From positions 1 through 64,000 of the forward strand of contig NZ_QAAA01000007.1 of NCBI RefSeq assembly GCF_003046545.1: DNA of 64,000 bases. Direction: 5' to 3'. Of the stretch, positions 1 to 64,000 are shown piece by piece. This DNA is from Rhodovulum imhoffii. GTDB taxonomy: Bacteria > Pseudomonadota > Alphaproteobacteria > Rhodobacterales > Rhodobacteraceae. Both the position numbers and the translations under genes were made by a program. The notes under the pieces were generated by a model. It was not told where the DNA came from. It saw nothing but the letters and a program-made list of their open reading frames with translations, and did no database searches. Within the stretch, counting starts at the first letter, position 1; each line of letters begins with the position of its first letter.

Positions 1-93
1 GAAGGACAGCGGGAAGCGCAGATACCACCGCACCGCGCAAAGTATGATGTCACGCGGAAAACGGTGATGCTTGAACGGTGACTGACGCGCCAT
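1..93 (-). CDS. IS6-family transposase, N-terminal 31 residues only (cut by window edge)
   Basis: Minus-strand reading from the ATG at 93 begins MARQSPFKHHRFPRDIILC and goes on with AVRWYLRFPLS. This is the very characteristic amino terminus of IS6/IS15-type DDE transposases of alphaproteobacteria (basic start, then the 'VILxAVRWYLRYxLSYRD' helix). The frame is open to the window edge. Only 31 residues are visible, so catalytic residues cannot be assessed and it is unknown whether the gene is intact. It sits immediately downstream, in the same orientation, of an interrupted IS630-type gene into which the element probably inserted. Confidence 0.75.
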   Translation of the reverse strand, partial: MARQSPFKHHRFPRDIILCAVRWYLRFPLSF

Positions 94-149
94 GACCGAC
101 CGCAAAAAGCAGGAAGGTCGCCAAATAGCGCGGTTAATGCTACAGTCCC
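1..149 (-). mobile_element. Left-truncated IS6-family insertion sequence (partial, runs off window)
   Basis: The transposase start of an IS6-type element lies at 93 on the minus strand and the element continues beyond base 1. The likely outer end is near base 149, where the minus strand reads GGGACTGTAGCATTAACC. This resembles the GGCACTGT-type terminal repeats of IS6 relatives and coincides with the point where the neighbouring IS630-type coding sequence is interrupted. The other end is not in the window, so the inverted-repeat pair and any target duplication cannot be checked. Confidence 0.6.
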
Positions 150-444
150 TCTCCACGCCATGTGTCTCGACGAGGGCGGCGGCCAATTCCTTGAGCGTAA
201 TGTCCGGTCCGGCTTGCACGATCTCCAGCAGAAAATCCCGGTGCGGGGCGAGTTTGCCGAACTGACCGGCGGGGCGACCTTGTGGCCTGGGAACCGCCTT
301 ACCGTGTTCACGATGCTCCGCTGCCAATCGCACCGCCGTGGCTGCACTCACGCCGAACAGCCGCCCCGCTGAACGGGCCGAGTTGCCCTCAGCGACGCAA
401 GCGCAAATCCGTTCCCGAAGGTCCAAAGAGTAAGGTTTGCCCAT
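150..444 (-). pseudogene. IS630-family transposase, N-terminal helix-turn-helix fragment
   Basis: Reading the minus strand from the ATG at 444 gives MGKPYSLDLRERICACVAEG followed by NSARSAGRLFGVSAATAVRL. This is the helix-turn-helix DNA-binding start shared by IS630-type orfA proteins. About 98 residues can be read, ending near LVETHGVERD at the point where the IS6-type terminal sequence begins. The DDE catalytic domain is absent, so this is a dead fragment interrupted by the IS6-like element. The bases between 445 and about 500 presumably hold the outer end of this element, but I could not find its terminal repeat. Confidence 0.65.
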
Positions 445-591
445 GATCCACCTCCCAACAGAAGTGAACCGGAGAAAAATCTGGCCTGTGAATCCCAAGT
501 CGATTCAAATCAAACGCAAACCGCTTTAGAGCAAATTGGTCCTGAAATAGAGGCAGCGTCACAGGGGCGTTTTCCACGGGCACCGATCCGA

Positions 592-957
592 ATGCAGGAA
601 GGGGTTCCAGGTCCTGACGGTTTTGGAGCGGCCCATATCTCCCCGGACAAACACAGACGGGCCCGCGCTTTGGGTTACGCAGACGGGTTTGATCTGATCG
701 AGGACGTTGCGAAGAACCACGACGTTGTGGTGGAGCAGATCAACGGACGGCTGATGCTGGTCAAGCGCGAAGGGCAAAACCGCTACGTCATTGCCGAGTA
801 TCAACCCGGCGGAATCTGGGATCGAATTCTGGGGATCAAAGACCAGTACTACGGGGTGACGACTGGGTTCCCTGACGGCTATGGCCAGTCAGTAAGGGGA
901 AAGACCTCGCTCAACAGAGCATTGAACTCTGGCGGAACGAAATTATGGGAAAAATGA
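592..957 (+). CDS. Unrecognised phage-type protein, probably the C-terminal remnant of a longer gene
   Basis: A 121-residue reading frame from an ATG without a clear Shine-Dalgarno sequence. The same frame stays open upstream through at least base 421 with protein-like composition (about 40 residues after 471), so the visible gene is most likely the 3' part of a larger gene cut by the IS630-type insertion. The protein ends in a motif-like stretch, IWDRILGIKDQYYGV, and I recognise no family. The stop overlaps an ATG (ATGA at 954-957), and the genes downstream look like a phage head module. That context suggests a prophage-derived protein, but function is unknown. Confidence 0.45.
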   Translation: MQEGVPGPDGFGAAHISPDKHRRARALGYADGFDLIEDVAKNHDVVVEQINGRLMLVKREGQNRYVIAEYQPGGIWDRILGIKDQYYGVTTGFPDGYGQSVRGKTSLNRALNSGGTKLWEK

Positions 958-1118
958 GCGCTGTGGTGGAAGGCCAACCACCGGCCAAAGGCCGCCCTGT
1001 ACCGCTGTTTTGCCCAGCGCTCGGTGTTGGACGTAGTTACTCCGGGGGCGAAGTTCAAGCCCCCGGACAGGCAAGCCGTAGGGTGCAAGATTTCAATGAC
1101 AGACGAACACGACTTTGA
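954..1118 (+). CDS. Possible 54-residue small protein, ATGA-coupled to the preceding gene
   Basis: The ATG at 954 overlaps the stop of the preceding frame (ATGA), the usual coupling seen in phage operons. The frame runs 54 codons to a TGA at 1116-1118 and overlaps the start of the next gene by 23 bases. It contains a Gly-rich centre and ends in QDFNDRRTRL. There is no recognised domain. The support is only the overlap geometry and same-strand context. It could be a chance frame in a non-coding spacer. Confidence 0.25.
   Translation: MSAVVEGQPPAKGRPVPLFCPALGVGRSYSGGEVQAPGQASRRVQDFNDRRTRL
1042..1066. repeat. Perfect 8-bp inverted repeat (hairpin), CCGGGGGC / GCCCCCGG
   Basis: The arms at 1042-1049 and 1059-1066 are perfect complements around a 9-base loop. 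No T-run follows, so it is not a canonical intrinsic terminator. It lies about 30 bases before the next phage-like start codon and could be a folding element between head-module genes, or chance in GC-rich DNA. Confidence 0.4.
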
Positions 1119-1350
1119 AATCCAGCCCAGCGGCGAGGCCCACCGGCTGCACACGGACCAGTTTCTGAACGAGATACTGGACGGGCTGGAGCGCGGCGCC
1201 ATGGAGGCGCTGATCGCGACCGACCCGACCGAGACAGCGCGCCACGCCCAATACAGAGGTGAAATTGGCGCCATCCGATCCCTGCGGACGAAGTTGAAGA
1301 CCCTCGCGGAGGGCAAGACCAAACGTCCGGCACGGGGTTCCGTGGCCTGA
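1096..1350 (+). CDS. Small phage-like protein upstream of scaffold-like gene
   Basis: 84 residues from the ATG at 1096, beginning MTDEHDFEIQPSG. It has a helical, charged body (FLNEILDGLERGAMEALI, then GEIGAIRSLRTKLKTLAEG) and a basic tail. No catalytic motif is visible. Small helical proteins of this kind commonly lie between portal and scaffold genes in tailed-phage head modules, and the next gene here is scaffold-like and in the same orientation 48 bases on. An earlier ATG at 1024 is possible, but the shorter start gives the more protein-like N-terminus. Function is not known. Confidence 0.45.
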   Translation: MTDEHDFEIQPSGEAHRLHTDQFLNEILDGLERGAMEALIATDPTETARHAQYRGEIGAIRSLRTKLKTLAEGKTKRPARGSVA

Positions 1351-1398
1351 GCCGCGGACCATACCTGCAAAATCGCAGAGCACAGGAGACGTTGACCC

Positions 1399-1629
1399 AT
1401 GGAGGACAGCGATTTGGAGGCTGTTGCCGACACCTTTGAGGACTTCACCGACGAGGATCACAAGACCGACACCCTTGACGGCGGAGACGATGAGATCGGC
1501 AGCGGCAAAGGCAGAACTGATGACGAGGAATACCCGGAGGATCCGGCCGAGGACGCAACGCCGGAAGGCGAGGACGGCAAGGCCGAAGACCCGGATTCCG
1601 ACGATCAGGTGCGCGTCACACTCGACGAC
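1399..1629 (+). pseudogene. Acidic phage capsid-scaffold-like protein, truncated by an IS256-type element
   Basis: The frame from the ATG at 1399 encodes a strongly acidic, low-complexity protein rich in Asp, Glu and Gly. It ends at VRVTLDDG, where the terminal sequence of an IS256-type element begins (GGGAGTATCCG at 1630). Phage scaffolding proteins typically show exactly this: an acidic N-terminus, then a 'V-TLDDG' strand leading into a 'LKRGYLRQ-YTRK' segment. That segment is missing here. Codons after 1630 in this frame belong to the insertion. The call as scaffold is inference from composition, motif and gene order. Confidence 0.5.
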
Positions 1630-1657
1630 GGGAGTATCCGAAACTCTGTGTATCTGA
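1630..1657 (-). repeat. Terminal repeat of the IS256-type element
   Basis: GGGAGTATCCGAAACTCTGT starts at 1630. It matches the GGGAGTGTCCGAAAnTCTGTGT type of end found on many IS256-family elements, and lies 55 bases beyond the transposase stop codon. The partner repeat is missing because the other side of the element is deleted. Confidence 0.55.
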
Positions 1658-1684
1658 CCGAGCCCATGCGGTTTTCAGATACGG

Positions 1685-2194
1685 TCAGGCATCGAAGCGC
1701 CCAGCGGACATTATGGCCGGATGATTGCGGGCTGCAACCCATTCCCGGACGGCACGGCCTCCCTTCTCGAAGTTGCGGATGACCAGGAAGATCGGCTTCA
1801 TGGCGGCCTCTTCGGTCGGGGACGAGCCTTTGGTCTTCAGCGTTTTCCACAGCACCCGGTTCAGCGATTCCACGGCGTTGGTGGTATAGATGATCTTCCG
1901 GATCGCCGCGCTGAAAGCATAGAACGGGGTGACCTCGGACCATGCCCGGCGCCAGGCCGGGGCGGTCGAGGGATATTTCCCGCCCCAATTCGCCTCGAAG
2001 ACGTCCAGCTGGCGGGCGACCTCTTCGGCGGTCGGGGCCTCGTAGATCGGGCGCAGATCGGCGGCCACCGCCTTGCGGTCCTTCCAGCTGCAGAAGTTCA
2101 TGGAATGCCGGATCAGGTGAACGATGCAGGTCTGGACCGTGATCTCGGGGAAGGCCTGCCTCCAAACGGAGTCATTGCCCCGAACACAGGCCAA
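1685..2194 (-). pseudogene. IS256-family (Mutator-type) transposase, C-terminal half
   Basis: The minus-strand frame contains the hallmark IS256 stretches: PEITVQTCIVHLIRHSMNF, then RKAVAADLRPIYEAPTAEE, FYAFSAAIRKIIYTTNAVES and LNRVLWKTLKTKGSSP. This is the second half of the transposase, with the last catalytic Glu region (TTNAVESLN). The first half, with the two Asp residues, is absent: homology stops near 2175-2190 at the sequence GNDSVWRQAF, and the apparent TTG start at 2194 is just the edge of the open frame. The element interrupted a scaffold-like gene and was then itself truncated. Confidence 0.8.
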
Positions 2195-2424
2195 TCCGCA
2201 CCGAGTGGAATCCCCCGGTCAGGGGATCAGGCGCTCTGACGCATATGAAGCCCTTGACCTGACCGGGACGAGGGGCCATTGATACCGTGTTGTTGTTTTT
2301 GTTCATCTTTAACAGTTTTCGCCCGTGCAAACCGCCTGCACCAGAACCCGGTACAGCGATTTCCGCGACACAACAGCCGCTCCGCAAATCGGTCAATCGC
2401 TCTTGACTGCCAAAAGGACCACCG
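2195..2424. other. Gap between IS256 remnant and MarR gene; junction of mobile debris
   Basis: No gene is supported here. The first ~90 bases continue an open minus-strand frame that resembles nothing I recognise and may be the scar of a further deletion or insertion. From about 2290 the sequence becomes AT-rich with T-runs (GTTGTTGTTTTTGTTC) and probably holds the promoter of the MarR gene. A TTGACT at 2404-2409 is too close to the start codon to be a -35 box. Confidence 0.3.
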
Positions 2425-2862
2425 ATGACACCAAAGGATTTGAGCCGTTTAGATCTTCAGGAGTTCCTCCCCTATCAGTTGAACGCCACATCGGAACGCA
2501 TCCGCCGCGAAGGCGCGACACGTCTGCGGGCGCATTTCGACCTGTCGGTGACGGAGTGGCGCGTGCTGATGTGCCTGCTGGAACAGGGGCCGGTCAGCGT
2601 GCGGGAAATCCATGAACGTCTGAACATGGAAAAATCCAAGGTTTCGCGGGCCGGGGCCGACCTGGTGGAGGCAGGGTATGTTTCCAAGCAGGAAAACGCC
2701 GCCGACCGGCGCCTGATCGAAATGCGCCTGACCTCCAAGGGACGCGCCCTGATGGACAAGGTCGTTCCCCTTGCCCTGGACTTTCAGGATGAAATCGCTT
2801 CCATGATCGGCCCCGATTACGAGTCCCTCAAGGCCGGGTTGCGCAAACTCTCCGATCTGTGA
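2425..2862 (+). CDS. MarR-family transcriptional regulator
   Basis: A 145-residue winged-helix regulator of typical MarR length. The DNA-binding core is visible at about residues 40-100: LSVTEWRVLMCLLEQGPVSV (helix 2), NMEKSKVSRAGADLVEAGYV (recognition helix) and the wing AADRRLIEMRLTSKGRAL. Family members bind as dimers to palindromes near their own promoter and are usually released by small phenolic or CoA-type ligands. The thiolase gene 70 bases downstream on the same strand is the likeliest target or co-transcribed partner, which would fit control of an aromatic or fatty-acid degradation step. No operator palindrome was identified upstream. Confidence 0.85.
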   Translation: MTPKDLSRLDLQEFLPYQLNATSERIRREGATRLRAHFDLSVTEWRVLMCLLEQGPVSVREIHERLNMEKSKVSRAGADLVEAGYVSKQENAADRRLIEMRLTSKGRALMDKVVPLALDFQDEIASMIGPDYESLKAGLRKLSDL

Positions 2863-2932
2863 ACGCCACGTTCTTGTGCCCTTTCCCGGTGCGGCTGCTA
2901 CTGTGCGCTCAGGGAGACCAAGGGAGTCACAC

Positions 2933-4102
2933 ATGACCGGCATTGTCATTCTCGGCGGCGTGCGCACCGCCATCGGAACGTTTGGCGGCAGCCTTGCCGC
3001 CACCCCGCCCATTGACCTGGGGGCCATCGCCGCCCGCGCCGCGCTGGAGCGCGCCAACCTGGAACCGGGGCGGATTGGGCACGTGGCCTTCGGCCATGTG
3101 ATCAATACCGAGCCGCGCGACATGTATCTTTCCCGCGTCGCAGCGATGGAGGCGGGTATTCCCGACACCACCCCCGCGATGAACGTCAACCGACTGTGCG
3201 GGTCCGGGGTACAGGCGATCGTATCGGTCGCACAGGCACTGATGCTGGGCGACGCCCAATTCGGGCTTGCGGGCGGTGCCGAATCCATGAGCCGCGCCCC
3301 CTACATCCTGCCCGCTGCCCGCTGGGGCCAGAAAATGGGAGACGCGGGCGCGGCGGACATGATGCTGGGGGCTCTCAACTGCCCGTTCGGAACCGGCCAC
3401 ATGGGCGTAACCGCTGAAAACGTTGCCGCGGAATACGGAATTACCCGCGATGCGCAGGATGCCTTCGCACTGGAAAGCCAGGCCCGCGCCGCCCGCGCCA
3501 TTGCCGAGGGCCGGTTCGACAACCAGATCGTGCCCGTTCCGGTCCGGCAACGCCGCGAAGCCGCCGCTTTCACAACCGACGAACATCCAAAGGCGACAAC
3601 CGCCGATGCCCTGGCCGGGTTGCGCCCGGTATTCCAGAAAGACGGCACCGTGACCGCGGGCAACGCCAGCGGCCTGAACGACGGGGCGGCCGCACTTGTT
3701 CTGGCCCGCGAAGACGCCGCCGCCGGGTTGTCTCCGAAGGCCCGGATTTTGGGGTATGCCCATGCCGGCGTACGGCCTGACATCATGGGGGCCGGCCCGA
3801 TCCCGGCTGTAGAGGCGCTTTTGACCCGGACCGGCCTCAAGGCCGACGATTTCGACGTGATCGAAAGCAACGAGGCCTTTGCCGCCCAAGCCCTGGCGGT
3901 CAGCGCCGCGCTGGGCTTCGACCCCGCGCGCGTCAATCCGAACGGCGGCGCGATTGCACTGGGGCACCCGGTTGGGGCGACGGGCGCGATCATCACCGTC
4001 AAGGCGCTTTACGAACTGGAGCGCATCGGCGGCAAACGCGCTCTGGTAACCATGTGCATCGGTGGCGGCCAGGGTATCGCGCTGGCTCTGGAGCGGATCT
4101 GA
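2933..4102 (+). CDS. Acetyl-CoA C-acetyltransferase / thiolase-family protein
   Basis: 389 residues, the normal length of a degradative or biosynthetic thiolase. It makes or cleaves beta-ketoacyl-CoA using a nucleophilic Cys, seen here at residue 89 in NRLCGSGVQAI. The other signatures are present: GGAESMSRAPY, NASGLNDGAAAL, the His loop GGAIALGHPVGATGA and the C-terminal Cys in MCIGGGQGIAL. The start at 2933 follows GGGAGACCAAGGGAG and gives the standard 'IVILGGVRTAIG' beginning; an in-frame ATG at 2876 would add a non-homologous leader. It probably forms a unit with the MarR gene. Exact chain-length specificity cannot be read from sequence alone. Confidence 0.9.
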   Translation: MTGIVILGGVRTAIGTFGGSLAATPPIDLGAIAARAALERANLEPGRIGHVAFGHVINTEPRDMYLSRVAAMEAGIPDTTPAMNVNRLCGSGVQAIVSVAQALMLGDAQFGLAGGAESMSRAPYILPAARWGQKMGDAGAADMMLGALNCPFGTGHMGVTAENVAAEYGITRDAQDAFALESQARAARAIAEGRFDNQIVPVPVRQRREAAAFTTDEHPKATTADALAGLRPVFQKDGTVTAGNASGLNDGAAALVLAREDAAAGLSPKARILGYAHAGVRPDIMGAGPIPAVEALLTRTGLKADDFDVIESNEAFAAQALAVSAALGFDPARVNPNGGAIALGHPVGATGAIITVKALYELERIGGKRALVTMCIGGGQGIALALERI

Positions 4103-4177
4103 CCTCCGCCTTACCGGCGGTAAACGATTATTCATCTTGTTCCACCACGATCCGCGCATCCGGGATCGGAGGCGTGC

Positions 4178-6325
4178 ATGGATCTGGCGAAAAAACTGGC
4201 AGAGGAGCGGCGCGCGCGCCTCGCCGCAGAGCGGCTTTTACACCAGAAAAGCCGTGAACTGAGCGAGGCAAACCGCCAGTTGGCCCGCCATGCGCGCACG
4301 CTTTCGCACGAGATCAGCGAAACCCGGAATCGGGCCGAGGCGCTGGCGGGCCGCAATGCCAGCGTACAGGTCGAACTGCGCCAGGTCAGCCGCGCCGCCG
4401 CACTGGCGGAAGAACGGTTATGGGCCTCATTGGGAGCTATCCGCGACGGGTTTGCCATTTATGACCCCGACCTTCGTCTCGCCGCCGGCAACCCGGCCTA
4501 TCTCGCGATGTTCGAGGGGTTGGAAGATGTCCGCCCCGGCGCGTGCTATTACGATATCCTGCGCCTGTCTCTGGAGGAAGGGTTGTTCGACAATGAGGGC
4601 CTTGAGATCGGGACGTGGCTGCAAAATGCCCGTGATCGCCTCGCCCGGACACCGATCGCCCCCCGCGTCCTGCGGCTCTGGGACGGGCGCTACATCAAGG
4701 TTGTCGATCGGTTCGCACCCTCGGGGGATCTTGTCACGCTCACCGTCGACATGACCGAAACCATGCGCACCCTCGCCGCGCTGGAGGCGATTCCGGATGG
4801 CTTCGTCCTGTTTGACCAGGACGACCGGATGGTGATGTGCAACGAACGATACCGCGAGATCTATGCAAGGACCGCGAACCGGATCAGGCCGGGGACATCC
4901 TTCGAAGACCTGCTGCGCTTTGGCCTTCAGGAGAATCAGTACGACCTGACCGGCAAAGACCCTGGGGAATGGATGGCCCATCGGCTGGCCTGCCATCAGA
5001 TCACCGGTGGGCTGGTGGAGGAAAAGCTCGCCGATGGGCGCTGGGTGCGCATTCTGGAAAAACGCACCCCCGATGGCGGGGTGGCCGGGCTGCGGGTGGA
5101 CATCACCGAACAGAAGGCCCAGCAGCAGGTTCTGGAACAGGCCCGCCGGGCGGCAGATGCCGCCAGCCGCGCGAAAAGTGTCTTTCTCGCCACCATGAGC
5201 CATGAGTTGCGCACCCCCATGAACGGTGTCGTCGGCATGGCCGACCTTTTATGCGCCACGGAAATGACCGGGGAACAGCGCGATTACGCCGAAACCATCC
5301 GTCAGTCGGGCGAAACGTTGTTGAGGCTTCTGGGGGACATCCTCGACTTCTCCAAGCTGGAGGCCGAGAAGATGACACTCCACACGGCCCCCTTCGACTT
5401 GAAGGACCTGGCCGAGGAGGTCGTGGGCCTGATGCGCAACGCCTTCGCGGGGCGCATGCTGACGCTTTCGGTGACTTGCGATCCTGCCCTGCCGGGCCGG
5501 CTTATGGGGGATGCGGGGCGGCTCCGCCAGATCCTGACAAACCTTGTCGGGAACGCTGTCAAGTTTACCGAAAAGGGCCGGGTCGAGGTCGGCATCGGCG
5601 GACACGCGCAGGGCGGGTGCTGGCAGGTGCGTCTGACCGTGAGCGACAGCGGCATCGGAATCGCCCCCGAGATGCGGGAGCACATCTTCGGCGAATTCAA
5701 TCAGGTCGACGACCGGAAGAACCGAAGGTTCGAAGGCACCGGGCTGGGGCTGTCGATCACGCGGCGCCTGGTGGACCTTATGGGCGGCCGGATCTGGGTG
5801 GAATCCGAACCGGGCACAGGGTCGTGTTTCGGTGTGGATCTGTGCCTGCCGGTCGCCCCCGGCGCGGTTGTCGCGCGCCGGATGCGCGTACTGGCGGTGG
5901 ACGACAACCAGACCAACCGGCTGGTCTTTACCAGCATGGCCAAACACCTCGACATCGACCTGGAACTGGTCGACTCCGGCCCCGCCGCGATCGAGGCCTG
6001 GGAGCGGGAGCGCCCGGACATGGTGTTTATGGACATTTCCATGCCGGGCATGGACGGCAAAGAAGCAACCCGCCGTATCCGTGAGCGGGAAGCGGCGCAA
6101 GGCGCCCCCCGAACCCCTGTCATTGCGCTGACCGCTCATGCGTTGCCGGGCGATGACGCGGAAATTCTGGACGCCGGGCTTGACGGCTATGAAACCAAGC
6201 CCCTGCGCCGCGCGCGGCTGGTTGGGCTGTTGAACGCACACGCCCCGCCCGGATGCAAGCCCGCCACACCGGATCAGCCGCGCAGGAAAACCGGACGGTC
6301 AGCCCCGGACAGCTCGGGGGTATAG
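4178..6325 (+). CDS. Hybrid sensor histidine kinase with PAS domains and receiver
   Basis: 715 residues without an obvious membrane segment, so probably cytoplasmic. An N-terminal Glu/Arg-rich coiled coil (1-75) is followed by two PAS-like domains (about 85-195 and 200-310, each starting with 'AIxDGFxxYD/FDQDD'). Next come a HisKA domain with the phosphorylated His at residue 342 (MSHELRTPMNG), an HATPase domain (NLVGNAVKFTEKG, SDSGIGI, FEGTGLGLSI) and a receiver with its acceptor Asp at 619 (MVFMDISMPG) and Lys in YETKP. No partner regulator gene is adjacent, so it is an orphan phosphorelay protein with an unknown signal. Its 3' end overlaps the convergent yaaA gene by 52 bases. Confidence 0.9.
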   Translation: MDLAKKLAEERRARLAAERLLHQKSRELSEANRQLARHARTLSHEISETRNRAEALAGRNASVQVELRQVSRAAALAEERLWASLGAIRDGFAIYDPDLRLAAGNPAYLAMFEGLEDVRPGACYYDILRLSLEEGLFDNEGLEIGTWLQNARDRLARTPIAPRVLRLWDGRYIKVVDRFAPSGDLVTLTVDMTETMRTLAALEAIPDGFVLFDQDDRMVMCNERYREIYARTANRIRPGTSFEDLLRFGLQENQYDLTGKDPGEWMAHRLACHQITGGLVEEKLADGRWVRILEKRTPDGGVAGLRVDITEQKAQQQVLEQARRAADAASRAKSVFLATMSHELRTPMNGVVGMADLLCATEMTGEQRDYAETIRQSGETLLRLLGDILDFSKLEAEKMTLHTAPFDLKDLAEEVVGLMRNAFAGRMLTLSVTCDPALPGRLMGDAGRLRQILTNLVGNAVKFTEKGRVEVGIGGHAQGGCWQVRLTVSDSGIGIAPEMREHIFGEFNQVDDRKNRRFEGTGLGLSITRRLVDLMGGRIWVESEPGTGSCFGVDLCLPVAPGAVVARRMRVLAVDDNQTNRLVFTSMAKHLDIDLELVDSGPAAIEAWERERPDMVFMDISMPGMDGKEATRRIREREAAQGAPRTPVIALTAHALPGDDAEILDAGLDGYETKPLRRARLVGLLNAHAPPGCKPATPDQPRRKTGRSAPDSSGV

Positions 6326-7035
6326 CGGTAGCCGCCGGTGTCGAACTCAGACAAGCTTTCGGGATCCGTCAGGCGGCGGGTGACGACGAAACGGGCCATG
6401 GCCCCCCGTGCCTTCTTCGCATAGAAACTGACGACTTTCGGCTTATCCGGTTTGTTTTCAAGAAAAACGGGCGTGATGACGCGTAGTTTCAGCGCCTCGG
6501 GCATGACGGCACTGAAATATTCCTGACTGGCACAGTTCACCAGAATATCCGTGCCTGCCTGCGCCGCCGCCGCGTTCAGGGCCCCGGCCAGCCGGTCCCC
6601 CCAGTACTCGTAAAGCGACCGCCCCTTGCCGGTTTTCAGCTTGCTGCCCATCTCCAGCCGGTAGGGCTGAATCGCATCCAGCGGGCGCAGCACGCCGTAA
6701 AGCCCGGACAGGATGCGAAGGTGCCCCTGCGCAAAGCGCAGATCGTCCTCATCCAGCGAGGCCGCCTCCAGCCCCGCGTAGGTATCGCCGTCGAACGCAA
6801 GCGCCGCGGGCTTCGTGGCTTCGGAGGGCGGGTTTTCGGAGAAGGCCGCGAAACGCTCGGCATTCAAGGCCGCGAGCCTCTCGCTCATGTCCATCAGTCG
6901 TTGCAGATCGTTCACGGAAAGACGGCGGGCGGTCTGCACCAGATGGGCGGCATCCGCCTCGAAGGCGGGTCGGGTGGTGGGCCTGTCCACCGGCGTCAGG
7001 TCAAGCCGTTTGGCGGGCGAGATCACAACAAGCAT
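6274..7035 (-). CDS. yaaA: Peroxide stress protein YaaA (DUF328/UPF0246)
   Basis: 253 residues, matching the family throughout: MLVVISPAKRLD at the start, FDGDTYAGLEA, SGLYGVLRPLDAIQPYRLEM, then NCASQEYFSAV and VVSFYAKKARGAMARF. In E. coli the protein lowers intracellular iron during peroxide stress; it has a DNA-binding fold. The start at 7035 is chosen because homology begins exactly there and the 12 residues upstream do not belong to the family. The 3' end overlaps the convergent hybrid kinase gene. recQ lies 32 bases upstream on the same strand, so the two may be co-transcribed. Confidence 0.93.
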   Translation of the reverse strand: MLVVISPAKRLDLTPVDRPTTRPAFEADAAHLVQTARRLSVNDLQRLMDMSERLAALNAERFAAFSENPPSEATKPAALAFDGDTYAGLEAASLDEDDLRFAQGHLRILSGLYGVLRPLDAIQPYRLEMGSKLKTGKGRSLYEYWGDRLAGALNAAAAQAGTDILVNCASQEYFSAVMPEALKLRVITPVFLENKPDKPKVVSFYAKKARGAMARFVVTRRLTDPESLSEFDTGGYRYTPELSGADRPVFLRG

Positions 7036-7067
7036 CGCGGGGTCCTTTTCCTGGAAAGGGGCGTGGC

Positions 7068-9167
7068 TCAACCGTCTGCGAGAATCTTCAGGAAGGCGCC
7101 CCCGAAACGGTCGATCTTTTGCTGCCCCATTCCGGGCAGGCGCGCCATGTCCGCCAGGGTGCGCGGACGGCGTTCGGCGATGTGGCGCAAGGTGGTATAC
7201 GTGCAGGACAGAAATTTCTCCGTCCCATCGGCGCCACGGCTGAGTTCAAGTTGAGCTTCGTGCAGACGGTCGAGCAGATCCCCGGCCGGGCGACCGGCCA
7301 GTTTGCGCCGGGCCGGATGTGGTGTGGGGGCGGGCGCGCCAGTAACGACCTCCAGAAAGGCAGGGCCATAGCGTTCCAGTTTTTTCGCACCGACGCCGGT
7401 GATACGCGCCATGGCATCCAGCGTGCCGGGCCGGGTCTCGGCCATCTCGATCAGGGTGCGATCGGCAAAGATCACGTAGGCCGGCACATTCGCAGCCTCG
7501 GCAAAGGCGCGGCGGCGGGCCTTCAACGCGGAAAGCAGCGGGGCATCCTCGTCGTTGACCTGCGTTTTCACCACCGGCCCCTTGCGGACCCGGATGGTGT
7601 CTCGGCGCAGGGTGATCTTCTCCCCCCTCAGGACCGGGCGTGCCTTTTCAGTCAGACACAGGGCACCGTGACGCTCCGGGTCCGGGCGGACAAGATCATG
7701 GCCCATCATCTGGCGGAATACAGCCTGCCAGCCGGGGCGGTTGAACTCCTTGCCGACACCGAAGGTGGGCAGGCCGTCATGCCCCCGCTGGCGAACCTTG
7801 TCTGTCGGCGTGCCGGTCAGGATGTCGGTCAGGTGACCGGCGCCGAAATTTTCCCCCGTGCGTAAAATCGCAGAAAGTGCCTTTTGAACGGCCTCCGTGG
7901 CATCGAACAGGGCGGGCGGGGCCTCGCACAGGTCGCAGTGACCGCAGGGGGCGGCCTCTTCCCCGAAATAGCGCAGCAAGGTCTGGCGACGGCAGGTCAG
8001 GGCCTCAGCCAGACCCAGCAGCGCGTTCAGCCGGGTGTGGTCGGCGGCCCGGCGCTCCGGCGGGGCGGGGCTTTCGTCGATCTGGGCGCGGCGCAGGCGG
8101 ATATCTTCGGGACCATAGAGCGTCAGCGTTTCGGCAGGGGCGCCATCGCGCCCGGCCCGGCCAATTTCCTGGTAATAGGCCTCGATCGACTTGGGCAGGT
8201 CGGCATGGGCGACCCAGCGGATATCGGGCTTGTCCACCCCCATGCCGAACGCCACGGTGGCAACGACGATCAGCCCGTCTTCCTTCTGGAAGCGGTCCTC
8301 AACCATGCGCCGGTCGGCGGGGTCCAGGCCCCCGTGGTAATGACAGGCCGCGTGCCCGGCCCGGACAAGCGCGCCGGCCAGGCTTTCGGTCTTGGCCCGG
8401 GTCCCGCAATACACGATCCCCGCCTGCCCCTTGCGCGCGGCGGCAAAGGCCAGGATTTGCTTGCGGGGGCTGTCCTTGGGCGCGAAGGCAAGGTGGATGT
8501 TGGGCCGGTCGAACCCGCGCAAGAAGGTTTTCGGCGGGGTTCCGTCGAACAGGCGGGCAACGATTTCTTCCCGCGTTTCGGCATCCGCGGTGGCGGTGAA
8601 GGCCGCCAGGGGTACGTTCAGCGCCTTGCGCAGCGCCCCGATGCGCAGGTAATCGGGGCGGAAGTCATGGCCCCACTGGCTGACGCAATGGGCCTCATCC
8701 ACGGCGATGCGCGTCACGCCCGCCCGACGCAGAACCCCCAGCGTGGCACCAGAGGCCAGCCGTTCCGGTGCCATGTAAAGCAGCTTGAGCCGCCTTTCCC
8801 GCAGCGCCGCCCAGACGGCCCCGGTTTCGGCCTCTGTATTGGCCGAGGTCAGCGCCCCGGCCTCCACCCCTGCTTCGCGCAGGGCACGGACCTGGTCACG
8901 CATCAGGGCGATCAGGGGGGAGATCACCACGGTCACGCCCTCCCCGCAGAGGGCGGGCAACTGGTAGCACAGCGACTTCCCCCCGCCCGTGGGCATGATG
9001 GCCAGGATATTCTCCCCGGCGATCACCGCGCACACGATTTCCGCCTGTCCCGGACGAAAACTCTGGAACCCGAAGACAGAAACAAGACGTTCGCGGGCGC
9101 GGTCTGCGGTGGTCCCCGCCTCAGGCAAAGGCGTAGATGTTGTTGGCAATGATGATCCGCAGGGCAT
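7068..9167 (-). CDS. recQ: ATP-dependent DNA helicase RecQ
   Basis: About 690 residues. Superfamily-2 helicase motifs are in order: motif 0/I FRPGQAEIV and MPTGGGKSLCYQLPAL, DEAH-type box VDEAHCVSQWGHDFRPDY, TATAD, and motif VI QEIGRAGRDGAP. These are followed by a RecQ zinc site (CGHCDLC), the RQC winged helix and two C-terminal HRDC domains, one ending in the MARITGVGAKKLERYG segment and one in MARLPGMGQQKIDRFG. It unwinds DNA during recombination and replication-fork repair. The listed ATG at 9167 overlaps the upstream YggT gene by 47 bases and adds a low-quality leader. A TTG near 9128, overlapping the yggT stop, would give a more usual N-terminus. Confidence 0.93.
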   Translation of the reverse strand: MPCGSSLPTTSTPLPEAGTTADRARERLVSVFGFQSFRPGQAEIVCAVIAGENILAIMPTGGGKSLCYQLPALCGEGVTVVISPLIALMRDQVRALREAGVEAGALTSANTEAETGAVWAALRERRLKLLYMAPERLASGATLGVLRRAGVTRIAVDEAHCVSQWGHDFRPDYLRIGALRKALNVPLAAFTATADAETREEIVARLFDGTPPKTFLRGFDRPNIHLAFAPKDSPRKQILAFAAARKGQAGIVYCGTRAKTESLAGALVRAGHAACHYHGGLDPADRRMVEDRFQKEDGLIVVATVAFGMGVDKPDIRWVAHADLPKSIEAYYQEIGRAGRDGAPAETLTLYGPEDIRLRRAQIDESPAPPERRAADHTRLNALLGLAEALTCRRQTLLRYFGEEAAPCGHCDLCEAPPALFDATEAVQKALSAILRTGENFGAGHLTDILTGTPTDKVRQRGHDGLPTFGVGKEFNRPGWQAVFRQMMGHDLVRPDPERHGALCLTEKARPVLRGEKITLRRDTIRVRKGPVVKTQVNDEDAPLLSALKARRRAFAEAANVPAYVIFADRTLIEMAETRPGTLDAMARITGVGAKKLERYGPAFLEVVTGAPAPTPHPARRKLAGRPAGDLLDRLHEAQLELSRGADGTEKFLSCTYTTLRHIAERRPRTLADMARLPGMGQQKIDRFGGAFLKILADG

Positions 9168-9408
9168 ATATGCCCAAGAGCACGATCAGGGGGGCAAGGT
9201 CCAACCCCCCCGTGTCCGGCAGCAGGCGGCGGACCGGATCATAGATCGGGGCCAGAACCCGGCTCACCCCGCCCCAGATCTGCGCCACGACCGGCTGATG
9301 GAGATTGAGTACCTGAAAGCTGATCAGCCAGCTCATGATGATGTGGACGATGATGATGAACCACGCCACGTCTAGAACAAGCAGGATAATCTGGAAAAGC
9401 GAAGTCAT
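9121..9408 (-). CDS. YggT-family small membrane protein
   Basis: 95 residues with two hydrophobic segments: about residues 5-30 (LFQIILLVLDVAWFIIIVHI) and 65-90 (LAPLIVLLGIYALRIIIA). Between them is the diagnostic family loop IWGGVSRVLAPIYDPVRRLLP. YggT/CCB3 proteins are inner-membrane proteins linked to cytochrome assembly, division or osmotic stress in different lineages; the role here is unknown. The start at 9408 (MTSLFQII) is preferred because homology begins there. It is immediately upstream of recQ and overlaps its 5' end. Confidence 0.85.
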   Translation of the reverse strand: MTSLFQIILLVLDVAWFIIIVHIIMSWLISFQVLNLHQPVVAQIWGGVSRVLAPIYDPVRRLLPDTGGLDLAPLIVLLGIYALRIIIANNIYAFA

Positions 9409-9537
9409 GGACAGCCCCGGTTGCGACGTTTGCCCCAGAGGTAAGCGGCCTTTGCGCATCACGCAACCGCATTCCGCCGCGTCGCGCTTGACGAACCCCG
9501 CGCATCAAGGTGCCCTGCGCCCTGAAAGGAGCCGCCG

Positions 9538-10068
9538 ATGTACCCCTTCCTGCGCCTGATCAAGGAGTTCCACGTTCACCGCCATGCACCGCCCCTGCCG
9601 CTGACGGGGACGCATGTGTCCACCCATATCTGCTGGCCGTGGGATCTGGACATCTGGATGGAACTCAACAACGGCCGGACACTGACCCTGCTGGATCTCG
9701 GCCGCCTGCCACTGGCGAAGCGGGTGGGGTTGATCGCGGTGCTCAGGGCCAACCGCTGGGGGTTGACGATGGCCGGTGTCAGCGTGCGGTATCGCCGCCG
9801 GGTCAAGATGTTCGACCGGTTCGAGACCCGCAGCCGTTGTGTCGGCTGGGACGACAAGTTCATCTATATCGAGCAGGGGATGTGGCGAAAGGGAACCTGT
9901 GCAAACCACGCGCTTTATCGCTCGGCAGTGACAGATGCGACCGGCATCGTCCGGCCCGAACGCGTCATGGAGGCGATGGGCGCACGCGTGATCTCCCCCC
10001 CCTTGCCGGAGTGGGTGCGCAACTGGATCGCCGCCGATGCGACGCGCCCCTGGCCACCCGAAATCTAG
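9538..10068 (+). CDS. Thioesterase-superfamily (hotdog fold, 4HBT-like) protein
   Basis: 176 residues preceded by a strong AAGGAG. The hotdog pattern is visible: THVSTHICWPWDLDIWMELN, then NGRTLTLLDLGRLPLAK, the strand-rich WGLTMAGVSVRYRRRVKMFD and a final RPERVMEAMG segment. This resembles the THEM6/4HBT_2 group of acyl-CoA thioesterase-like proteins, in which an Asp and Asn near the N-terminus lie in the active site (here D-x-W-x-E-x-N). The substrate is unknown. It stands alone, divergent from the YggT/recQ unit. Confidence 0.75.
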   Translation: MYPFLRLIKEFHVHRHAPPLPLTGTHVSTHICWPWDLDIWMELNNGRTLTLLDLGRLPLAKRVGLIAVLRANRWGLTMAGVSVRYRRRVKMFDRFETRSRCVGWDDKFIYIEQGMWRKGTCANHALYRSAVTDATGIVRPERVMEAMGARVISPPLPEWVRNWIAADATRPWPPEI

Positions 10069-10686
10069 CTGCGGAGACCATTGACCGGCTTGCGGCCGGA
10101 CAGCCTGCATGGCGCCCGAACCGATGCGGGCATGTTGCGCGCTCTGTTCTGGCTGGCGGACGGGAAAATGAACCCGCTGATGCCGCGCCCTCCCAAGAGC
10201 CATCGCCAGCCGCGGGACGGAGACCGGCACGTGTCGGGCGAAATGACCCCATCACTCGCGCAGGATTGCATATGCGATACACGCCGGCTGGGATGCGCAC
10301 CCCAGAACCATCAAGAGGGAAGCAGTGGGCGACACAGGCGGGGTTGCCCGGAGGCAGGCGGTCGCGACGCGCGGCAACCTGCCTCCGGCTGGTTCCCAGG
10401 GCATGGAAAGCAAAAGGCGCCACGCATGAATCCCAGGCCGGCATCGACTGGAAAGGCGCTTCGATACGACAAACGTCGCGCATCCCGGATCGAAATCACG
10501 TCCGGCAACCTCACGCAGAACCGGCGGCGGAATGCAGTGCGCTTCGACCGGCACCCAGAGGTCTCCCTTTCGGCCATTGCGCCGATCGCGGCCGGGCTCT
10601 GCCGACTCTGAATACAATAAGTCTGCCACCTGGGGGCTTGCGCGGCATCCCCGCACACGGTTTGATGCCTGCAAAGGGGGAAACGC
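10069..10686. other. 618-base gap with no supported gene
   Basis: The GC-rich spacer stays open in several frames on both strands, including one of 176 codons starting at 10081, but none gives a recognisable or compositionally protein-like product (Arg/Pro/Gly/His-rich, no domain). I find no tRNA fold, convincing terminator or promoter. The last 40 bases before the permease contain AAGGGGGAAACGC as its ribosome-binding site. This may be a decayed gene or a regulatory spacer. Confidence 0.4.
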
Positions 10687-12033
10687 ATGGCATCACGGCG
10701 CATCTGGGGCTGGTGGTTCTACGACTGGGCCAGCCAGCCCTTCAGCACCCTGTTGCTGACCTTCATCTTCGCCCCCTACATCAAAGACCTGCTGGACGAT
10801 GGCACGGCGGCGCAAGCCGCCTGGGGCTATGGCGTGGGGGCAGCGGGCCTTGTCATCGCCTGCCTTGCGCCGGTCCTGGGCGCCGTGGCCGACAACGGTG
10901 GGCGGCGAATGGCATGGATCGTCTTTTTCTCCGTGTTTTACGTGTTGGGAGCAACCGGGCTTTGGTGGGCCGAACCGGGGAATTTCAGCCTGCCGCTCAT
11001 CCTGCTGTTTTTCGGGATCGGGCTGGTGGGAATGGAGTTCACCACCATCTTCACCAACGCCATGCTGCCCGAACTGGGCGGACGCGACGAAATCGGGCGG
11101 ATTTCCGGAACCGGCTGGGCCTTCGGGTATACCGGCGGGCTGATCGCGCTGATCATGATGTTGACGATGTTCGCGGAAAATGCGGACGGCGTGACACTGA
11201 TCGGAATCGCGCCACTTTTCGGGCTGGATGCGGCCGCACGGGAAGGAACGCGCTTTGTCGGGCCTTTCGTCGCCGCGTGGTACGTGTTGTTCATGCTGCC
11301 GTTCTTCATGTGGATGCGCGACGCTCCACATCACCGCGCCGTACCGCTGGCGCAGGCATTGCGCGTCGCCTTGCCGGATCTGCGCGCCACCCTGCGCCGC
11401 CTCCCCCGAACGCCCAGCCTGATGACCTATCTGGCGTCGTCGATGTTTTACCGGGATGCCCTGAACGGGATGTATGCCTTCGGCGGGATATATGCCGCCG
11501 GGGTGCTGGGGTGGTCGGTGGTCGATGTCGGGATATTCGGCATCCTGGCGGCGCTGGCGGGTGGGGTCTTTGCGTGGGTTGGCGGACAGGCGGACCACCG
11601 TTTTGGCCCAAAGCCGGTAATTCTGTTTTGTCTTCTGGTCCTGACGGGCGTGGCGCTGGCGGTCGCATTCGTCTCCCGCGAGGCGGTGTTCGGGGTCGCC
11701 GTGGGGGCGGGATCGGTCTTGCCGGATGTGGCGTTCTACGGGCTGGGCGCCGCCATCGGCGCGGCGGGGGGCGCGATGCAGTCCGCCAGCCGCACGATGA
11801 TGGTGCGTCAGGCCAACCCCGCGCGCATGACCGAAGCGTTCGGGCTCTATGCGCTGGCGGGCAAGGCGACGGCATTCCTTGCGCCGGTTTCCATCGGTCT
11901 GGTCACCGACATGACCGGTAGCCAGCAGCTTGGCATCCTGCCTCTGGTGATTCTTTTCGGACTGGGACTTTTTCTGTTACTATTCGTCAAAGCAGATGGC
12001 GAACAGGCGGAGAAATGGCACGAATTTTCCTGA
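10687..12033 (+). CDS. MFS transporter, UMF1 (Atg22-like) family
   Basis: 448 residues and about 12 hydrophobic segments. The N-terminal signature WGWWFYDWASQPFSTLLLTF is diagnostic of the UMF1/Atg22-like branch of the major facilitator superfamily, as is the RISGTGWAFGYTGGL region. These proteins are inner-membrane exporters or permeases; substrates in bacteria are not established. Translation starts after AAGGGGGAA. The 3' end overlaps mepA by 19 bases, implying translational coupling of two otherwise unrelated functions. Confidence 0.88.
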   Translation: MASRRIWGWWFYDWASQPFSTLLLTFIFAPYIKDLLDDGTAAQAAWGYGVGAAGLVIACLAPVLGAVADNGGRRMAWIVFFSVFYVLGATGLWWAEPGNFSLPLILLFFGIGLVGMEFTTIFTNAMLPELGGRDEIGRISGTGWAFGYTGGLIALIMMLTMFAENADGVTLIGIAPLFGLDAAAREGTRFVGPFVAAWYVLFMLPFFMWMRDAPHHRAVPLAQALRVALPDLRATLRRLPRTPSLMTYLASSMFYRDALNGMYAFGGIYAAGVLGWSVVDVGIFGILAALAGGVFAWVGGQADHRFGPKPVILFCLLVLTGVALAVAFVSREAVFGVAVGAGSVLPDVAFYGLGAAIGAAGGAMQSASRTMMVRQANPARMTEAFGLYALAGKATAFLAPVSIGLVTDMTGSQQLGILPLVILFGLGLFLLLFVKADGEQAEKWHEFS

Positions 12034-12896
12034 TCCTGATGCTGGCCCTCGGGCTGGCCCTTCCGGCGGGGGCGGAACCGCCGGCCAAACAATTGTTCGG
12101 GGCGCAGCGCAGCGCCTCACCGCACAAACCGGCGGTTTTCGGCGCCTATGCAAAGGGCTGTATCGCGGGGGCGGAGGAACTGCCCGAAACCGGCCCCACA
12201 TGGCAGGCCATGCGGCTGAGCCGCAACAGAAACTGGGGCCATCCCGAAACGATCGCCTTCATCAAACGCCTCAGCCGCGAAGCCACCCGCCACGGGTGGG
12301 CGGGCCTTTACATCGGCGACATCAGCCAGCCGCGGGGCGGGCCGATGACATCTGGACACCGCTCCCACCAGGTGGGGCTCGATGTCGATATCTGGATGCT
12401 GCCGCCCCGGCGGCTCAACCTGACCCGGTCCGAACGTGAAAGCCTGTCCTCCATCTCCGTGCGCAGCGCCGACCAACGCAGAGTAAACGGCAACTTCACA
12501 CGCGCCCACGCGGAGATCCTGAAGGCGGCAGCCTCGGATCGCGCGGTGGACAGGGTCTTCGTGACACCTCCGGTCAAGATCGCGCTGTGCAAGACCGCAA
12601 CGCGGGCCGACAAGGGGTGGCTGCAAAAGATCCGCCCGATCTACGGGCATCACTACCATTTTCACGTGCGGCTCAAATGTCCCGGCGATTCCCCCGGGTG
12701 CCAGGATCAGCGCCCGACGGTGGCAGAGCTGTCGAAAGGCGGGAACGGTTGTGACGAGACACTGACATGGTGGGTGACCGACTACCTGAACCCGCCGAAA
12801 ACCCCCTCCAAACCCGCACCGAAGCAGCGCCACCCCCGTGACTACACGATGGCGGACCTGCCTCGGCAGTGTGCGACGGTGGTATCCGCGCGCTAG
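12015..12896 (+). CDS. mepA: Penicillin-insensitive murein endopeptidase (M74)
   Basis: 293 residues with a clear signal peptide (MARIFLILMLALGLALPAGA, cleavage after AGA), so periplasmic. It cleaves D-Ala-mDAP crosslinks of peptidoglycan. The LAS-type zinc-site residues are visible: GPMTSGHRSHQVGLDVDIWM (His and Asp ligands) and HHYHFHVRLKCP (His ligands). Cysteines in the C-terminal third (CPGDSPGCQDQ, GNGCDETL, RQCATV) fit the disulphides of MepA. It overlaps the upstream permease gene and faces the helicase convergently. Confidence 0.92.
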   Translation: MARIFLILMLALGLALPAGAEPPAKQLFGAQRSASPHKPAVFGAYAKGCIAGAEELPETGPTWQAMRLSRNRNWGHPETIAFIKRLSREATRHGWAGLYIGDISQPRGGPMTSGHRSHQVGLDVDIWMLPPRRLNLTRSERESLSSISVRSADQRRVNGNFTRAHAEILKAAASDRAVDRVFVTPPVKIALCKTATRADKGWLQKIRPIYGHHYHFHVRLKCPGDSPGCQDQRPTVAELSKGGNGCDETLTWWVTDYLNPPKTPSKPAPKQRHPRDYTMADLPRQCATVVSAR

Positions 12897-13083
12897 GAGA
12901 CGCGCCACCAGACCGCGGGCTTCAGGAGAGAACAGACCCGAGATCGCCCGCAGGACCAAAGCGGCGTTCTCCGTAACGCAGACCCACAGGCGATGGGGGC
13001 CAGACGGCGGTCAGGCATATTGCGCGGTTGCCGTCTCTGCCCGAGGAACCATGCAGGAACAGGGGGTCGGGGCCCCGAAAACA

Positions 13084-13107
13084 GCAGGCCGGAACGCGCC
13101 GGCCTGC
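13084..13107 (-). terminator. Intrinsic terminator downstream of the DEAD-box helicase gene
   Basis: A perfect 9-bp stem (GCAGGCCGG / CCGGCCTGC) with a 6-base loop begins about 10 bases after the helicase stop on the minus strand. On that strand it is followed by TGTTTTC, a short U-rich tail. It may also terminate the convergent mepA transcript. Confidence 0.7.
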
Positions 13108-13117
13108 CACCAAAGGA

Positions 13118-14368
13118 TCATGCGGCCTTGCGGCGGCGCCTGCGGGCGGGGGCTTTGTCCCCGCGCGGTTTGCCCGGCCCGGCCCGGCCACGCTTCCTTG
13201 GGCGCCCCCCCGTGCCCCGGCCCTGTTCCACCGGACCTTCGGGACGGGTCCCGCTGGCCACCGGGATCGCGGCCTTCATAAGTTTTTCGATCTGACGCAA
13301 CAGGCCCGTCTCTTCGGGGGTGCAAAGGGCAATCGCCTCACCCTCCCGTCCGGCACGGGCAGTCCGGCCGATACGGTGGACATAATTGTCAGGGACCTCC
13401 GGCAAATCATAATTGACGACATAAGCCACCCCCGGAATGTCGATCCCGCGTGCCGCCACATCCGTCGCCACCAGCGTGGTAATCGTGCCCTCGCGAAAGG
13501 CCCGGATGGCGCGGTCACGCTGTCCCTGGCTCTTGTTGCCGTGGATCGACGCCGCGTTATAGCCATCGGCGACAAGGCTTTTCATCAGCTTTTCCGCGCC
13601 ATGCTTCGTCCGTGCAAAGACCAGCGTCAGCGCACCGGCATCGCGTGACAGTATCTCGCGAAGCTTTGCCGGTTTGCCCGGCTTGTCGAGAAAATGAACC
13701 GATTGGGCAACCTTGTCGGCCGCCTTGCCCGGCGGTGAGACCTGTACCCGGCACGGATTGGTCAGGTAGGCACGGGACAGTTCTTCCATCTGTCTGGGCA
13801 TGGTGGCCGAAAACAGCATGGTCTGACGCGGTGTCCCCAGTTCAGGGGCGATCCGGCGCAATGCGTGAATAAATCCGAGGTCGAGCATCTGATCGGCCTC
13901 GTCCAACACCAGGTGGCGCACGCTGCCAAGATCGACCGCGCCGCGCTCCATCAGGTCGATCAGGCGGCCCGGTGTGGCCACCAATATATCGGTCCCCCGG
14001 CCAAGCACCCCGATCTGCCGGTTGATGGATTGCCCGCCAACCACCGTGGCGACGCGCAGTCGTGTGCCCCCGGTCAGCGCCCCCAGGCTTTCCGCAATCT
14101 GGTTCACGAGTTCGCGCGTGGGCGCCAGGATCAACGCCTTGGCGGTTTTGGGCGCAGGTTTTCCGGGGCGCGCCAGCAGGTGATCCATCAGCGGCAGGCC
14201 GAAGGCCAGCGTCTTGCCGGTGCCGGTCTGGGCAAGGCCCAACACGTCATGCCCGGCCAGAGCAAGCGGAATCGCCTTTGACTGGATCGGGGTCGGTTGG
14301 GTAAGACCCGCACGGGTCAGTGCGGCGGTCAGTTTCGGCGCGAGGCCGAGAAATTCGAAATCGGTCAA
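13118..14368 (-). CDS. DEAD-box RNA helicase (RhlE-like)
   Basis: 416 residues. Motifs in order: Q motif (FEFLGLAPKL to GLTQPTPIQ), Walker A AQTGTGKTLAFGLP, PTRELVNQI, TPGRLIDLM, DEAD box VLDEADQMLDLGF, SAT, VATDVAARGIDIPGV and HRIGRTARAGREG. A basic Arg/Lys/Gly-rich tail of about 45 residues (KRGRAGPGKPRG, RRRRRKAA) is typical of RhlE-type proteins. Such helicases remodel RNA in ribosome assembly or mRNA decay. It is monocistronic and followed by a hairpin terminator. Confidence 0.92.
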   Translation of the reverse strand: MTDFEFLGLAPKLTAALTRAGLTQPTPIQSKAIPLALAGHDVLGLAQTGTGKTLAFGLPLMDHLLARPGKPAPKTAKALILAPTRELVNQIAESLGALTGGTRLRVATVVGGQSINRQIGVLGRGTDILVATPGRLIDLMERGAVDLGSVRHLVLDEADQMLDLGFIHALRRIAPELGTPRQTMLFSATMPRQMEELSRAYLTNPCRVQVSPPGKAADKVAQSVHFLDKPGKPAKLREILSRDAGALTLVFARTKHGAEKLMKSLVADGYNAASIHGNKSQGQRDRAIRAFREGTITTLVATDVAARGIDIPGVAYVVNYDLPEVPDNYVHRIGRTARAGREGEAIALCTPEETGLLRQIEKLMKAAIPVASGTRPEGPVEQGRGTGGRPRKRGRAGPGKPRGDKAPARRRRRKAA

Positions 14369-14893
14369 GATATGTCCTGTTCATGCCGTCGGCCCCTGGC
14401 CGTGCGGCGGTGATGCGGCACCCACCCATGGGCGGAAGCTGCGAGGGTCTGGGCGGCCTCGGGACGGGCGGGCGTCTCCCGCGGCATCCGGCCGTCGCAT
14501 CAGGAACCCTGCGTGATGGGGAACTGTGGATCGTCTTGCGCTGATGCGCCCGAAGGCGCGGCATGCTCACGCGGCAGCGCAGCGTCCCGTGGCATATGGG
14601 CCAGCGGCCCCGCCAAGTCAAGCACCCCGAACGCGCCCCCAAGCGCAAGCCCGGCCCCGCAAAGAAGACAGGCCGGTATCGGAACGCTCATAGCCCAGGT
14701 AAACGGGGCGGAAAACCCGGCCGGCTTAACCGGATGTTAGAGATTCGCCCCGATCTTGGCCTGCGCACCGGAAACGGTGGCGCGGGGCTGGATGCGGCAA
14801 TCCCCGTCTCGCATTCGTCAGAAGGCGTTTCGCTCGCCCGGAACGGGCGGTCAACCGACTGGCGCATTGCGCTATTCACGAGGAAAACTCAAT
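14369..14893. other. 525-base divergent spacer between helicase and flagellin genes
   Basis: It must contain promoters for both flanking genes, but I could not recognise a convincing sigma-28 or sigma-54 flagellin promoter. A short hairpin (CCGG-CTTAA-CCGG) lies about 160 bases before the flagellin start. The flagellin leader ends in GAGGAAAACTCAAT, a good ribosome-binding site. One small minus-strand frame (14500-14691) is listed separately. Confidence 0.4.
14500..14691 (-). CDS. Possible 63-residue hydrophobic small protein
   Basis: The minus-strand frame starts MSVPIPACLLCGAGLALGGA, a plausible short membrane or signal segment, followed by a Pro/Ala/His-rich tail. There is no family match that I recognise and no strong ribosome-binding site. 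It lies about 130 bases upstream of the helicase gene in the same orientation. It may equally be a chance frame in GC-rich spacer. Confidence 0.2.
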   Translation of the reverse strand: MSVPIPACLLCGAGLALGGAFGVLDLAGPLAHMPRDAALPREHAAPSGASAQDDPQFPITQGS

Positions 14894-16072
14894 ATGTCCA
14901 GCATTCTCACGAACAATTCGGCCATGGTGGCCCTGCAAACCCTGAAAGGCATCAACAAGGACCTGGCCCAGACTCAGGGCGAAATCTCCACCGGCAAGTC
15001 CGTTGCCTCCTCCAAGGACAACGCCGCCGTATGGGCCATCGCCAAGGTCATGGAATCGGACGTTCAGGGGTTCAAGACCATCTCTGACAGCCTGGCGCTC
15101 GGCCAATCCACGGTCGCGGTGGCCCGTAACGCGGCGGAGTCCGTCACCGACCTCCTGAAAGAGATGAAAACCAAGATCACCTCGGCCCAGGAATCGAACG
15201 TGGACCGGGAGAAGCTGCAAACCGACGTCGAAGCCCTGACCGAGCAGATCAAGTCTGTCGTCGGGTCCGCCCAGTTCAACGGGCTCAACTTCCTCAACGG
15301 CAGCACCACGGACGCGACGGAAATTCTTTCTTCTCTCGACCGCGACAGCGCCGGGAACGTGACCGCGAACTCCATCAGCGTGGCCGCCCAGGATCTCCGC
15401 GTCGGGGGCACCAACAGCACAAACACCGCAGCCGTCGGGACTGTCGGCGCCGGTGCGACGGTCGGGGCCGCATTTACCTTCCAGGGTGGCGGCGCGGCCC
15501 TTCCCGCTTCGGACGTCACGGTCGACAACGACAATCTTGACGAGATCATTGCCGGCGATGTGATCACCATCACCGTGGGGGACAAAACCGCCAGCTATAC
15601 GATTGCCGAAGGCGATGACGACGCGGCCATCGATGCGGCTGTTGGCGCGGCCCTTACCGATGCCGGTATCACCAATGTCGTTTATACTGCCGGCACGGTA
15701 GAGAACGATACCGCCGGCGATCTCGAAATTGGCATCCAGGTCGCGCGTGGTGGTCTGGGGGAACTGTCCGGCTTCGACGTGACCACCGACCAGGGGGCGA
15801 AAGATGCCCTGACCTCCATTGAAGGGCTGATTCAGAAATCGGTGAACGCCGCCTCGGAATTCGGGTCTGTCGAACGCCGGATCGATATCCAGAACGAATT
15901 CGTCGGCAAACTGATGAACTCGATGAATGCCGGGATCGGCACGCTGGTGGATGCCGACATGGAAGAGGCCTCGGCACGGCTGAAGGCGTTGCAGGTACAA
16001 CAACAGCTTGGCACACAGGCACTGTCCATCGCCAACCAAGCGCCGCAATCCCTGTTGTCGCTGTTCCGGTAA
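14894..16072 (+). CDS. Flagellin
   Basis: 392 residues. The conserved D0/D1 ends are clear: N-terminal SSILTNNSAMVALQTLKGIN, TQGEISTGKSVASSKDNAA, FNGLNFLNG, and C-terminal KLMNSMNAGIGTLVDADMEE with QQQLGTQALSIANQAPQSLL and final LFR. The variable centre (about 160-290) is Gly/Ala/Asp/Thr-rich, as expected for the surface-exposed D2/D3 part of the filament. The start is set at 14894 by the GAGGAAAAC site and the family N-terminus. No other flagellar gene is nearby, so export and assembly genes must be elsewhere. A strong hairpin follows the stop. Confidence 0.93.
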   Translation: MSSILTNNSAMVALQTLKGINKDLAQTQGEISTGKSVASSKDNAAVWAIAKVMESDVQGFKTISDSLALGQSTVAVARNAAESVTDLLKEMKTKITSAQESNVDREKLQTDVEALTEQIKSVVGSAQFNGLNFLNGSTTDATEILSSLDRDSAGNVTANSISVAAQDLRVGGTNSTNTAAVGTVGAGATVGAAFTFQGGGAALPASDVTVDNDNLDEIIAGDVITITVGDKTASYTIAEGDDDAAIDAAVGAALTDAGITNVVYTAGTVENDTAGDLEIGIQVARGGLGELSGFDVTTDQGAKDALTSIEGLIQKSVNAASEFGSVERRIDIQNEFVGKLMNSMNAGIGTLVDADMEEASARLKALQVQQQLGTQALSIANQAPQSLLSLFR

Positions 16073-16078
16073 ACCTTT

Positions 16079-16107
16079 GGCGCGGAGCACGTGAGGCGCT
16101 CCGCGCC
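16079..16107 (+). terminator. Hairpin terminator after flagellin
   Basis: A perfect 10-bp stem, GGCGCGGAGC / GCTCCGCGCC, with a 9-base loop begins seven bases after the flagellin stop. The downstream sequence is only weakly T-rich (GGTCTCCTTG), so it may act mainly to stabilise the abundant flagellin mRNA. Confidence 0.65.
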
Positions 16108-16246
16108 GGTCTCCTTGCAGCTTGCCATCGCAGAACCAAAGCGATACCGCGGGCCGCGCCCGGAGCGGACAGCGCCTGCATCGCGGCACCAGCGTCTTCG
16201 CGAAAATGCGCCACAAGGCGCGCCCCCACACACAAGGCGCGTCCCC

Positions 16247-17071
16247 TCAGAGACGGTAGAACGCGCGCGCGGTGCCCCCCATGATCCGCTCCCGATCCTC
16301 CGCCGGAAGGCCCGAAATCAGGGCCTCCACCATCTCCAGCCACCCCGGATAATCGCCGGCGAGATTCACCACCGGCCAGTCGCTGCCGAACATCAGCCTG
16401 GCCGGCCCAAAGGCACATATCAGATGTTCGGCCACCGGACGGATTTTTGCCAGAGTCGGGTCGTCCCCGGCTTCGGTCAGCAGGCCGGACAATTTGCAAA
16501 AGGCATTCGCTTCCGCAGCAACCGCCTTTATATCATCCGCCCAGGCGGCAATATCGCCCTTCGCGAGTTCCGGTTTTGCACCATGGTCGATCACGCAGCG
16601 CAGATTCGGGTGGCGCCGTAACCGGGCACGCAGCGGTTTCAGATGGCGGGGGAGCACGAGCGCATCAAAGGTGAGCCCCCGGCTTTCAAGTGCCTCGAAG
16701 ACGGGGTCTAGGCTCGGACGCAGGATCCACTCATCATCCTCGATGCCCTGGATCATCGGCCGGATGCCGCAAAATTTCGGGTCGGCGGCAAGACGGTCCA
16801 GCACATCAAGGGCGTCGGGCGCGTCCATTTCAATCCAGCCGACAACCCCCCCGATCCGGTCATGTGCCCGTGCGGTCCGCAACAGAAATTCGGTTTCAGC
16901 GATGGTATCGCTGGCCTGGACCAACACGGTTTTGTCGATACCCGCCGCATCCAGAAGCGGCTCCAGGTCCGCAGGCGTGAAATCCCGGTAGATCGGCGCC
17001 AGGTCCGGCGTCAGCCAACCGTAATCACCGCGCGCGAGGCTCCAGAAATGGTGATGGCTGTCAATTTTCAT
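16247..17071 (-). CDS. Amidohydrolase-2 family sugar lactonase (L-fuconolactonase/L-rhamnonolactonase type)
   Basis: 274 residues beginning MKIDSHHHFWSLARGDYGWL. The H-x-H metal site at the N-terminus followed by 'FW' and 'YGWL' is the mark of the COG3618 lactonase group of the amidohydrolase superfamily. Further motifs: GVVGWIEMDAP, CGIRPMIQG, VIDHGAKPEL and LMFGSDWPVVNLAG with the catalytic Asp. Members open aldonolactones of 6-deoxy sugars. The 5' end overlaps the aldo-keto reductase gene by 11 bases, which would supply the lactone. Specificity (fucose or rhamnose type) is inferred. Confidence 0.85.
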   Translation of the reverse strand: MKIDSHHHFWSLARGDYGWLTPDLAPIYRDFTPADLEPLLDAAGIDKTVLVQASDTIAETEFLLRTARAHDRIGGVVGWIEMDAPDALDVLDRLAADPKFCGIRPMIQGIEDDEWILRPSLDPVFEALESRGLTFDALVLPRHLKPLRARLRRHPNLRCVIDHGAKPELAKGDIAAWADDIKAVAAEANAFCKLSGLLTEAGDDPTLAKIRPVAEHLICAFGPARLMFGSDWPVVNLAGDYPGWLEMVEALISGLPAEDRERIMGGTARAFYRL

Positions 17072-18071
17072 GATCTTGTTCCTCCGGAACGGGAGCATCC
17101 TGCCGCAGCAGGCCTTCGGTTTTCAGATCGCGCCAGAAGGCCGCGGGGATCGGGGTACGCCACCAGCCCAAAATCTGGGAAAGTTCCTCTACGGAACGCG
17201 GGCCGGGAATGGTGCTTTTCACCAGAGGATGCGCGGCGCAAAAGGCCAGGGCGGCGGCGGGAAGCGCAACCGCGTGGGCATCGCAGATCCGGTGAATCGT
17301 CCTGACCCGGCTTTCCACGGCATGGGGAATCGCCCCGTAATCAAAGGTTTCACCACCGACGAGGACGCCGGAATTGAACGGACCGCCAATCACGATACGG
17401 GTTCCGGCACGGGTACATGCGGGGAAGAGGTCGTCGAGGGGAGATTGTTCCAGCAGCGTGTAACGCCCGGCCAGCAGGAAGACATCCCAGTCGCCATGGC
17501 CGAGCGCGTCAAGGCAGACCCGGGTTTCGTTCACGCCGAGCCCGATGGCGGACAGGATGCCCTCGGAGCGCAGCCTGTCGAGGGCACGGTAACCACCCTC
17601 CATCGCCATGCGAAACAGGGCGGGGCCGCGCTCCGATCCGTGAGTCTGGGACCCGATGTCGTGCAGGTAAACGATGTCGACCCGATCCCGGCCAAGGCGC
17701 TGCAACGAATCCTCAACACTGCGCAGAACGCCATCATGGGAGTAATCGAAGACGGGTGTGAAAGGCAAAGGGGCGACCCAGGCGCCGGGATCCGCCATGG
17801 GACCGGGGCGTAGCAAGCGCCCCGCTTTCGTGGAAACAACCGCATCCCGACCGCGCAGGGCTGCGCCAACCAGGTGTTCGGACAGGCCATGCCCGTAAAA
17901 AGGGGCGGTATCGAAATATCTGATCCCGGCTTCGTGCGCGGCCCGGATCGTGGCCAGGGCCTGGGGTTCGGGAACCGGATGGAATATCCCGGCAAGGGAG
18001 GCACAACCCATACCGAGGGCAGTGATTTCCGGGCACCGGGACGTCGGCTGATTGGCGGAGACTGGTGTCAT
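17061..18071 (-). CDS. Aldo/keto reductase, L-fucose (D-threo-aldose) dehydrogenase type
   Basis: 336 residues with the AKR barrel pattern: GMGCASLAGIF, RYFDTAPFYGHGLSE (catalytic Asp and Tyr), VVSTKAGRLL (Lys), VDIVYLHDIG (His) and the NADP-binding VKSTIPGPRSVEEL near the C-terminus. The subgroup that includes D-threo-aldose 1-dehydrogenase and L-fucose dehydrogenase oxidises the sugar to its lactone. The start at 18071 overlaps the stop of the IclR gene by four bases (ATGA), and its own end overlaps the lactonase start, so the three form one tightly coupled unit. Sugar identity is inferred from context. Confidence 0.83.
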   Translation of the reverse strand: MTPVSANQPTSRCPEITALGMGCASLAGIFHPVPEPQALATIRAAHEAGIRYFDTAPFYGHGLSEHLVGAALRGRDAVVSTKAGRLLRPGPMADPGAWVAPLPFTPVFDYSHDGVLRSVEDSLQRLGRDRVDIVYLHDIGSQTHGSERGPALFRMAMEGGYRALDRLRSEGILSAIGLGVNETRVCLDALGHGDWDVFLLAGRYTLLEQSPLDDLFPACTRAGTRIVIGGPFNSGVLVGGETFDYGAIPHAVESRVRTIHRICDAHAVALPAAALAFCAAHPLVKSTIPGPRSVEELSQILGWWRTPIPAAFWRDLKTEGLLRQDAPVPEEQDHEN

Positions 18072-18886
18072 TCGGGCCCTCCTGTGCTTACGGGGCCAAA
18101 GATTTGCCGCGTGATTTCGGCCGCGGTCGAACAGAGCATGGCCAACGCCTGGTCCATGTCCGGGGCGCTGTAACTGTCGATACGCTTGAGGAACGGACAT
18201 GTCAGTGCCGCGATCGCGTTGCCGAACGGGTCGAGGATGGGCGCCGAGATGTTCATGACCCCGATCGTGGTCTGGCTTTCGCTGCACAAGTGCCCATTTT
18301 GGCGAATTTGCTCAAGACGATCCGCAAACTCTTGCGGCGGCATCTCGGTTTCGCCCGCCACCAGCTTGTGCGCCGCTAGGAGCCGCGCGCGCAGTTCAGG
18401 TGTCTGGAATGTGGCGAGGACCATGCCGGAGCCTGTGTTGTACACCCCGATGACGGACCCGGTGCGCAAGGATATGCGCCAGTTTCCGCGCGACGCGAAA
18501 GACGAGACGATGATGATTTCGCCCTCCTCCTGCATCGCCAGGTGGACGGATTGCTCCGCCTGGGCCACGAAGTCGCGCATCAACGGCTCAGCCGCGTCGA
18601 GAAACCGGCGCCGCGGCGGGTGCATGTCGGCAAGCACGAGCAGCTTGAGGCTGAGCAGGTAGCGGTCCCCGTCGGGGTTTCGGATGACATAGCCGCGCCG
18701 CACAAGGGTGTCGAGCATGCGGTAGATCTCGTTCGGCCCACGGCCAAGTCCCTTTGCGATTTCCGCCTGTGTCAACGCCACGGACGAAGCCGCGAGCAAC
18801 TCCAGAATATCGAGCCCCTTGTCCAGCGCCGGTGCGCGGTAGCGAGAAATTTCTGCCGGTTCTTTTCCCATCGCCCCCTCATTCAC
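18068..18886 (-). CDS. IclR-family transcriptional regulator
   Basis: 272 residues: an N-terminal winged helix (ALDKGLDILELLAASSVALT, then IAKGLGRGPNEIYRMLDTLV) followed by the IclR effector domain (DFVAQAEQSVHLAMQEEGEI, YNTGSGMVLATFQ, and APILDPFGNAIAALTCPF). IclR proteins bind operators as dimers or tetramers and respond to pathway metabolites. It is first in the AKR-lactonase unit and divergent from the sugar ABC transporter, so it very probably controls both arms of the island. The ATG at 18871 (MGKEPAEIS) is an alternative start. Confidence 0.88.
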   Translation of the reverse strand: MNEGAMGKEPAEISRYRAPALDKGLDILELLAASSVALTQAEIAKGLGRGPNEIYRMLDTLVRRGYVIRNPDGDRYLLSLKLLVLADMHPPRRRFLDAAEPLMRDFVAQAEQSVHLAMQEEGEIIIVSSFASRGNWRISLRTGSVIGVYNTGSGMVLATFQTPELRARLLAAHKLVAGETEMPPQEFADRLEQIRQNGHLCSESQTTIGVMNISAPILDPFGNAIAALTCPFLKRIDSYSAPDMDQALAMLCSTAAEITRQIFGPVSTGGPE

Positions 18887-18978
18887 TCATAAATATGACA
18901 TTGACTAGAAAATAGTTGACATTGCAAGGTCATTCATTGATGCATGATGTACTCATATAAAAATGAAGGGGAGGCGCA
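18887..18978. promoter_or_regulatory. Divergent AT-rich control region, IclR gene / sugar-binding protein gene
   Basis: This 92-base stretch is markedly more AT-rich than its surroundings. It contains a TGACATTG direct repeat (about 18897 and 18917), a small dyad ACTAGAAAATAGT (about 18904-18916) and further overlapping ATTCATTGATGCAT/ATGATG elements. The TTGACA at 18916-18921 could be a -35 box for the transporter, but no good -10 lies 16-18 bases on. GGGGAGG precedes the transporter start. The repeats are candidate IclR operators. Confidence 0.55.
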
Positions 18979-20295
18979 ATGAAACTGTTTGAACAATCCT
19001 TCACGGCAACGGTCGCGATACTGACGCTTGTGACGCCGCTTCATGCCCAGGATTATGGAAACTTCGAAAACTACACCCTGCGCGTGAAGCTGATTGGCGG
19101 CGCCCAGTATGAGCCGCTCTACACGCTGATCCCAGAGTGGGAGGCCGCGACGGGCGCCCGGGTCGACATTCTCTCGCGCAAAAGCCATTTCGAGCTTGAC
19201 CGCGAAATGAAGCAGGACATCGCCGCCGGCGGTGTCGAATACTGCGTATTTTCCAGCCACACCAACTTTGCCCCGCAATATGCGGCAATGAACCAGCCGC
19301 TTGACGGCCTGGTCGGCCAGGATGTGATCGCGGCATTCTCGCCGCTGGTCATCGACCACGCGACGGTTGACGGAAAGCTTGTATCGCTGCCGCGCCATTC
19401 CGATGTCTCGAACCTGTTCTACGTCAGATCGCTCTATGAAGACGCGGACAACAAGGCCAGATTCAAGGCGCAATACGGTTACGACCTGATGCCGCCTGAA
19501 ACCTGGAACCAGGCCAGCGACCAGGCGATATTCTTCGCCGATCCGCCCAACCGCTATGGCACCCACTTCGCCGGCAAGGACGAGGCGATCACCGGGCGCT
19601 TCTATGAGATGCTCGTCGCGAATGGCGGCAAGCTCTTCAACGACGACTGGACGGCGGCCTTCAACGGGCCGGAGGGCCAGGAGGCGCTGAACTGGTTCAC
19701 CGGACTTTACCAGGAAAAGGCGGTTCCGGCGGGAACGCCGAACTATGTCTGGGACGATCTCGGCCTCGGCTTCGCGGCCGGAAATGTGGCCTTCGACCTC
19801 GACTGGGCCGGCTGGGCGGGGTTCTTCAACAGCAAGGATTCCAACATCCGGAACGACATCGGGGTGGTTCTCGCACCGAAAGGATCGGGCGGAAAGCGCA
19901 CGGGCTGGTCCGGCTCGCACAGCTTCTCGATAACGCAGAACTGCGAAAACAAGGAGGCCGCGGCAAGCTTCATCACCTTCCTGACCAGCCATGAGGCGCA
20001 GATGATCGAGGCACGCACGGGCCTGCTGCCCACGCGCACACAGGTGTGGGACGACATCATCGCCGAGTTCAAGGACCAGGACAACGACTTCATGGTCGAG
20101 GTTTTCGAGGTCTGGGGTGAGTCCATGCGCGATCATGCCTTCACGCCCCCGCTGATCGCGGAATGGGGTGAGGTGTCGAATGCCCTCTGGCCCCAGCTCC
20201 AGGCGGCGATCGTCGGCGACAAATCGGTCGAGGACGCGCTGAACGACGCGGCAAAGGAGGTGAACGAAATCATGGAAGATGCCGGGTACAACTGA
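18979..20295 (+). CDS. Sugar ABC transporter, periplasmic substrate-binding protein
   Basis: 438 residues with a signal peptide (MKLFEQSFTATVAILTLVTP, ending LHAQ). It has the family-1 extracellular solute-binding fold: LIPEWEAATGARVDIL, MPPETWNQASDQAIFF, LNWFTGLYQEKAVP, VAFDLDWAGWAGFF and the C-terminal LLPTRTQVWDDI. It captures an oligo- or monosaccharide in the periplasm for the two permeases and ATPase that follow. It is the first gene of the plus-strand catabolic operon, preceded by GGGGAGG and a divergent control region. The ligand is not readable from sequence; catabolic context suggests a deoxy-sugar or aldonate-yielding sugar. Confidence 0.9.
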   Translation: MKLFEQSFTATVAILTLVTPLHAQDYGNFENYTLRVKLIGGAQYEPLYTLIPEWEAATGARVDILSRKSHFELDREMKQDIAAGGVEYCVFSSHTNFAPQYAAMNQPLDGLVGQDVIAAFSPLVIDHATVDGKLVSLPRHSDVSNLFYVRSLYEDADNKARFKAQYGYDLMPPETWNQASDQAIFFADPPNRYGTHFAGKDEAITGRFYEMLVANGGKLFNDDWTAAFNGPEGQEALNWFTGLYQEKAVPAGTPNYVWDDLGLGFAAGNVAFDLDWAGWAGFFNSKDSNIRNDIGVVLAPKGSGGKRTGWSGSHSFSITQNCENKEAAASFITFLTSHEAQMIEARTGLLPTRTQVWDDIIAEFKDQDNDFMVEVFEVWGESMRDHAFTPPLIAEWGEVSNALWPQLQAAIVGDKSVEDALNDAAKEVNEIMEDAGYN

Positions 20296-20391
20296 CCCTG
20301 CCTGCCGCCGGGCGCTTTGCCCTTCGGGGCGGGTGCGCCCCAAATCCGGATGAAGGGCTGCGCCTTCGGGCGTGCAAAGGAAAGCGACTGC

Positions 20392-21300
20392 ATGAAACGG
20401 ATGCGCCGATATGTCAGGAACAATGCCGTGCCCCTGGCGCTTTTGGCCCCGGCCGTGATGATCATACTGGTCGTGGTTTTACTGCCCCTGATCTTCTCCT
20501 TCTATACCGGCTTCACAAACTATCGGCTGATCCGGCCGGAGTCCCTGTGGGATTTCATCGGACTGCGCAACTATGCGCGGGTCCTGACCGACGCCGATTT
20601 CTGGGCCGCGCTGTGGCGAACGGTGCTGTTCCTGACCGTCGCGCTGAACCTTGAGATGCTGTTGGGCCTGTGCCTTGCGCTGATGGTCAACCGCATCACC
20701 TGGGGCCAGCGCACCATGCGGACGATCATGATGTTTCCGATGATGTTCTCACCGATCCTGGTCGGCTTCCAGTTCAAGTACATGTTCAACGACACGATCG
20801 GCGTGGTGAACAACGCCCTGCAATCTCTGGGCCTGAGCCAGAAGGCGATTCCCTTCCTGGTGGATCGCTGGCTTGCCTTCGGATCGATTGCCTTTGCCGA
20901 AATATGGATGTCGACCTCGATCTTCGCGATCCTGATCCTGGCCGGGCTTTTCGCCATGCCCCGCGACCCGATCGAGGCGGCGCGCGTGGATGGATGCACC
21001 TCCTGGCAGGTCTTCCGGCATATCACCCTACCGTTCCTGATGCCCTTCATCTATATCGCGATGACTATCCGCTCACTCGATGTCGCGCGGGCCTACGACA
21101 TCGTCGATGTGATGACAGGCGGCGGCCCCGCCGGGCGGACGGAACTGCTTTGGACGCTGATCGCCCGCACCGCCTATGACGACGCGCGGATGGGGCGGGC
21201 CAATGCAATGGCCTATGTCTCCATCCTGCTGTCGATCTTCTTCACCTGGTTTTTCTTCCGCAAGCTCATGGCGGCGCGGCAACACCTGGGAGCCTTCTGA
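20392..21300 (+). CDS. Sugar ABC transporter permease 1 (MalF/UgpA type)
   Basis: 302 residues, about six membrane helices. It starts MKRMRRYVRNNAVPLALLAP after GGAAAG, with the typical 'LLPLIFSFYTGFTNY' first periplasmic loop. The EAA loop that contacts the ATPase is EAARVDGCTSWQVFRHITLP. In-frame upstream ATGs near 20317 would add a non-homologous leader. It shares a single base with the start of the second permease (TGATG). Confidence 0.9.
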   Translation: MKRMRRYVRNNAVPLALLAPAVMIILVVVLLPLIFSFYTGFTNYRLIRPESLWDFIGLRNYARVLTDADFWAALWRTVLFLTVALNLEMLLGLCLALMVNRITWGQRTMRTIMMFPMMFSPILVGFQFKYMFNDTIGVVNNALQSLGLSQKAIPFLVDRWLAFGSIAFAEIWMSTSIFAILILAGLFAMPRDPIEAARVDGCTSWQVFRHITLPFLMPFIYIAMTIRSLDVARAYDIVDVMTGGGPAGRTELLWTLIARTAYDDARMGRANAMAYVSILLSIFFTWFFFRKLMAARQHLGAF

Positions 21301-22145
21301 TGAGCCGCGGGCAAAGGGACTTTCTGATCTGGGTCGCCACCTTCCTGGTGATGCTGGCGATCTGCATTCCCGGCCTTTGGGTGGTGCTTTCCGCTTTCCG
21401 CCCGAACGGGGAAATCCTAACCAAACCTGCCGTATGGATTCCGCGCGACCTGTCGTTCGACAATTTCCGGGCGATCTTCGGCCTGGGGGACAATGTCGTG
21501 GGGATTCCGGTCGGCTCCTACTTCTGGAACTCCGCGGTGATCTCGGTCACATCCACGGTGGTTGCGGTGACAATCGGCATGTCGGGCGGCTACGCCTTCG
21601 CACGCTATCGGTTTCCCGGCAAATCCTCGGCGTTCCTGTGGCTGATGCTGTCGCGCACCGTGCCGGGAATCGCGCTTTCGTTGCCGCTGTTCATCCTGTG
21701 GAGCTGGACCGGGCTGATCGACACCAAGCTGGGGGTCATAATCGTCTACACTGCGATCAACGTACCCTTTACTATCTGGCTGACCGAGGGCTTCTTCCGG
21801 CAGGTGCCGCGCGATCTTTCCGAGGCGGCACAGATCGATGGCTGCACACCCTGGCAAGCCTTCTGGAAGGTGGAGTTCCCCCTGGCAAAGTCCGGCATCG
21901 CCAGCGCCGCGATCTTCGCCTTCCTGACCTCCTGGAACGAATACGCGCTGGCCAGCCAGCTTACGCGGTCCACCGACAGCAAGACGTTGCCGGTAGGGCT
22001 GATGGATTTCACCGCCCAGTTCACCATCGACTGGGCCGGGATGAGCGCAATGGCGGTCATCATCATCATACCGGCTCTGATCCTGACATTCCTGGTGCAA
22101 AAGCATCTGATCGCGGGTCTGACGTTCGGCGGAGTCAAGGGATAG
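21300..22145 (+). CDS. Sugar ABC transporter permease 2 (MalG/UgpE type)
   Basis: 281 residues, about six membrane helices, beginning in the stop codon of permease 1. The EAA loop is EAAQIDGCTPWQAFWKVEFP and the ending, QKHLIAGLTFGGVKG, is the standard MalG-type C-terminus. With permease 1 it forms the heterodimeric channel of the importer. Confidence 0.92.
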   Translation: MSRGQRDFLIWVATFLVMLAICIPGLWVVLSAFRPNGEILTKPAVWIPRDLSFDNFRAIFGLGDNVVGIPVGSYFWNSAVISVTSTVVAVTIGMSGGYAFARYRFPGKSSAFLWLMLSRTVPGIALSLPLFILWSWTGLIDTKLGVIIVYTAINVPFTIWLTEGFFRQVPRDLSEAAQIDGCTPWQAFWKVEFPLAKSGIASAAIFAFLTSWNEYALASQLTRSTDSKTLPVGLMDFTAQFTIDWAGMSAMAVIIIIPALILTFLVQKHLIAGLTFGGVKG

Positions 22146-22148
22146 GGC

Positions 22149-23258
22149 ATGGCAGAAGTTTCCCTGCGCAAAGTCATCAAGCGATACGGACAGATGGAGG
22201 TCGTGCATGGCATCGACCTGGAGATCGCTCATAACGAGTTCGTTGTGCTGGTCGGTCCCTCGGGGTGCGGGAAATCCACCACCCTGCGGATGATTGCCGG
22301 GCTGGAGGAGATCTCGGACGGCGAAATCGCGATCGGGGGCAAGGTGGTCAACCGGCTGCCGCCACGCCAGCGCAACATCTCCATGGTTTTCCAGAACTAC
22401 GCGCTCTACCCGCACATGACGGTGCGCGAAAACCTGGGATTCAGCCTTAAGATCGCCGGAAAGGCGCGCGAAGAGATCGACCGCGCAGCGGACGAGGCGG
22501 CGCAGATCCTCGGGCTGACGCCATATATGGACCGCACGCCCGGAGAACTCTCGGGCGGGCAGCGGCAACGGGTCGCCATGGGGCGCGCGATCGTGAGACA
22601 CCCGGATGTCTTCCTTTTCGACGAACCGCTCTCGAACCTCGACGCGAAGCTGCGCAGCCAGATGCGGATCGAGATCAAGAAGCTGCACCAAACGGTGGCG
22701 ACCACGGTGGTCTACGTGACCCACGACCAGGTGGAGGCGATGACGCTCGCGGACCGGATCGTGATCATGCGCGACGGGCATATCGTCCAGACCGGCACAC
22801 CCCTGGACGTGTTCGAACGCCCGGTGAATACCTTCGTCGCCACCTTTATCGGATCTCCGGCAATGAACCTTGTGGATGGCATGGCAGAGGGCGGCGCGAT
22901 CAGGCTTTCTGACAACGTCAGGGTCCCGCTGCCGCACGGCTTCGCTGCTCTGGCCGAAGGGCAAAGGGTGACCTTCGGCTTCCGGGCCGACAACCTGATG
23001 CCCCTGGGGCACGGGCTTGCGGAAACCGGGGAGGTCGCGACGCTTGAACTGCCGGTTTCCCTCGCCGAGCCGCTCGGCGCGGAAACGCTGCTTTTGGCGG
23101 AAATCGCCGGGAAGGAAGTGCAGGCGAAGATGATGCACCCGCGCCCGGTATCGCCGGGCGAAGTGCTGAAATTCCAGCTGGCCCTCGACTATTGCCACCT
23201 TTTCGACGCCGAAAGCGGCGTCCGCCTCGAACGGAAGCGGGACCATGGCACAGATTGA
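22149..23258 (+). CDS. Sugar ABC transporter ATPase (UgpC/MsmK type)
   Basis: 369 residues. Walker [18 protein letters not shown] (about 35-50), Q-loop [14 protein letters not shown], signature [18 protein letters not shown], Walker [17 protein letters not shown] and the switch His in [10 protein letters not shown] are all present. A C-terminal regulatory OB-like domain ([12 protein letters not shown]) is typical of CUT1 carbohydrate importers. It starts three bases after permease 2 and its end overlaps the enolase-superfamily gene by 14 bases, tying import to catabolism. Confidence 0.93.
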
Positions 23259-24357
23259 ACATATCGAAATCCGAATGGTGGACCTCAAGCCAAAAGTGCG
23301 ACGGACGGATGCGATACAGAGCTTCGAATCCCAGGAAACGCCGATCGTCCGGATTGTGGATACCGATGGCGCCGTCGGAACAGGGTATTCCTACACGATC
23401 GGCACCGGCGGGCCTTCGATCGTCGCCCTGCTGGAAAAAACGCTGGCGCCGCGCCTGATCGGGCGCGATGCCGAAGAGATCGAGGCGATCTGGAACAGCC
23501 TGCTGATGGCGACCCATTCGACGGCGGTCGGGGCGATCACCTCTCTGGCATTGGCCGCCATCGACACGGCGCTGTGGGACTTGCGCTGCCGGCGGGCCGG
23601 CCTGCCGCTCTGGCGGCTCGCGGGGGGCTCCAAAAGATCGGTCCCGCTTTACACCACCGAAGGCGGCTGGCTGCATATCGAGACGCAGGCGCTTGTCGAG
23701 GAGGCGCTGGAGGCACGGGAAAAGGGATTTTCCGGATCGAAGATCAAGATCGGCCGGCCCCACCTGTCCGAGGACCGGGCGCGGCTTCGGGCCGTGCGCA
23801 ACGCCGTGGGCGAAGCCTATGAGATCATGACCGACGCCAACCAGTCTTTCTCCCTTCCCGAGGCGATCCGGCGGGCGCAGATTCTGGAGGAGGCGGGAAT
23901 CGCCTGGTTCGAGGAACCGATGCCCGCCGACGATATCGGCGCGCATGCACGCCTCAGCCGTGCCACACCGGTTCCCGTGGCCGTCGGCGAGAGCATGTAT
24001 TCTCTGTCGCAGTTCAAGGAGTATCTGCAACAGGGCGCCTGCGCCATCTTGCAGGCCGACGCCGCCCGCATCGGCGGGATCACACCATGGCTCAAGGCGG
24101 CGCACATGGCAGAAGCCTTCAACGTGCCGATCTGCCCGCACTTCCTGATGGAGCTGCACGTGAGCCTTGTCTGCGCAGTGCCAAACGCGCCCTGGCTTGA
24201 ATACATTCCCCAACTCGATCTGATTGCGCCCGAAAGCCTGCGGATCGAGAACGGGCACGCCTGTCCGTCAGACGCGCCCGGGCTGGGCATCGAATGGGAC
24301 TGGGACGCCATTACCGCGCATGGCGCGATGGCTCCGGTAACCTTGGGGAGGAAATGA
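23245..24357 (+). CDS. Enolase-superfamily acid-sugar dehydratase (mandelate racemase subgroup)
   Basis: 370 residues. The mandelate-racemase-type catalytic set is complete: K166/K168 in SKIKIG (K-x-K), Asp197 in TDAN, the EEP metal ligands near 223-224, Glu249 in GES, and H299 in CPHFLMELH. The spacing matches mandelate racemase (K164, K166, H297) within two residues. Members of this subgroup dehydrate C6 or 6-deoxy aldonic/aldaric acids to 2-keto-3-deoxy acids. The 370-residue length is nearer talarate/galactarate-type dehydratases than the ~440-residue L-fuconate dehydratase. It is translationally coupled to the ABC ATPase. Exact substrate unknown. Confidence 0.87.
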   Translation: MAQIEHIEIRMVDLKPKVRRTDAIQSFESQETPIVRIVDTDGAVGTGYSYTIGTGGPSIVALLEKTLAPRLIGRDAEEIEAIWNSLLMATHSTAVGAITSLALAAIDTALWDLRCRRAGLPLWRLAGGSKRSVPLYTTEGGWLHIETQALVEEALEAREKGFSGSKIKIGRPHLSEDRARLRAVRNAVGEAYEIMTDANQSFSLPEAIRRAQILEEAGIAWFEEPMPADDIGAHARLSRATPVPVAVGESMYSLSQFKEYLQQGACAILQADAARIGGITPWLKAAHMAEAFNVPICPHFLMELHVSLVCAVPNAPWLEYIPQLDLIAPESLRIENGHACPSDAPGLGIEWDWDAITAHGAMAPVTLGRK

Positions 24358-24360
24358 GCG

Positions 24361-24690
24361 ATGCAACGCATGGGCATGGCAACACGTCTGAAACCGGAGA
24401 AGAAGGCGGAGTATCTGCGCCTGCATGCGGCGGTCTGGCCCGGCATTCTGGCCATGATCCGCGCGTGCAACATTCGCAACTACTCCATTTTCCTCAAGGA
24501 GCCCGAGAACATCCTGTTCGGCTACTGGGAATATCACGGCACCGATTTCGAGGCCGATACCGCCCGAATGGCAGCCGATCCGCACACGCAGGAATGGTGG
24601 GCCCTGACGAACCCCTGCCAGGCTGCCTTTGAAACGACCCCGGCGGGCCAGCCGTGGTCAATGCTGACAGAGGTGTTTCACCATGACTGA
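24361..24690 (+). CDS. L-rhamnose mutarotase-family (RhaM/DUF718) protein
   Basis: 109 residues. RhaM-type features: RLKPEKKAEYLRLHAAVWPG (the conserved catalytic His in 'RHxxVWPE'), IRNYSIFLKEPENILFGYWE, and the WW pair in QEWWALTNPCQ. It interconverts the anomers of a 6-deoxy sugar, speeding supply to the dehydrogenase. It lies three bases after the dehydratase gene and overlaps the RraA-like gene by eight. Related proteins act on L-fucose as well as L-rhamnose. Confidence 0.85.
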   Translation: MQRMGMATRLKPEKKAEYLRLHAAVWPGILAMIRACNIRNYSIFLKEPENILFGYWEYHGTDFEADTARMAADPHTQEWWALTNPCQAAFETTPAGQPWSMLTEVFHHD

Positions 24691-25336
24691 CGTACAGATC
24701 ACCGAAAGGCTTGGACAATGCTACACGGGTGTCGTTCATGACATCCTGCGCGGCATGGGGGTGCGGAATTTCACCCTGCCGCACGAAATCACGCCGCTGA
24801 TACCGCAGACACCGCTTTGCGGGCCGGCCTTCACCATCGAAGGCCATCCGGACGACACCGCCGATCCGCATGAGACGTTGCTGGCCTGGACCGGGCTTTT
24901 ATCGACGGCGCCCGCGGGCCATGTCTGGGTCTGCCAGCCGCATACCCATGACATCGCCCAGATGGGCGAACTCTCGGCGGAAACCCTGAAAAACAAGGGC
25001 GTTCGGGGATGCGTTCTGGACGGGTTGGCGCGGGATACGCATTTCCTGATCGACATCGGGTTCCAATGCTGGCGGCGCGGTCATACGCCCCGCGATATCG
25101 TCGGGCGCTGGCTGCCCGTCGCCACGGGCCACATGATTCACATCGGGGACGTGGCAATCGCGAACGGAGATTTCCTGCTCGGCGACAGGGACGGGATGGT
25201 GCGCGTTCCCCGCGCCGTCGTGGCGGAAGTGACCGAAAAGGCGACCGAGGCGATGCAGACCGAAAGCAAGGTGCGCAAGGCAATCCTTGGCGGGACCGAT
25301 CCGCAGAAGGCGTATCTGAAATACGGAAAGTTCTGA
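24683..25336 (+). CDS. RraA-family protein (possible 2-keto acid aldolase/decarboxylase)
   Basis: 217 residues. The RraA fold is indicated by TPLCGPAFTIEG, the motif GVRGCVLDGLARDTHFL (G-x20-R-D type, where the Arg/Asp bind pyruvate and Mg in HMG/CHA aldolases) and the HIGDVAIANGDFLLGDRDGMV strand pair. Some members regulate RNase E; those in sugar-acid operons are usually divalent-metal aldolases or oxaloacetate-type decarboxylases. The operon position, with 8-base and 1-base overlaps on either side, favours a metabolic role. A substrate cannot be assigned. Confidence 0.8.
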   Translation: MTDVQITERLGQCYTGVVHDILRGMGVRNFTLPHEITPLIPQTPLCGPAFTIEGHPDDTADPHETLLAWTGLLSTAPAGHVWVCQPHTHDIAQMGELSAETLKNKGVRGCVLDGLARDTHFLIDIGFQCWRRGHTPRDIVGRWLPVATGHMIHIGDVAIANGDFLLGDRDGMVRVPRAVVAEVTEKATEAMQTESKVRKAILGGTDPQKAYLKYGKF

Positions 25337-26451
25337 TGAAGATCACCGGGCTCGATATACGGGCATGTGCGCTCCGGCGCGACGCCACGGGCCGCGAAAC
25401 CGCTCTCAGGGGGCAGGCCGGGGGCCAGCGGCACGATTTTCTCGTCTACACCTTGCGTACCGAATGCGGGCGCAGCGCCTCGATGTTCGGATTCGCCGGG
25501 GCAAGCGCCATCGGTTCGGCGCATCTGGCCAAGACGCTGGAGCCATTCCTCATGGGGCGCAACGTTCATGACCGCGAGGGGCTCTGGCACGATTTCCGGT
25601 TGCGCAACCGGATGTGGGGGCATTTTCCGATCTATATCTGGGGTCCGTTGGATTGCTGCCTGTGGCTGCTGGCGGCGGAGGTGGCGGAGGTGCCGCTTTA
25701 CCGCTATATCGGCGCGGCGCGGGAAGAAGTACCAGTCTATGCCAGCTCCATGTTCCTGAACGAACAGGAAGATTACGTGACCGAGGCGCTGAGCGTCAGA
25801 GCCGCGGGGTTTGCCGGCTACAAGCTGCACCCGCCGGGGCATTCGGTCGATGCGGACCTGGAAATTCACGCAGCGGTGCGCGCGGCAGTGGGCACGGATT
25901 ACACCCTGATGAGCGACCCCGTGGCCATGCTGACCCTTCCGGACGCGCTGCGCTACGGGCGCGGGCTGGAGCAGCTCGGCTTCGCGTGGTTCGAGGAACC
26001 GATGGCAGACGAGTCGCTTCCGGCCCTGCGCGAACTCACCCGGCAACTCGACATTCCCGTTGTCGGCACGGAAACCCTGGCCGGGCACCCTTACAGCCTC
26101 GCCGACATCGTGGCGCGCCAGGTGGTGGATGCGATCCGCGCGGACGTAAGCTGGACCGGCGGCGTGACCGGCGTGCTGAAATCGGCCCATCTGGCGGACG
26201 CCTTCAACATGAATTGCGAAATCCATACAGCCATCTTCCACCCGCTGGAAATGGTGAACCTGCACCTGTGCGCCGCCCTGCGCAACTGTACCTACCTGGA
26301 GTTGCTCACCCCGGTTTCCGATTTCTCCTTCGGCCTGGTCGGGGGGCTGCCGATCAAGGACGGCATTGCGCGCCTGCCCGAAACGCCGGGACTGGGCGTG
26401 CCGCTCGACTGGGACCTGATCGAGGATTCCACGCTGGAGGTGATGACATGA
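25336..26451 (+). CDS. Second enolase-superfamily protein with K-x-H motif
   Basis: 371 residues, starting inside the stop codon of the RraA-like gene (TGATG). It has the superfamily barrel: YKLHPPG with K163 and H165 on the second strand, Asp194 in MSDP, Glu near 220-221 in EEPM, E246 in GTETLAG and H297 in CEIHTAIFHP. It differs from the first enolase-type protein in having His where mandelate racemase has the second Lys. Its N-terminal capping domain is also different. It is probably a dehydratase or epimerase of a related sugar acid. The unusual catalytic pair makes its reaction uncertain. Confidence 0.8.
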   Translation: MKITGLDIRACALRRDATGRETALRGQAGGQRHDFLVYTLRTECGRSASMFGFAGASAIGSAHLAKTLEPFLMGRNVHDREGLWHDFRLRNRMWGHFPIYIWGPLDCCLWLLAAEVAEVPLYRYIGAAREEVPVYASSMFLNEQEDYVTEALSVRAAGFAGYKLHPPGHSVDADLEIHAAVRAAVGTDYTLMSDPVAMLTLPDALRYGRGLEQLGFAWFEEPMADESLPALRELTRQLDIPVVGTETLAGHPYSLADIVARQVVDAIRADVSWTGGVTGVLKSAHLADAFNMNCEIHTAIFHPLEMVNLHLCAALRNCTYLELLTPVSDFSFGLVGGLPIKDGIARLPETPGLGVPLDWDLIEDSTLEVMT

Positions 26452-26780
26452 CCGCAACGAAACGCCCCGCCGGGAACGGGAGGCTGCTGCGCCTGTCGGA
26501 GGCGGACAACGTTCTGGTGGCCACGGCACCCCTCGCCGCTGGCCGGGCGGCCATCAACGGCGGCGGCGAGATCGACGTGCTGGCCCCGGTAACGCTGGGC
26601 CACAAGATCGCTTCCCGCCCTATCGAGAAAGGCGAGAAAATTCTCAAATACGGGGTTCCGATCGGATCGGCCACCGAGAACATCGCGCCCGGTGCCCATG
26701 TCCACGTCCACAATTTGCAAAGCGATTACACCCCGACATATGCGCTCGGGGAAACCGCGTGGGGGGACAAGGATGCTTGA
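26448..26780 (+). CDS. UxaA-family small subunit (SAF domain)
   Basis: 110 residues with an ATGA overlap to the enolase-type gene. The SAF pattern is visible: DNVLVATAPLAAG, VTLGHKIASRPIEKGEKILK, YGVPIGSATENIAPGAHVHV and HNLQSD. In altronate and galactarate dehydratases this domain is the N-terminus of one chain. Here it is a separate gene followed, with an 8-base overlap, by the large domain. The same split occurs in (R)-sulfolactate sulfo-lyase SuyA/SuyB and in several sugar-acid operons. Confidence 0.82.
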   Translation: MTATKRPAGNGRLLRLSEADNVLVATAPLAAGRAAINGGGEIDVLAPVTLGHKIASRPIEKGEKILKYGVPIGSATENIAPGAHVHVHNLQSDYTPTYALGETAWGDKDA

Positions 26781-27960
26781 GGGATTTCCACGCAACGATG
26801 GGCGCAAGGGGATACGGAACCACCTCGTCGTGGCCTATCTGGTCGAATGCGCGCACCATGTCGCTCGGGAAATCGTGCACCCCTACCGCGATGACGGGGC
26901 ACAGGTGATCGGGTTTCCCGGATGCTTCCCGAACGACTATGCGCAAAAGATGATGGAGCGGCTTTGTACCCACCCCAATGTCGGGGCGGTGCTGCTGGTC
27001 TCGCTTGGCTGCGAAAGCTTCAACCGCTTTGCGCTGGAGCAGACGATCGAGGCCTCCGGTCGGCCGGTGAAGACGGTGGTGATCCAGCACAGCGGGGGAA
27101 CGCGTGCCGCGATCGCAACGGGCCGGGAATGGGTCTGCGGACAGCTGCGCGACATGGCCGGTGCCAAGAAGGTGCCGATGGATGTCAGCGAACTGGTTGT
27201 CGGCACAGTCTGCGGCGGATCGGACGGAACCAGCGGCCTGACCGGAAACCCCGCGGTCGGGCTGGCCTTCGACCGGCTGGTGGACGCCGGCGCGGCCTGC
27301 ATCTTCGAGGAGACGGGCGAGCTGATCGGCTGTGAAGGCATCATGTCGGCCCGCGCCAGAACACCGGAGCTTGCCGCCGCGCTCACGGCTGCGGTCGAAA
27401 AGGCCGCCACCTATTACGCAACGCTCGGATTTGGAAGCTTTGCCGCCGGAAACGCGGAAGGCGGGCTGTCAAGCATCGAGGAAAAATCCATGGGCGCCTA
27501 CGCCAAATCCGGCAGTTCCGTCATCAGCGGGCTGATCAAGCCGGGCGACATCCCCCCCCGCGGCGGGCTTTACCTGATGGATGTGGTGCCCGACGGGGAC
27601 GTACGCTTTGGCTTTCCAAATATCACGGACAATGCGGAAATCGTGGAGATGGTGGCTTCGGGCGCACATCTGACGCTGTTTGTCACGGCGCGCGGCTCGG
27701 TGGTCGGCTCGGCCATCGCTCCCGTGATCAAGGTATGCGCCAATCCGCAGACCTATGCCAACATGTCCGAGGACATGGACGTGAACGCCGGACGGATCCT
27801 GAGCGGCACGCCTCTGGCCGAAGTCGGCCAGGAGATCTTCGACCTGACGCTGGAGGTCGCCGGGGGCTGCCCGACCGTCTCCGAAACGCTCGGGCACACG
27901 GAATTCATTCTCACCTACAAGAGCTTCGAGCCCATCGGGCCCGCCTGCCTCCCCGCATAA
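26773..27960 (+). CDS. UxaA-family large subunit (altronate/galactarate dehydratase-like)
   Basis: 395 residues. The conserved UxaA core is visible: GFPRNDGRKGIRNHLVV, FPGCFPNDYAQKMMERLC, LVSLGCESF, VGTVCGGSDGTSGLTGNPAV, FEETGELIGCE and VCANPQTYANMSEDMDVNAG, with several Cys that could bind iron or an Fe-S centre. It pairs with the SAF protein encoded just upstream to form a lyase/dehydratase acting on a C4-OH or sulfonate-type leaving group. In this island a sugar-acid dehydratase is the simplest reading. SuyB-like sulfo-lyase activity cannot be excluded by eye. Confidence 0.83.
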   Translation: MLEGFPRNDGRKGIRNHLVVAYLVECAHHVAREIVHPYRDDGAQVIGFPGCFPNDYAQKMMERLCTHPNVGAVLLVSLGCESFNRFALEQTIEASGRPVKTVVIQHSGGTRAAIATGREWVCGQLRDMAGAKKVPMDVSELVVGTVCGGSDGTSGLTGNPAVGLAFDRLVDAGAACIFEETGELIGCEGIMSARARTPELAAALTAAVEKAATYYATLGFGSFAAGNAEGGLSSIEEKSMGAYAKSGSSVISGLIKPGDIPPRGGLYLMDVVPDGDVRFGFPNITDNAEIVEMVASGAHLTLFVTARGSVVGSAIAPVIKVCANPQTYANMSEDMDVNAGRILSGTPLAEVGQEIFDLTLEVAGGCPTVSETLGHTEFILTYKSFEPIGPACLPA

Positions 27961-27968
27961 GGAATTGA

Positions 27969-28700
<732 letters not shown>

Positions 28701-28715
28701 ACGAGGAAAATCGAG

Positions 28716-29552
28716 ATGAAATTTTTAAGATACGGCAAGGCCGGGGCGGAAAAACCCGGCGTCCTGGACGCACAGGGCGCGATCCGCGATCTTTCGGGGC
28801 TGGTGGGCGATCTCAAGGGCGATGTGCTGGCCAATCTCGGCGCTCTCAGAGGGATGGATGTGTCCGCGCTGCCTCTGGTGGAGGGCCCGCAGCGGCTCGG
28901 GCCGCCAGTGACCGGGACGGGCAAGTTCATCTGCATCGGGCTCAACTATGCCGATCACGCCGCCGAAAGCGGTATGGACGTGCCGCCCGAACCGGTGATC
29001 TTCATGAAGGCGACCAGTGCAATCTGCGGCCCGAACGATCCGATCGTGATCCCACGCGGCTCCGTGAAAACCGATTGGGAGGTCGAACTGGCCGTCGTGA
29101 TCGGCAAGACGGCAAAATACGTTTCCGAGGCCGACGCGATGGATCATGTGGCCGGATACACGCTCACCAACGATGTTTCGGAGCGCGGCTTTCAACTCGA
29201 TCGCCAAGGCCAATGGACCAAGGGCAAGAGCGCCGACAATTTCGGCCAGATCGGCCCCTGGCTGGTCACACCGGAGGAGGTTCCCGATCCTCAGGCCCTG
29301 AAGATGTGGCTGCGGGTGAACGGTGCAACCAAGCAGGACGGGTCGACTGCGACCATGGTCTACGGGGTGCGCTTTCTCATCCACTATCTCAGCCAGTTCA
29401 TGTCGCTTCATCCCGGAGACGTGATCTCGACAGGGACACCGCCGGGGGTCGGCATGGGACAGAAACCGCCGCGTTATCTGAAGGCGGGAGACGTGGTCGA
29501 GCTTGGCATCGAAGGCCTCGGCGAGCAACGCCAGGACGTGATCGCCGGTTAG
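28716..29552 (+). CDS. FAH-family hydrolase, 2,4-diketo-3-deoxy-L-fuconate/rhamnonate hydrolase type
   Basis: 278 residues. Fumarylacetoacetase-fold signatures: FICIGLNYADHAAESGMDVP, PVIFMKATSAICGPNDPIVI, the metal-binding VKTDWEVELAVVIGK, YTLTNDVSERGFQLDR and GDVISTGTPPGVGMG. This subgroup splits 2,4-diketo-3-deoxy acids of 6-deoxy sugars to pyruvate and L-lactate (longer sugars give glycolate-type products). It follows the SDR by 15 bases, matching the known order of the pathway's last two steps. Two inverted repeats after the stop separate it from the TRAP genes. Confidence 0.86.
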   Translation: MKFLRYGKAGAEKPGVLDAQGAIRDLSGLVGDLKGDVLANLGALRGMDVSALPLVEGPQRLGPPVTGTGKFICIGLNYADHAAESGMDVPPEPVIFMKATSAICGPNDPIVIPRGSVKTDWEVELAVVIGKTAKYVSEADAMDHVAGYTLTNDVSERGFQLDRQGQWTKGKSADNFGQIGPWLVTPEEVPDPQALKMWLRVNGATKQDGSTATMVYGVRFLIHYLSQFMSLHPGDVISTGTPPGVGMGQKPPRYLKAGDVVELGIEGLGEQRQDVIAG

Positions 29553-29561
29553 GCCGTGATG

Positions 29562-29605
29562 GCCGCCCGGACGGGCGGCAGGGAGGAACTCCCTCACGGT
29601 GAGGG
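29562..29605. repeat. Tandem hairpins between FAH-hydrolase and TRAP genes
   Basis: Two perfect inverted repeats stand side by side: GCCGCCCG/CGGGCGGC (29562-29579, 2-base centre) and CCCTCAC/GTGAGGG (29591-29605, 1-base centre). Neither is followed by a T-run. They probably act as an mRNA-processing or stability element, or a weak terminator, that sets higher expression of the downstream binding protein. Confidence 0.6.
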
Positions 29606-29625
29606 ATGTGGAAGGGAGAAAAACG

Positions 29626-30603
29626 ATGCGCTTCACGACAATGCTCAAAGCCACCGCGGGGGCGGTGGTGCTTGGCGCCGCGGGGATCGCGGCCCAGGCC
29701 GAAGAGTGGCGACTGGGCCACATTCTGCCGCCTGACCATCCCGGCAACCGTGCGCTGGAAGCGGCGGCGGCGGAAATTTCCGAAAAAACCGGCGGACGTG
29801 TGGACATCAAGGTCTTTCCGGCCGGCCAGTTGGGCGGGGCCAAGGAAACCCTGACCGGCATGACCATCGGCACGCATCAGATGGCCTTTGACGGCGCGGG
29901 CATTCTCAGCCAGTGGACGAAAGAGATCGGTGTGTTCGAAGCCCCCTTCCTTGCCAGAGACTTCGCCCATCTCGAACGGCTTGTTGCCTCCGAGAAGGGT
30001 CAGGAACTGGTCACGAAACTGCGCGAGGATCACGGGCTGCGCCTTCTCGACATCTGGTATTACGGCACGCGGCACATGACCAACAATGTGCGCCCGATCA
30101 GGACACCGGCGGATGTGGAGGGCCTTAAGCTTCGCGTGCCCGAAGTCGCGCTCAGCCTTGCGTTCGTCAAGGCGCTCGGCGGCCGCCCGACGCCGATGGC
30201 CTTCCCGGAACTGTATCTCGGCCTGCAAACCGGGGTTGTCGACGGGCAGGAAAACCCGTTGGCGACGATCAATGCCGCGAAATTCTACGAGGTGCAGGAA
30301 CACCTCGCGCTCACCGGGCACCTGGTCCAGTTCGTGGCCCCGATCGTGTCCGAGGCCACCTGGAACGCCACATCCGAGGCAGACCGGGCCATCGTGATGG
30401 ACGTTCTTCAGACCCATGGAGACGCCTATAATGCAACGGTCGAGACGGCGGAGGCCAGCCTGGTGGCCCAGCTCGAGGATAAAGGCATGGCTGTCACCCA
30501 GCCGGACCGGCCGGCCTTCTCGGCCGCAATTCAGACCATCTTCGCGGAGTTCGAGGAGGCCTGGGGGCCAGGCACCTACGCAACGCTCTCCGCTGTCGAA
30601 TAG
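29626..30603 (+). CDS. TRAP transporter solute-binding protein (DctP family)
   Basis: 325 residues with a signal peptide (MRFTTMLKATAGAVVLGAAG, ending AQA). DctP signatures: WRLGHILPPDHPGNRALE, FPAGQLGGAKETLTGMTIG, ADVEGLKLRVPE with the Arg that binds a carboxylate, and FPELYLGLQTGVVDGQENPL. TRAP binding proteins usually bind organic or sugar acids, which suits an island that metabolises aldonates. The start at 29626 follows GGAAGGGAG. The two membrane subunits follow. Confidence 0.9.
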   Translation: MRFTTMLKATAGAVVLGAAGIAAQAEEWRLGHILPPDHPGNRALEAAAAEISEKTGGRVDIKVFPAGQLGGAKETLTGMTIGTHQMAFDGAGILSQWTKEIGVFEAPFLARDFAHLERLVASEKGQELVTKLREDHGLRLLDIWYYGTRHMTNNVRPIRTPADVEGLKLRVPEVALSLAFVKALGGRPTPMAFPELYLGLQTGVVDGQENPLATINAAKFYEVQEHLALTGHLVQFVAPIVSEATWNATSEADRAIVMDVLQTHGDAYNATVETAEASLVAQLEDKGMAVTQPDRPAFSAAIQTIFAEFEEAWGPGTYATLSAVE

Positions 30604-30676
30604 GGGCGGCTGAAACCGCTTCGCCTGGGTCCCGCGCCACGCCGGCCCGGGCGGGCAATCGGAAGGGAGGACGGGA

Positions 30677-31159
30677 ATGCGGATTTTGCACAGACTGGAA
30701 GAAGGATTCCTCGTCGGGGTGTTCATGCTGGCCCTCGCCGCACTGACGGCACAACTGGGGAGCCGCTATTTTCTGGACGTCCAGTTTCCCTGGACCGAGG
30801 AACTGGCCCGCTTCGCCTTTACCTGGATCGTTTTTTTCGGCGCGGCCTATGCCATGCGCACCGGCGGACTGATTGCCGTGACCATTCTCGTCGATACCAT
30901 GCCGGACCGCCCGCGCAGCGTGATCGCAATCCTGATGCATCTCCTGGGGGCCGTTTTTTTTGCCGCGGTGACCTGGGTCGGATTCTCGGTCGCGCTCAAA
31001 GTATCGGGGCTCCCCAGCATCGCCATGGGGATCTCCTCGACCTGGGAATATGCCGCCGTTCCCGCAGCCAGCGCGCTGATGTGCATCAGATCGCTGGCAA
31101 TGGCCCTGAACGTCTGGCGCAACGGATTGCCGCGCCAGGGCCCCGAAACGCTGAGTTGA
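30677..31159 (+). CDS. TRAP transporter small membrane subunit (DctQ family)
   Basis: 160 residues with four predicted membrane helices and the DctQ signature PWTEELARFAFTWIVFFGAA followed by YAMRTGGLIAV. It associates with the large subunit to form the secondary carrier. It is preceded by GGAAGGGAGG, 73 bases after the binding-protein gene. Confidence 0.9.
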   Translation: MRILHRLEEGFLVGVFMLALAALTAQLGSRYFLDVQFPWTEELARFAFTWIVFFGAAYAMRTGGLIAVTILVDTMPDRPRSVIAILMHLLGAVFFAAVTWVGFSVALKVSGLPSIAMGISSTWEYAAVPAASALMCIRSLAMALNVWRNGLPRQGPETLS

Positions 31160-31171
31160 GAGGACCCCGAA

Positions 31172-32452
31172 ATGATATTCATGCTGATCCTCTGGCTGGT
31201 TCTGCTTGCTCTGGGCATGGCCCTTGCCGTGACGCTCGGTTTTTCGTCCATGGTGCAGCTTTGGCTGGACGGAACACCGATGGCGGTCATGGCGCAGCGG
31301 ATGACAAAATCGATCTCGGATTCCTTTCCGCTGCTTGCGGTGCCGTTCTTCATCTTCGCCGGAAACCTGATGAATACCGGCGGAATTACCGAACGGATCT
31401 TCAACTTCGCGCGGGTGCTGGTCGGCCACCTGCGCGGCGGGCTCGGCCATGTGAACGTGGTCGCCTCGGTCGTCTTTTCGGGGATGTCCGGATCGGCGCT
31501 GGCCGATGCCGGCGGCCTTGGCAACATGGAAATCAAGGCCATGCGCAATGCCGGCTATGAGGCCGGTTTCGCCGGGGCGGTCACTGTCGCTTCCTGCATA
31601 ATCGGGCCGATGATCCCGCCCTCGATCCCGATGGTTCTATACGGTGTGCTCGCGGATGTTTCGATCGGGCGGCTGTTTCTGGGCGGCGTGGTCCCCGGCC
31701 TGCTGACCGCAGTCGCGCTGATGGCGCTGATCGCCTGGTTCGCCAAACGGCGGAACTATCCGCGCGACCCGGTGCCGTCCATGGGCGATATCGGCCAGGC
31801 CACGTTGCGCGCGCTGCTGCCGATGCTCACGCCGGCGATCATCATCGCGGGGATCGCCTTTGGCCTGTTCTCACCCACCGAGGCCGCCGTGGTGGCTTCT
31901 CTCTACGCGCTGCTGCTGTCTTTCGGCATCTACCGCGAAATGACCCTGAAGGATCTCGTCAAGGTCATACTCGACACGGTGCGGATGTCCGCCATGGTCT
32001 GCCTGATCGTGGCAACGGCAAGCGTTTTCGCCTGGATCCTGGCCGCCAACCAGGCTCCGATGCGGCTTGCGGCCTGGCTCCTGTCACTGACGGAAAACCC
32101 GCTGCTTCTGCTGATCGTGATCAATCTCGGCATTTTGGTGGCAGGGTTCTTCATCGAAGGGCTGGCGATCATGATCCTGATCGTGCCGGTCCTGGCCCCG
32201 ACACTGATCTCGGCGGGGATAGATCCGGTGCATTTCGGCGTCGTCTTCATTTTCAACCTGATGATAGGCCTGATGACACCGCCGATGGGGGTCGGCCTGT
32301 TTGTCGTCTCGGGGGTTTCCGGCATCCGGCTGGAGACACTGATCCGCGAGACGATCCCGTTCCTGATTCCTTTGGCGGCGGTACTGCTGCTTCTGATTCT
32401 CGTGCCCGGTTTCGTCACCTGGCTGCCCAACCTGGTTCTGGGACCCGCGTGA
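31172..32452 (+). CDS. TRAP transporter large permease (DctM family)
   Basis: 426 residues, about 12 membrane helices. DctM motifs include FPLLAVPFFIFAGNLMNTGG, SVVFSGMSGSALADAGGLG, SCIIGPMIPPSIPMVLYG and IGLMTPPMGVGLFVVSG. It carries the substrate with sodium across the inner membrane. It is the last gene of the plus-strand catabolic island. Confidence 0.93.
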   Translation: MIFMLILWLVLLALGMALAVTLGFSSMVQLWLDGTPMAVMAQRMTKSISDSFPLLAVPFFIFAGNLMNTGGITERIFNFARVLVGHLRGGLGHVNVVASVVFSGMSGSALADAGGLGNMEIKAMRNAGYEAGFAGAVTVASCIIGPMIPPSIPMVLYGVLADVSIGRLFLGGVVPGLLTAVALMALIAWFAKRRNYPRDPVPSMGDIGQATLRALLPMLTPAIIIAGIAFGLFSPTEAAVVASLYALLLSFGIYREMTLKDLVKVILDTVRMSAMVCLIVATASVFAWILAANQAPMRLAAWLLSLTENPLLLLIVINLGILVAGFFIEGLAIMILIVPVLAPTLISAGIDPVHFGVVFIFNLMIGLMTPPMGVGLFVVSGVSGIRLETLIRETIPFLIPLAAVLLLLILVPGFVTWLPNLVLGPA

Positions 32453-32693
32453 CCGGCGGCAAGGTCCTCTCGGGCCTCTTGCTCAGCCGGCCGGACCCCC
32501 CGGCGATACCGGGCGGGGACATCTGCCCGGTCCGCCCTCATATCCGGTATGTGAGACGCCCTGGCCACCGCGGTGCCCTGCGTCGCTGAAACGGGGCACG
32601 GGAGACACGGAGAAACACGGAGCCAAAGCCACTCCCCGGCAACCGGCGGGCAAAGGCACGCCGACGGGTCCGGATGACCGACCTGCACCCGCG
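32453..32693. other. 241-base convergent spacer
   Basis: No gene is supported between the convergent DctM and CoA-transferase genes. Short GC-rich inverted repeats around CCGGCCGG (about 32490) may contribute to termination, but no hairpin followed by a T-run was seen. Confidence 0.4.
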
Positions 32694-34250
32694 TTACGCT
32701 GTGACGGCCACCTCCAGCCCCATCGGGCCCGGCAGGAAAAGGCGTGCATCCATCGTGGTCACATTGCCTGTGCCGGGGCGAAATCCCATCTGATCCAGAA
32801 CGTCCCTTTCCAGATCCACACCGGGGGCGACCTCGGCCAGGTCCAGCCCCTCGGGCGTCAGGCGGAACACGGCCCGTTCGGTCACATAAAGGACCGGCTG
32901 GCCCAGCCGTGCGGCGCGCGGGCCGGAGAAGGTGATCTGCTCAACCGCTTCAAGGAACTTCCGTGTCCGTCCTTCCCGCAGGATCTTCAAACCACGATCG
33001 ACCATCGTCTCCAGCCCGCCGGTCGTGAATGTTCCCGCGAATATCAGCGCGCGGGCATTCTGGCTGATGTTGATGAAGCCCCCCGCCCCCGCAAGCCGTG
33101 ACCCAAAGCGCGAGACATTCACGTTCCCCACGCCATCCGCCTGCGCCAACCCCAGGCAGGCCACGTCCAGACCGCCCCCATCGTAGAAGTCGAACTGGTT
33201 GTTCTGGGGGATGACCGCGTCGGTATCCACCGCCGCGCCGAAATCCATCCCCGATGCCGGTTGTCCCCCTACCACGCCTGGCTCCGCCGTCATGGTCATG
33301 TGATCCAGGAGTCCTTCCTCGGCAGCGACCGAGGCCACCCCTTCAGGCATCCCGATCCCAAGATTGATAACCGCGCCCGGCGACAGTTCCATCGCCACGC
33401 GGCGGGCAATGACCTTGCGCGCATTCAGCGGCATCGGCGGGATGGCGTCCGCGGGCGGGCGCACGCGGTTGGTAAACGCGTGGGAAAAGACCGTCCCGTA
33501 GGTCTGCGGATGGTTCTCCGGCCGGGCCAGAACCACCGCATCCACAAGGATACCGGGGATCTGCACTTCACGCGGGGGCAGGCTGCGGGCGCGGGCCAGA
33601 CGCTCCACCTGGACGATCACCACACCCCCCGCATTCCGAACCGCCATCGCCTGCGCGAGACTGTCCAGCACCAGAGCCTCGCGTTCCATTGTGATGTTGC
33701 CATGCTCGTCCGCCGTGCTGCCCCGCAACAGCGCGACGGTCAATTTATGCGCCCGGTAGAACAGGACCTCTTCGCCACCGATCTTCATCAGTTCGACCTG
33801 TGGTTCGGTGCTGATCGCATTGACCGCACCGCCCCCCAGGCGTGGATCGACAAAGGTTTCCAGCCCTACGCGCGACACCATCCCCGGCTTGCCCGCCGCG
33901 ATGTCCCGGTAAAGCTGGCTGATGCATCCCTGCGGCAGATTCCAGCCCTCGATGCGGTTCCCGACCGCCAGTTGCGCAACCTTCGGGATCAGGCCCCAGT
34001 GGCCCCCGATGACGCGTCGCAACAGTCCCTCATGGCCCAGCCGGTTCAGCCCGCGCGCCTTGCCGTCGCCCTGCCCGGCGGCAAAAACCAGTGCCAGATC
34101 CCGCGGCGTGCCGGTGTCCGTGAACCGCCGCTCCAGCGCTGCCAGAAGTTCATCGGGTACGCCAATCCCGACAAACCCGGATGTGGTGAGAGTATCCCCG
34201 TCCTCGATCAGCGCAATGGCCTGTTCGACCGGCATGACCTTGCCTGCCAT
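32694..34250 (-). CDS. Fused acyl-CoA:acetate/3-ketoacid CoA-transferase
   Basis: 518 residues carrying both CoA-transferase halves in one chain. The alpha-like half (GDTLTTSGFVGIGVPDELL, LVFAAGQGDGKARGLNRLG) is followed by the beta-like half (VIARRVAMELSPGAVINLGI, GMPEGV). The catalytic Glu is expected in MTAEPGVVGGQPASG, the equivalent of the (S/T)ENG motif. YdiF/propionate-type enzymes of this architecture move CoA between short-chain acids. The start at 34250 follows GGGGAGGAA; an upstream ATG adds a leader foreign to the family. It sits 105 bases downstream of oxyR in the same orientation, probably independently transcribed. Confidence 0.9.
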   Translation of the reverse strand: MAGKVMPVEQAIALIEDGDTLTTSGFVGIGVPDELLAALERRFTDTGTPRDLALVFAAGQGDGKARGLNRLGHEGLLRRVIGGHWGLIPKVAQLAVGNRIEGWNLPQGCISQLYRDIAAGKPGMVSRVGLETFVDPRLGGGAVNAISTEPQVELMKIGGEEVLFYRAHKLTVALLRGSTADEHGNITMEREALVLDSLAQAMAVRNAGGVVIVQVERLARARSLPPREVQIPGILVDAVVLARPENHPQTYGTVFSHAFTNRVRPPADAIPPMPLNARKVIARRVAMELSPGAVINLGIGMPEGVASVAAEEGLLDHMTMTAEPGVVGGQPASGMDFGAAVDTDAVIPQNNQFDFYDGGGLDVACLGLAQADGVGNVNVSRFGSRLAGAGGFINISQNARALIFAGTFTTGGLETMVDRGLKILREGRTRKFLEAVEQITFSGPRAARLGQPVLYVTERAVFRLTPEGLDLAEVAPGVDLERDVLDQMGFRPGTGNVTTMDARLFLPGPMGLEVAVTA

Positions 34251-34355
34251 GTTCGTTCCTCCCCGTGCCAGCTTCGGCGCGGTGGCAGATCCGGTCAAGA
34301 GCCGCGGCACAAGGCCATGAAAAATGCAGCCCCGGCAGGCGCGCCCGGAGGTCGC

Positions 34356-35240
34356 CTATGGTCCCATGCCGCGAAAAACCTCCGCAAGAACGGTGAACTG
34401 CTCCGACAGGGGGTTGGTCTTACGCCAGACCATGCCGACGGTGCGGGACGGACGCGGAGCCGGCAGACGCACGACGGAAACCGGGGCGCAGCGCGTCTCC
34501 ACCGTCACCGCGATCTGGGGGATCAGCGTCACCCCGAGGCCGGCACTGACCATCTGCACCAGCGTCCCAAGCGAACTGGCCTCCATCAGGTCGTGGGCCC
34601 GCGCGGGCGGCACGTTGCAAAACGACAGCGCCTGATCGCGAAAACAATGCCCCTCCTCCAGCAACAGCAGCCGCATCTTGCGCAGCGTCTCGGGGCGCGG
34701 AACGGGCTTGCCTTCATCCTGAGGCGGGCGGACAAGCATGAATTCCTCCCTGAACACCGGCAGTTCGAACAGCGCGGGTTCCGACACCGGCAGGGCCACG
34801 ATCGCAACGTCCAGGCGCCCCCCGGCCAGATCCTCGATCAGCTTGCCGGTCACGGCCTCGCGCGGGCGCAGATCCAATCGCGGATAACGTCGCGCCAGTT
34901 CCGTCACGCAGGCGGGAAGAATATAGGGGGCAATCGTCGGTATCACGCCCAACCGCAACTGCCCGGCAAAAGGTACCTGGCTGCGGGCCAGATCCCCCAG
35001 GTCGTCGACAGCGCGCAGAATTTCGCGCGCGCGGGCGGCAAACCTCTCGCCCAGACCTGTCAGGCGGACCCGGCGGTGGCTCCGCTCCACCAGCGGTGCG
35101 CCCAGAATCTGCTCAAGTTCCTTGATCTGCACTGACAGCGCAGGCTGGGAAATGGCACAATCCTCGGCCGCACGGCCAAAATGTCCGTGGCGGGCCAGCG
35201 CCTCGAAGTAGCGAAGATGTTTCATCGTCAGTCCCATCAT
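34356..35240 (-). CDS. oxyR: Hydrogen-peroxide sensor OxyR (LysR family)
   Basis: 294 residues: an N-terminal LysR helix-turn-helix (LRYFEALARHGHFGRAAEDC, then ISQPALSVQIKELEQ) and a C-terminal sensor domain. The peroxide-reactive pair is conserved as C199 and C208 in EEGHCFRDQALSFC, the spacing and flanks found in characterised OxyR, and this identifies it beyond the general LysR level. Oxidation forms the disulphide and activates antioxidant genes. It is divergent from katG across a 109-base AT-rich region with a dyad, the classical arrangement. MKHLRYFE five residues in is an alternative start. Confidence 0.95.
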   Translation of the reverse strand: MMGLTMKHLRYFEALARHGHFGRAAEDCAISQPALSVQIKELEQILGAPLVERSHRRVRLTGLGERFAARAREILRAVDDLGDLARSQVPFAGQLRLGVIPTIAPYILPACVTELARRYPRLDLRPREAVTGKLIEDLAGGRLDVAIVALPVSEPALFELPVFREEFMLVRPPQDEGKPVPRPETLRKMRLLLLEEGHCFRDQALSFCNVPPARAHDLMEASSLGTLVQMVSAGLGVTLIPQIAVTVETRCAPVSVVRLPAPRPSRTVGMVWRKTNPLSEQFTVLAEVFRGMGP

Positions 35241-37506
<2,266 letters not shown>

Positions 37507-37510
37507 CCGC

Positions 37511-37565
37511 GCTTGCCAAACGCCGGCAAGCCCCCTACCTGCGGAACGCCCTCCGGCATTCCGCA
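37511..37565 (+). terminator. Two hairpins downstream of katG
   Basis: GCTTGCC/GGCAAGC (37511-37531, 7-base loop) and TGCGGAA/TTCCGCA (37540-37565, 12-base loop) are consecutive perfect 7-bp stems starting four bases after the katG stop. The second is followed by GCATCTTTG, only weakly T-rich. They probably attenuate read-through into the MFS gene. Confidence 0.55.
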
Positions 37566-37583
37566 GCATCTTTGAAGGAACCC

Positions 37584-38831
37584 ATGGCCGCACCCTCCCC
37601 TTCCCGGACGGTCGTCATACGCCGCGCCTGGCGAAACTGGGCGCTGGGGGCGGCGTTCGTCGCGGTCGTGTTCGTGCTGCAATCGGGCTACGCCATCACC
37701 AACCTTTCCGTTGCAGCGGACCTGGGCCTGACGCTGGCGCAGGTCGGGCTGGTGGGGGCGGTCTATACCTGGGTTTTCGCAGTCGCGCAGCTTGGGTCCG
37801 GGGCGATGCTGGATCAGGTGGGCGCACGGCGCTGCCTGCCGGTGGCGGCCGCGTTTCTGACGGCGGGCGCGCTGGTGTTCGCGGCAGCGACCGGATACCC
37901 GATGCTGATCGCCGGGCAGGTGCTGATGGCGCTGGGCGGGGCGTTCGGCTTTGTCGGCGCCGGGTTCATCGGCGGGACATGGTTTCCGCCCGCACGCTAT
38001 GGGGTTATGTTTTCTCTGGTGCAGTTCGTGGCCTCGGGCAGTGCGCTGCTGGGGCAGCGAACCCTTTCCGCCCTGATCGCGCGGCCGGAATTCGGCTGGC
38101 AGGAACTGATTGCCGGCGTGGCTGGTCTGGGCGGGATCGTAACGGTGCTGATGGCACTGTTTTTGCGGGACCCGCCCGGATTCGCCGGGACGCGCTGGCG
38201 CGGGCTGACGACATTCGCACACGGCCTCCTGCGGGCGCTGGCACAGGTGGCGGGGCTGCGCACAAGCTGGGTCAATGCGCTGATCGGGGCAGCGACATTC
38301 GGGGCGCTTTTCGCCATGGGGGTGGTCTGGGGACCGCGCCTGCTGATCGCGACGGGTTTCGAAACCGCTCAGGCCTACGGGTTGGCCTCGCTAAGCTGGC
38401 TGGGGCTGGCACTTGGGGCGCCGGTCATTTCCTGGGGGGCGGGCAGGGCCGGGCGGCTGGTCCTGGCAATGCGGCTGGCCTGCGGGGGGCAGCTTGTGAC
38501 AATCGGGGCATTGCTTTACGCACCGCCACACTCAACCATGCTGACGGGCGGGCTGCTGTTTGCCTTCGGCTTCATGGCCGGCGGGTCGATGTTGCCCTAT
38601 CCCATCGCCGCACGGCTGGTGCCACAAGCCCTGATCGGAACCTCCGCGGCAATGGTCAACGCGATACAGTTCCTCGCCAGCGGCCTGTTGATGGCGGGAC
38701 CCGGCAGCCTTCTGGAAACAACCGGACAGCCCCCGGCCTTCGACGATTACCGGCTGGCGCTGCTGCTGCTGCCGGCGGCGCTGGCGGGGGCGCTGGGCCT
38801 TTCGGTCGTTCTGCGGGATCCCCCGCCCTGA
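37584..38831 (+). CDS. MFS transporter of unknown substrate
   Basis: 415 residues with about 12 hydrophobic segments, starting MAAPSPSRTVVIRRAWRNW after a GGAA site (a second ATG 12 bases upstream is possible). MFS features are the intracellular loop GAMLDQVGARRCLPVAAA between helices 2 and 3 and an Arg in GFIGGTWFPPARYG after helix 5. It could export or import small organic molecules. It follows katG with hairpins between and is not obviously linked to it. Confidence 0.82.
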   Translation: MAAPSPSRTVVIRRAWRNWALGAAFVAVVFVLQSGYAITNLSVAADLGLTLAQVGLVGAVYTWVFAVAQLGSGAMLDQVGARRCLPVAAAFLTAGALVFAAATGYPMLIAGQVLMALGGAFGFVGAGFIGGTWFPPARYGVMFSLVQFVASGSALLGQRTLSALIARPEFGWQELIAGVAGLGGIVTVLMALFLRDPPGFAGTRWRGLTTFAHGLLRALAQVAGLRTSWVNALIGAATFGALFAMGVVWGPRLLIATGFETAQAYGLASLSWLGLALGAPVISWGAGRAGRLVLAMRLACGGQLVTIGALLYAPPHSTMLTGGLLFAFGFMAGGSMLPYPIAARLVPQALIGTSAAMVNAIQFLASGLLMAGPGSLLETTGQPPAFDDYRLALLLLPAALAGALGLSVVLRDPPP

Positions 38832-39238
38832 GGCTTCGCCCCTCCCGACCCGGCACGCGAACGAGCGGCGCAGGTGGCAAATCCCGAAGCGGCGAAAGGA
38901 GACACCGCCGGGGCAAACCCCGCAAAGGCCCGATGGCGTGGCGGCACCCGCCCTGGAACTTGCCGGAGGTCGGGAGGTCCCACGGCAGCCTGCGCGACAA
39001 GGACACCGCAAGGTTGTTGCACGGGCGGGCTCGCGACGACCGTTTCGGGCACCCAAAGGGGTGGCCGGACGCACAGGACATGGCGGACAAAGACCAAAGC
39101 TGTTTTTACGGGGGCATGCCGCTACGTTTTCACGCACCCTGACAAACCGGTGAAGCATGCGCCGCGGGCTTGAGCTTCCAGCAGGGGGAACGTCCATGAC
39201 GAATGCATGATTCACATGACGCATCGAAAGGCCCTGTC
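38832..39238. other. 407-base gap without supported gene
   Basis: Several short frames on both strands are open but Arg/Gly/Pro-rich and unlike proteins. No RNA gene is recognised. The last 60 bases hold a repeated TGCATGATTCACATGACGCAT pattern of ATG/CAT words just before the DUF411 gene, a possible regulator site. CATCGAAAGGCC gives only a weak ribosome-binding site. Confidence 0.35.
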
Positions 39239-39685
39239 ATGAAGACGATGATAACAACTCTGTTTGCGGCTCTGGCCGGCTTACAGGCGCTCGCCGAACC
39301 GACCCCGATCGACGTTTACAAGACAAGCACCTGCGGCTGCTGCACCGCGTGGATGTCCCATCTGGGGGAAGAGGGCTTCGCCCCGAACGGTCGGGATGTG
39401 GAGTATGACGCGCTGACACGGTTCAAGCAGCACAGCGGCGTGACCCCTAGTCTGGCCTCCTGCCATACTGCGCGGATAGCGGGATACGTGATTGAAGGGC
39501 ACGTGCCGGCACAGGACATTCGCCGTCTTCTGGAGACCCGGCCCGAAGCCATAGGCCTTGCGGTGCCGCAGATGCCGCTTGGCTCTCCGGGCATGGAAAT
39601 GGGCGACAGCCGCGACGCTTTCGACGTGTTGCTGATCCGCGCGGATGGCTCCTCTGAAGTGTTCGCGAGTTATCCCGCAAACTGA
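39239..39685 (+). CDS. DUF411 periplasmic metal-binding-like protein
   Basis: 148 residues with a signal peptide (MKTMITTLFAALAGLQALAE). The mature part begins with IDVYKTSTCGCCTAWMSHL, where the C-G-C-C cluster is the DUF411 hallmark, followed by VTPSLASCHTARIAGYVIEG and HVPAQDIRRLL, and LGSPGMEMG near the end (Met-rich, metal-like). DUF411 proteins are associated with copper or other metal handling in many operons, but here no metal gene is adjacent, so the role is open. Confidence 0.82.
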   Translation: MKTMITTLFAALAGLQALAEPTPIDVYKTSTCGCCTAWMSHLGEEGFAPNGRDVEYDALTRFKQHSGVTPSLASCHTARIAGYVIEGHVPAQDIRRLLETRPEAIGLAVPQMPLGSPGMEMGDSRDAFDVLLIRADGSSEVFASYPAN

Positions 39686-39774
39686 ATGGCCGAGCACAAG
39701 CGTGCCTTCCTCTGGCCTTGCCGGTCAAGCTGCGCTATTGCGCGGCAAGCCCCGCAAGCCAGATCGGACCCGCC

Positions 39775-40653
39775 ATGCATATCGTCACGCTTCTTTGCAA
39801 TCCCGCCACCCCCGTGCTGGAGCCTGCCACCGTCGAGGCGCTGCGCAATGCCTGGGGCGGGGACACGGCCCATTGGCTGGCACAGGGCGTGGCTGCGGAA
39901 TTCCCGGTTGCAACCCTGCCCGACAATTTCTGGCAGGTCTGGGAAGAAATGCAGGCACTGAGCATCGACCTTGCCGCCCAGCCCGCCAAGGGTCGGCGCA
40001 AGCGCCTTTTGATCGCGGACATGGATTCGACCATGATCGGGCAGGAATGCATCGACGAACTCGCCGACGAGGCAGGTGTCGGCCCCCGCGTTGCGGAGAT
40101 CACTGCTCGTGCCATGAACGGGGAGCTCGGCTTCGAAGGAGCCTTGCGCGAACGCGTTAGGCTTTTGAAGGGCCTGCCGGTTTCGGTCATCGACAAGGTC
40201 CTGAGCGAACGTATCACCTATACGCCCGGCGGTGCGACCCTGATCGCCACGATGAAAGCCCACGGCGGCTACGCGCTGCTGGTTTCGGGCGGTTTTACCC
40301 ATTTCGCGGCGCAGGTTGCAGAGGATCTGGGGTTTGACGAATACCGTGCCAACACCCTGCTGACCGAAGATGGCGTGCTGACCGGCAAAGTGTCGGAGCC
40401 GATCCTTGGCCTGGACGCCAAGGTCGCCACGCTCCGGGAGGTGGCGGCCCGCCTCGGCCTGACGCCAGCCGAAGCCATTGCCGTGGGCGACGGAGCGAAC
40501 GACCTGGGCATGCTGAACCTGGCGGGCACGGGGGTGGCGCTGCATGCGAAACCCACCGTCGCGGCGCAAAGCGACCTGAGAATCAACCACGGCGACCTGA
40601 GCGCCTTGCTGTATCTTCAGGGATACAGCCAGCAGGAGTTTTCCGTCCCCTGA
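39775..40653 (+). CDS. serB: Phosphoserine phosphatase
   Basis: 292 residues, HAD superfamily. The catalytic D-x-D is in LLIADMDSTMIGQECIDELA, Ser/Thr motif II in LLVSGGFTHFAAQVAEDLGF and the Lys plus acidic motif IV in IAVGDGANDLGMLNLAGTGV. It performs the last step of serine synthesis. The N-terminal ~85 residues (MHIVTLLCNPATPVLEPATV) are the ACT-like extension usual in alphaproteobacterial SerB. The start at 39775 is where homology begins; ATG 39718 adds a foreign leader. Confidence 0.93.
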   Translation: MHIVTLLCNPATPVLEPATVEALRNAWGGDTAHWLAQGVAAEFPVATLPDNFWQVWEEMQALSIDLAAQPAKGRRKRLLIADMDSTMIGQECIDELADEAGVGPRVAEITARAMNGELGFEGALRERVRLLKGLPVSVIDKVLSERITYTPGGATLIATMKAHGGYALLVSGGFTHFAAQVAEDLGFDEYRANTLLTEDGVLTGKVSEPILGLDAKVATLREVAARLGLTPAEAIAVGDGANDLGMLNLAGTGVALHAKPTVAAQSDLRINHGDLSALLYLQGYSQQEFSVP

Positions 40654-40767
40654 CGGGGGAACCCTTGTGCGATGCGGGGGGGACATGACGCCGCGCCCGT
40701 GGTGTCTTCCGGTCTCCCCATATCTCACGTGTATGCGTCGGCCGGCACGGCGCAACAGCACTGGACA

Positions 40768-42279
40768 ATGGCGATGCAAAACACTTCCGTACCGCTTTCC
40801 ACACGCCCGACCGACGACCCCAGCCAGCCGATCGGTGCGGGGCGGTTGCTGGGGCTGGCGGCAGGTCCGGCGCTGGCCCTGACAACGCTGGCCCTGCCCG
40901 TCCCGGAAGGCCTGGCACCCGAAGGGTGGCGCATGGTCGGGCTGGCGGCGTGGATGGTCGTGTGGTGGCTGAGCGAAGCCGTCCCCCTGCCCGCCACGGC
41001 CCTGCTGCCGCTGATCTACATTCCGATGTTCGGAATCGATACCATGCGCGCCGCCGCAGTGCATTTCGCGGACCCCCTGATCTTCCTTTTCCTGGGCGGC
41101 TTCATGCTGGCGGCGGCGGTACAGAATGTCGGCCTGCACCGGCGGATCGCGCTGCACATCGTGGCGGCGGTGGGCGATACACCCGAACGGATCGTGCTTG
41201 GCTTCATGCTGGCCACGGCTTTCGTGTCGATGTGGATCTCCAACACCGCGTCCTCGATCATGATGTACACGGTCGGGCTGTCGGTGGTGGAATTCGTCCG
41301 CCACACAGCCCGGGACGAGAACGCCGTGCGCCGCTTTGGGGTCGCGCTGATGCTTGGCATCGCCTACGCCGCCTCGATCGGGGGCGTGGGAACACTGATC
41401 GGGACGCCGCCCAACGCAATGCTGGCCAGCTTTCTGAACAATACCTACGGGCTGGAAATCAGCTTTTTCACCTGGATGCTGGTCGGCGTGCCGGTGGTGC
41501 TGATCCTGTTGCCCATCGCATGGGTGATGCTGTCACAGGTTCTGTTCAGAACCGAGGCCGGGGCGCTGGGCAAGGCCGGGCAGATCGTGCGCGACGAGAT
41601 TCGCACCCTCGGCCCCATGACCGCGGGGGAGCGTCTTGTCGGGGCGGTTTTTCTGGCCGCCGCCGCCGGATGGATGCTGCGCATGCCGCTGGCCTCGCTT
41701 ACGGGGCTGCCTCTCAACGATGCGATGATCGCTCTGAGCGCGGCACTGGTGCTGTTCGCGGTGCCGGTCTCACGGCGGCACGGGCACTACGCCCTGACAT
41801 GGGACGTGGTAAAAGGCCTGCCGTGGAACGTGCTGATCCTGTTCGGCGGCGGGCTGGCGCTGGCCGGAGGCTTCGCCACCACAGGGCTGGCGGAATGGAT
41901 CGGCAGTGCCGTCGCCGGGATTGAGGTCAGCACCGTGGCGATGATCCTGCTGATCCTTGTCGCCATCGCCTATCTCAGCGAAGTGACCTCCAACACCGCG
42001 TCCACCGCCGCCTTCCTGCCGATTCTGGGGGCGGTGGCGGTTGGTCTGGGTCTGGAAGCACAGGTCCTGACCGTGCCGGTGGCACTGGGGGCTTCGATGG
42101 CCTTCATGATGCCCGTGGCCACACCGCCCAATGCGATCGTGTTTTCCTACGACCGGATGCGCCTGTCGGACATGGTGCGCGCGGGCGCGGCGCTGAAGGT
42201 CATCGGTATCGCCACGGCTTTCGCGGTATTCATGCTGGTCGGCCCCGATGTACTGGGATTCAGCCTGGGGGACGGCTAA
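40768..42279 (+). CDS. SLC13/DASS-family sodium:dicarboxylate-type symporter
   Basis: 503 residues with about 11-12 membrane helices. Two Ser-Asn-Thr sodium/substrate motifs typical of the family are present, SNTASSIMMYTVG (about residue 158) and SNTASTAAFLPIL (about 408), together with GTLIGTPPNAMLASF and MPVATPPNAIVFSYDRM. It takes up C4 dicarboxylates or related anions. ATG 40768 is chosen, but 40774 and an upstream ATG at 40672 are open; no strong ribosome-binding site decides. Confidence 0.87.
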   Translation: MAMQNTSVPLSTRPTDDPSQPIGAGRLLGLAAGPALALTTLALPVPEGLAPEGWRMVGLAAWMVVWWLSEAVPLPATALLPLIYIPMFGIDTMRAAAVHFADPLIFLFLGGFMLAAAVQNVGLHRRIALHIVAAVGDTPERIVLGFMLATAFVSMWISNTASSIMMYTVGLSVVEFVRHTARDENAVRRFGVALMLGIAYAASIGGVGTLIGTPPNAMLASFLNNTYGLEISFFTWMLVGVPVVLILLPIAWVMLSQVLFRTEAGALGKAGQIVRDEIRTLGPMTAGERLVGAVFLAAAAGWMLRMPLASLTGLPLNDAMIALSAALVLFAVPVSRRHGHYALTWDVVKGLPWNVLILFGGGLALAGGFATTGLAEWIGSAVAGIEVSTVAMILLILVAIAYLSEVTSNTASTAAFLPILGAVAVGLGLEAQVLTVPVALGASMAFMMPVATPPNAIVFSYDRMRLSDMVRAGAALKVIGIATAFAVFMLVGPDVLGFSLGDG

Positions 42280-42303
42280 GCTGCGGCCGGAAAGGAGCCG
42301 CCG

Positions 42304-43434
42304 ATGATCGCCTGGCTTGCCGGCTGGACCAAACGCAAGGATGCCCTGTTCACCGCATTGGCGGCAGCCGCGGGCGGCGGGGTGCGCCTTCCGGCGATCG
42401 GGCTGTCCCTGCGCGGCTTCTCTGAAAGCGGTGCCCGCGCCCGCGCCGCGCTTGCGGTGGCCAAACGTCAGCCGCACGGACGCGCGGGACGGTGGCTGAA
42501 GCTTCAGCTGATCCGCGCACAATACAACTGGTCACGGCATTATTTCACCCGCCACCCGGAACGCGTAGCCGCCTGCTGGAACGGACTGACCGGCTCCCGC
42601 CGGGCGTTCATGGAAGGCGCGCGCGATGCGGGGGCCGCACGGCTCTACCTTGAACTGGCCCCTTTCCCCGGGCGGGTCACGCTGGACCATACCGGGGTGA
42701 ACGCCCGGAACAGCCTGCCGCGCGATCCGGCGTTTTACCGCGGCTGGGCCAACACTCCGGAACGCCGGGGCGAAGGCTGGCGGGCGCTGGGGAAAAACCT
42801 GACCGCGCGGGCTTCGCGCCGTACCGATGTGGGGCAGGCGGGGGCGGACGCCCTGCACGGTGCCGGGCCCTTCCTGTTTTGTCCGTTGCAGGTGCCCAAT
42901 GACAGCCAGATCACGCTCTTCTCCGGCTGGGTCGGCAGTGTGGCCGGAATGCTGGAAGCCCTGGCCGGGGCCAGCGACGCCCTGCCCGAAGGCTGGCATC
43001 TCCGGGTGAAAGAGCACCCCTCCGCGAAGACCTCGCTTGCCGGTGCGCTGGGGCGGGCGGTGGCACGGGCAAACGGCCGGATCGTGGTGGACAACGCCAC
43101 CGATACCTTCGCCCAGGTGGCGGCTTCCGGCGGGGTCATCACCATCAATTCCTCGGTCGGGTTACAGGCGTTTTTCCACGACAAGCCGGTTCTGGTTCTG
43201 GGGCAGGCCTTCTTTGCCATCCCCGGTCTGACCACCCCCGTCAGCGGCCCCGACGCCCTGCGCACCGCCCTTTCCGCCCCGGCGGATGCGGGGTTCGATC
43301 CGGCCCTGCGCGCGGCTTTCATGAACTACCTCGACCAGGTCTATTACCTCAGGGTCGTCGATACCCCCGCGGGCCTGCGGCTGGACGGCAACGCCATTGC
43401 GCAAAAGCTGGCGGCTGCCCGCGCCGCTGTGTGA
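42304..43434 (+). CDS. Capsular-polysaccharide-biosynthesis-like protein (KpsC/S-type glycosyltransferase)
   Basis: 376 residues preceded by GAAAGGAGCCGCCG. Features of the capsule/Kdo-transferase type are FLFCPLQVPNDSQITLFSGW, LRVKEHPSAK and VITINSSVGLQAFFHDKPVL with LGQAFFAIPG. These lie where beta-Kdo transferases KpsC/KpsS bind CMP-Kdo. The N-terminal part (GLSLRGFSESGARARAA) is basic. No other capsule gene is near, so it is probably an orphan cell-surface glycosyltransferase. Activity is inferred. Confidence 0.72.
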   Translation: MIAWLAGWTKRKDALFTALAAAAGGGVRLPAIGLSLRGFSESGARARAALAVAKRQPHGRAGRWLKLQLIRAQYNWSRHYFTRHPERVAACWNGLTGSRRAFMEGARDAGAARLYLELAPFPGRVTLDHTGVNARNSLPRDPAFYRGWANTPERRGEGWRALGKNLTARASRRTDVGQAGADALHGAGPFLFCPLQVPNDSQITLFSGWVGSVAGMLEALAGASDALPEGWHLRVKEHPSAKTSLAGALGRAVARANGRIVVDNATDTFAQVAASGGVITINSSVGLQAFFHDKPVLVLGQAFFAIPGLTTPVSGPDALRTALSAPADAGFDPALRAAFMNYLDQVYYLRVVDTPAGLRLDGNAIAQKLAAARAAV

Positions 43435-43505
43435 AGCCTCTTTCGCCGCGCCCCCCTTTCGGGTATGGCTGCCCGCGCTAACGCGAAAGACGCAAGGAGA
43501 CCCTG

Positions 43506-44528
43506 ATGGGCTATAAGGTCGCTGTCGTGGGCGCCACGGGCAATGTGGGCCGCGAAATGCTGAACATCCTGGCCGAGCGCCAGTTCCCCGTGGATGAGAT
43601 TGCCGCGCTTGCCTCGCGCCGCAGCCTCGGCACCGAGGTCAGCTTTGGCGACACCACCCTGAAAACCCGGAATCTGGAGCAATTCGACTTCTCCGGCTGG
43701 GACATTGCGCTGTTCGCCATCGGCTCCGATGCCACGAAGGACTACGCGCCCAGGGCCGCCAAGGCGGGCTGCGTGGTGATCGACAACAGCTCGCTCTACC
43801 GCTACGATCCGGATGTGCCGCTGATCGTGCCCGAAGTGAACCCACAGGCGATTCACGGCTATGCGAACAAGAACATCATCGCCAACCCGAATTGCTCAAC
43901 CGCGCAGATGGTGGTGGCGCTCAAACCGCTGCACGACCGCGCCACGATCCGGCGCGTGGTCGTCAGCACCTACCAGTCTGTCTCCGGCAGCGGCAAGGAC
44001 GCGATCGACGAGCTTTGGGACCAGACCAAGGGCATGTACGTGCCCGGCCAGGAAGTCGCGCCCAGCGTCTATCCCAAGCAGATCGCGTTCAACGTGATCC
44101 CGCATATCGACGTGTTCCTCGACGACGGATCGACCAAGGAAGAATGGAAAATGGTCGCCGAGACGAAGAAGATCGTCGATCCTGCGATCAAGGTCACCGC
44201 CACCTGCGTGCGGGTCCCGGTTTTCGTCGGTCATTCCGAGGCGATCAACATCGAATTCGAGGAGTTCCTCGACGAAGACGAAGCCCGCGACATCCTGCGC
44301 GAAGCCCCCGGCATCATGGTGGTCGACAAGCGTGAGGATGGCGGCTACGTCACGCCAGTGGAATGCGTGGGCGATTTCGCCACCTTCATCAGCCGTATCC
44401 GGCAGGACAGCACCATCGAAAACGGCCTCAACCTGTGGTGCGTCAGCGACAATCTGCGCAAGGGCGCGGCGCTGAACGCGGTACAGATTGCAGAGCTTCT
44501 GGGCCGCGAGGTTCTGAAAAAGGGCTGA
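43506..44528 (+). CDS. asd: Aspartate-semialdehyde dehydrogenase
   Basis: 340 residues. NADP-binding start KVAVVGATGNVGREMLNIL, catalytic Cys in IIANPNCSTAQMVVAL, substrate-binding STYQSVSGSGKDAIDELWDQ, and RVPVFVGHSEAINIEFE with the active His. It converts aspartyl phosphate to the semialdehyde for Lys, Thr and Met synthesis. It is monocistronic, preceded by AAGGAGACCCTG and followed by a strong terminator. Confidence 0.97.
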   Translation: MGYKVAVVGATGNVGREMLNILAERQFPVDEIAALASRRSLGTEVSFGDTTLKTRNLEQFDFSGWDIALFAIGSDATKDYAPRAAKAGCVVIDNSSLYRYDPDVPLIVPEVNPQAIHGYANKNIIANPNCSTAQMVVALKPLHDRATIRRVVVSTYQSVSGSGKDAIDELWDQTKGMYVPGQEVAPSVYPKQIAFNVIPHIDVFLDDGSTKEEWKMVAETKKIVDPAIKVTATCVRVPVFVGHSEAINIEFEEFLDEDEARDILREAPGIMVVDKREDGGYVTPVECVGDFATFISRIRQDSTIENGLNLWCVSDNLRKGAALNAVQIAELLGREVLKKG

Positions 44529-44554
44529 TTTCCGCCCATTTCGTCACGAACCCG

Positions 44555-44574
44555 GGGGCGCCTTAAGGCGCCCC
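44555..44574 (+). terminator. Intrinsic terminator of asd
   Basis: A perfect palindrome: 8-bp stem GGGGCGCC / GGCGCCCC around TTAA, followed by TTGTATTTC. It lies 27 bases after the asd stop. This is the clearest factor-independent terminator in the window. Confidence 0.85.
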
Positions 44575-44630
44575 TTGTATTTCGCACCCTCCGGGTCCCA
44601 ACTTTCACCCATACCGACCGGAGATCCTGC

Positions 44631-46226
44631 ATGCGTAAATTGCCCTTTTTTCTTGCCCTGCTTCCCCTGCCCGCCCTGGCCGACGACATCGCACTGAACG
44701 GAACCGTCAGCGCCGTGACGCTTTATCCCCAAGGGGCAACGATTACCCGTGAGATGCCCTTTTCCATGCCGGCAGGCCAGCACCGGCTGATCCTGACGGA
44801 TCTGCCCCGCGACACACCCCTGGAACGGGTCCGCGTTTCGGTGACCGGCGCACGGATGGGCGGCGTGACAACGCGGGCGGATTTCGTCCCTCCCCGCGAT
44901 ATTACCGACCCCCCTGCCCTGGCGCAGGCCCGTGCCCGCGTCGAGGCCGCCGAGAACGCCCTGCGCGCCGCCCGCGCCGAGGTAGAGACGATCCGGCTCG
45001 AACAGACTGCGGCGCAGGCCCAGGTGAATTTTCTCGGATCCCTGTCCGGGACCGGGGCGGATCTGAGCGCCGATGCCGTGCGCAGCCTCGCCACAACCGT
45101 GGCGCAAGAGACCCTTTCCGCTCTGCGCGCCGCCCATGATGCCGCCCAGCGAGCCGGGGCCACCGAGCGCGCGCTCATACCGCTGGAGGAGGATCTGGAG
45201 AACGCCAAACAGGCCATGGCGGCATTGGTGCCCGACGAGGGTCCGCGCGCAATGCTGTCGGTGGCGGTCTCGGCGGAGACTCCGGCCCAAGGCATGCTGA
45301 GCGTCACCTACACCATCCCGGAGGCTGGCTGGACCCCGGTTTACGACCTGCACCTGACCCGCGCGACCGGCGCGCTGACGATCACCCGTGGTGCGTTCAT
45401 CGAACAGCACACCGGCGAAAACTGGAACGGAGTGACACTGACCCTTTCCACCACACGCCCCAGCGAACAGACCGCCCCAAGCGAGATCGTCCCGCTGTTG
45501 CGCCGTATCTTCGACCCGCAGCCGATCGCCCCCAAAGCCCGGCTGATGGCCGATGACGCCCCGATGGCGCTTGCCGAATCCGCCCCGATGACCGCGCAGG
45601 CGGATTTCGATGGGATCTCGGTTAGTTACGGGTATTCCGCGCCGGTCAACATCGCCACCGGGGCGGACCGTCTGCGGCTGATCCTTGGAGAGATTTCCCT
45701 GCCCGCAGCTCTTCGGGCAGAGGCCGCGCCACTGTGGGACAGCAGTGCCTTCCTGGTAGCACGGGCCAGGAACGACACGGGTGAACCGCTCCTGCCCACG
45801 GGGCATGCGATGTTTTACCTCGACGGGCGCTTCGTCGGCCAGCAGCCCCTGGACCTGATCCCGGCAGGGGCGGAGGCACAGTTTGCCTTCGGCCCGATCG
45901 ACGGGTTGCGCCTGACCCGAACCGTGATCCGCAACGAAGGCGACCGGGGCCTGATCTCCAGGTCGGAGGAATGGCAGGAAACGGTACGCCTGAAGGTGGA
46001 AAACCTTACCGGAGACAACTGGCCGCTGCGGGTCGTCGACCGTATCCCCTATGCCGAGCAGGAAGATCTGAAGATTACCTGGTCCGCCAGCCCCGAACCG
46101 GCGGAAACCGACCCGGACGGCAAGCAGGGGGTCATGGCGTGGACCTTCGACCTACAGGCGGGCGCTACCCGGCAAATCGAGCTGACCCACCGCATGAGCT
46201 GGCCGGAAGGCAAGATCCTGCGCTAG
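44631..46226 (+). CDS. DUF4139 (MuiA-like) secreted protein
   Basis: 531 residues with a signal peptide (MRKLPFFLALLPLPALA). The N-terminal DUF4140-type part (VSAVTLYPQGATITREMPF, HRLILTDLP) is followed by an Ala/Glu-rich coiled coil (about 95-195) and the DUF4139 domain (VTYTIPEAGWTPVYDLHLTR, ENWNGVTLTLST, NEGDRGLISRSEEW). The family is named for 'mucoidy inhibitor A' in one lineage but its molecular role is unknown. The 3' end overlaps the convergent PII-like gene by four bases. Confidence 0.83.
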   Translation: MRKLPFFLALLPLPALADDIALNGTVSAVTLYPQGATITREMPFSMPAGQHRLILTDLPRDTPLERVRVSVTGARMGGVTTRADFVPPRDITDPPALAQARARVEAAENALRAARAEVETIRLEQTAAQAQVNFLGSLSGTGADLSADAVRSLATTVAQETLSALRAAHDAAQRAGATERALIPLEEDLENAKQAMAALVPDEGPRAMLSVAVSAETPAQGMLSVTYTIPEAGWTPVYDLHLTRATGALTITRGAFIEQHTGENWNGVTLTLSTTRPSEQTAPSEIVPLLRRIFDPQPIAPKARLMADDAPMALAESAPMTAQADFDGISVSYGYSAPVNIATGADRLRLILGEISLPAALRAEAAPLWDSSAFLVARARNDTGEPLLPTGHAMFYLDGRFVGQQPLDLIPAGAEAQFAFGPIDGLRLTRTVIRNEGDRGLISRSEEWQETVRLKVENLTGDNWPLRVVDRIPYAEQEDLKITWSASPEPAETDPDGKQGVMAWTFDLQAGATRQIELTHRMSWPEGKILR

Positions 46227-46534
46227 AAACGGCCCGGGCGCAACACCTCGCAATCGGTGACGCAAACGACACCGAGGTGACGCTCCAGGACGGCGAACGC
46301 GGCCTCCAGCAGCGGCTGGAGGCGGTCCTCGGACAGGATGCATATCACGCAGACCATCCCGCCGGCCCGGCTGACCTGCCCCTCGCGGCTCCATTCCCCC
46401 GAGCGGCCATAGCCCCCCAGAACCGGCAGGATGGTGTAGCCCGCCACTCCGGCCTCTTTCAGCGCACGGACCAGGCGGCGTTCCATCGGGGCCTCTATGG
46501 TAATTTCGACACGTTTCGCCTCATGGGTCTGCAT
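46223..46534 (-). CDS. PII-like protein (SbtB-type) paired with SbtA-like carrier
   Basis: 103 residues with a ferredoxin-like PII pattern: KRVEITIEAPMERRLVRALK, the loop-forming GVAGYTILPVLGGYGRSGEW, VICILSEDRLQPLLEAAFAV and a C-terminal ECV-type strand (CVTDCEVLRPGRF). It lacks the uridylylated Tyr of GlnB and is shorter. It starts three bases after the SbtA-like gene, the arrangement of sbtA-sbtB in cyanobacteria, where SbtB binds adenyl nucleotides and gates bicarbonate uptake. That function is inferred for this protein. Confidence 0.78.
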   Translation of the reverse strand: MQTHEAKRVEITIEAPMERRLVRALKEAGVAGYTILPVLGGYGRSGEWSREGQVSRAGGMVCVICILSEDRLQPLLEAAFAVLERHLGVVCVTDCEVLRPGRF

Positions 46535-46537
46535 CGG

Positions 46538-47515
46538 TTATCCTCCTGTCGTCAGGCTGGCCAGGGCCACATAGGCCGGGATGCCAAGGGTCAGGTTGAA
46601 CGGGAAGGTTACGCCCAGCGAAAGCGTCAGGTACACAGACGGGTTCGCTTCCGGAAGGGCGACGCGCATGGCCGCCGGAACCGCGATATAGGACGCCGAC
46701 GCCGCCAGCGTCATCAGCAACACGACACCCCCGGTCGAAAGATTCAGCGCCAGCCCGGCAGCCAGCCCGAACAGACTGCCCACAAGCGGCATGAGAACGC
46801 CAAAGGCCAGAAGGCCGGGGGTAATCACCTTGCCGCTGGCACGCAGGTTACGCCCGGCGACAAGCCCCATGTCCAGCAGGAAAAGGCACAGTACCCCCTT
46901 GAACGGGGCCACGATGAAGCTGTCGATTTCCGCCAACCCCTCGGGCCCGGTGATCCAGCCGATTGCAAACGCCCCGACCAAAAGCACGATGGACCCGTTG
47001 AGCAGGATCTCCCGCCACAGCCCCGCGTCGATCCCGCCGCCACCGCCCTTGCGAACCACCAGCCAAAGTGCCGCGAGAATCGCCGGGGCCTCCATGATCG
47101 CGGCGACGGCAACCATGTAGCCTTCCGCCCCGATACCACGGCTGGCCAACACCGAACTGGCGGCAACGAAGGTCACGATGGAGATGGAGCCGTAATGCCC
47201 CGCCACCGCGCCCGCATCCACGACGCTCAGCCGTGTCATGGCCCGCAAAAGCGCGAAGGCCACGAAGGGCAGCAGCACGGACAGTACAATCCCTGTCCCC
47301 AAAGACAGAATCAGCGTGCCATCCAGGCCGTGGCCGGCCACGCTTGCCCCCCCTTTGAAACCGATGGCAAAAAGAAGATAGATCGACAGCGCCTTTGCCG
47401 CGGCCTCCGGCACGCTGAGATCGGAACGCGCCAGGGCGGCCGCACCACCCAAGGCAAAAGACAGGATGATCGGCGAAATCAGGTTTCCCGCCGCAAGATC
47501 GAGTATGTCGGACAC
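46538..47515 (-). CDS. sbtA: SbtA-family sodium-dependent bicarbonate transporter
   Basis: 325 residues with about ten membrane helices. SbtA/DUF897 features: LAAGNLISPIILSFALGGAA at the start, LSIYLLFAIGFKGGASVA, AGHYGSISIVTFVAASSVL, AIMEAPAILAALWLV and FLLDMGLVAGRNL. The repeated inverted topology and 'FKGG' motif are specific to this family. It sits between a beta-carbonic anhydrase gene (53 bases upstream) and a PII-like gene (3 bases downstream), strongly supporting inorganic-carbon uptake. Confidence 0.88.
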   Translation of the reverse strand: MSDILDLAAGNLISPIILSFALGGAAALARSDLSVPEAAAKALSIYLLFAIGFKGGASVAGHGLDGTLILSLGTGIVLSVLLPFVAFALLRAMTRLSVVDAGAVAGHYGSISIVTFVAASSVLASRGIGAEGYMVAVAAIMEAPAILAALWLVVRKGGGGGIDAGLWREILLNGSIVLLVGAFAIGWITGPEGLAEIDSFIVAPFKGVLCLFLLDMGLVAGRNLRASGKVITPGLLAFGVLMPLVGSLFGLAAGLALNLSTGGVVLLMTLAASASYIAVPAAMRVALPEANPSVYLTLSLGVTFPFNLTLGIPAYVALASLTTGG

Positions 47516-47568
47516 AAGACCCTCCCCGGTTTTCTAAGGACATAGAGCCGGGTGGCGCGTGTTTAATC

Positions 47569-48219
47569 CTAGACCGGCAAAAATGCCTTTTCCGTTTCGT
47601 CATAATACTCGACCGCACCGGCGCCGATGTCATTCCAAAGCGCATGCACGGTCAGGTCGCCCGCCTCCACGGCCTCACGCACGAAGGGGAAGGTCATCAG
47701 GTTGTTCAGAGAGGCCAGAACACCTTCCTTTTCCATCGCGCGCAGCCGCTCGGCTTCGTTCCCGATATGGGCAAGCCGCTCATAGGTCGGGCGCAGGATA
47801 TCCATCCAGCGGCCGATAAAGCTGCTTTTTTCCTCCAACTCCGGTGCTTTGCCCGAACACATGTCATGGCAGCCGCGCACACCGCCACAATTCGAATGCC
47901 CCAGAACCAGAATATGCGGCACCTTGAGTTGCGTCACCGCGTATTCCAGCGCCGCCGAGGTCCCGTGATGGTCGCCGTCCGGCGCGTGCGGGGGAACCAG
48001 GTTGGCGATATTGCGGTGTATGAAAAACTCCCCCTCGTCGGCACCAAAGATCGAGGTCACATGTACCCGCGAATCGCAGCACGAGATCACCATCGCCCGA
48101 GGGTGCTGGCCTTCCTGTGCCAGGCGGCGATACCACGCCTTGTTGTCGACGAAGGTCGTCGCCCGCCAGCCCTGATACCGCTGAACCAGATAGCCCGGCA
48201 AAGGTTTCGCATGCTGCAT
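47569..48219 (-). CDS. Beta-class carbonic anhydrase
   Basis: 216 residues. Zinc ligands and the Asp/Arg dyad are visible: MVISCCDSRVHVTSIFG (Cys, Asp-Arg), then LVLGHSNCGGVRGC (His and Cys). It interconverts CO2 and bicarbonate in the cytoplasm. I choose the internal ATG at 48219 (MQHAKPLPGYL) because GGAGG lies five bases before it. The upstream ATG at 48231 (MEAQ) has no such site, and a still longer frame to 48411 is non-homologous. It heads a minus-strand unit with the bicarbonate carrier and PII-like gene. Confidence 0.92.
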   Translation of the reverse strand: MQHAKPLPGYLVQRYQGWRATTFVDNKAWYRRLAQEGQHPRAMVISCCDSRVHVTSIFGADEGEFFIHRNIANLVPPHAPDGDHHGTSAALEYAVTQLKVPHILVLGHSNCGGVRGCHDMCSGKAPELEEKSSFIGRWMDILRPTYERLAHIGNEAERLRAMEKEGVLASLNNLMTFPFVREAVEAGDLTVHALWNDIGAGAVEYYDETEKAFLPV

Positions 48220-48409
48220 CTGTGCCTCCATGGTGTTCCGCCGGACATCTGTAAGGAGCATTTGCGCCAAGTTCGAGCGATTTCTTGCCGCGCGGGAAAC
48301 CGGGTGTCGAGTTTCTCTCCCCCAATCTGCCAAAGGGGAGCGAGCGAATTTACGCGTGGGAAGGTCGGTGGCACGAATTTCCGTTTTGCGACAGAATGAG
48401 ACCCTGTCC

Positions 48410-48731
48410 ATGGATGTCGAGCAGATTGCGGATCTCTATATCGGGCTGGGTGAGGCACGCGCAAACCGGCTGATCTCCGCAGCGATGCGGGTGTTGCACA
48501 CGGATATCCGCACACTGACGGACAGCCACCGGCCCGACCCGGAAGTCGCGTTGCGCGCCTCTGATCTTGCCGGGACGCTGGGTCTGACGGGGTTGTCGCG
48601 CCGCCCTCGCGGTGGAGCAAGCCGCCCGGTCGCAGGATACGCATGCGACCCGGGTCACCCGGCACCGGATGCAGGCGATCGCCCGGCGCACACAGGACAT
48701 CGTGAAGGCGCTTGACGAACGCACCGCCTGA
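48410..48731 (+). pseudogene. Frameshifted small protein of unknown function
   Basis: From the ATG at 48410 the frame reads MDVEQIADLYIGLGEARANR, then LISAAMRVLHTDIRTL and continues to about GLTGLSR near 48600. The protein-like reading then jumps to the +1 frame, AALAVEQAARSQDTHATRV, and MQAIARRTQDIVKALDERTA, stopping at 48731. The two halves make a coherent helical protein of about 106 residues if one extra base in the TCGCGCCGCC run is removed. This is either a genuine frameshift mutation or a sequencing error. No family was recognised; the all-helical pattern with an N-terminal His-containing helix is faintly like Hpt domains. Confidence 0.55.
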
Positions 48732-48794
48732 ACCCGCTTGCGGGCGCACGCAAAGGGCGTAGTTTGAGCCAATCCAACAACAAGAGAGGCCAGC

Positions 48795-50177
48795 ATGCCC
48801 GCCAGTTTCGCACCCGCCACCGCACGAACCATCCCACTGCACGTGATCGAAGAGTCCGCTCTGGCGAGCTGGTGCGCCGCACTGCCCGATGCGCAGGCGG
48901 CATGGCTGAAGGCCACCGGGTTTTCCGCCGCCCTTGGGGAGGTTGCACTGCTGCCCGATACGCAAGGCGGGATTTCAGCGGCGGTCGCCGGGTTCGGGAC
49001 CGCGGCCAAACGGGCGCGCGGGCGGTTTCACATCGCCGCCGCGGCGCCAAAACTGCCGGAGGGCACTTACCGGATCGCCACCTTTCCAGAGGCGGGCGAC
49101 CCGGCGCAAGAAGCCCTTGGCTGGCTGCTGGCCGGCTACTGTTTTACCCGCTATCGCGACCGGGGGGGGCTGAAGGCCAGGCTGGTCGCCCCCGATGACG
49201 TCGACGCCGCGCGGCTGGAAACCATCGCTGCCGGGGAGTTCCTGACCCGTGACCTGATCAACACGCCCGCCGCCGATATGGGCCCCGATGCCCTGGAGGA
49301 GGCCACTGCCGGCCTTGCCGCCCGCCACGACGCGGCCTTTACCTCCATTCGGGGCGATGCCTTGCTGGACCGGAATTTTCCATTGATTCACGCCGTGGGC
49401 CGTGCCGGTCCGCAGGCCCCACGCCTTCTGGACCTGCGCTGGGGCAAGATGGGCCCGGCCCTGACACTGGTCGGCAAGGGGGTGTGTTTCGACACCGGCG
49501 GGCTGAACCTGAAACCCGCCGGCTCCATGGGTCTGATGAAAAAGGACATGGGCGGCGCGGCCACCGTGCTGGGGCTGGCAAGAACGATCATGACCCTGAA
49601 GTTGCCGCTGCGTTTGCGGGTGCTCGTCCCGGCGGTGGAAAACAGCGTCGCTTCCGCCTCCTTCCGCCCCCAAGACATCCTGACCGCCCGTAACGGCCTG
49701 ACGGTGGAAATCAACAATACCGATGCCGAAGGGCGCCTTGTGCTGGCCGACGCGCTGGCGCTGGCCGCCGAGGAAAGGCCGGACATGCTCGTCTCCATGG
49801 CAACGCTGACCGGGGCGGCACGGGTTGCCGTGGGGCCGGACATCGCCCCCTATTACACCGGCTCGGACAAGTGGGCGCATGTGCTGGGCCGCACCGCCCG
49901 GCAAGAGGCCGACCCGGTCTGGCGAATGCCGTTCCACACCCCCTACGAGACAATGATCGAACCCGGCATCGCCGATCTGGACAACGCTCCGGGCGGGGGA
50001 TTTGCCGGGTCCGTCACGGCAGCCCTATTCCTGCGCCGCTTCGTGGCCGAGGTTCCGTACATACATTTCGACATCTACGGCTGGCAGCCCGCTGACGCGC
50101 CCGCCCGGCCCAAAGGTGGCGTTGGCCAGGGCGCGCGCGCGCTGCTGGCCGCACTGCCCGAAATGCTGGAGATCTGA
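48795..50177 (+). CDS. Leucyl aminopeptidase-family (M17) metallopeptidase
   Basis: 460 residues. M17 signatures: NTPAADMGPDALEE, the metal-binding LVGKGVCFDTGGLNLKPAGS followed by MGLMKKDMGGAATVLG, and the family motif NTDAEGRLVLADALALAAEE, then VSMATLTGAARVAVG. The two-metal site removes N-terminal residues from peptides in the cytoplasm; enzymes form hexamers. The divergent N-terminal domain is typical. It ends two bases before the NlpC/P60 gene, so both are co-expressed and may process cell-wall or dietary peptides. Confidence 0.93.
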   Translation: MPASFAPATARTIPLHVIEESALASWCAALPDAQAAWLKATGFSAALGEVALLPDTQGGISAAVAGFGTAAKRARGRFHIAAAAPKLPEGTYRIATFPEAGDPAQEALGWLLAGYCFTRYRDRGGLKARLVAPDDVDAARLETIAAGEFLTRDLINTPAADMGPDALEEATAGLAARHDAAFTSIRGDALLDRNFPLIHAVGRAGPQAPRLLDLRWGKMGPALTLVGKGVCFDTGGLNLKPAGSMGLMKKDMGGAATVLGLARTIMTLKLPLRLRVLVPAVENSVASASFRPQDILTARNGLTVEINNTDAEGRLVLADALALAAEERPDMLVSMATLTGAARVAVGPDIAPYYTGSDKWAHVLGRTARQEADPVWRMPFHTPYETMIEPGIADLDNAPGGGFAGSVTAALFLRRFVAEVPYIHFDIYGWQPADAPARPKGGVGQGARALLAALPEMLEI

Positions 50178-50179
50178 AC

Positions 50180-51010
50180 ATGGACCCCCGCATCACCCCG
50201 GCCAATGCCCATGTCGCGGCCCGCAGCCTCGAGGGTCGGCTGCAGGCCCCCCGTTTCGTGGACCCGAAGGCCCGGCGCATCGGCCCGCCGGTCGCGGACC
50301 TGCTGCGCACCCCCGCAGGCCTACGGGACCGGCAATTGCTGCACGGAGAAAGTTTCGAGGTCCTGGAAATCCGCGACGGGTACGCCTTTGGACAGGCCGG
50401 GCGGGACGGTTATGTCGGCTACGTCACGGCCGAGGCGCTGACCGATCTGCCAGAGCCGACCCATATCGTCGCGGCGCGCGCGACCCACGCCTACCCCGCA
50501 CCCGACATGAAACGTCCCGAGCTTTGCGGTCTGAGCTTTGGAACCCGGCTGAGGGTGGTCTCCGCCTCGGGAAATTTCTTTGAAACGGCCGAGGGCTGGT
50601 TCGTGCCCAAACCGCATCTGCGCCCGGCCAATGCGCCTTTCAAGGACCCGGTGACCATTGCGCAACTGTTCTTTGGCACACCCTACTTATGGGGGGGGAA
50701 TTCAGCCTGGGGAATTGATTGCTCGGGGCTGGTCCAGGCGGCATATCTGGCCTGCGGCCTGCCCTGCCCCGGCGACAGCGACCAGCAGGAGGAAACCCTT
50801 GGCACCGCCCTGCCGCCGGACAGCCCGGTCCAGCGCGGCGATATCCTGTTCTGGAAAGGGCATGTGGCGCTGGCGGTGGACGATCGCGTGATGATCCATG
50901 CCAACGCACACCACATGGCTGTGGCTTATGAACCCGTTGCCGATGCCATCGCGCGGATCGTGGCACAAGGCGACGGGCCATTGACCCACCACAAGCGCCT
51001 GCTGCTTTAG
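50180..51010 (+). CDS. NlpC/P60-family cell-wall hydrolase with SH3-like domains
   Basis: 276 residues. An N-terminal SH3b-type pair (about 30-150: VLEIRDGYAFGQAGRDGYVG, LRVVSASGNFFETAEGWF) precedes an NlpC/P60 cysteine-peptidase domain with the catalytic Cys in WGIDCSGLVQAAYLACGL and His in KGHVALAVDD. The fold cleaves D-Glu-mDAP links in peptidoglycan stem peptides. No clear signal peptide is seen, so it may act in recycling rather than the periplasm. It overlaps the convergent NUDIX gene by four bases. Confidence 0.88.
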   Translation: MDPRITPANAHVAARSLEGRLQAPRFVDPKARRIGPPVADLLRTPAGLRDRQLLHGESFEVLEIRDGYAFGQAGRDGYVGYVTAEALTDLPEPTHIVAARATHAYPAPDMKRPELCGLSFGTRLRVVSASGNFFETAEGWFVPKPHLRPANAPFKDPVTIAQLFFGTPYLWGGNSAWGIDCSGLVQAAYLACGLPCPGDSDQQEETLGTALPPDSPVQRGDILFWKGHVALAVDDRVMIHANAHHMAVAYEPVADAIARIVAQGDGPLTHHKRLLL

Positions 51011-51462
51011 GCGACTTTCAGGAGGGACTTCAGAATGGGCGCCCGAACGGGCCTGGCCTGCAACTGGTCCAACAGATCGGCCAGGCCTTGCTCTTCCACG
51101 AGACGCGCGGCCTCTTCGGGCGAGAACCAGCGTCGCTGACGTTGGGGCTTCTCTTTCCACCGCCGCTCCACCCGGTCCACGACCAGGGGATAGATCACCA
51201 CCTCACAGGGCAAAACACCGCCCTCCTCCAGCCGCTTTTCATAGCTGAAATGACCCATCGCCTCGCTCAGGATCCTGCCGCGCACGCCAGCCTCTTCCAA
51301 CGCCTCGATCTCGGCGGCTTCCCAAGGGGCCTTGCCTTCCATCGGCCAGCCCTTGGGCAACACCCAGCGCCGTCTGCGGCGGGACGTAACCAGCAGAACC
51401 TTGATTTTCCCGTTTTTGCGGCGCCGGAAAGGCAGCGCCGCAACCTGCTGACCATTTGACAC
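51007..51462 (-). CDS. NUDIX hydrolase (diphosphoinositol-polyphosphate-phosphohydrolase-like)
   Basis: 151 residues. The Nudix helix is GKAPWEAAEIEALEEAGV with the E-x-x-E-E-x-G core; one of the less conserved consensus acids is replaced, as is common in the DIPP-like group, which also begins with the 'WVLPKGWP' lead seen here. These enzymes hydrolyse nucleoside-diphosphate-X compounds such as diadenosine polyphosphates. It has its own promoter with a perfect TATAAT. Confidence 0.87.
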   Translation of the reverse strand: MSNGQQVAALPFRRRKNGKIKVLLVTSRRRRRWVLPKGWPMEGKAPWEAAEIEALEEAGVRGRILSEAMGHFSYEKRLEEGGVLPCEVVIYPLVVDRVERRWKEKPQRQRRWFSPEEAARLVEEQGLADLLDQLQARPVRAPILKSLLKVA

Positions 51463-51497
51463 GATACCCTACCCTGCCCGTTTATTGTCTTTACAAC

Positions 51498-51526
51498 ATT
51501 ATAGCGCAAAACGGCACTCCTGACAG
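51498..51526 (-). promoter_or_regulatory. Sigma-70-type promoter of the NUDIX gene
   Basis: On the minus strand CTGTCA (51526-51521) and a perfect TATAAT (51503-51498) are separated by 17 bases, about 30 bases before the NUDIX start codon. The -35 box overlaps a CTCCT/AGGAG hairpin that may serve as the end of the idi transcript. This is the only near-consensus -10 element noticed in the window. Confidence 0.65.
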
Positions 51527-51553
51527 GAGGTCATCGAAATTTCACAAATGGAT

Positions 51554-52084
51554 TCAGACGGCCGCATCTTCCCCGAAGATACTTTCCCGGTGCCGGGCCA
51601 GGTAAATCCGAAGCCAGGGGGTATAAGCTCCGGCGTTTTCCTCAACCTCGCGCATCAGATCCGGCAGGGCGATCCAGCGGGCATCCATCACCTCATCGGG
51701 GTTCAGGTCCAGCTTCAGGTCAGGGCCGGCCGGGGCGGTGAAGATATCCACGATCTCGTGCTCGACCAGGCCGTTGCCCACGTCGGCGCGGTATTCGACG
51801 CGGTCCCGGTGCGTCAGGGTCAACCCGGTGATCCCGAGTTCCTCCCGCAGGCGACGGGTGGCGCAGTCTTGCGCACTTTCGCCCCAGTCGGGGTGCGTAC
51901 AGCAGGTATTCGCCCAAAACCCCGGCGTGTGGTACTTGCCCAGCGCCCGGCGCTGGATGAGAACCTTGTCGCCCTCCATCACGAAGACCGAGATCGCCTT
52001 GTGCGGGAGACCCTTCCGATGGGCTTCCAGTTTCTCGACAGGGGTGAGTTCGCCATTGACCCAGGCCGGGATCATCACGCTCAT
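51554..52084 (-). CDS. idi: Isopentenyl-diphosphate delta-isomerase (type I)
   Basis: 176 residues. Type-I Idi motifs: the Cys in FWANTCCTHPDWGES and the Nudix-like metal site RRLREELGITGLT with EVEHEIVDIF-type acids (GLVEHEIVDIF). It converts isopentenyl to dimethylallyl diphosphate, feeding geranylgeranyl diphosphate for carotenoids and the phytyl tail of bacteriochlorophyll. It overlaps bchP by four bases (ATGA), as in other Rhodobacterales photosynthesis clusters. Confidence 0.95.
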   Translation of the reverse strand: MSVMIPAWVNGELTPVEKLEAHRKGLPHKAISVFVMEGDKVLIQRRALGKYHTPGFWANTCCTHPDWGESAQDCATRRLREELGITGLTLTHRDRVEYRADVGNGLVEHEIVDIFTAPAGPDLKLDLNPDEVMDARWIALPDLMREVEENAGAYTPWLRIYLARHRESIFGEDAAV

Positions 52085-53262
52085 GTCCGCAGCGGCGACA
52101 CGAGGCCCGTCAGGTGGGCGATGTTCTTGATCCCGATCCTGAGATGCGCCAGCGGGCGTTTCCTGACCAGCTTCTTGTTCATGTAAGCCTCGAAGGTCAG
52201 GCGTTGCACATCCACATCATGGCACAGCGAAACGAAACGCTCACGCCGCTCATCGGTGTGGTAATAGGAATCCTGCATCGCCTGCAGCGCGCGGAAGACA
52301 TTCTTGTGTTCCTTCATGAAGGTCCGGCGCGCCAGTTGCAGATCCTGCGCCCGGCCCGAAGCCAACGCGGCCTGTACCGCCTGCGCGGCCACGCGGCCAC
52401 CGTACATGGCATAGTAAATCCCTTCACCCGAAGATGGCGCCACAACCCCGGCAGCATCGCCGGCCAGCACCACGTCACGGTCGTTATCCCACTTGTCCAG
52501 CGGCCTGAGAGGGATCGGCGCGCCCTCCTTGCGCAGGGTTTCGCATTGGGCCAGACCGGCGCGCTGGCGCAGTTCCGCGGTGGCTTCCTTCAGGTCGAAA
52601 CCGTCCACACCCGTTCCCATTCCGACCGAGCAGGTCTTCCCGTGCGGAAATACCCAGCCATAGAAATCGGGGGAAATGCGGCCGTCATAGATTACATCGC
52701 AACGGTTGGGGGCATAGTTTCCAACCGCTTCGGGGGCGTCGATGATCTCATGATAGGCGATCACATAGGGGATCTTGTCTCCGCCGGGCACCTCGGCCCG
52801 CGCAACGTCGGAACGCGCCCCGTCGGCACCGATGACATATTGCGTTTGCAGATGCTTTTCCTCGCCGCTTTGCTTGTCGCGGAAAACGAGGGCGGTCCGG
52901 CCCTCATCCCGTTCGAGTCTCAGGAAGGTGCCGGTAAAGCGGTGCGCCCCGGCCTTCTCGGCCCGCGCGCGCAGAAAAGGGTCGAAATCCTTGCGATCCA
53001 CCATGCCGACAAAGCCGTTCTCGATCGGAATATCCACGTAGCGACCGGTGGGCGAAATCATCCGCGCGGTGTCGATCTTGGCCACAAGCTGTGCGTCGCG
53101 GATGTCGAAATCCTTCATCAGGCGCGGAGGAATGGCCCCGCCGCAGGGTTTGATCCGGCCTTCCCGGTCCAGAAGCGCCACGCGTTTGCCCACGCGGGCG
53201 AGATCCTCGGCTGCGGTGGCCCCGGCGGGTCCGCCCCCAACAACGACTACATCATAGCTCAT
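52081..53262 (-). CDS. bchP: Geranylgeranyl reductase BchP
   Basis: 393 residues. FAD-binding start MSYDVVVVGGGPAGATAAED, then GRIKPCGGAIPPRLMKDFDI, DGARSDVARAEVPGG and VVLAGDAAGVVAPSSGEGIY. It reduces three double bonds of the geranylgeranyl tail of bacteriochlorophyll to phytyl. The start at 53262 is preferred because GGGGAG lies eight bases upstream. ATG 53268 overlaps the pucC-like stop (TGATG) but is too close to that site. It is co-translated with idi. Confidence 0.95.
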   Translation of the reverse strand: MSYDVVVVGGGPAGATAAEDLARVGKRVALLDREGRIKPCGGAIPPRLMKDFDIRDAQLVAKIDTARMISPTGRYVDIPIENGFVGMVDRKDFDPFLRARAEKAGAHRFTGTFLRLERDEGRTALVFRDKQSGEEKHLQTQYVIGADGARSDVARAEVPGGDKIPYVIAYHEIIDAPEAVGNYAPNRCDVIYDGRISPDFYGWVFPHGKTCSVGMGTGVDGFDLKEATAELRQRAGLAQCETLRKEGAPIPLRPLDKWDNDRDVVLAGDAAGVVAPSSGEGIYYAMYGGRVAAQAVQAALASGRAQDLQLARRTFMKEHKNVFRALQAMQDSYYHTDERRERFVSLCHDVDVQRLTFEAYMNKKLVRKRPLAHLRIGIKNIAHLTGLVSPLRT

Positions 53263-53267
53263 TCTCA

Positions 53268-54560
53268 TCACTCCCCGGGAACCAGCCCCGCGTTTTCGGT
53301 TGTCGGCCGCTTGCCGTCCATGATCCGGATCGCCATCCACGCGGACAGGCAAAACAGGATCGCCTCTGCCAGGAACACCACGCCGAAGGCCGGTGCGTCA
53401 CTCATCACGGTCCTCAGGGTATCGGCGGAGGCGGCCCCCAAAAGGCCCCCAAAACCGGCGGCAATCGCCTGCGCCGCCCCCCAAAGACCCATGCGCGTAC
53501 CCTCACGGGCCTCCCGGCCTTCGCCAGCCAGCGCCATCATCGCCCCGATAGCCGCCACCGCGAACATGCCGTTGAAGACCCCCATCGTCACGACCGCAGG
53601 TATCAGCGGCAGGTGCGGCGCATAGATCCCCAGCGCCGCAACCCCCAGCAGCGCCGCCGCCGACCCAAAGCACCCCGCCACAACCCAGGCCCGCAACGAC
53701 CCGATGCGCAGCCCGGTGGACCCGATCCCCACCACGATCATGCCAAGGAAAACGCCCCCGTTCTGCGCCCCGGACAGCGAGGTGGATTGCCCCGGCGTGA
53801 ACCCGAACACCAGCCCGGAATAGGGTTCGAGGATCAGTTCCTGCATGAAATAGGCGGACATGGAAAGAAACACGAACAGGGTGAAGTTACGCGCCTTTCG
53901 TTCCCCCCAAACCTCCTTCAGCCCGTCCCGGAAGGGCATCTCATCGGGTTCACGGCGGACGATCACGCGACGTTCGATCCCCCATACCGCCAGAGAGGTC
54001 AGGATCACCGCGCCGATCGTGACGGTTGCGACAATCTCCATCAGCAACCGGGGCGAATACGGATCCAGGAACATCCCGACAGTCCCCGCGGTAACGGCAA
54101 TACCCGCGATCATCATCAGCCAGGTTATGGTGGCCGCCGCCCCCCGGCGCTCCGGTGCGGTGGCTGTCGCCAGAAGCGCCAGAAGCGAAGTCCCCGACGC
54201 CCCGACCCCAAGCCCGATCAGCGTATAGGCCAGAACCGACAGGAACAGGCCCGGCCAGAAGTGATCGGCCATCACCAGCACGCCGGATGCCGCTGCGAAC
54301 CCGCCCAGAGCCAGAACGGCCATGCCCCCGACGATGAACCGCGTCCGCCGCCCGCCGGTATCCGACAGAAACCCCCAGCTTGGGCGCGAAATCTGGATAC
54401 CGTAATGCAGTGCCACCAGCATCCCCGGCAGAACAGCGGGCAGGGCCAGTTCCACCACCATCAGGCGGTTCAGCGTCGAGGTCGTAAGCACCACGATCGC
54501 GCCCAAGCACATCTGCACCAGGCCGAGACGAACGATCTGGAGCCAGTTCAGCGTCATCAC
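53268..54560 (-). CDS. PucC/Bch2-family MFS protein of the photosynthesis cluster
   Basis: 430 residues, about 12 membrane helices. Members of this BCD family (PucC, LhaA, 'Bch2') help insert or deliver bacteriochlorophyll into light-harvesting complexes. Typical motifs are RLMVVELALPAVLPGMLVAL, HYGIQISRPSWGFLSDTGGRR and LIGLGVGASGTSLLALLATA. Position between bchG and bchP is standard in Rhodobacterales. It overlaps bchG and touches bchP. Confidence 0.9.
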   Translation of the reverse strand: MMTLNWLQIVRLGLVQMCLGAIVVLTTSTLNRLMVVELALPAVLPGMLVALHYGIQISRPSWGFLSDTGGRRTRFIVGGMAVLALGGFAAASGVLVMADHFWPGLFLSVLAYTLIGLGVGASGTSLLALLATATAPERRGAAATITWLMMIAGIAVTAGTVGMFLDPYSPRLLMEIVATVTIGAVILTSLAVWGIERRVIVRREPDEMPFRDGLKEVWGERKARNFTLFVFLSMSAYFMQELILEPYSGLVFGFTPGQSTSLSGAQNGGVFLGMIVVGIGSTGLRIGSLRAWVVAGCFGSAAALLGVAALGIYAPHLPLIPAVVTMGVFNGMFAVAAIGAMMALAGEGREAREGTRMGLWGAAQAIAAGFGGLLGAASADTLRTVMSDAPAFGVVFLAEAILFCLSAWMAIRIMDGKRPTTENAGLVPGE

Positions 54561-55468
54561 GCCCCCCCGAGAGAGCGAATCGCAAAGGCCGAAATCATCA
54601 TGCCGGTCACGTAAAGACCCACACCCACGCCGTTATACCAGGGGGCCTTCCCCTTCGGGTCCCGCATCATCACCGACATGGCCCAGAACTGCACCACAAG
54701 CACGGCGCTCACACCGGCGGCATGCCACGGGCGGTCCCACAACGTCAGAAGGCCGATCACCACCACTTGCGGCACCGCCATCACGACGCTGGCAACCCAG
54801 GCGGCCTTTTCCGGCCCCAGCGTCACCGGCAGGGAGTTCACGCCCATCTGCCTGTCGCCTTCGAGAGCCTTGAAATCGTTCAGCGTCATGATTCCGTGCG
54901 CACCGATGCCGTAAAGCAGCGCGACGATCACCACATGCCCCGACGGTGCCCCGGCGGACAGAACCGCCGCGCCGGTAAACCATGGCAGAGTCTCGTAAGA
55001 CAGCCCCACAAGGCCGGGCCCCCACCAGCCGGATTTCTTCAGCCGCACGGGTTCGGCGGAATAGGCCCAGGCCGCCAGCACGCCCAGCACGGTCGCCCCG
55101 AACCCCCACGGGCCAAGCTGCCAGCCGATCACCAGCGCCAGCAAGGACATGGTCAACGCAATATAAAGCCCCCAGCGCCCCGGAATCCGGCCCGACGGGA
55201 TCGGGCGGTAAGGTTCGTTTATGGCGTCTACGTGGCGGTCGCACCAGTCGTTGGCCGCCTGGCTCATGCCGCACACGACCGGCCCGGCCAGGAAAACCCC
55301 CAGCGCCACCAGCCCCGGACGAGACAGAGGCGACACACCAGACGATACCGTGCCACACAGATACGCCCACATCGGCGGAAACCACGTGATGGGCTTGATC
55401 AGCGTCAACATCGCGGCGGGTTCCGGCCACTGCCGGGCGGAGGCGTTGGAAAGATCGGTCATATGCAC
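54557..55468 (-). CDS. bchG: Bacteriochlorophyll synthase BchG
   Basis: 303 residues, about eight membrane helices. The UbiA-type prenyltransferase motif is NDWCDRHVDAINEPYRPIPS (D-R-x-x-D plus the EP-R-PI segment that defines chlorophyll synthases), with the second motif LNDFKALEGDRQMGVNSLPV. It esterifies bacteriochlorophyllide with geranylgeranyl diphosphate in the membrane. The 3' end overlaps the pucC-like gene by four bases. Confidence 0.95.
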   Translation of the reverse strand: MHMTDLSNASARQWPEPAAMLTLIKPITWFPPMWAYLCGTVSSGVSPLSRPGLVALGVFLAGPVVCGMSQAANDWCDRHVDAINEPYRPIPSGRIPGRWGLYIALTMSLLALVIGWQLGPWGFGATVLGVLAAWAYSAEPVRLKKSGWWGPGLVGLSYETLPWFTGAAVLSAGAPSGHVVIVALLYGIGAHGIMTLNDFKALEGDRQMGVNSLPVTLGPEKAAWVASVVMAVPQVVVIGLLTLWDRPWHAAGVSAVLVVQFWAMSVMMRDPKGKAPWYNGVGVGLYVTGMMISAFAIRSLGGA

Positions 55469-55504
55469 GTTTGCCCGCGGGGCATGGTCCTGTTCTGCGC
55501 GGCG

Positions 55505-56932
55505 TCAGTCCGCCGCGGCGTTTCTGTTCAGAAGCCCGTATTTACGCAGCTTCACGTAAAGGCTCTGGCGCGAAAGCCCAAGCATCTCGGCCGCAGCGAC
55601 ACGGTTGTTGCGCGTCAGTTCCACCGCCGTTTCGATGCACATCTTTTCCACCACATCCGTGGTTTCGGCCACAATGTCCTTTAATGACGCGGTCCCGACC
55701 AGTTCCATCACGCTGCGCACCGCATCGTCGGAAACGGCGACACCGGGCTTGCGGACGACTTCCATGCGGCTGGCATCCCGAATCACGAAGACCAGCGCGG
55801 GATGCGCGACGTCAGCCAGATGGGTCACCGAAATCTCAACCGAGACCTGCGCGCCGTAATCCCCGGCGAGTTTGGTCGCAAACATCCGCATCTGTCCGGA
55901 CCGAATGGCATTTTCCACCAGAACCCGCAGATCCACGCTGCCCCGGACCAGATAATCCGCCAGCGAATGCCCTTTGACCGAGGACATGTCCGGCGCATCG
56001 GCAAGCCCGAGGAAACTGTCGTTGGCCGAAAAAATGATGCCGTCCGTATCGGTGAACACGATGGCGTCAACCCCCGTGTGATACATCGCACCCAGCCCTT
56101 CGGTCAGATCGTCCGATACGCCGACGGCGGCGATGGCGGGTTCAACACGGCAGAGGATAAGCTGATCCCCCGCCGCGCGAAACGCCTTTGGCGTGACAAG
56201 AACGCGCAGTTCGCTGCGGCGCAGGTGCAGATCCAGCGGGCGCACGGTGTCGTCCCGGGCGCTGGCGGCAAGCTCTTGCAGGAATTCGCCCTGACGCCGG
56301 CCCTCGAACTCCTGCGCCAGAACCTGTCCCATCAGATCCTCGCGCGGCAGACCGATCAGGGCAGACGCCGCCGGGTTGACATCCACGACCCGCCCGGCCC
56401 CCACCGATATCAGCACGAAAGCCTCGGACGTGGCCTCCAGCAAAACCCTGTACCTTGTGTCGTATTCGCGCTGGACCTCGTAATCCCGCTCCAGCGCCAT
56501 CTGGGCCTCGATCAGCTGCATCTGCATCTCAGCGATCGGGCGCAAATCCCGCCCCATCATAAGAAGCACGGTTTCATCGGGTCCGATCAGGTGAAAGGTA
56601 TAGCGGATCGGAAATTCCCACTGCTCCTTGTCGCAATGGTTCAGTTCCACCACCGGCTTTTCCGCATCCCGCCCGTCCGCGAAAGCGGCCAGTTGCCGCT
56701 CCAGCTTGGGCTGGCTGTCAGAGGTCAGAAAATCGCGCAGGTTCTCCCCTTCCCAGGAGCTGAGATCGCCGAAACCCGGATGCGTCGGGTTGACCAGAAC
56801 CGACAGTACGCGCCCTTCCCTCGAAATCACGAGCGACAGGTCAGCCGCATGGGTAATGATATCCCCCAGCAGTTCCGGCGCGATCAGGGGAATCGCGCCG
56901 CTGGCAAGAAATCTGGACCCGCGGGAACTCAC
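55505..56932 (-). CDS. ppsR: Photosynthesis repressor PpsR/CrtJ
   Basis: 475 residues from a GTG at 56932, set by AAAGGAG seven bases upstream; the upstream ATG at 56983 would overlap ppaA. The domain order is N-terminal PAS, Q-linker (MQMQLIEAQMALERDYEVQR), two further PAS domains and a C-terminal Fis-type helix-turn-helix (NNRVAAAEMLGLSRQSLYVK, LRKYGLLNR). Two Cys at 261 and 432 (LILCRVEP, EKMCIETA) lie where the R. sphaeroides redox pair is. It represses bch, crt and puc genes aerobically at TGT-N12-ACA sites. Confidence 0.95.
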   Translation of the reverse strand: MSSRGSRFLASGAIPLIAPELLGDIITHAADLSLVISREGRVLSVLVNPTHPGFGDLSSWEGENLRDFLTSDSQPKLERQLAAFADGRDAEKPVVELNHCDKEQWEFPIRYTFHLIGPDETVLLMMGRDLRPIAEMQMQLIEAQMALERDYEVQREYDTRYRVLLEATSEAFVLISVGAGRVVDVNPAASALIGLPREDLMGQVLAQEFEGRRQGEFLQELAASARDDTVRPLDLHLRRSELRVLVTPKAFRAAGDQLILCRVEPAIAAVGVSDDLTEGLGAMYHTGVDAIVFTDTDGIIFSANDSFLGLADAPDMSSVKGHSLADYLVRGSVDLRVLVENAIRSGQMRMFATKLAGDYGAQVSVEISVTHLADVAHPALVFVIRDASRMEVVRKPGVAVSDDAVRSVMELVGTASLKDIVAETTDVVEKMCIETAVELTRNNRVAAAEMLGLSRQSLYVKLRKYGLLNRNAAAD

Positions 56933-56954
56933 CGCATCGCTCCTTTGGCAGCCG

Positions 56955-57749
56955 TCATCGCGCACTCTCTCGCTGTGTGGCATGCAGGGCGGCCTTCATC
57001 CCGCAAAGGCGCACCGCCTCACGCGGGTCCGAGGTGGCGAAATCCGCCCCCGTGACCGCCCGCGCATCCCTGACCTGTTCGAGGATCGGTCCGCCGATCA
57101 CGACCGGAACCGCCGCGGCACAGGCCCCGCGCAAACTGCGGACAAGGGCGCAAAGAACCGGCACGGGGGTCGCTCCCGACGCGGAAATCGCAACCATGTC
57201 GAAACGGCGCTGCCCGATCTTTTGCAAGATCTCTTCCTCATCTTGCCCCAGGCACAACGAAACGGACAGGCCAAGCCTGCGAAACTGGCTGGCCGCCGCG
57301 ATGCCGCCCAGAGTATGAAACTCATTAACGGGAACAACAATCAGAATGTTGGGGGCGTCAGGGGACACGGGGCCGTTTTCCGACCACAGCCGCCCCGCAT
57401 CGTGCAGCAGCGCCTGCAGACGTGCCGCCGCCAGGGTAACCTCGGCAAAGCCCAGATCATCCTGCGCCCAGCGATCGCCCAGAACCCGCGCGGCGGCGGG
57501 GGCGTACCCATCCATGACCGCTGCGGCCGAAACCCCGTGGCCACGCAAAACCTCCAGCGCCGGGGTCTTCAGGTTGCCGCCCGGCCGCAGAAGGGCCGCG
57601 CAAAACGCGGTGAGCAACTCTGCCTCAACCCTTTGTCCGGACAGATGCGTCTTGGACGCAAGCGCCGAAAGAACCTGCGATACGAGCGATTCCACCCCCC
57701 CCGGACGCGAGGGGGCTTCCCATTGTTCGGACGGTACCGTTTCGGCCAT
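56955..57749 (-). CDS. ppaA: PpaA/AerR cobalamin-binding antirepressor
   Basis: 264 residues starting MAETVPSEQW after GGGAGG. The C-terminal B12-binding (SCHIC-type) domain shows PNILIVVPVNEFHTLGGIAA with His145, the axial-ligand position of AerR, and AISASGATPVPVLCALVRSL. The protein senses light or redox through cobalamin and counteracts the repressor encoded 22 bases downstream. Its promoter lies in the divergent region with bchF and carries a TGT-N12-ACA site. Confidence 0.92.
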   Translation of the reverse strand: MAETVPSEQWEAPSRPGGVESLVSQVLSALASKTHLSGQRVEAELLTAFCAALLRPGGNLKTPALEVLRGHGVSAAAVMDGYAPAAARVLGDRWAQDDLGFAEVTLAAARLQALLHDAGRLWSENGPVSPDAPNILIVVPVNEFHTLGGIAAASQFRRLGLSVSLCLGQDEEEILQKIGQRRFDMVAISASGATPVPVLCALVRSLRGACAAAVPVVIGGPILEQVRDARAVTGADFATSDPREAVRLCGMKAALHATQRESAR

Positions 57750-57828
57750 GTTCAGCCTCCCAGAAGACCGACTCGTCCCCATGGACCTGAAGGCCCGCCC
57801 CCTGCGCCGCACACCGGGTGCGCCAAGA

Positions 57829-57846
57829 TGTCAGCAGGAGTTGACA
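57829..57846. promoter_or_regulatory. PpsR-type palindrome upstream of ppaA
   Basis: TGTCAGCAGGAGTTGACA fits the PpsR/CrtJ operator TGT-N12-ACA exactly. It is centred about 90 bases upstream of the ppaA start, suggesting autoregulation of the ppaA-ppsR unit. Confidence 0.8.
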
Positions 57847-57973
57847 CGGGTGGTCCCTTCACAAGCCCGGAATCATCCATAATACGGTTAACTCCAAATA
57901 AAAACGGGGATTTTTCCCCATCCGGCACGTCAAAACACAACGCCAGACGTGGAAGAGTGTAAACTCAAAAAGT

Positions 57974-57991
57974 GTAAATTACAATTGACAC
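57974..57991. promoter_or_regulatory. PpsR-type palindrome overlapping the bchF promoter
   Basis: TGTAAATTACAATTGACA fits TGT-N12-ACA exactly. Its right part forms a TTGACA -35-like box (57986-57991) about 60 bases before the bchF start, so repressor binding would block the bch promoter. The two boxes are 145 bases apart, suited to cooperative or looped binding. Confidence 0.85.
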
Positions 57992-58047
57992 TTTCCGGAA
58001 AGCGGGCTTAGGTTGAGGCTTGCCACCGCCTGTCAGGGAGTCGGAGG

Positions 58048-61343
<3,296 letters not shown>

Positions 61344-61354
<11 letters not shown>

Positions 61355-64000
61355 CAGCCACATTCCCGGCTACCGAGTCGTCATTGTCACGCTGGATTCC
61401 CACTCCGCGGGGCCGGCCGCGCGGGTAACGGAACGCCTGTCCAGTGATTTTCCGGGTCTCAAGGTCTCGGTCCACGCAGCGGCGACCTGGGCGGAAAACC
61501 CGGAGGCGCTTGCCAGGGCCAAGGACGATGTCCTGCACGGGGATATCATCCTTGTGAACCTGCTGTTCATCGAGGAACACATCACCGCCATCCTGCCCGA
61601 ACTTCAGGCCCGGCGCGACCACTGCGACGCGATGATCGGCATTATCGCCGACAGCCAGATCGTCAGGCTGACGAAAATGGGCGATCTGGACATGACCAAG
61701 CCCGCCTCCGGCCCAATGAAGCTTCTCAAGAAGCTGCGCGGGTCGAAAGACGGCAGCAACGGCGCGCCTGCCGCGGGGGCGGGGGAAAAGCAGATGGCGA
61801 TGCTGCGCCGCCTGCCGAAGATGCTCAAATACGTACCCGGCAAGGCACAGGATCTGCGCGCATGGTTTCTGACCATGCAGTACTGGCTGGGTGGCTCCGA
61901 CGACAACGTAGAGCAGATGGTCCGCTTTCTGCTGTCGCGTTATGCCCATGAAAAGGCATGGCGCGGGGCCCATTCCGAGGCGCCGATCGACTACCCCGAG
62001 GTGGGGCTCTACCACCCTGACATCGAACACCGCATTACCACGGATCCGGCCCGGCTGCCGGCGCCTGGGGCACCGGTCGCCACCGTCGGTCTGCTGCTGA
62101 TGCGCAGCTATATTCTCGCCTCGGACACGGCTCATTACGACGCCGTCATCCGTGCGCTGGAGGGGCGCAATATCCGGGTCGTCGCTGCATTTGCCGGAGG
62201 GCTGGACGCCCGCCCGGCCGTGGACGCCTATTTCAAAACCGAAGACGGCGTACAGATTGACACGCTGGTCTCGTTGACCGGCTTCAGCCTGATCGGCGGC
62301 CCGGCCTACAACGACAGCGACGCCGCGGTAGCGGTTTTACAGGGGCTGGATGTCCCCTACGTGGCCGCGCACCCGCTGGAGTTCCAGACGCTTGGCCAGT
62401 GGAGCGCCAGTTCCGGCGGGCTTGGCCCGGTCGAGACCACGATGCTGATTGCCCTGCCCGAGCTGGATGGCGCCACCACACCCACCGTTTTCGGCGGCCG
62501 CCACGGCCCCGAGGGCTGTCAGGGCTGCCCCCGCTCCTGCCAGTGCAGCAGCGAAACCAAAGCGATGGCCGCCTGTACCGAACGGGTGGAAACCCTTGCC
62601 ACGCGGGTGGCGAAACTGGCACGGCTGCGCATTTCGGAAGTGACAGAGCGCAAGGTTGCCATCATCCTGTTCGGCTTTCCGCCCAATGCCGGCGCGATCG
62701 GCACCGCAGCCTATCTGTCCGTGTTCGAAAGCCTTTTCAACACGCTCCACCGCATGAAGGACGAGGGTTATGACATCGAGCCCCCCGCCACGGTCGACGA
62801 CCTGCGCCAGGCGGTCATGGACGGCAATGCCAGAACGTTCGGACAGGAAGCCAACGTCGCCGCCCATGTGCCCGCTGACGACATCGTGCGCGGCACCCCT
62901 TGGCTGAGCGAGATCGAAACAAGCTGGGGCCCCGCCCCCGGCCGCATCCAATCCGACGGCACCGGCGTGTTCGTTCTGGGCGCACAGTTTGGCAATGTGT
63001 TCGTGGGGGTCCAGCCGACCTTCGGCTACGAAGGCGACCCGATGCGCCTTCTGTTCGAAAAAGGCTTTGCCCCGACGCACGCCTTCAGCACCTTCTATCT
63101 GTGGCTGAAGAATCACTTCAAGGCCGATGTCCTTCTGCATTACGGGATGCACGGCGCGCTGGAATTCATGCCTGGCAAGCAGGCCGGGATGGGGGCGCGG
63201 GACTGGCCCGACCGGCTGATCGGCGACATGCCGAACGTTTATCTTTACGCCTCCAACAACCCGTCGGAGGCAACGCTGGCAAAGCGCCGCTCCAATGCGG
63301 TGACGATCACGCATCTGACACCGCCGCTCGCGGCCTCCGGGCTCTACAAGGGGCTTCAGGAACTCAAGGACAGTCTCACCCGCTGGCGCCAGACGGAGCC
63401 GGGCTGCCCCACCCGCGACGACCTGGAAGACCTCATCGCCGTGCAGGCCGATGCCGTCGACATGGGCGGCACCCCGCCCGAAGATTTGTGGCTGAAGCTT
63501 CTTGAAACCGAGGACGCGCTGATCCCGGACGGGTTGCACGTGGTGGGCCGCCCGGTCACCACCGAAGAGCGGGCAGAGCATCTGCGCGTAATGTGCGACG
63601 TCGATGACGACACCCGAGAGCGGGTGGACTACTGGCTGCAACAGGAGACTGAGCTTCCGGCCCTGATGCGCGCCCTTGGCGGTCGCTATATCGCACCTGT
63701 CCCCGGCGGCGACCTGATCCGTTCGGCGGATGTGTTGCCCACGGGGCGCAATATCCACGCCTTCGATCCGTTTCGCATGCCGACACAGTTCGCCCTGCAG
63801 GACGGGGCGAAACAGGCACAGAAGCTGCTGGACACCCACGCCGAACTGCCGCACACGGTCGCGTTGGTCCTGTGGGGGTCGGACAACATCAAGTCAGACG
63901 GCGGGCCAATCGCGCAGGCGCTGGCGCTGATGGGGGCGAAGCCGCGCTTTGACGGATATGGGCGCCTGTCCGGAGCCGACCTGATCCCGCTGGCGGAGTT
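61344..64000 (+). CDS. bchH: Magnesium chelatase large subunit BchH (3' end outside window)
   Basis: 885 residues are visible of a protein usually near 1,190; the frame is open to the edge. It begins [20 protein letters not shown] and shows BchH/ChlH features: [20 protein letters not shown], the conserved [15 protein letters not shown] loop, [20 protein letters not shown], and [18 protein letters not shown] followed by [13 protein letters not shown]. It binds protoporphyrin IX and inserts Mg with BchI and BchD, whose genes are not in the window. The start is the ATG at 61344, within bchB's last codons. Confidence 0.95.

Follow-up and report, generated by a model that had tools for sequence, protein, structure and literature searches.

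The described systems nearest to the locus reported here are the SbtA carrier and SbtB protein of Synechocystis and Cyanobium and the CPII protein of Thiomonas intermedia K12, which is reportedly, by the title of its paper, a carboxysome-associated PII-like protein. CPII structures (5d4l, 5d4n-5d4p, 5drk, 5ds7) exist with ADP, AMP and bicarbonate, the last in 5d4o and 5d4p, according to their PDB titles. For Synechocystis SbtA, docking and mutants have placed bicarbonate in contact with Ser114, Tyr140, Ser324 and Ser327, and an alanine mutant of any of the four retains 10-40% of activity (PMC8352866). An R-loop with the CGPxGC motif occurs in some SbtB proteins only and is missing from that of Cyanobium, in the available part of one source (PMC10991534). 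SbtA-family carriers have also been studied in autotrophic Proteobacteria (PMC10880623, available part), and an SBT-family permease is present in SAR11 IIIa and LD12, for which growth on inorganic carbon is not known (PMC10030771, available part). One study of the aerobic anoxygenic phototroph Candidatus Phycosocius describes phototrophs that lack RuBisCO but possess an Sbt carrier, and has already proposed that the carrier serves anaplerotic CO2 assimilation; it concerns a single lineage, the passage on the carrier mentions neither a PII partner nor a carbonic anhydrase, and the words "carbonic anhydrase" are absent from the paper's text (PMC10008586).

We found no test of the distribution of Sbt against that of the photosynthetic reaction centre in the literature available to us, which lay mostly outside subscription journals and was partly accessible; single-lineage mentions were found. 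We found little in print on the inorganic-carbon route to the carboxylases of aerobic anoxygenic phototrophs, which fix CO2 without the Calvin cycle. Anaplerotic CO2 fixation has been measured in Roseobacter denitrificans, at 10-15% of protein carbon in the available part of the source (PMC2749216).

The carbonic anhydrase, carrier and PII-like genes

The window analysed is a stretch of 64,000 nucleotides from Rhodovulum imhoffii. A sequence-only reading had claimed three minus-strand genes for a beta-carbonic anhydrase, an SbtA-family carrier and a PII-like protein; the open reading frames are present where it placed them, and all three Pfam families score above cut-off. The features are as follows.

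47569-48219, minus strand: beta-carbonic anhydrase, 216 aa (Pro_CA, 154 bits, and zinc motif)
46538-47515, minus strand: Sbt_1-family (SbtA-like) predicted sodium/bicarbonate carrier, 325 aa, GTG start (Sbt_1, 369 bits)
46532-46547, minus strand: Shine-Dalgarno-like AGGAGGA with carrier stop and PII start codon (sequence)
46223-46534, minus strand: CPII-like PII protein, 103 aa (P-II, 52 bits; nearest solved structure CPII)
43506-44528, plus strand: island flank, presumably asd, judging by its sequence (recurring position)
44631-46226, plus strand: island flank, DUF4139 protein, convergent with the trio (Pfam; recurring position)
48795-50177, plus strand: island flank, M17 aminopeptidase, LAP (Pfam)
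50180-51010, plus strand: island flank, NlpC/P60 protein (Pfam)

By ORF positions, the carbonic anhydrase and carrier genes are separated by 53 bp and the carrier and PII-like genes by 3 bp; an in-frame ATG at 48411 in the ORF list is an alternative, longer carbonic anhydrase start. The AGGAGGA motif sits within the last codons of the carrier gene, ahead of the PII start, and probably couples translation of the two genes. In 58 family loci, the spacing between their aligned ends is 4-52 bp. A promoter scan returned no sites (0.5 in shuffled sequences), and terminator-like sites numbered 3 against 3.1 in shuffles, with none within either intergenic gap; the three genes may be co-transcribed.

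The carrier covers positions 1-307 of the 308 in the Sbt_1 profile (cut-off 27 bits) and is the one Sbt_1 match in the whole genome; no NCBIfam model matched it. Its AlphaFold model (pLDDT 88) has SbtA as its five top structure matches (TMq 0.85-0.91), the nearest being 7egl/8zor (0.86-0.91), and the remaining matches listed reach at most 0.65. Ser112 and Ser275 align with Ser114 and Ser324 of SbtA and are serine in 41/41 relatives, while Ala138 and Ala278 stand at the positions of Tyr140 and Ser327 and are alanine in all 41. The locus resembles SbtA/SbtB in carrier family and fold, in the PII-fold gene adjoining the carrier and in two pocket serines; it differs in a more distant PII partner without the CGPxGC R-loop, which Cyanobium SbtB lacks too, and in two pocket alanines, and the carrier genomes sampled here mostly lack RuBisCO. 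With alanine in place of two of the four SbtA substrate contacts, bicarbonate is named here as a predicted substrate only. The two alanines would also suit a carrier that moves some other small anion, e.g., a short carboxylate, with a PII-like partner sensing energy state only, and after SbtA the closest fold is that of bile-acid/pantoate symporters. However, the conserved serines, the gap in TMq between SbtA and all other listed matches, the recurrence of a beta-carbonic anhydrase neighbour in two gene orders and the bicarbonate bound to the nearest PII relative (titles of 5d4o and 5d4p) speak against another anion, which we consider improbable. Family and fold back, as a predicted function, the claim that these genes handle bicarbonate under a PII-like regulator.

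The regulator had been likened to SbtB, a model that did not hold up. Pfam places the protein in P-II (cut-off 25), with a further match to DUF190 (26.6 bits, cut-off 23.4), and NCBIfam gave a sub-cut-off match only. CPII of Thiomonas intermedia is nearest by sequence (32% identity; E 3e-10 with the single sequence, 1.5e-14 with a profile) and by Foldseek, where CPII entries rank 1-14 (TMq 0.84), whereas SbtB is farther by both (profile E 2e-6 to 0.0009; TMq 0.63-0.77). The VIA-align order is less clear: Z was 13.4-14.0 for ligand-bound and 12.4 for apo CPII, 13.5 for a Thermus PII-like protein, which is tied with CPII, and 12.5 for the best SbtB and canonical PII, so that kinship is not settled by fold alone. 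The C-terminal CGPxGC R-loop is found in 0/76 relatives, and the Rhodovulum imhoffii protein ends RPGRF. A motif, P-x3-G-x-G-x2-G-x-W, is invariant in 45 relatives; in CPII its P is replaced by G and its W by Y. SbtB was set aside as the regulator's family on the sequence and Foldseek results. A search of the whole genome for BMC shell proteins gave no match at E 0.001, while the same search was positive in two control genomes. The regulator is CPII-like, with only 32% identity to CPII, and with no BMC match in the genome we do not class it as a carboxysomal CPII; nor is the unit a carboxysomal CO2-concentrating mechanism.

A variable carrier-PII pair in a conserved island

The carbonic anhydrase (Pro_CA cut-off 25.7 bits) is the sole Pro_CA match in the genome and carries the zinc motif as CCDSR (47-51) and HSNC (108-111). 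A CxDSR/HxxC motif is present in 38/39 relatives beside Sbt, the exception being a 129-aa ORF call. A relative at E 1e-20 or better was found in 257/295 family genomes, and the NlpC-LAP-CA-asd island is family-wide, keeping one gene order in most family loci whether the carrier is there or not. What varies is the carrier-PII pair, and the carbonic anhydrase belongs to an island that often lacks the carrier. The trio is real in Rhodovulum imhoffii; the carbonic anhydrase, being present across the family irrespective of the carrier, was ruled out as the operon's founding member.

Adjacency of carrier and PII-like genes recurs in 77/80 best-matching loci, which were the best 80 of at least 448 confirmed relatives rather than a random sample, and this recurrence takes the carrier-PII neighbourhood beyond chance. 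The pair is likewise adjacent in 15/16 out-of-family phototrophs with Sbt and in 58/64 family loci, a count that excludes locus L127, where the carrier match is weak, and whose "other carrier genomes" include genomes represented by the carbonic anhydrase region alone. Rhodovulum bhavnagarense DSM 24766 is one culturable relative with the locus. The PII-like neighbour is missing for 6/64 family carriers and 3 of the best 80 loci. In 36/80 loci a beta-carbonic anhydrase is encoded on the carrier's strand no more than 4.5 kb away (26 upstream, 10 downstream); besides antisense ORFs and island genes, no neighbour is as recurrent, and loci without it show no further conserved neighbour.

The trio was also said to lie beside a photosynthesis cluster. 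This is true in Rhodovulum imhoffii, where isopentenyl-diphosphate isomerase and bchP (51554-53268) are followed by PUCC and UbiA family genes, and the reaction-centre genes lie on the same contig about 28 kb from the trio (C7:75975-77650). The position is not conserved: bchP was found in 0/80 loci, whose flanks extend at most 8 kb either way and are in some cases shortened by contig ends, and a functional link with the nearby bch genes, argued from position, was rejected.

A cytoplasmic carbonic anhydrase beside a bicarbonate importer risks a leak of CO2, a point against the uptake reading that has been made for autotrophs in the available part of one paper (PMC10880623). Further observations on that side are the alanines at the Tyr140 and Ser327 positions, carriers without a PII neighbour, the lack of a promoter-like site and the fact that phototrophy is not required.

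Co-distribution with the reaction centre and RuBisCO

The family sample held one genome from each of 295 Rhodobacteraceae genera. The reaction centre was called from Photo_RC alone, and the score classes for the carrier (at least 310 bits) and RuBisCO (at least 380 bits) were set after seeing gaps in the score lists; these lists and the completeness exceptions were entered into the counts by hand. The carrier-negative class includes 7 genomes with a lower-scoring paralogue only, 4 with fragments and 2 with sub-cut-off matches. On these definitions, the reaction centre is present in 58/81 carrier genomes versus 64/214 others (OR 5.9, p 1.6e-10), with an OR of 6.9 among genomes at least 90% complete. 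A Pagel test gave LR 32.8 (p 1.3e-6) on a tree of three island genes (LAP, CA and asd; median support 0.90) holding 161 of 181 candidates, which were all 81 carrier-positive genomes and, as a non-random choice, the 100 carrier-negative ones with more similar carbonic anhydrase matches. Outside the family (376 genomes minus 5 same-family ones, as read from the listing), Sbt, counted over all 69 matches including fragments, is found in 16/23 reaction-centre genomes versus 53/348 others (OR 12.7, p 3.6e-8), and in 14 of the 17 families with reaction-centre genomes at least one such genome has Sbt as well. By its score class, RuBisCO is absent from 108/122 reaction-centre genomes in the family sample and 21/23 outside, where a match of 380 bits or more is missing from 15 of the 16 Sbt-bearing phototrophs. 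The proposed link to phototrophy is thus borne out statistically, in the family and outside it, without following RuBisCO, and these counts support a phototrophy-linked, RuBisCO-independent uptake of what is predicted to be bicarbonate at the clade level.

It is possible, though we lean against it, that this association reflects a shared habitat, with sunlit, phytoplankton-rich or alkaline water selecting phototrophy and bicarbonate uptake separately. Such water is CO2-poor and HCO3--rich, the association is correlational, and an SBT-family permease is known in SAR11 IIIa and LD12 (PMC10030771, available part); in addition, 23/81 carrier-positive family genomes lack the reaction centre, 20 of them also lacking RuBisCO at 380 bits or more, and 53/69 Sbt genomes outside the family lack the reaction centre. 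However, the association holds with one genome per genus, on the tree and across the families outside.

Rhodovulum imhoffii itself has two RuBisCO large-subunit genes, neither on the contig of the trio. The first, which we take to be form IA-like, is nearest to 1svd/7smk (944 bits), 1svd being presumably a carboxysomal enzyme, with 6uew, a CsoS2-peptide fusion, as the next match; the second is nearest to 4lf1 (857 bits), with matches that include a chain named Form II. Anaplerotic fixation, which had been suggested as a possible sink, is therefore not supported as the obvious one in this organism, and with two RuBisCO genes and no shell-protein match no anaplerotic argument can be made from this genome alone. 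A trio that mainly feeds the Calvin cycle, its carbonic anhydrase dehydrating imported bicarbonate for RuBisCO outside carboxysomes in photo- or chemolithoautotrophic growth, would fit both genes and the SbtA-family carriers in print for autotrophic Proteobacteria (PMC10880623, available part). We nevertheless regard this as rather unlikely: RuBisCO lies on other contigs here, and in the family it is found in 8/81 carrier genomes versus 42/214 others (OR 0.45, p 0.055), with no positive association. These counts rule out a RuBisCO-linked module as a clade-wide rule.

Predicted mechanism and meaning

We favour, at a probability of roughly 60%, a sodium-coupled unit for the uptake of bicarbonate, gated by its CPII-like protein and located behind a beta-carbonic anhydrase with a housekeeping role. 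The carrier would bring in HCO3- together with Na+, and a CPII-like trimer on its cytoplasmic face would open or shut it by adenylate state and perhaps bicarbonate. The carbonic anhydrase would hold HCO3- and CO2 at equilibrium for whichever carboxylase runs, which may be RuBisCO in Rhodovulum imhoffii and the PEP, pyruvate or acetyl-CoA carboxylases in many relatives without RuBisCO. The enrichment of this unit among anoxygenic phototrophs of the Alphaproteobacteria suggests that one of the factors selecting for it is the demand for carboxylation, or the supply of energy, in the light. A broader proposal is that anoxygenic phototrophic Alphaproteobacteria, mostly without RuBisCO, often keep a CPII-gated Na+/HCO3- importer coupling light energy to non-Calvin carboxylation, as the uptake arm of anaplerotic CO2 fixation; we hold this as doubtful, having lowered our estimate slightly because most out-of-family Sbt genomes are not phototrophs.

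The carrier and PII genes, which together track the reaction centre and not RuBisCO, are a concrete pair that can be deleted, and they would extend SbtA-type regulation past carboxysome-based CO2 concentration. If the alanine changes in the pocket alter substrate or affinity, the SbtA site would be shown to exist in two forms.

The carbonic anhydrase, carrier and PII-like genes

The sequence-only reading placed three minus-strand genes, for a beta-carbonic anhydrase (CA), an SbtA-like carrier and a PII-like protein, at 46223-48219, and our analysis agrees with it on families and coordinates:

47569-48219, minus strand, beta-carbonic anhydrase
46538-47515, minus strand, Sbt_1-family carrier
46223-46534, minus strand, PII-like protein (103 residues)

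The CA sequence contains the zinc motif. The trio is likely to be co-transcribed: CA and carrier are spaced by 53 bp and carrier and PII gene by 3 bp, a ribosome-binding sequence sits within the end of the carrier gene, and a scan found no terminator-like sites in either gap. Measured between aligned ends over 58 Rhodobacteraceae loci, the carrier-PII gap is 4-52 bp, mostly 6-7. The R. imhoffii genome has one Pro_CA gene, one Sbt_1 and two further P-II matches, both scoring above the PII-like protein of the trio.

The carrier model (pLDDT 88) matches five SbtA chains (TMq 0.85-0.91), and the next fold is that of bile-acid symporters (TMq at most 0.65). In Synechocystis SbtA, bicarbonate was docked to Ser114, Tyr140, Ser324 and Ser327 (PMC8352866). 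Transferred through PDB alignments, these residues correspond to Ser112, Ala138, Ser275 and Ala278 of the carrier, each identical in 41 of 41 relatives; the pocket of this clade, although conserved within it, thus departs from cyanobacterial SbtA at two of four positions, with alanine for Tyr140 and Ser327. Alanine mutants at those places in Synechocystis SbtA have 10-40% of activity left (PMC8352866), and this difference is the chief reason to question the carrier's substrate or affinity. Of 295 Rhodobacteraceae genomes, 28 carry a second Sbt paralogue, with a lower score (220-310 bits) and open frames that are mostly 350-410 aa long, for example at G289:C1:29505-30509 and G266:C7:203687-204694 (genome, contig, positions). 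Reaction-centre genes are present in 27 of these 28, and 15 of the 19 searched for P-II have no match adjoining the paralogue.

The comparison with cyanobacterial SbtA/SbtB holds for the family and fold of the carrier and is not supported for the regulator, which is nearer to CPII of Thiomonas intermedia (E 3e-10 by single sequence, 1.5e-14 by profile) than to SbtB; profile E-values are 1.4e-6 for a Thermus PII-like protein, 2e-6 for Cyanobium SbtB and 9e-4 for Synechocystis SbtB, and the SbtB R-loop motif is found in 0 of 76 relatives. CPII is also the best Foldseek match of the AlphaFold model (pLDDT 86.5; TMq 0.84, 32% identity) and fills ranks 1-14. VIA-align Z values are close: ligand-bound CPII entries score 13.4-14.0 and apo CPII 12.4, against 13.5 for the Thermus protein and at best 12.5 for SbtB and for canonical PII. 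The kinship therefore rests less firmly on fold alone than on sequence. P37, G41, G43, G46, W48 and R99 are invariant across 45 aligned sequences. PDB titles describe CPII structures that contain ADP, AMP and bicarbonate.

A conserved island with an optional carrier

Most of 181 Rhodobacteraceae loci share the order NlpC-LAP-(about 600 bp)-CA-[carrier-PII]-(DUF4139)-asd (NlpC, NlpC/P60 protein; LAP, M17 aminopeptidase), in which the bracketed pair is optional. The LAP-CA gap of about 600 bp is retained in most family loci, whether or not they have the carrier; in the window it holds a 101-aa open reading frame (48410-48715, plus strand) without a Pfam match. Among 116 carrier-free loci, including 16 CA regions from genomes with the carrier elsewhere, LAP-CA-asd is retained in 80; the CA-asd gap, which may contain other genes, starts at 39 bp, has a median of 1045 bp and is below 150 bp in 11. 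Of the 295 family genomes, 257 have a CA relative with an E-value no higher than 1e-20, and Sbt_1 exceeds its cut-off in 92; CA is thus the housekeeping gene, alongside which the carrier-PII pair is gained and lost.

CA lies within 3 kb of the carrier in 48 of 64 family loci (47 on the same strand). A same-strand PII-like gene lies within 2.5 kb in 58 and was not found there in six. Among 80 loci, the best of 448 relatives, a same-strand CA is upstream in 26 and downstream in 10, and CA is on the opposite strand in two; none was found within 4.5 kb in 42, eight of these near a contig end. The downstream CAs (Roseibium, Thalassospira and others) have 36-49% identity to that of the window. The recurrence of CA beside the pair in two gene orders argues for a working link between them. 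At one locus (L129, G126:C7), the pair is flipped between CA and asd and is convergent with CA. No adjoining PII-like gene was found at several close-relative loci (L118, L120, L121, L123, L125, L126; L057, L064, L079).

Co-distribution with reaction-centre genes

In the family sample of 295 genomes, which has one genome for each genus, 81 have a carrier of at least 310 bits, 122 have reaction-centre genes and 50 have RuBisCO of at least 380 bits. Carrier and reaction centre are associated: 58 genomes have both, 23 the carrier alone, 64 the reaction centre alone and 150 neither (OR 5.9, p 1.6e-10). The association is also seen when the sample is restricted to completeness of at least 90% and contamination of at most 5% (49, 19, 52 and 140 in the same order; OR 6.9). 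Carrier and RuBisCO are not positively associated (both 8, carrier alone 73, RuBisCO alone 42, neither 172; OR 0.45, p 0.055). Reaction-centre genes are present in 40 of 48 genomes whose carrier adjoins CA versus 18 of 33 other carrier genomes. In R. imhoffii and three other genomes (G148, G171, G123), carrier and reaction-centre genes lie about 30-100 kb apart on one contig.

On a tree of 161 family genomes (carrier and reaction centre 45, 18, 24 and 74), Pagel's test preferred a model in which carrier and reaction centre evolve dependently (LR 32.8, p 1.3e-6) and found no such dependence between RuBisCO and the reaction centre (LR 2.5, p 0.64). The weak dependence of carrier and RuBisCO (LR 10.8, p 0.03) came with extreme rates and is left uninterpreted. 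Both carrier and reaction centre switch often, with 43 parsimony changes versus 50 under shuffled labels and 38 versus 52, respectively. The strongest rival explanation for their co-distribution is a shared habitat.

The association recurred in a class-wide sample, taken after the family result was known, of 371 genomes outside Rhodobacteraceae: Sbt is present in 16 of 23 reaction-centre genomes versus 53 of 348 others (OR 12.7, p 3.6e-8), in 13 of 23 versus 45 of 348 for carriers of at least 310 bits (OR 8.8), and in 14 of 21 versus 47 of 280 among high-quality genomes (OR 9.9). Reaction-centre genomes occur in 17 families, in 14 of which at least one of them also has Sbt, and a P-II match adjoins Sbt in 15 of the 16 Sbt-positive reaction-centre genomes. 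RuBisCO of at least 380 bits occurs in two of the 23, one of which has Sbt. Phototrophs in this sample thus tend to have Sbt, but Sbt is not restricted to them, as 53 of its 69 Sbt genomes have no reaction centre. In the literature searched, no study that tests the distribution of Sbt against that of reaction centres came to light.

Possible carbon sinks

In R. imhoffii the trio lies about 28 kb from reaction-centre genes, and the genome encodes two RuBisCO large subunits (L083, G000:C4:22561; L084, G000:C17:1669), one nearest 1svd/7smk, which we take to be form IA, and the other nearest form II structures. The former is also near 6uew, a CsoS2-peptide fusion, and the genome has no BMC shell match. 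This gene content makes Calvin-cycle supply a live reading for the species. The clade-wide pattern, unlike that content, points away from it; the proposal that the trio feeds anaplerotic CO2 fixation in phototrophs fits the clade, where the carrier follows the reaction centre and not RuBisCO, better than R. imhoffii itself.

Published work describes carriers of the SbtA family in autotrophs (PMC10880623), a permease of the SBT family in genomes of SAR11 IIIa and LD12 (PMC10030771), Sbt with a proposed anaplerotic role in one aerobic anoxygenic phototroph lineage (PMC10008586), and 10-15% of protein carbon from anaplerotic fixation in Roseobacter denitrificans (PMC2749216). Most likely, the carrier would import bicarbonate coupled to Na+, a CPII-like trimer would gate it by reading adenylates and perhaps bicarbonate, and CA would equilibrate the inorganic carbon pool for carboxylases. 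There is precedent for such gating, as the T-loop of AMP-bound SbtB inserts into SbtA (PMC8352866; PMC10117731). In a phototroph, light may raise the energy charge and could thereby free the carrier.
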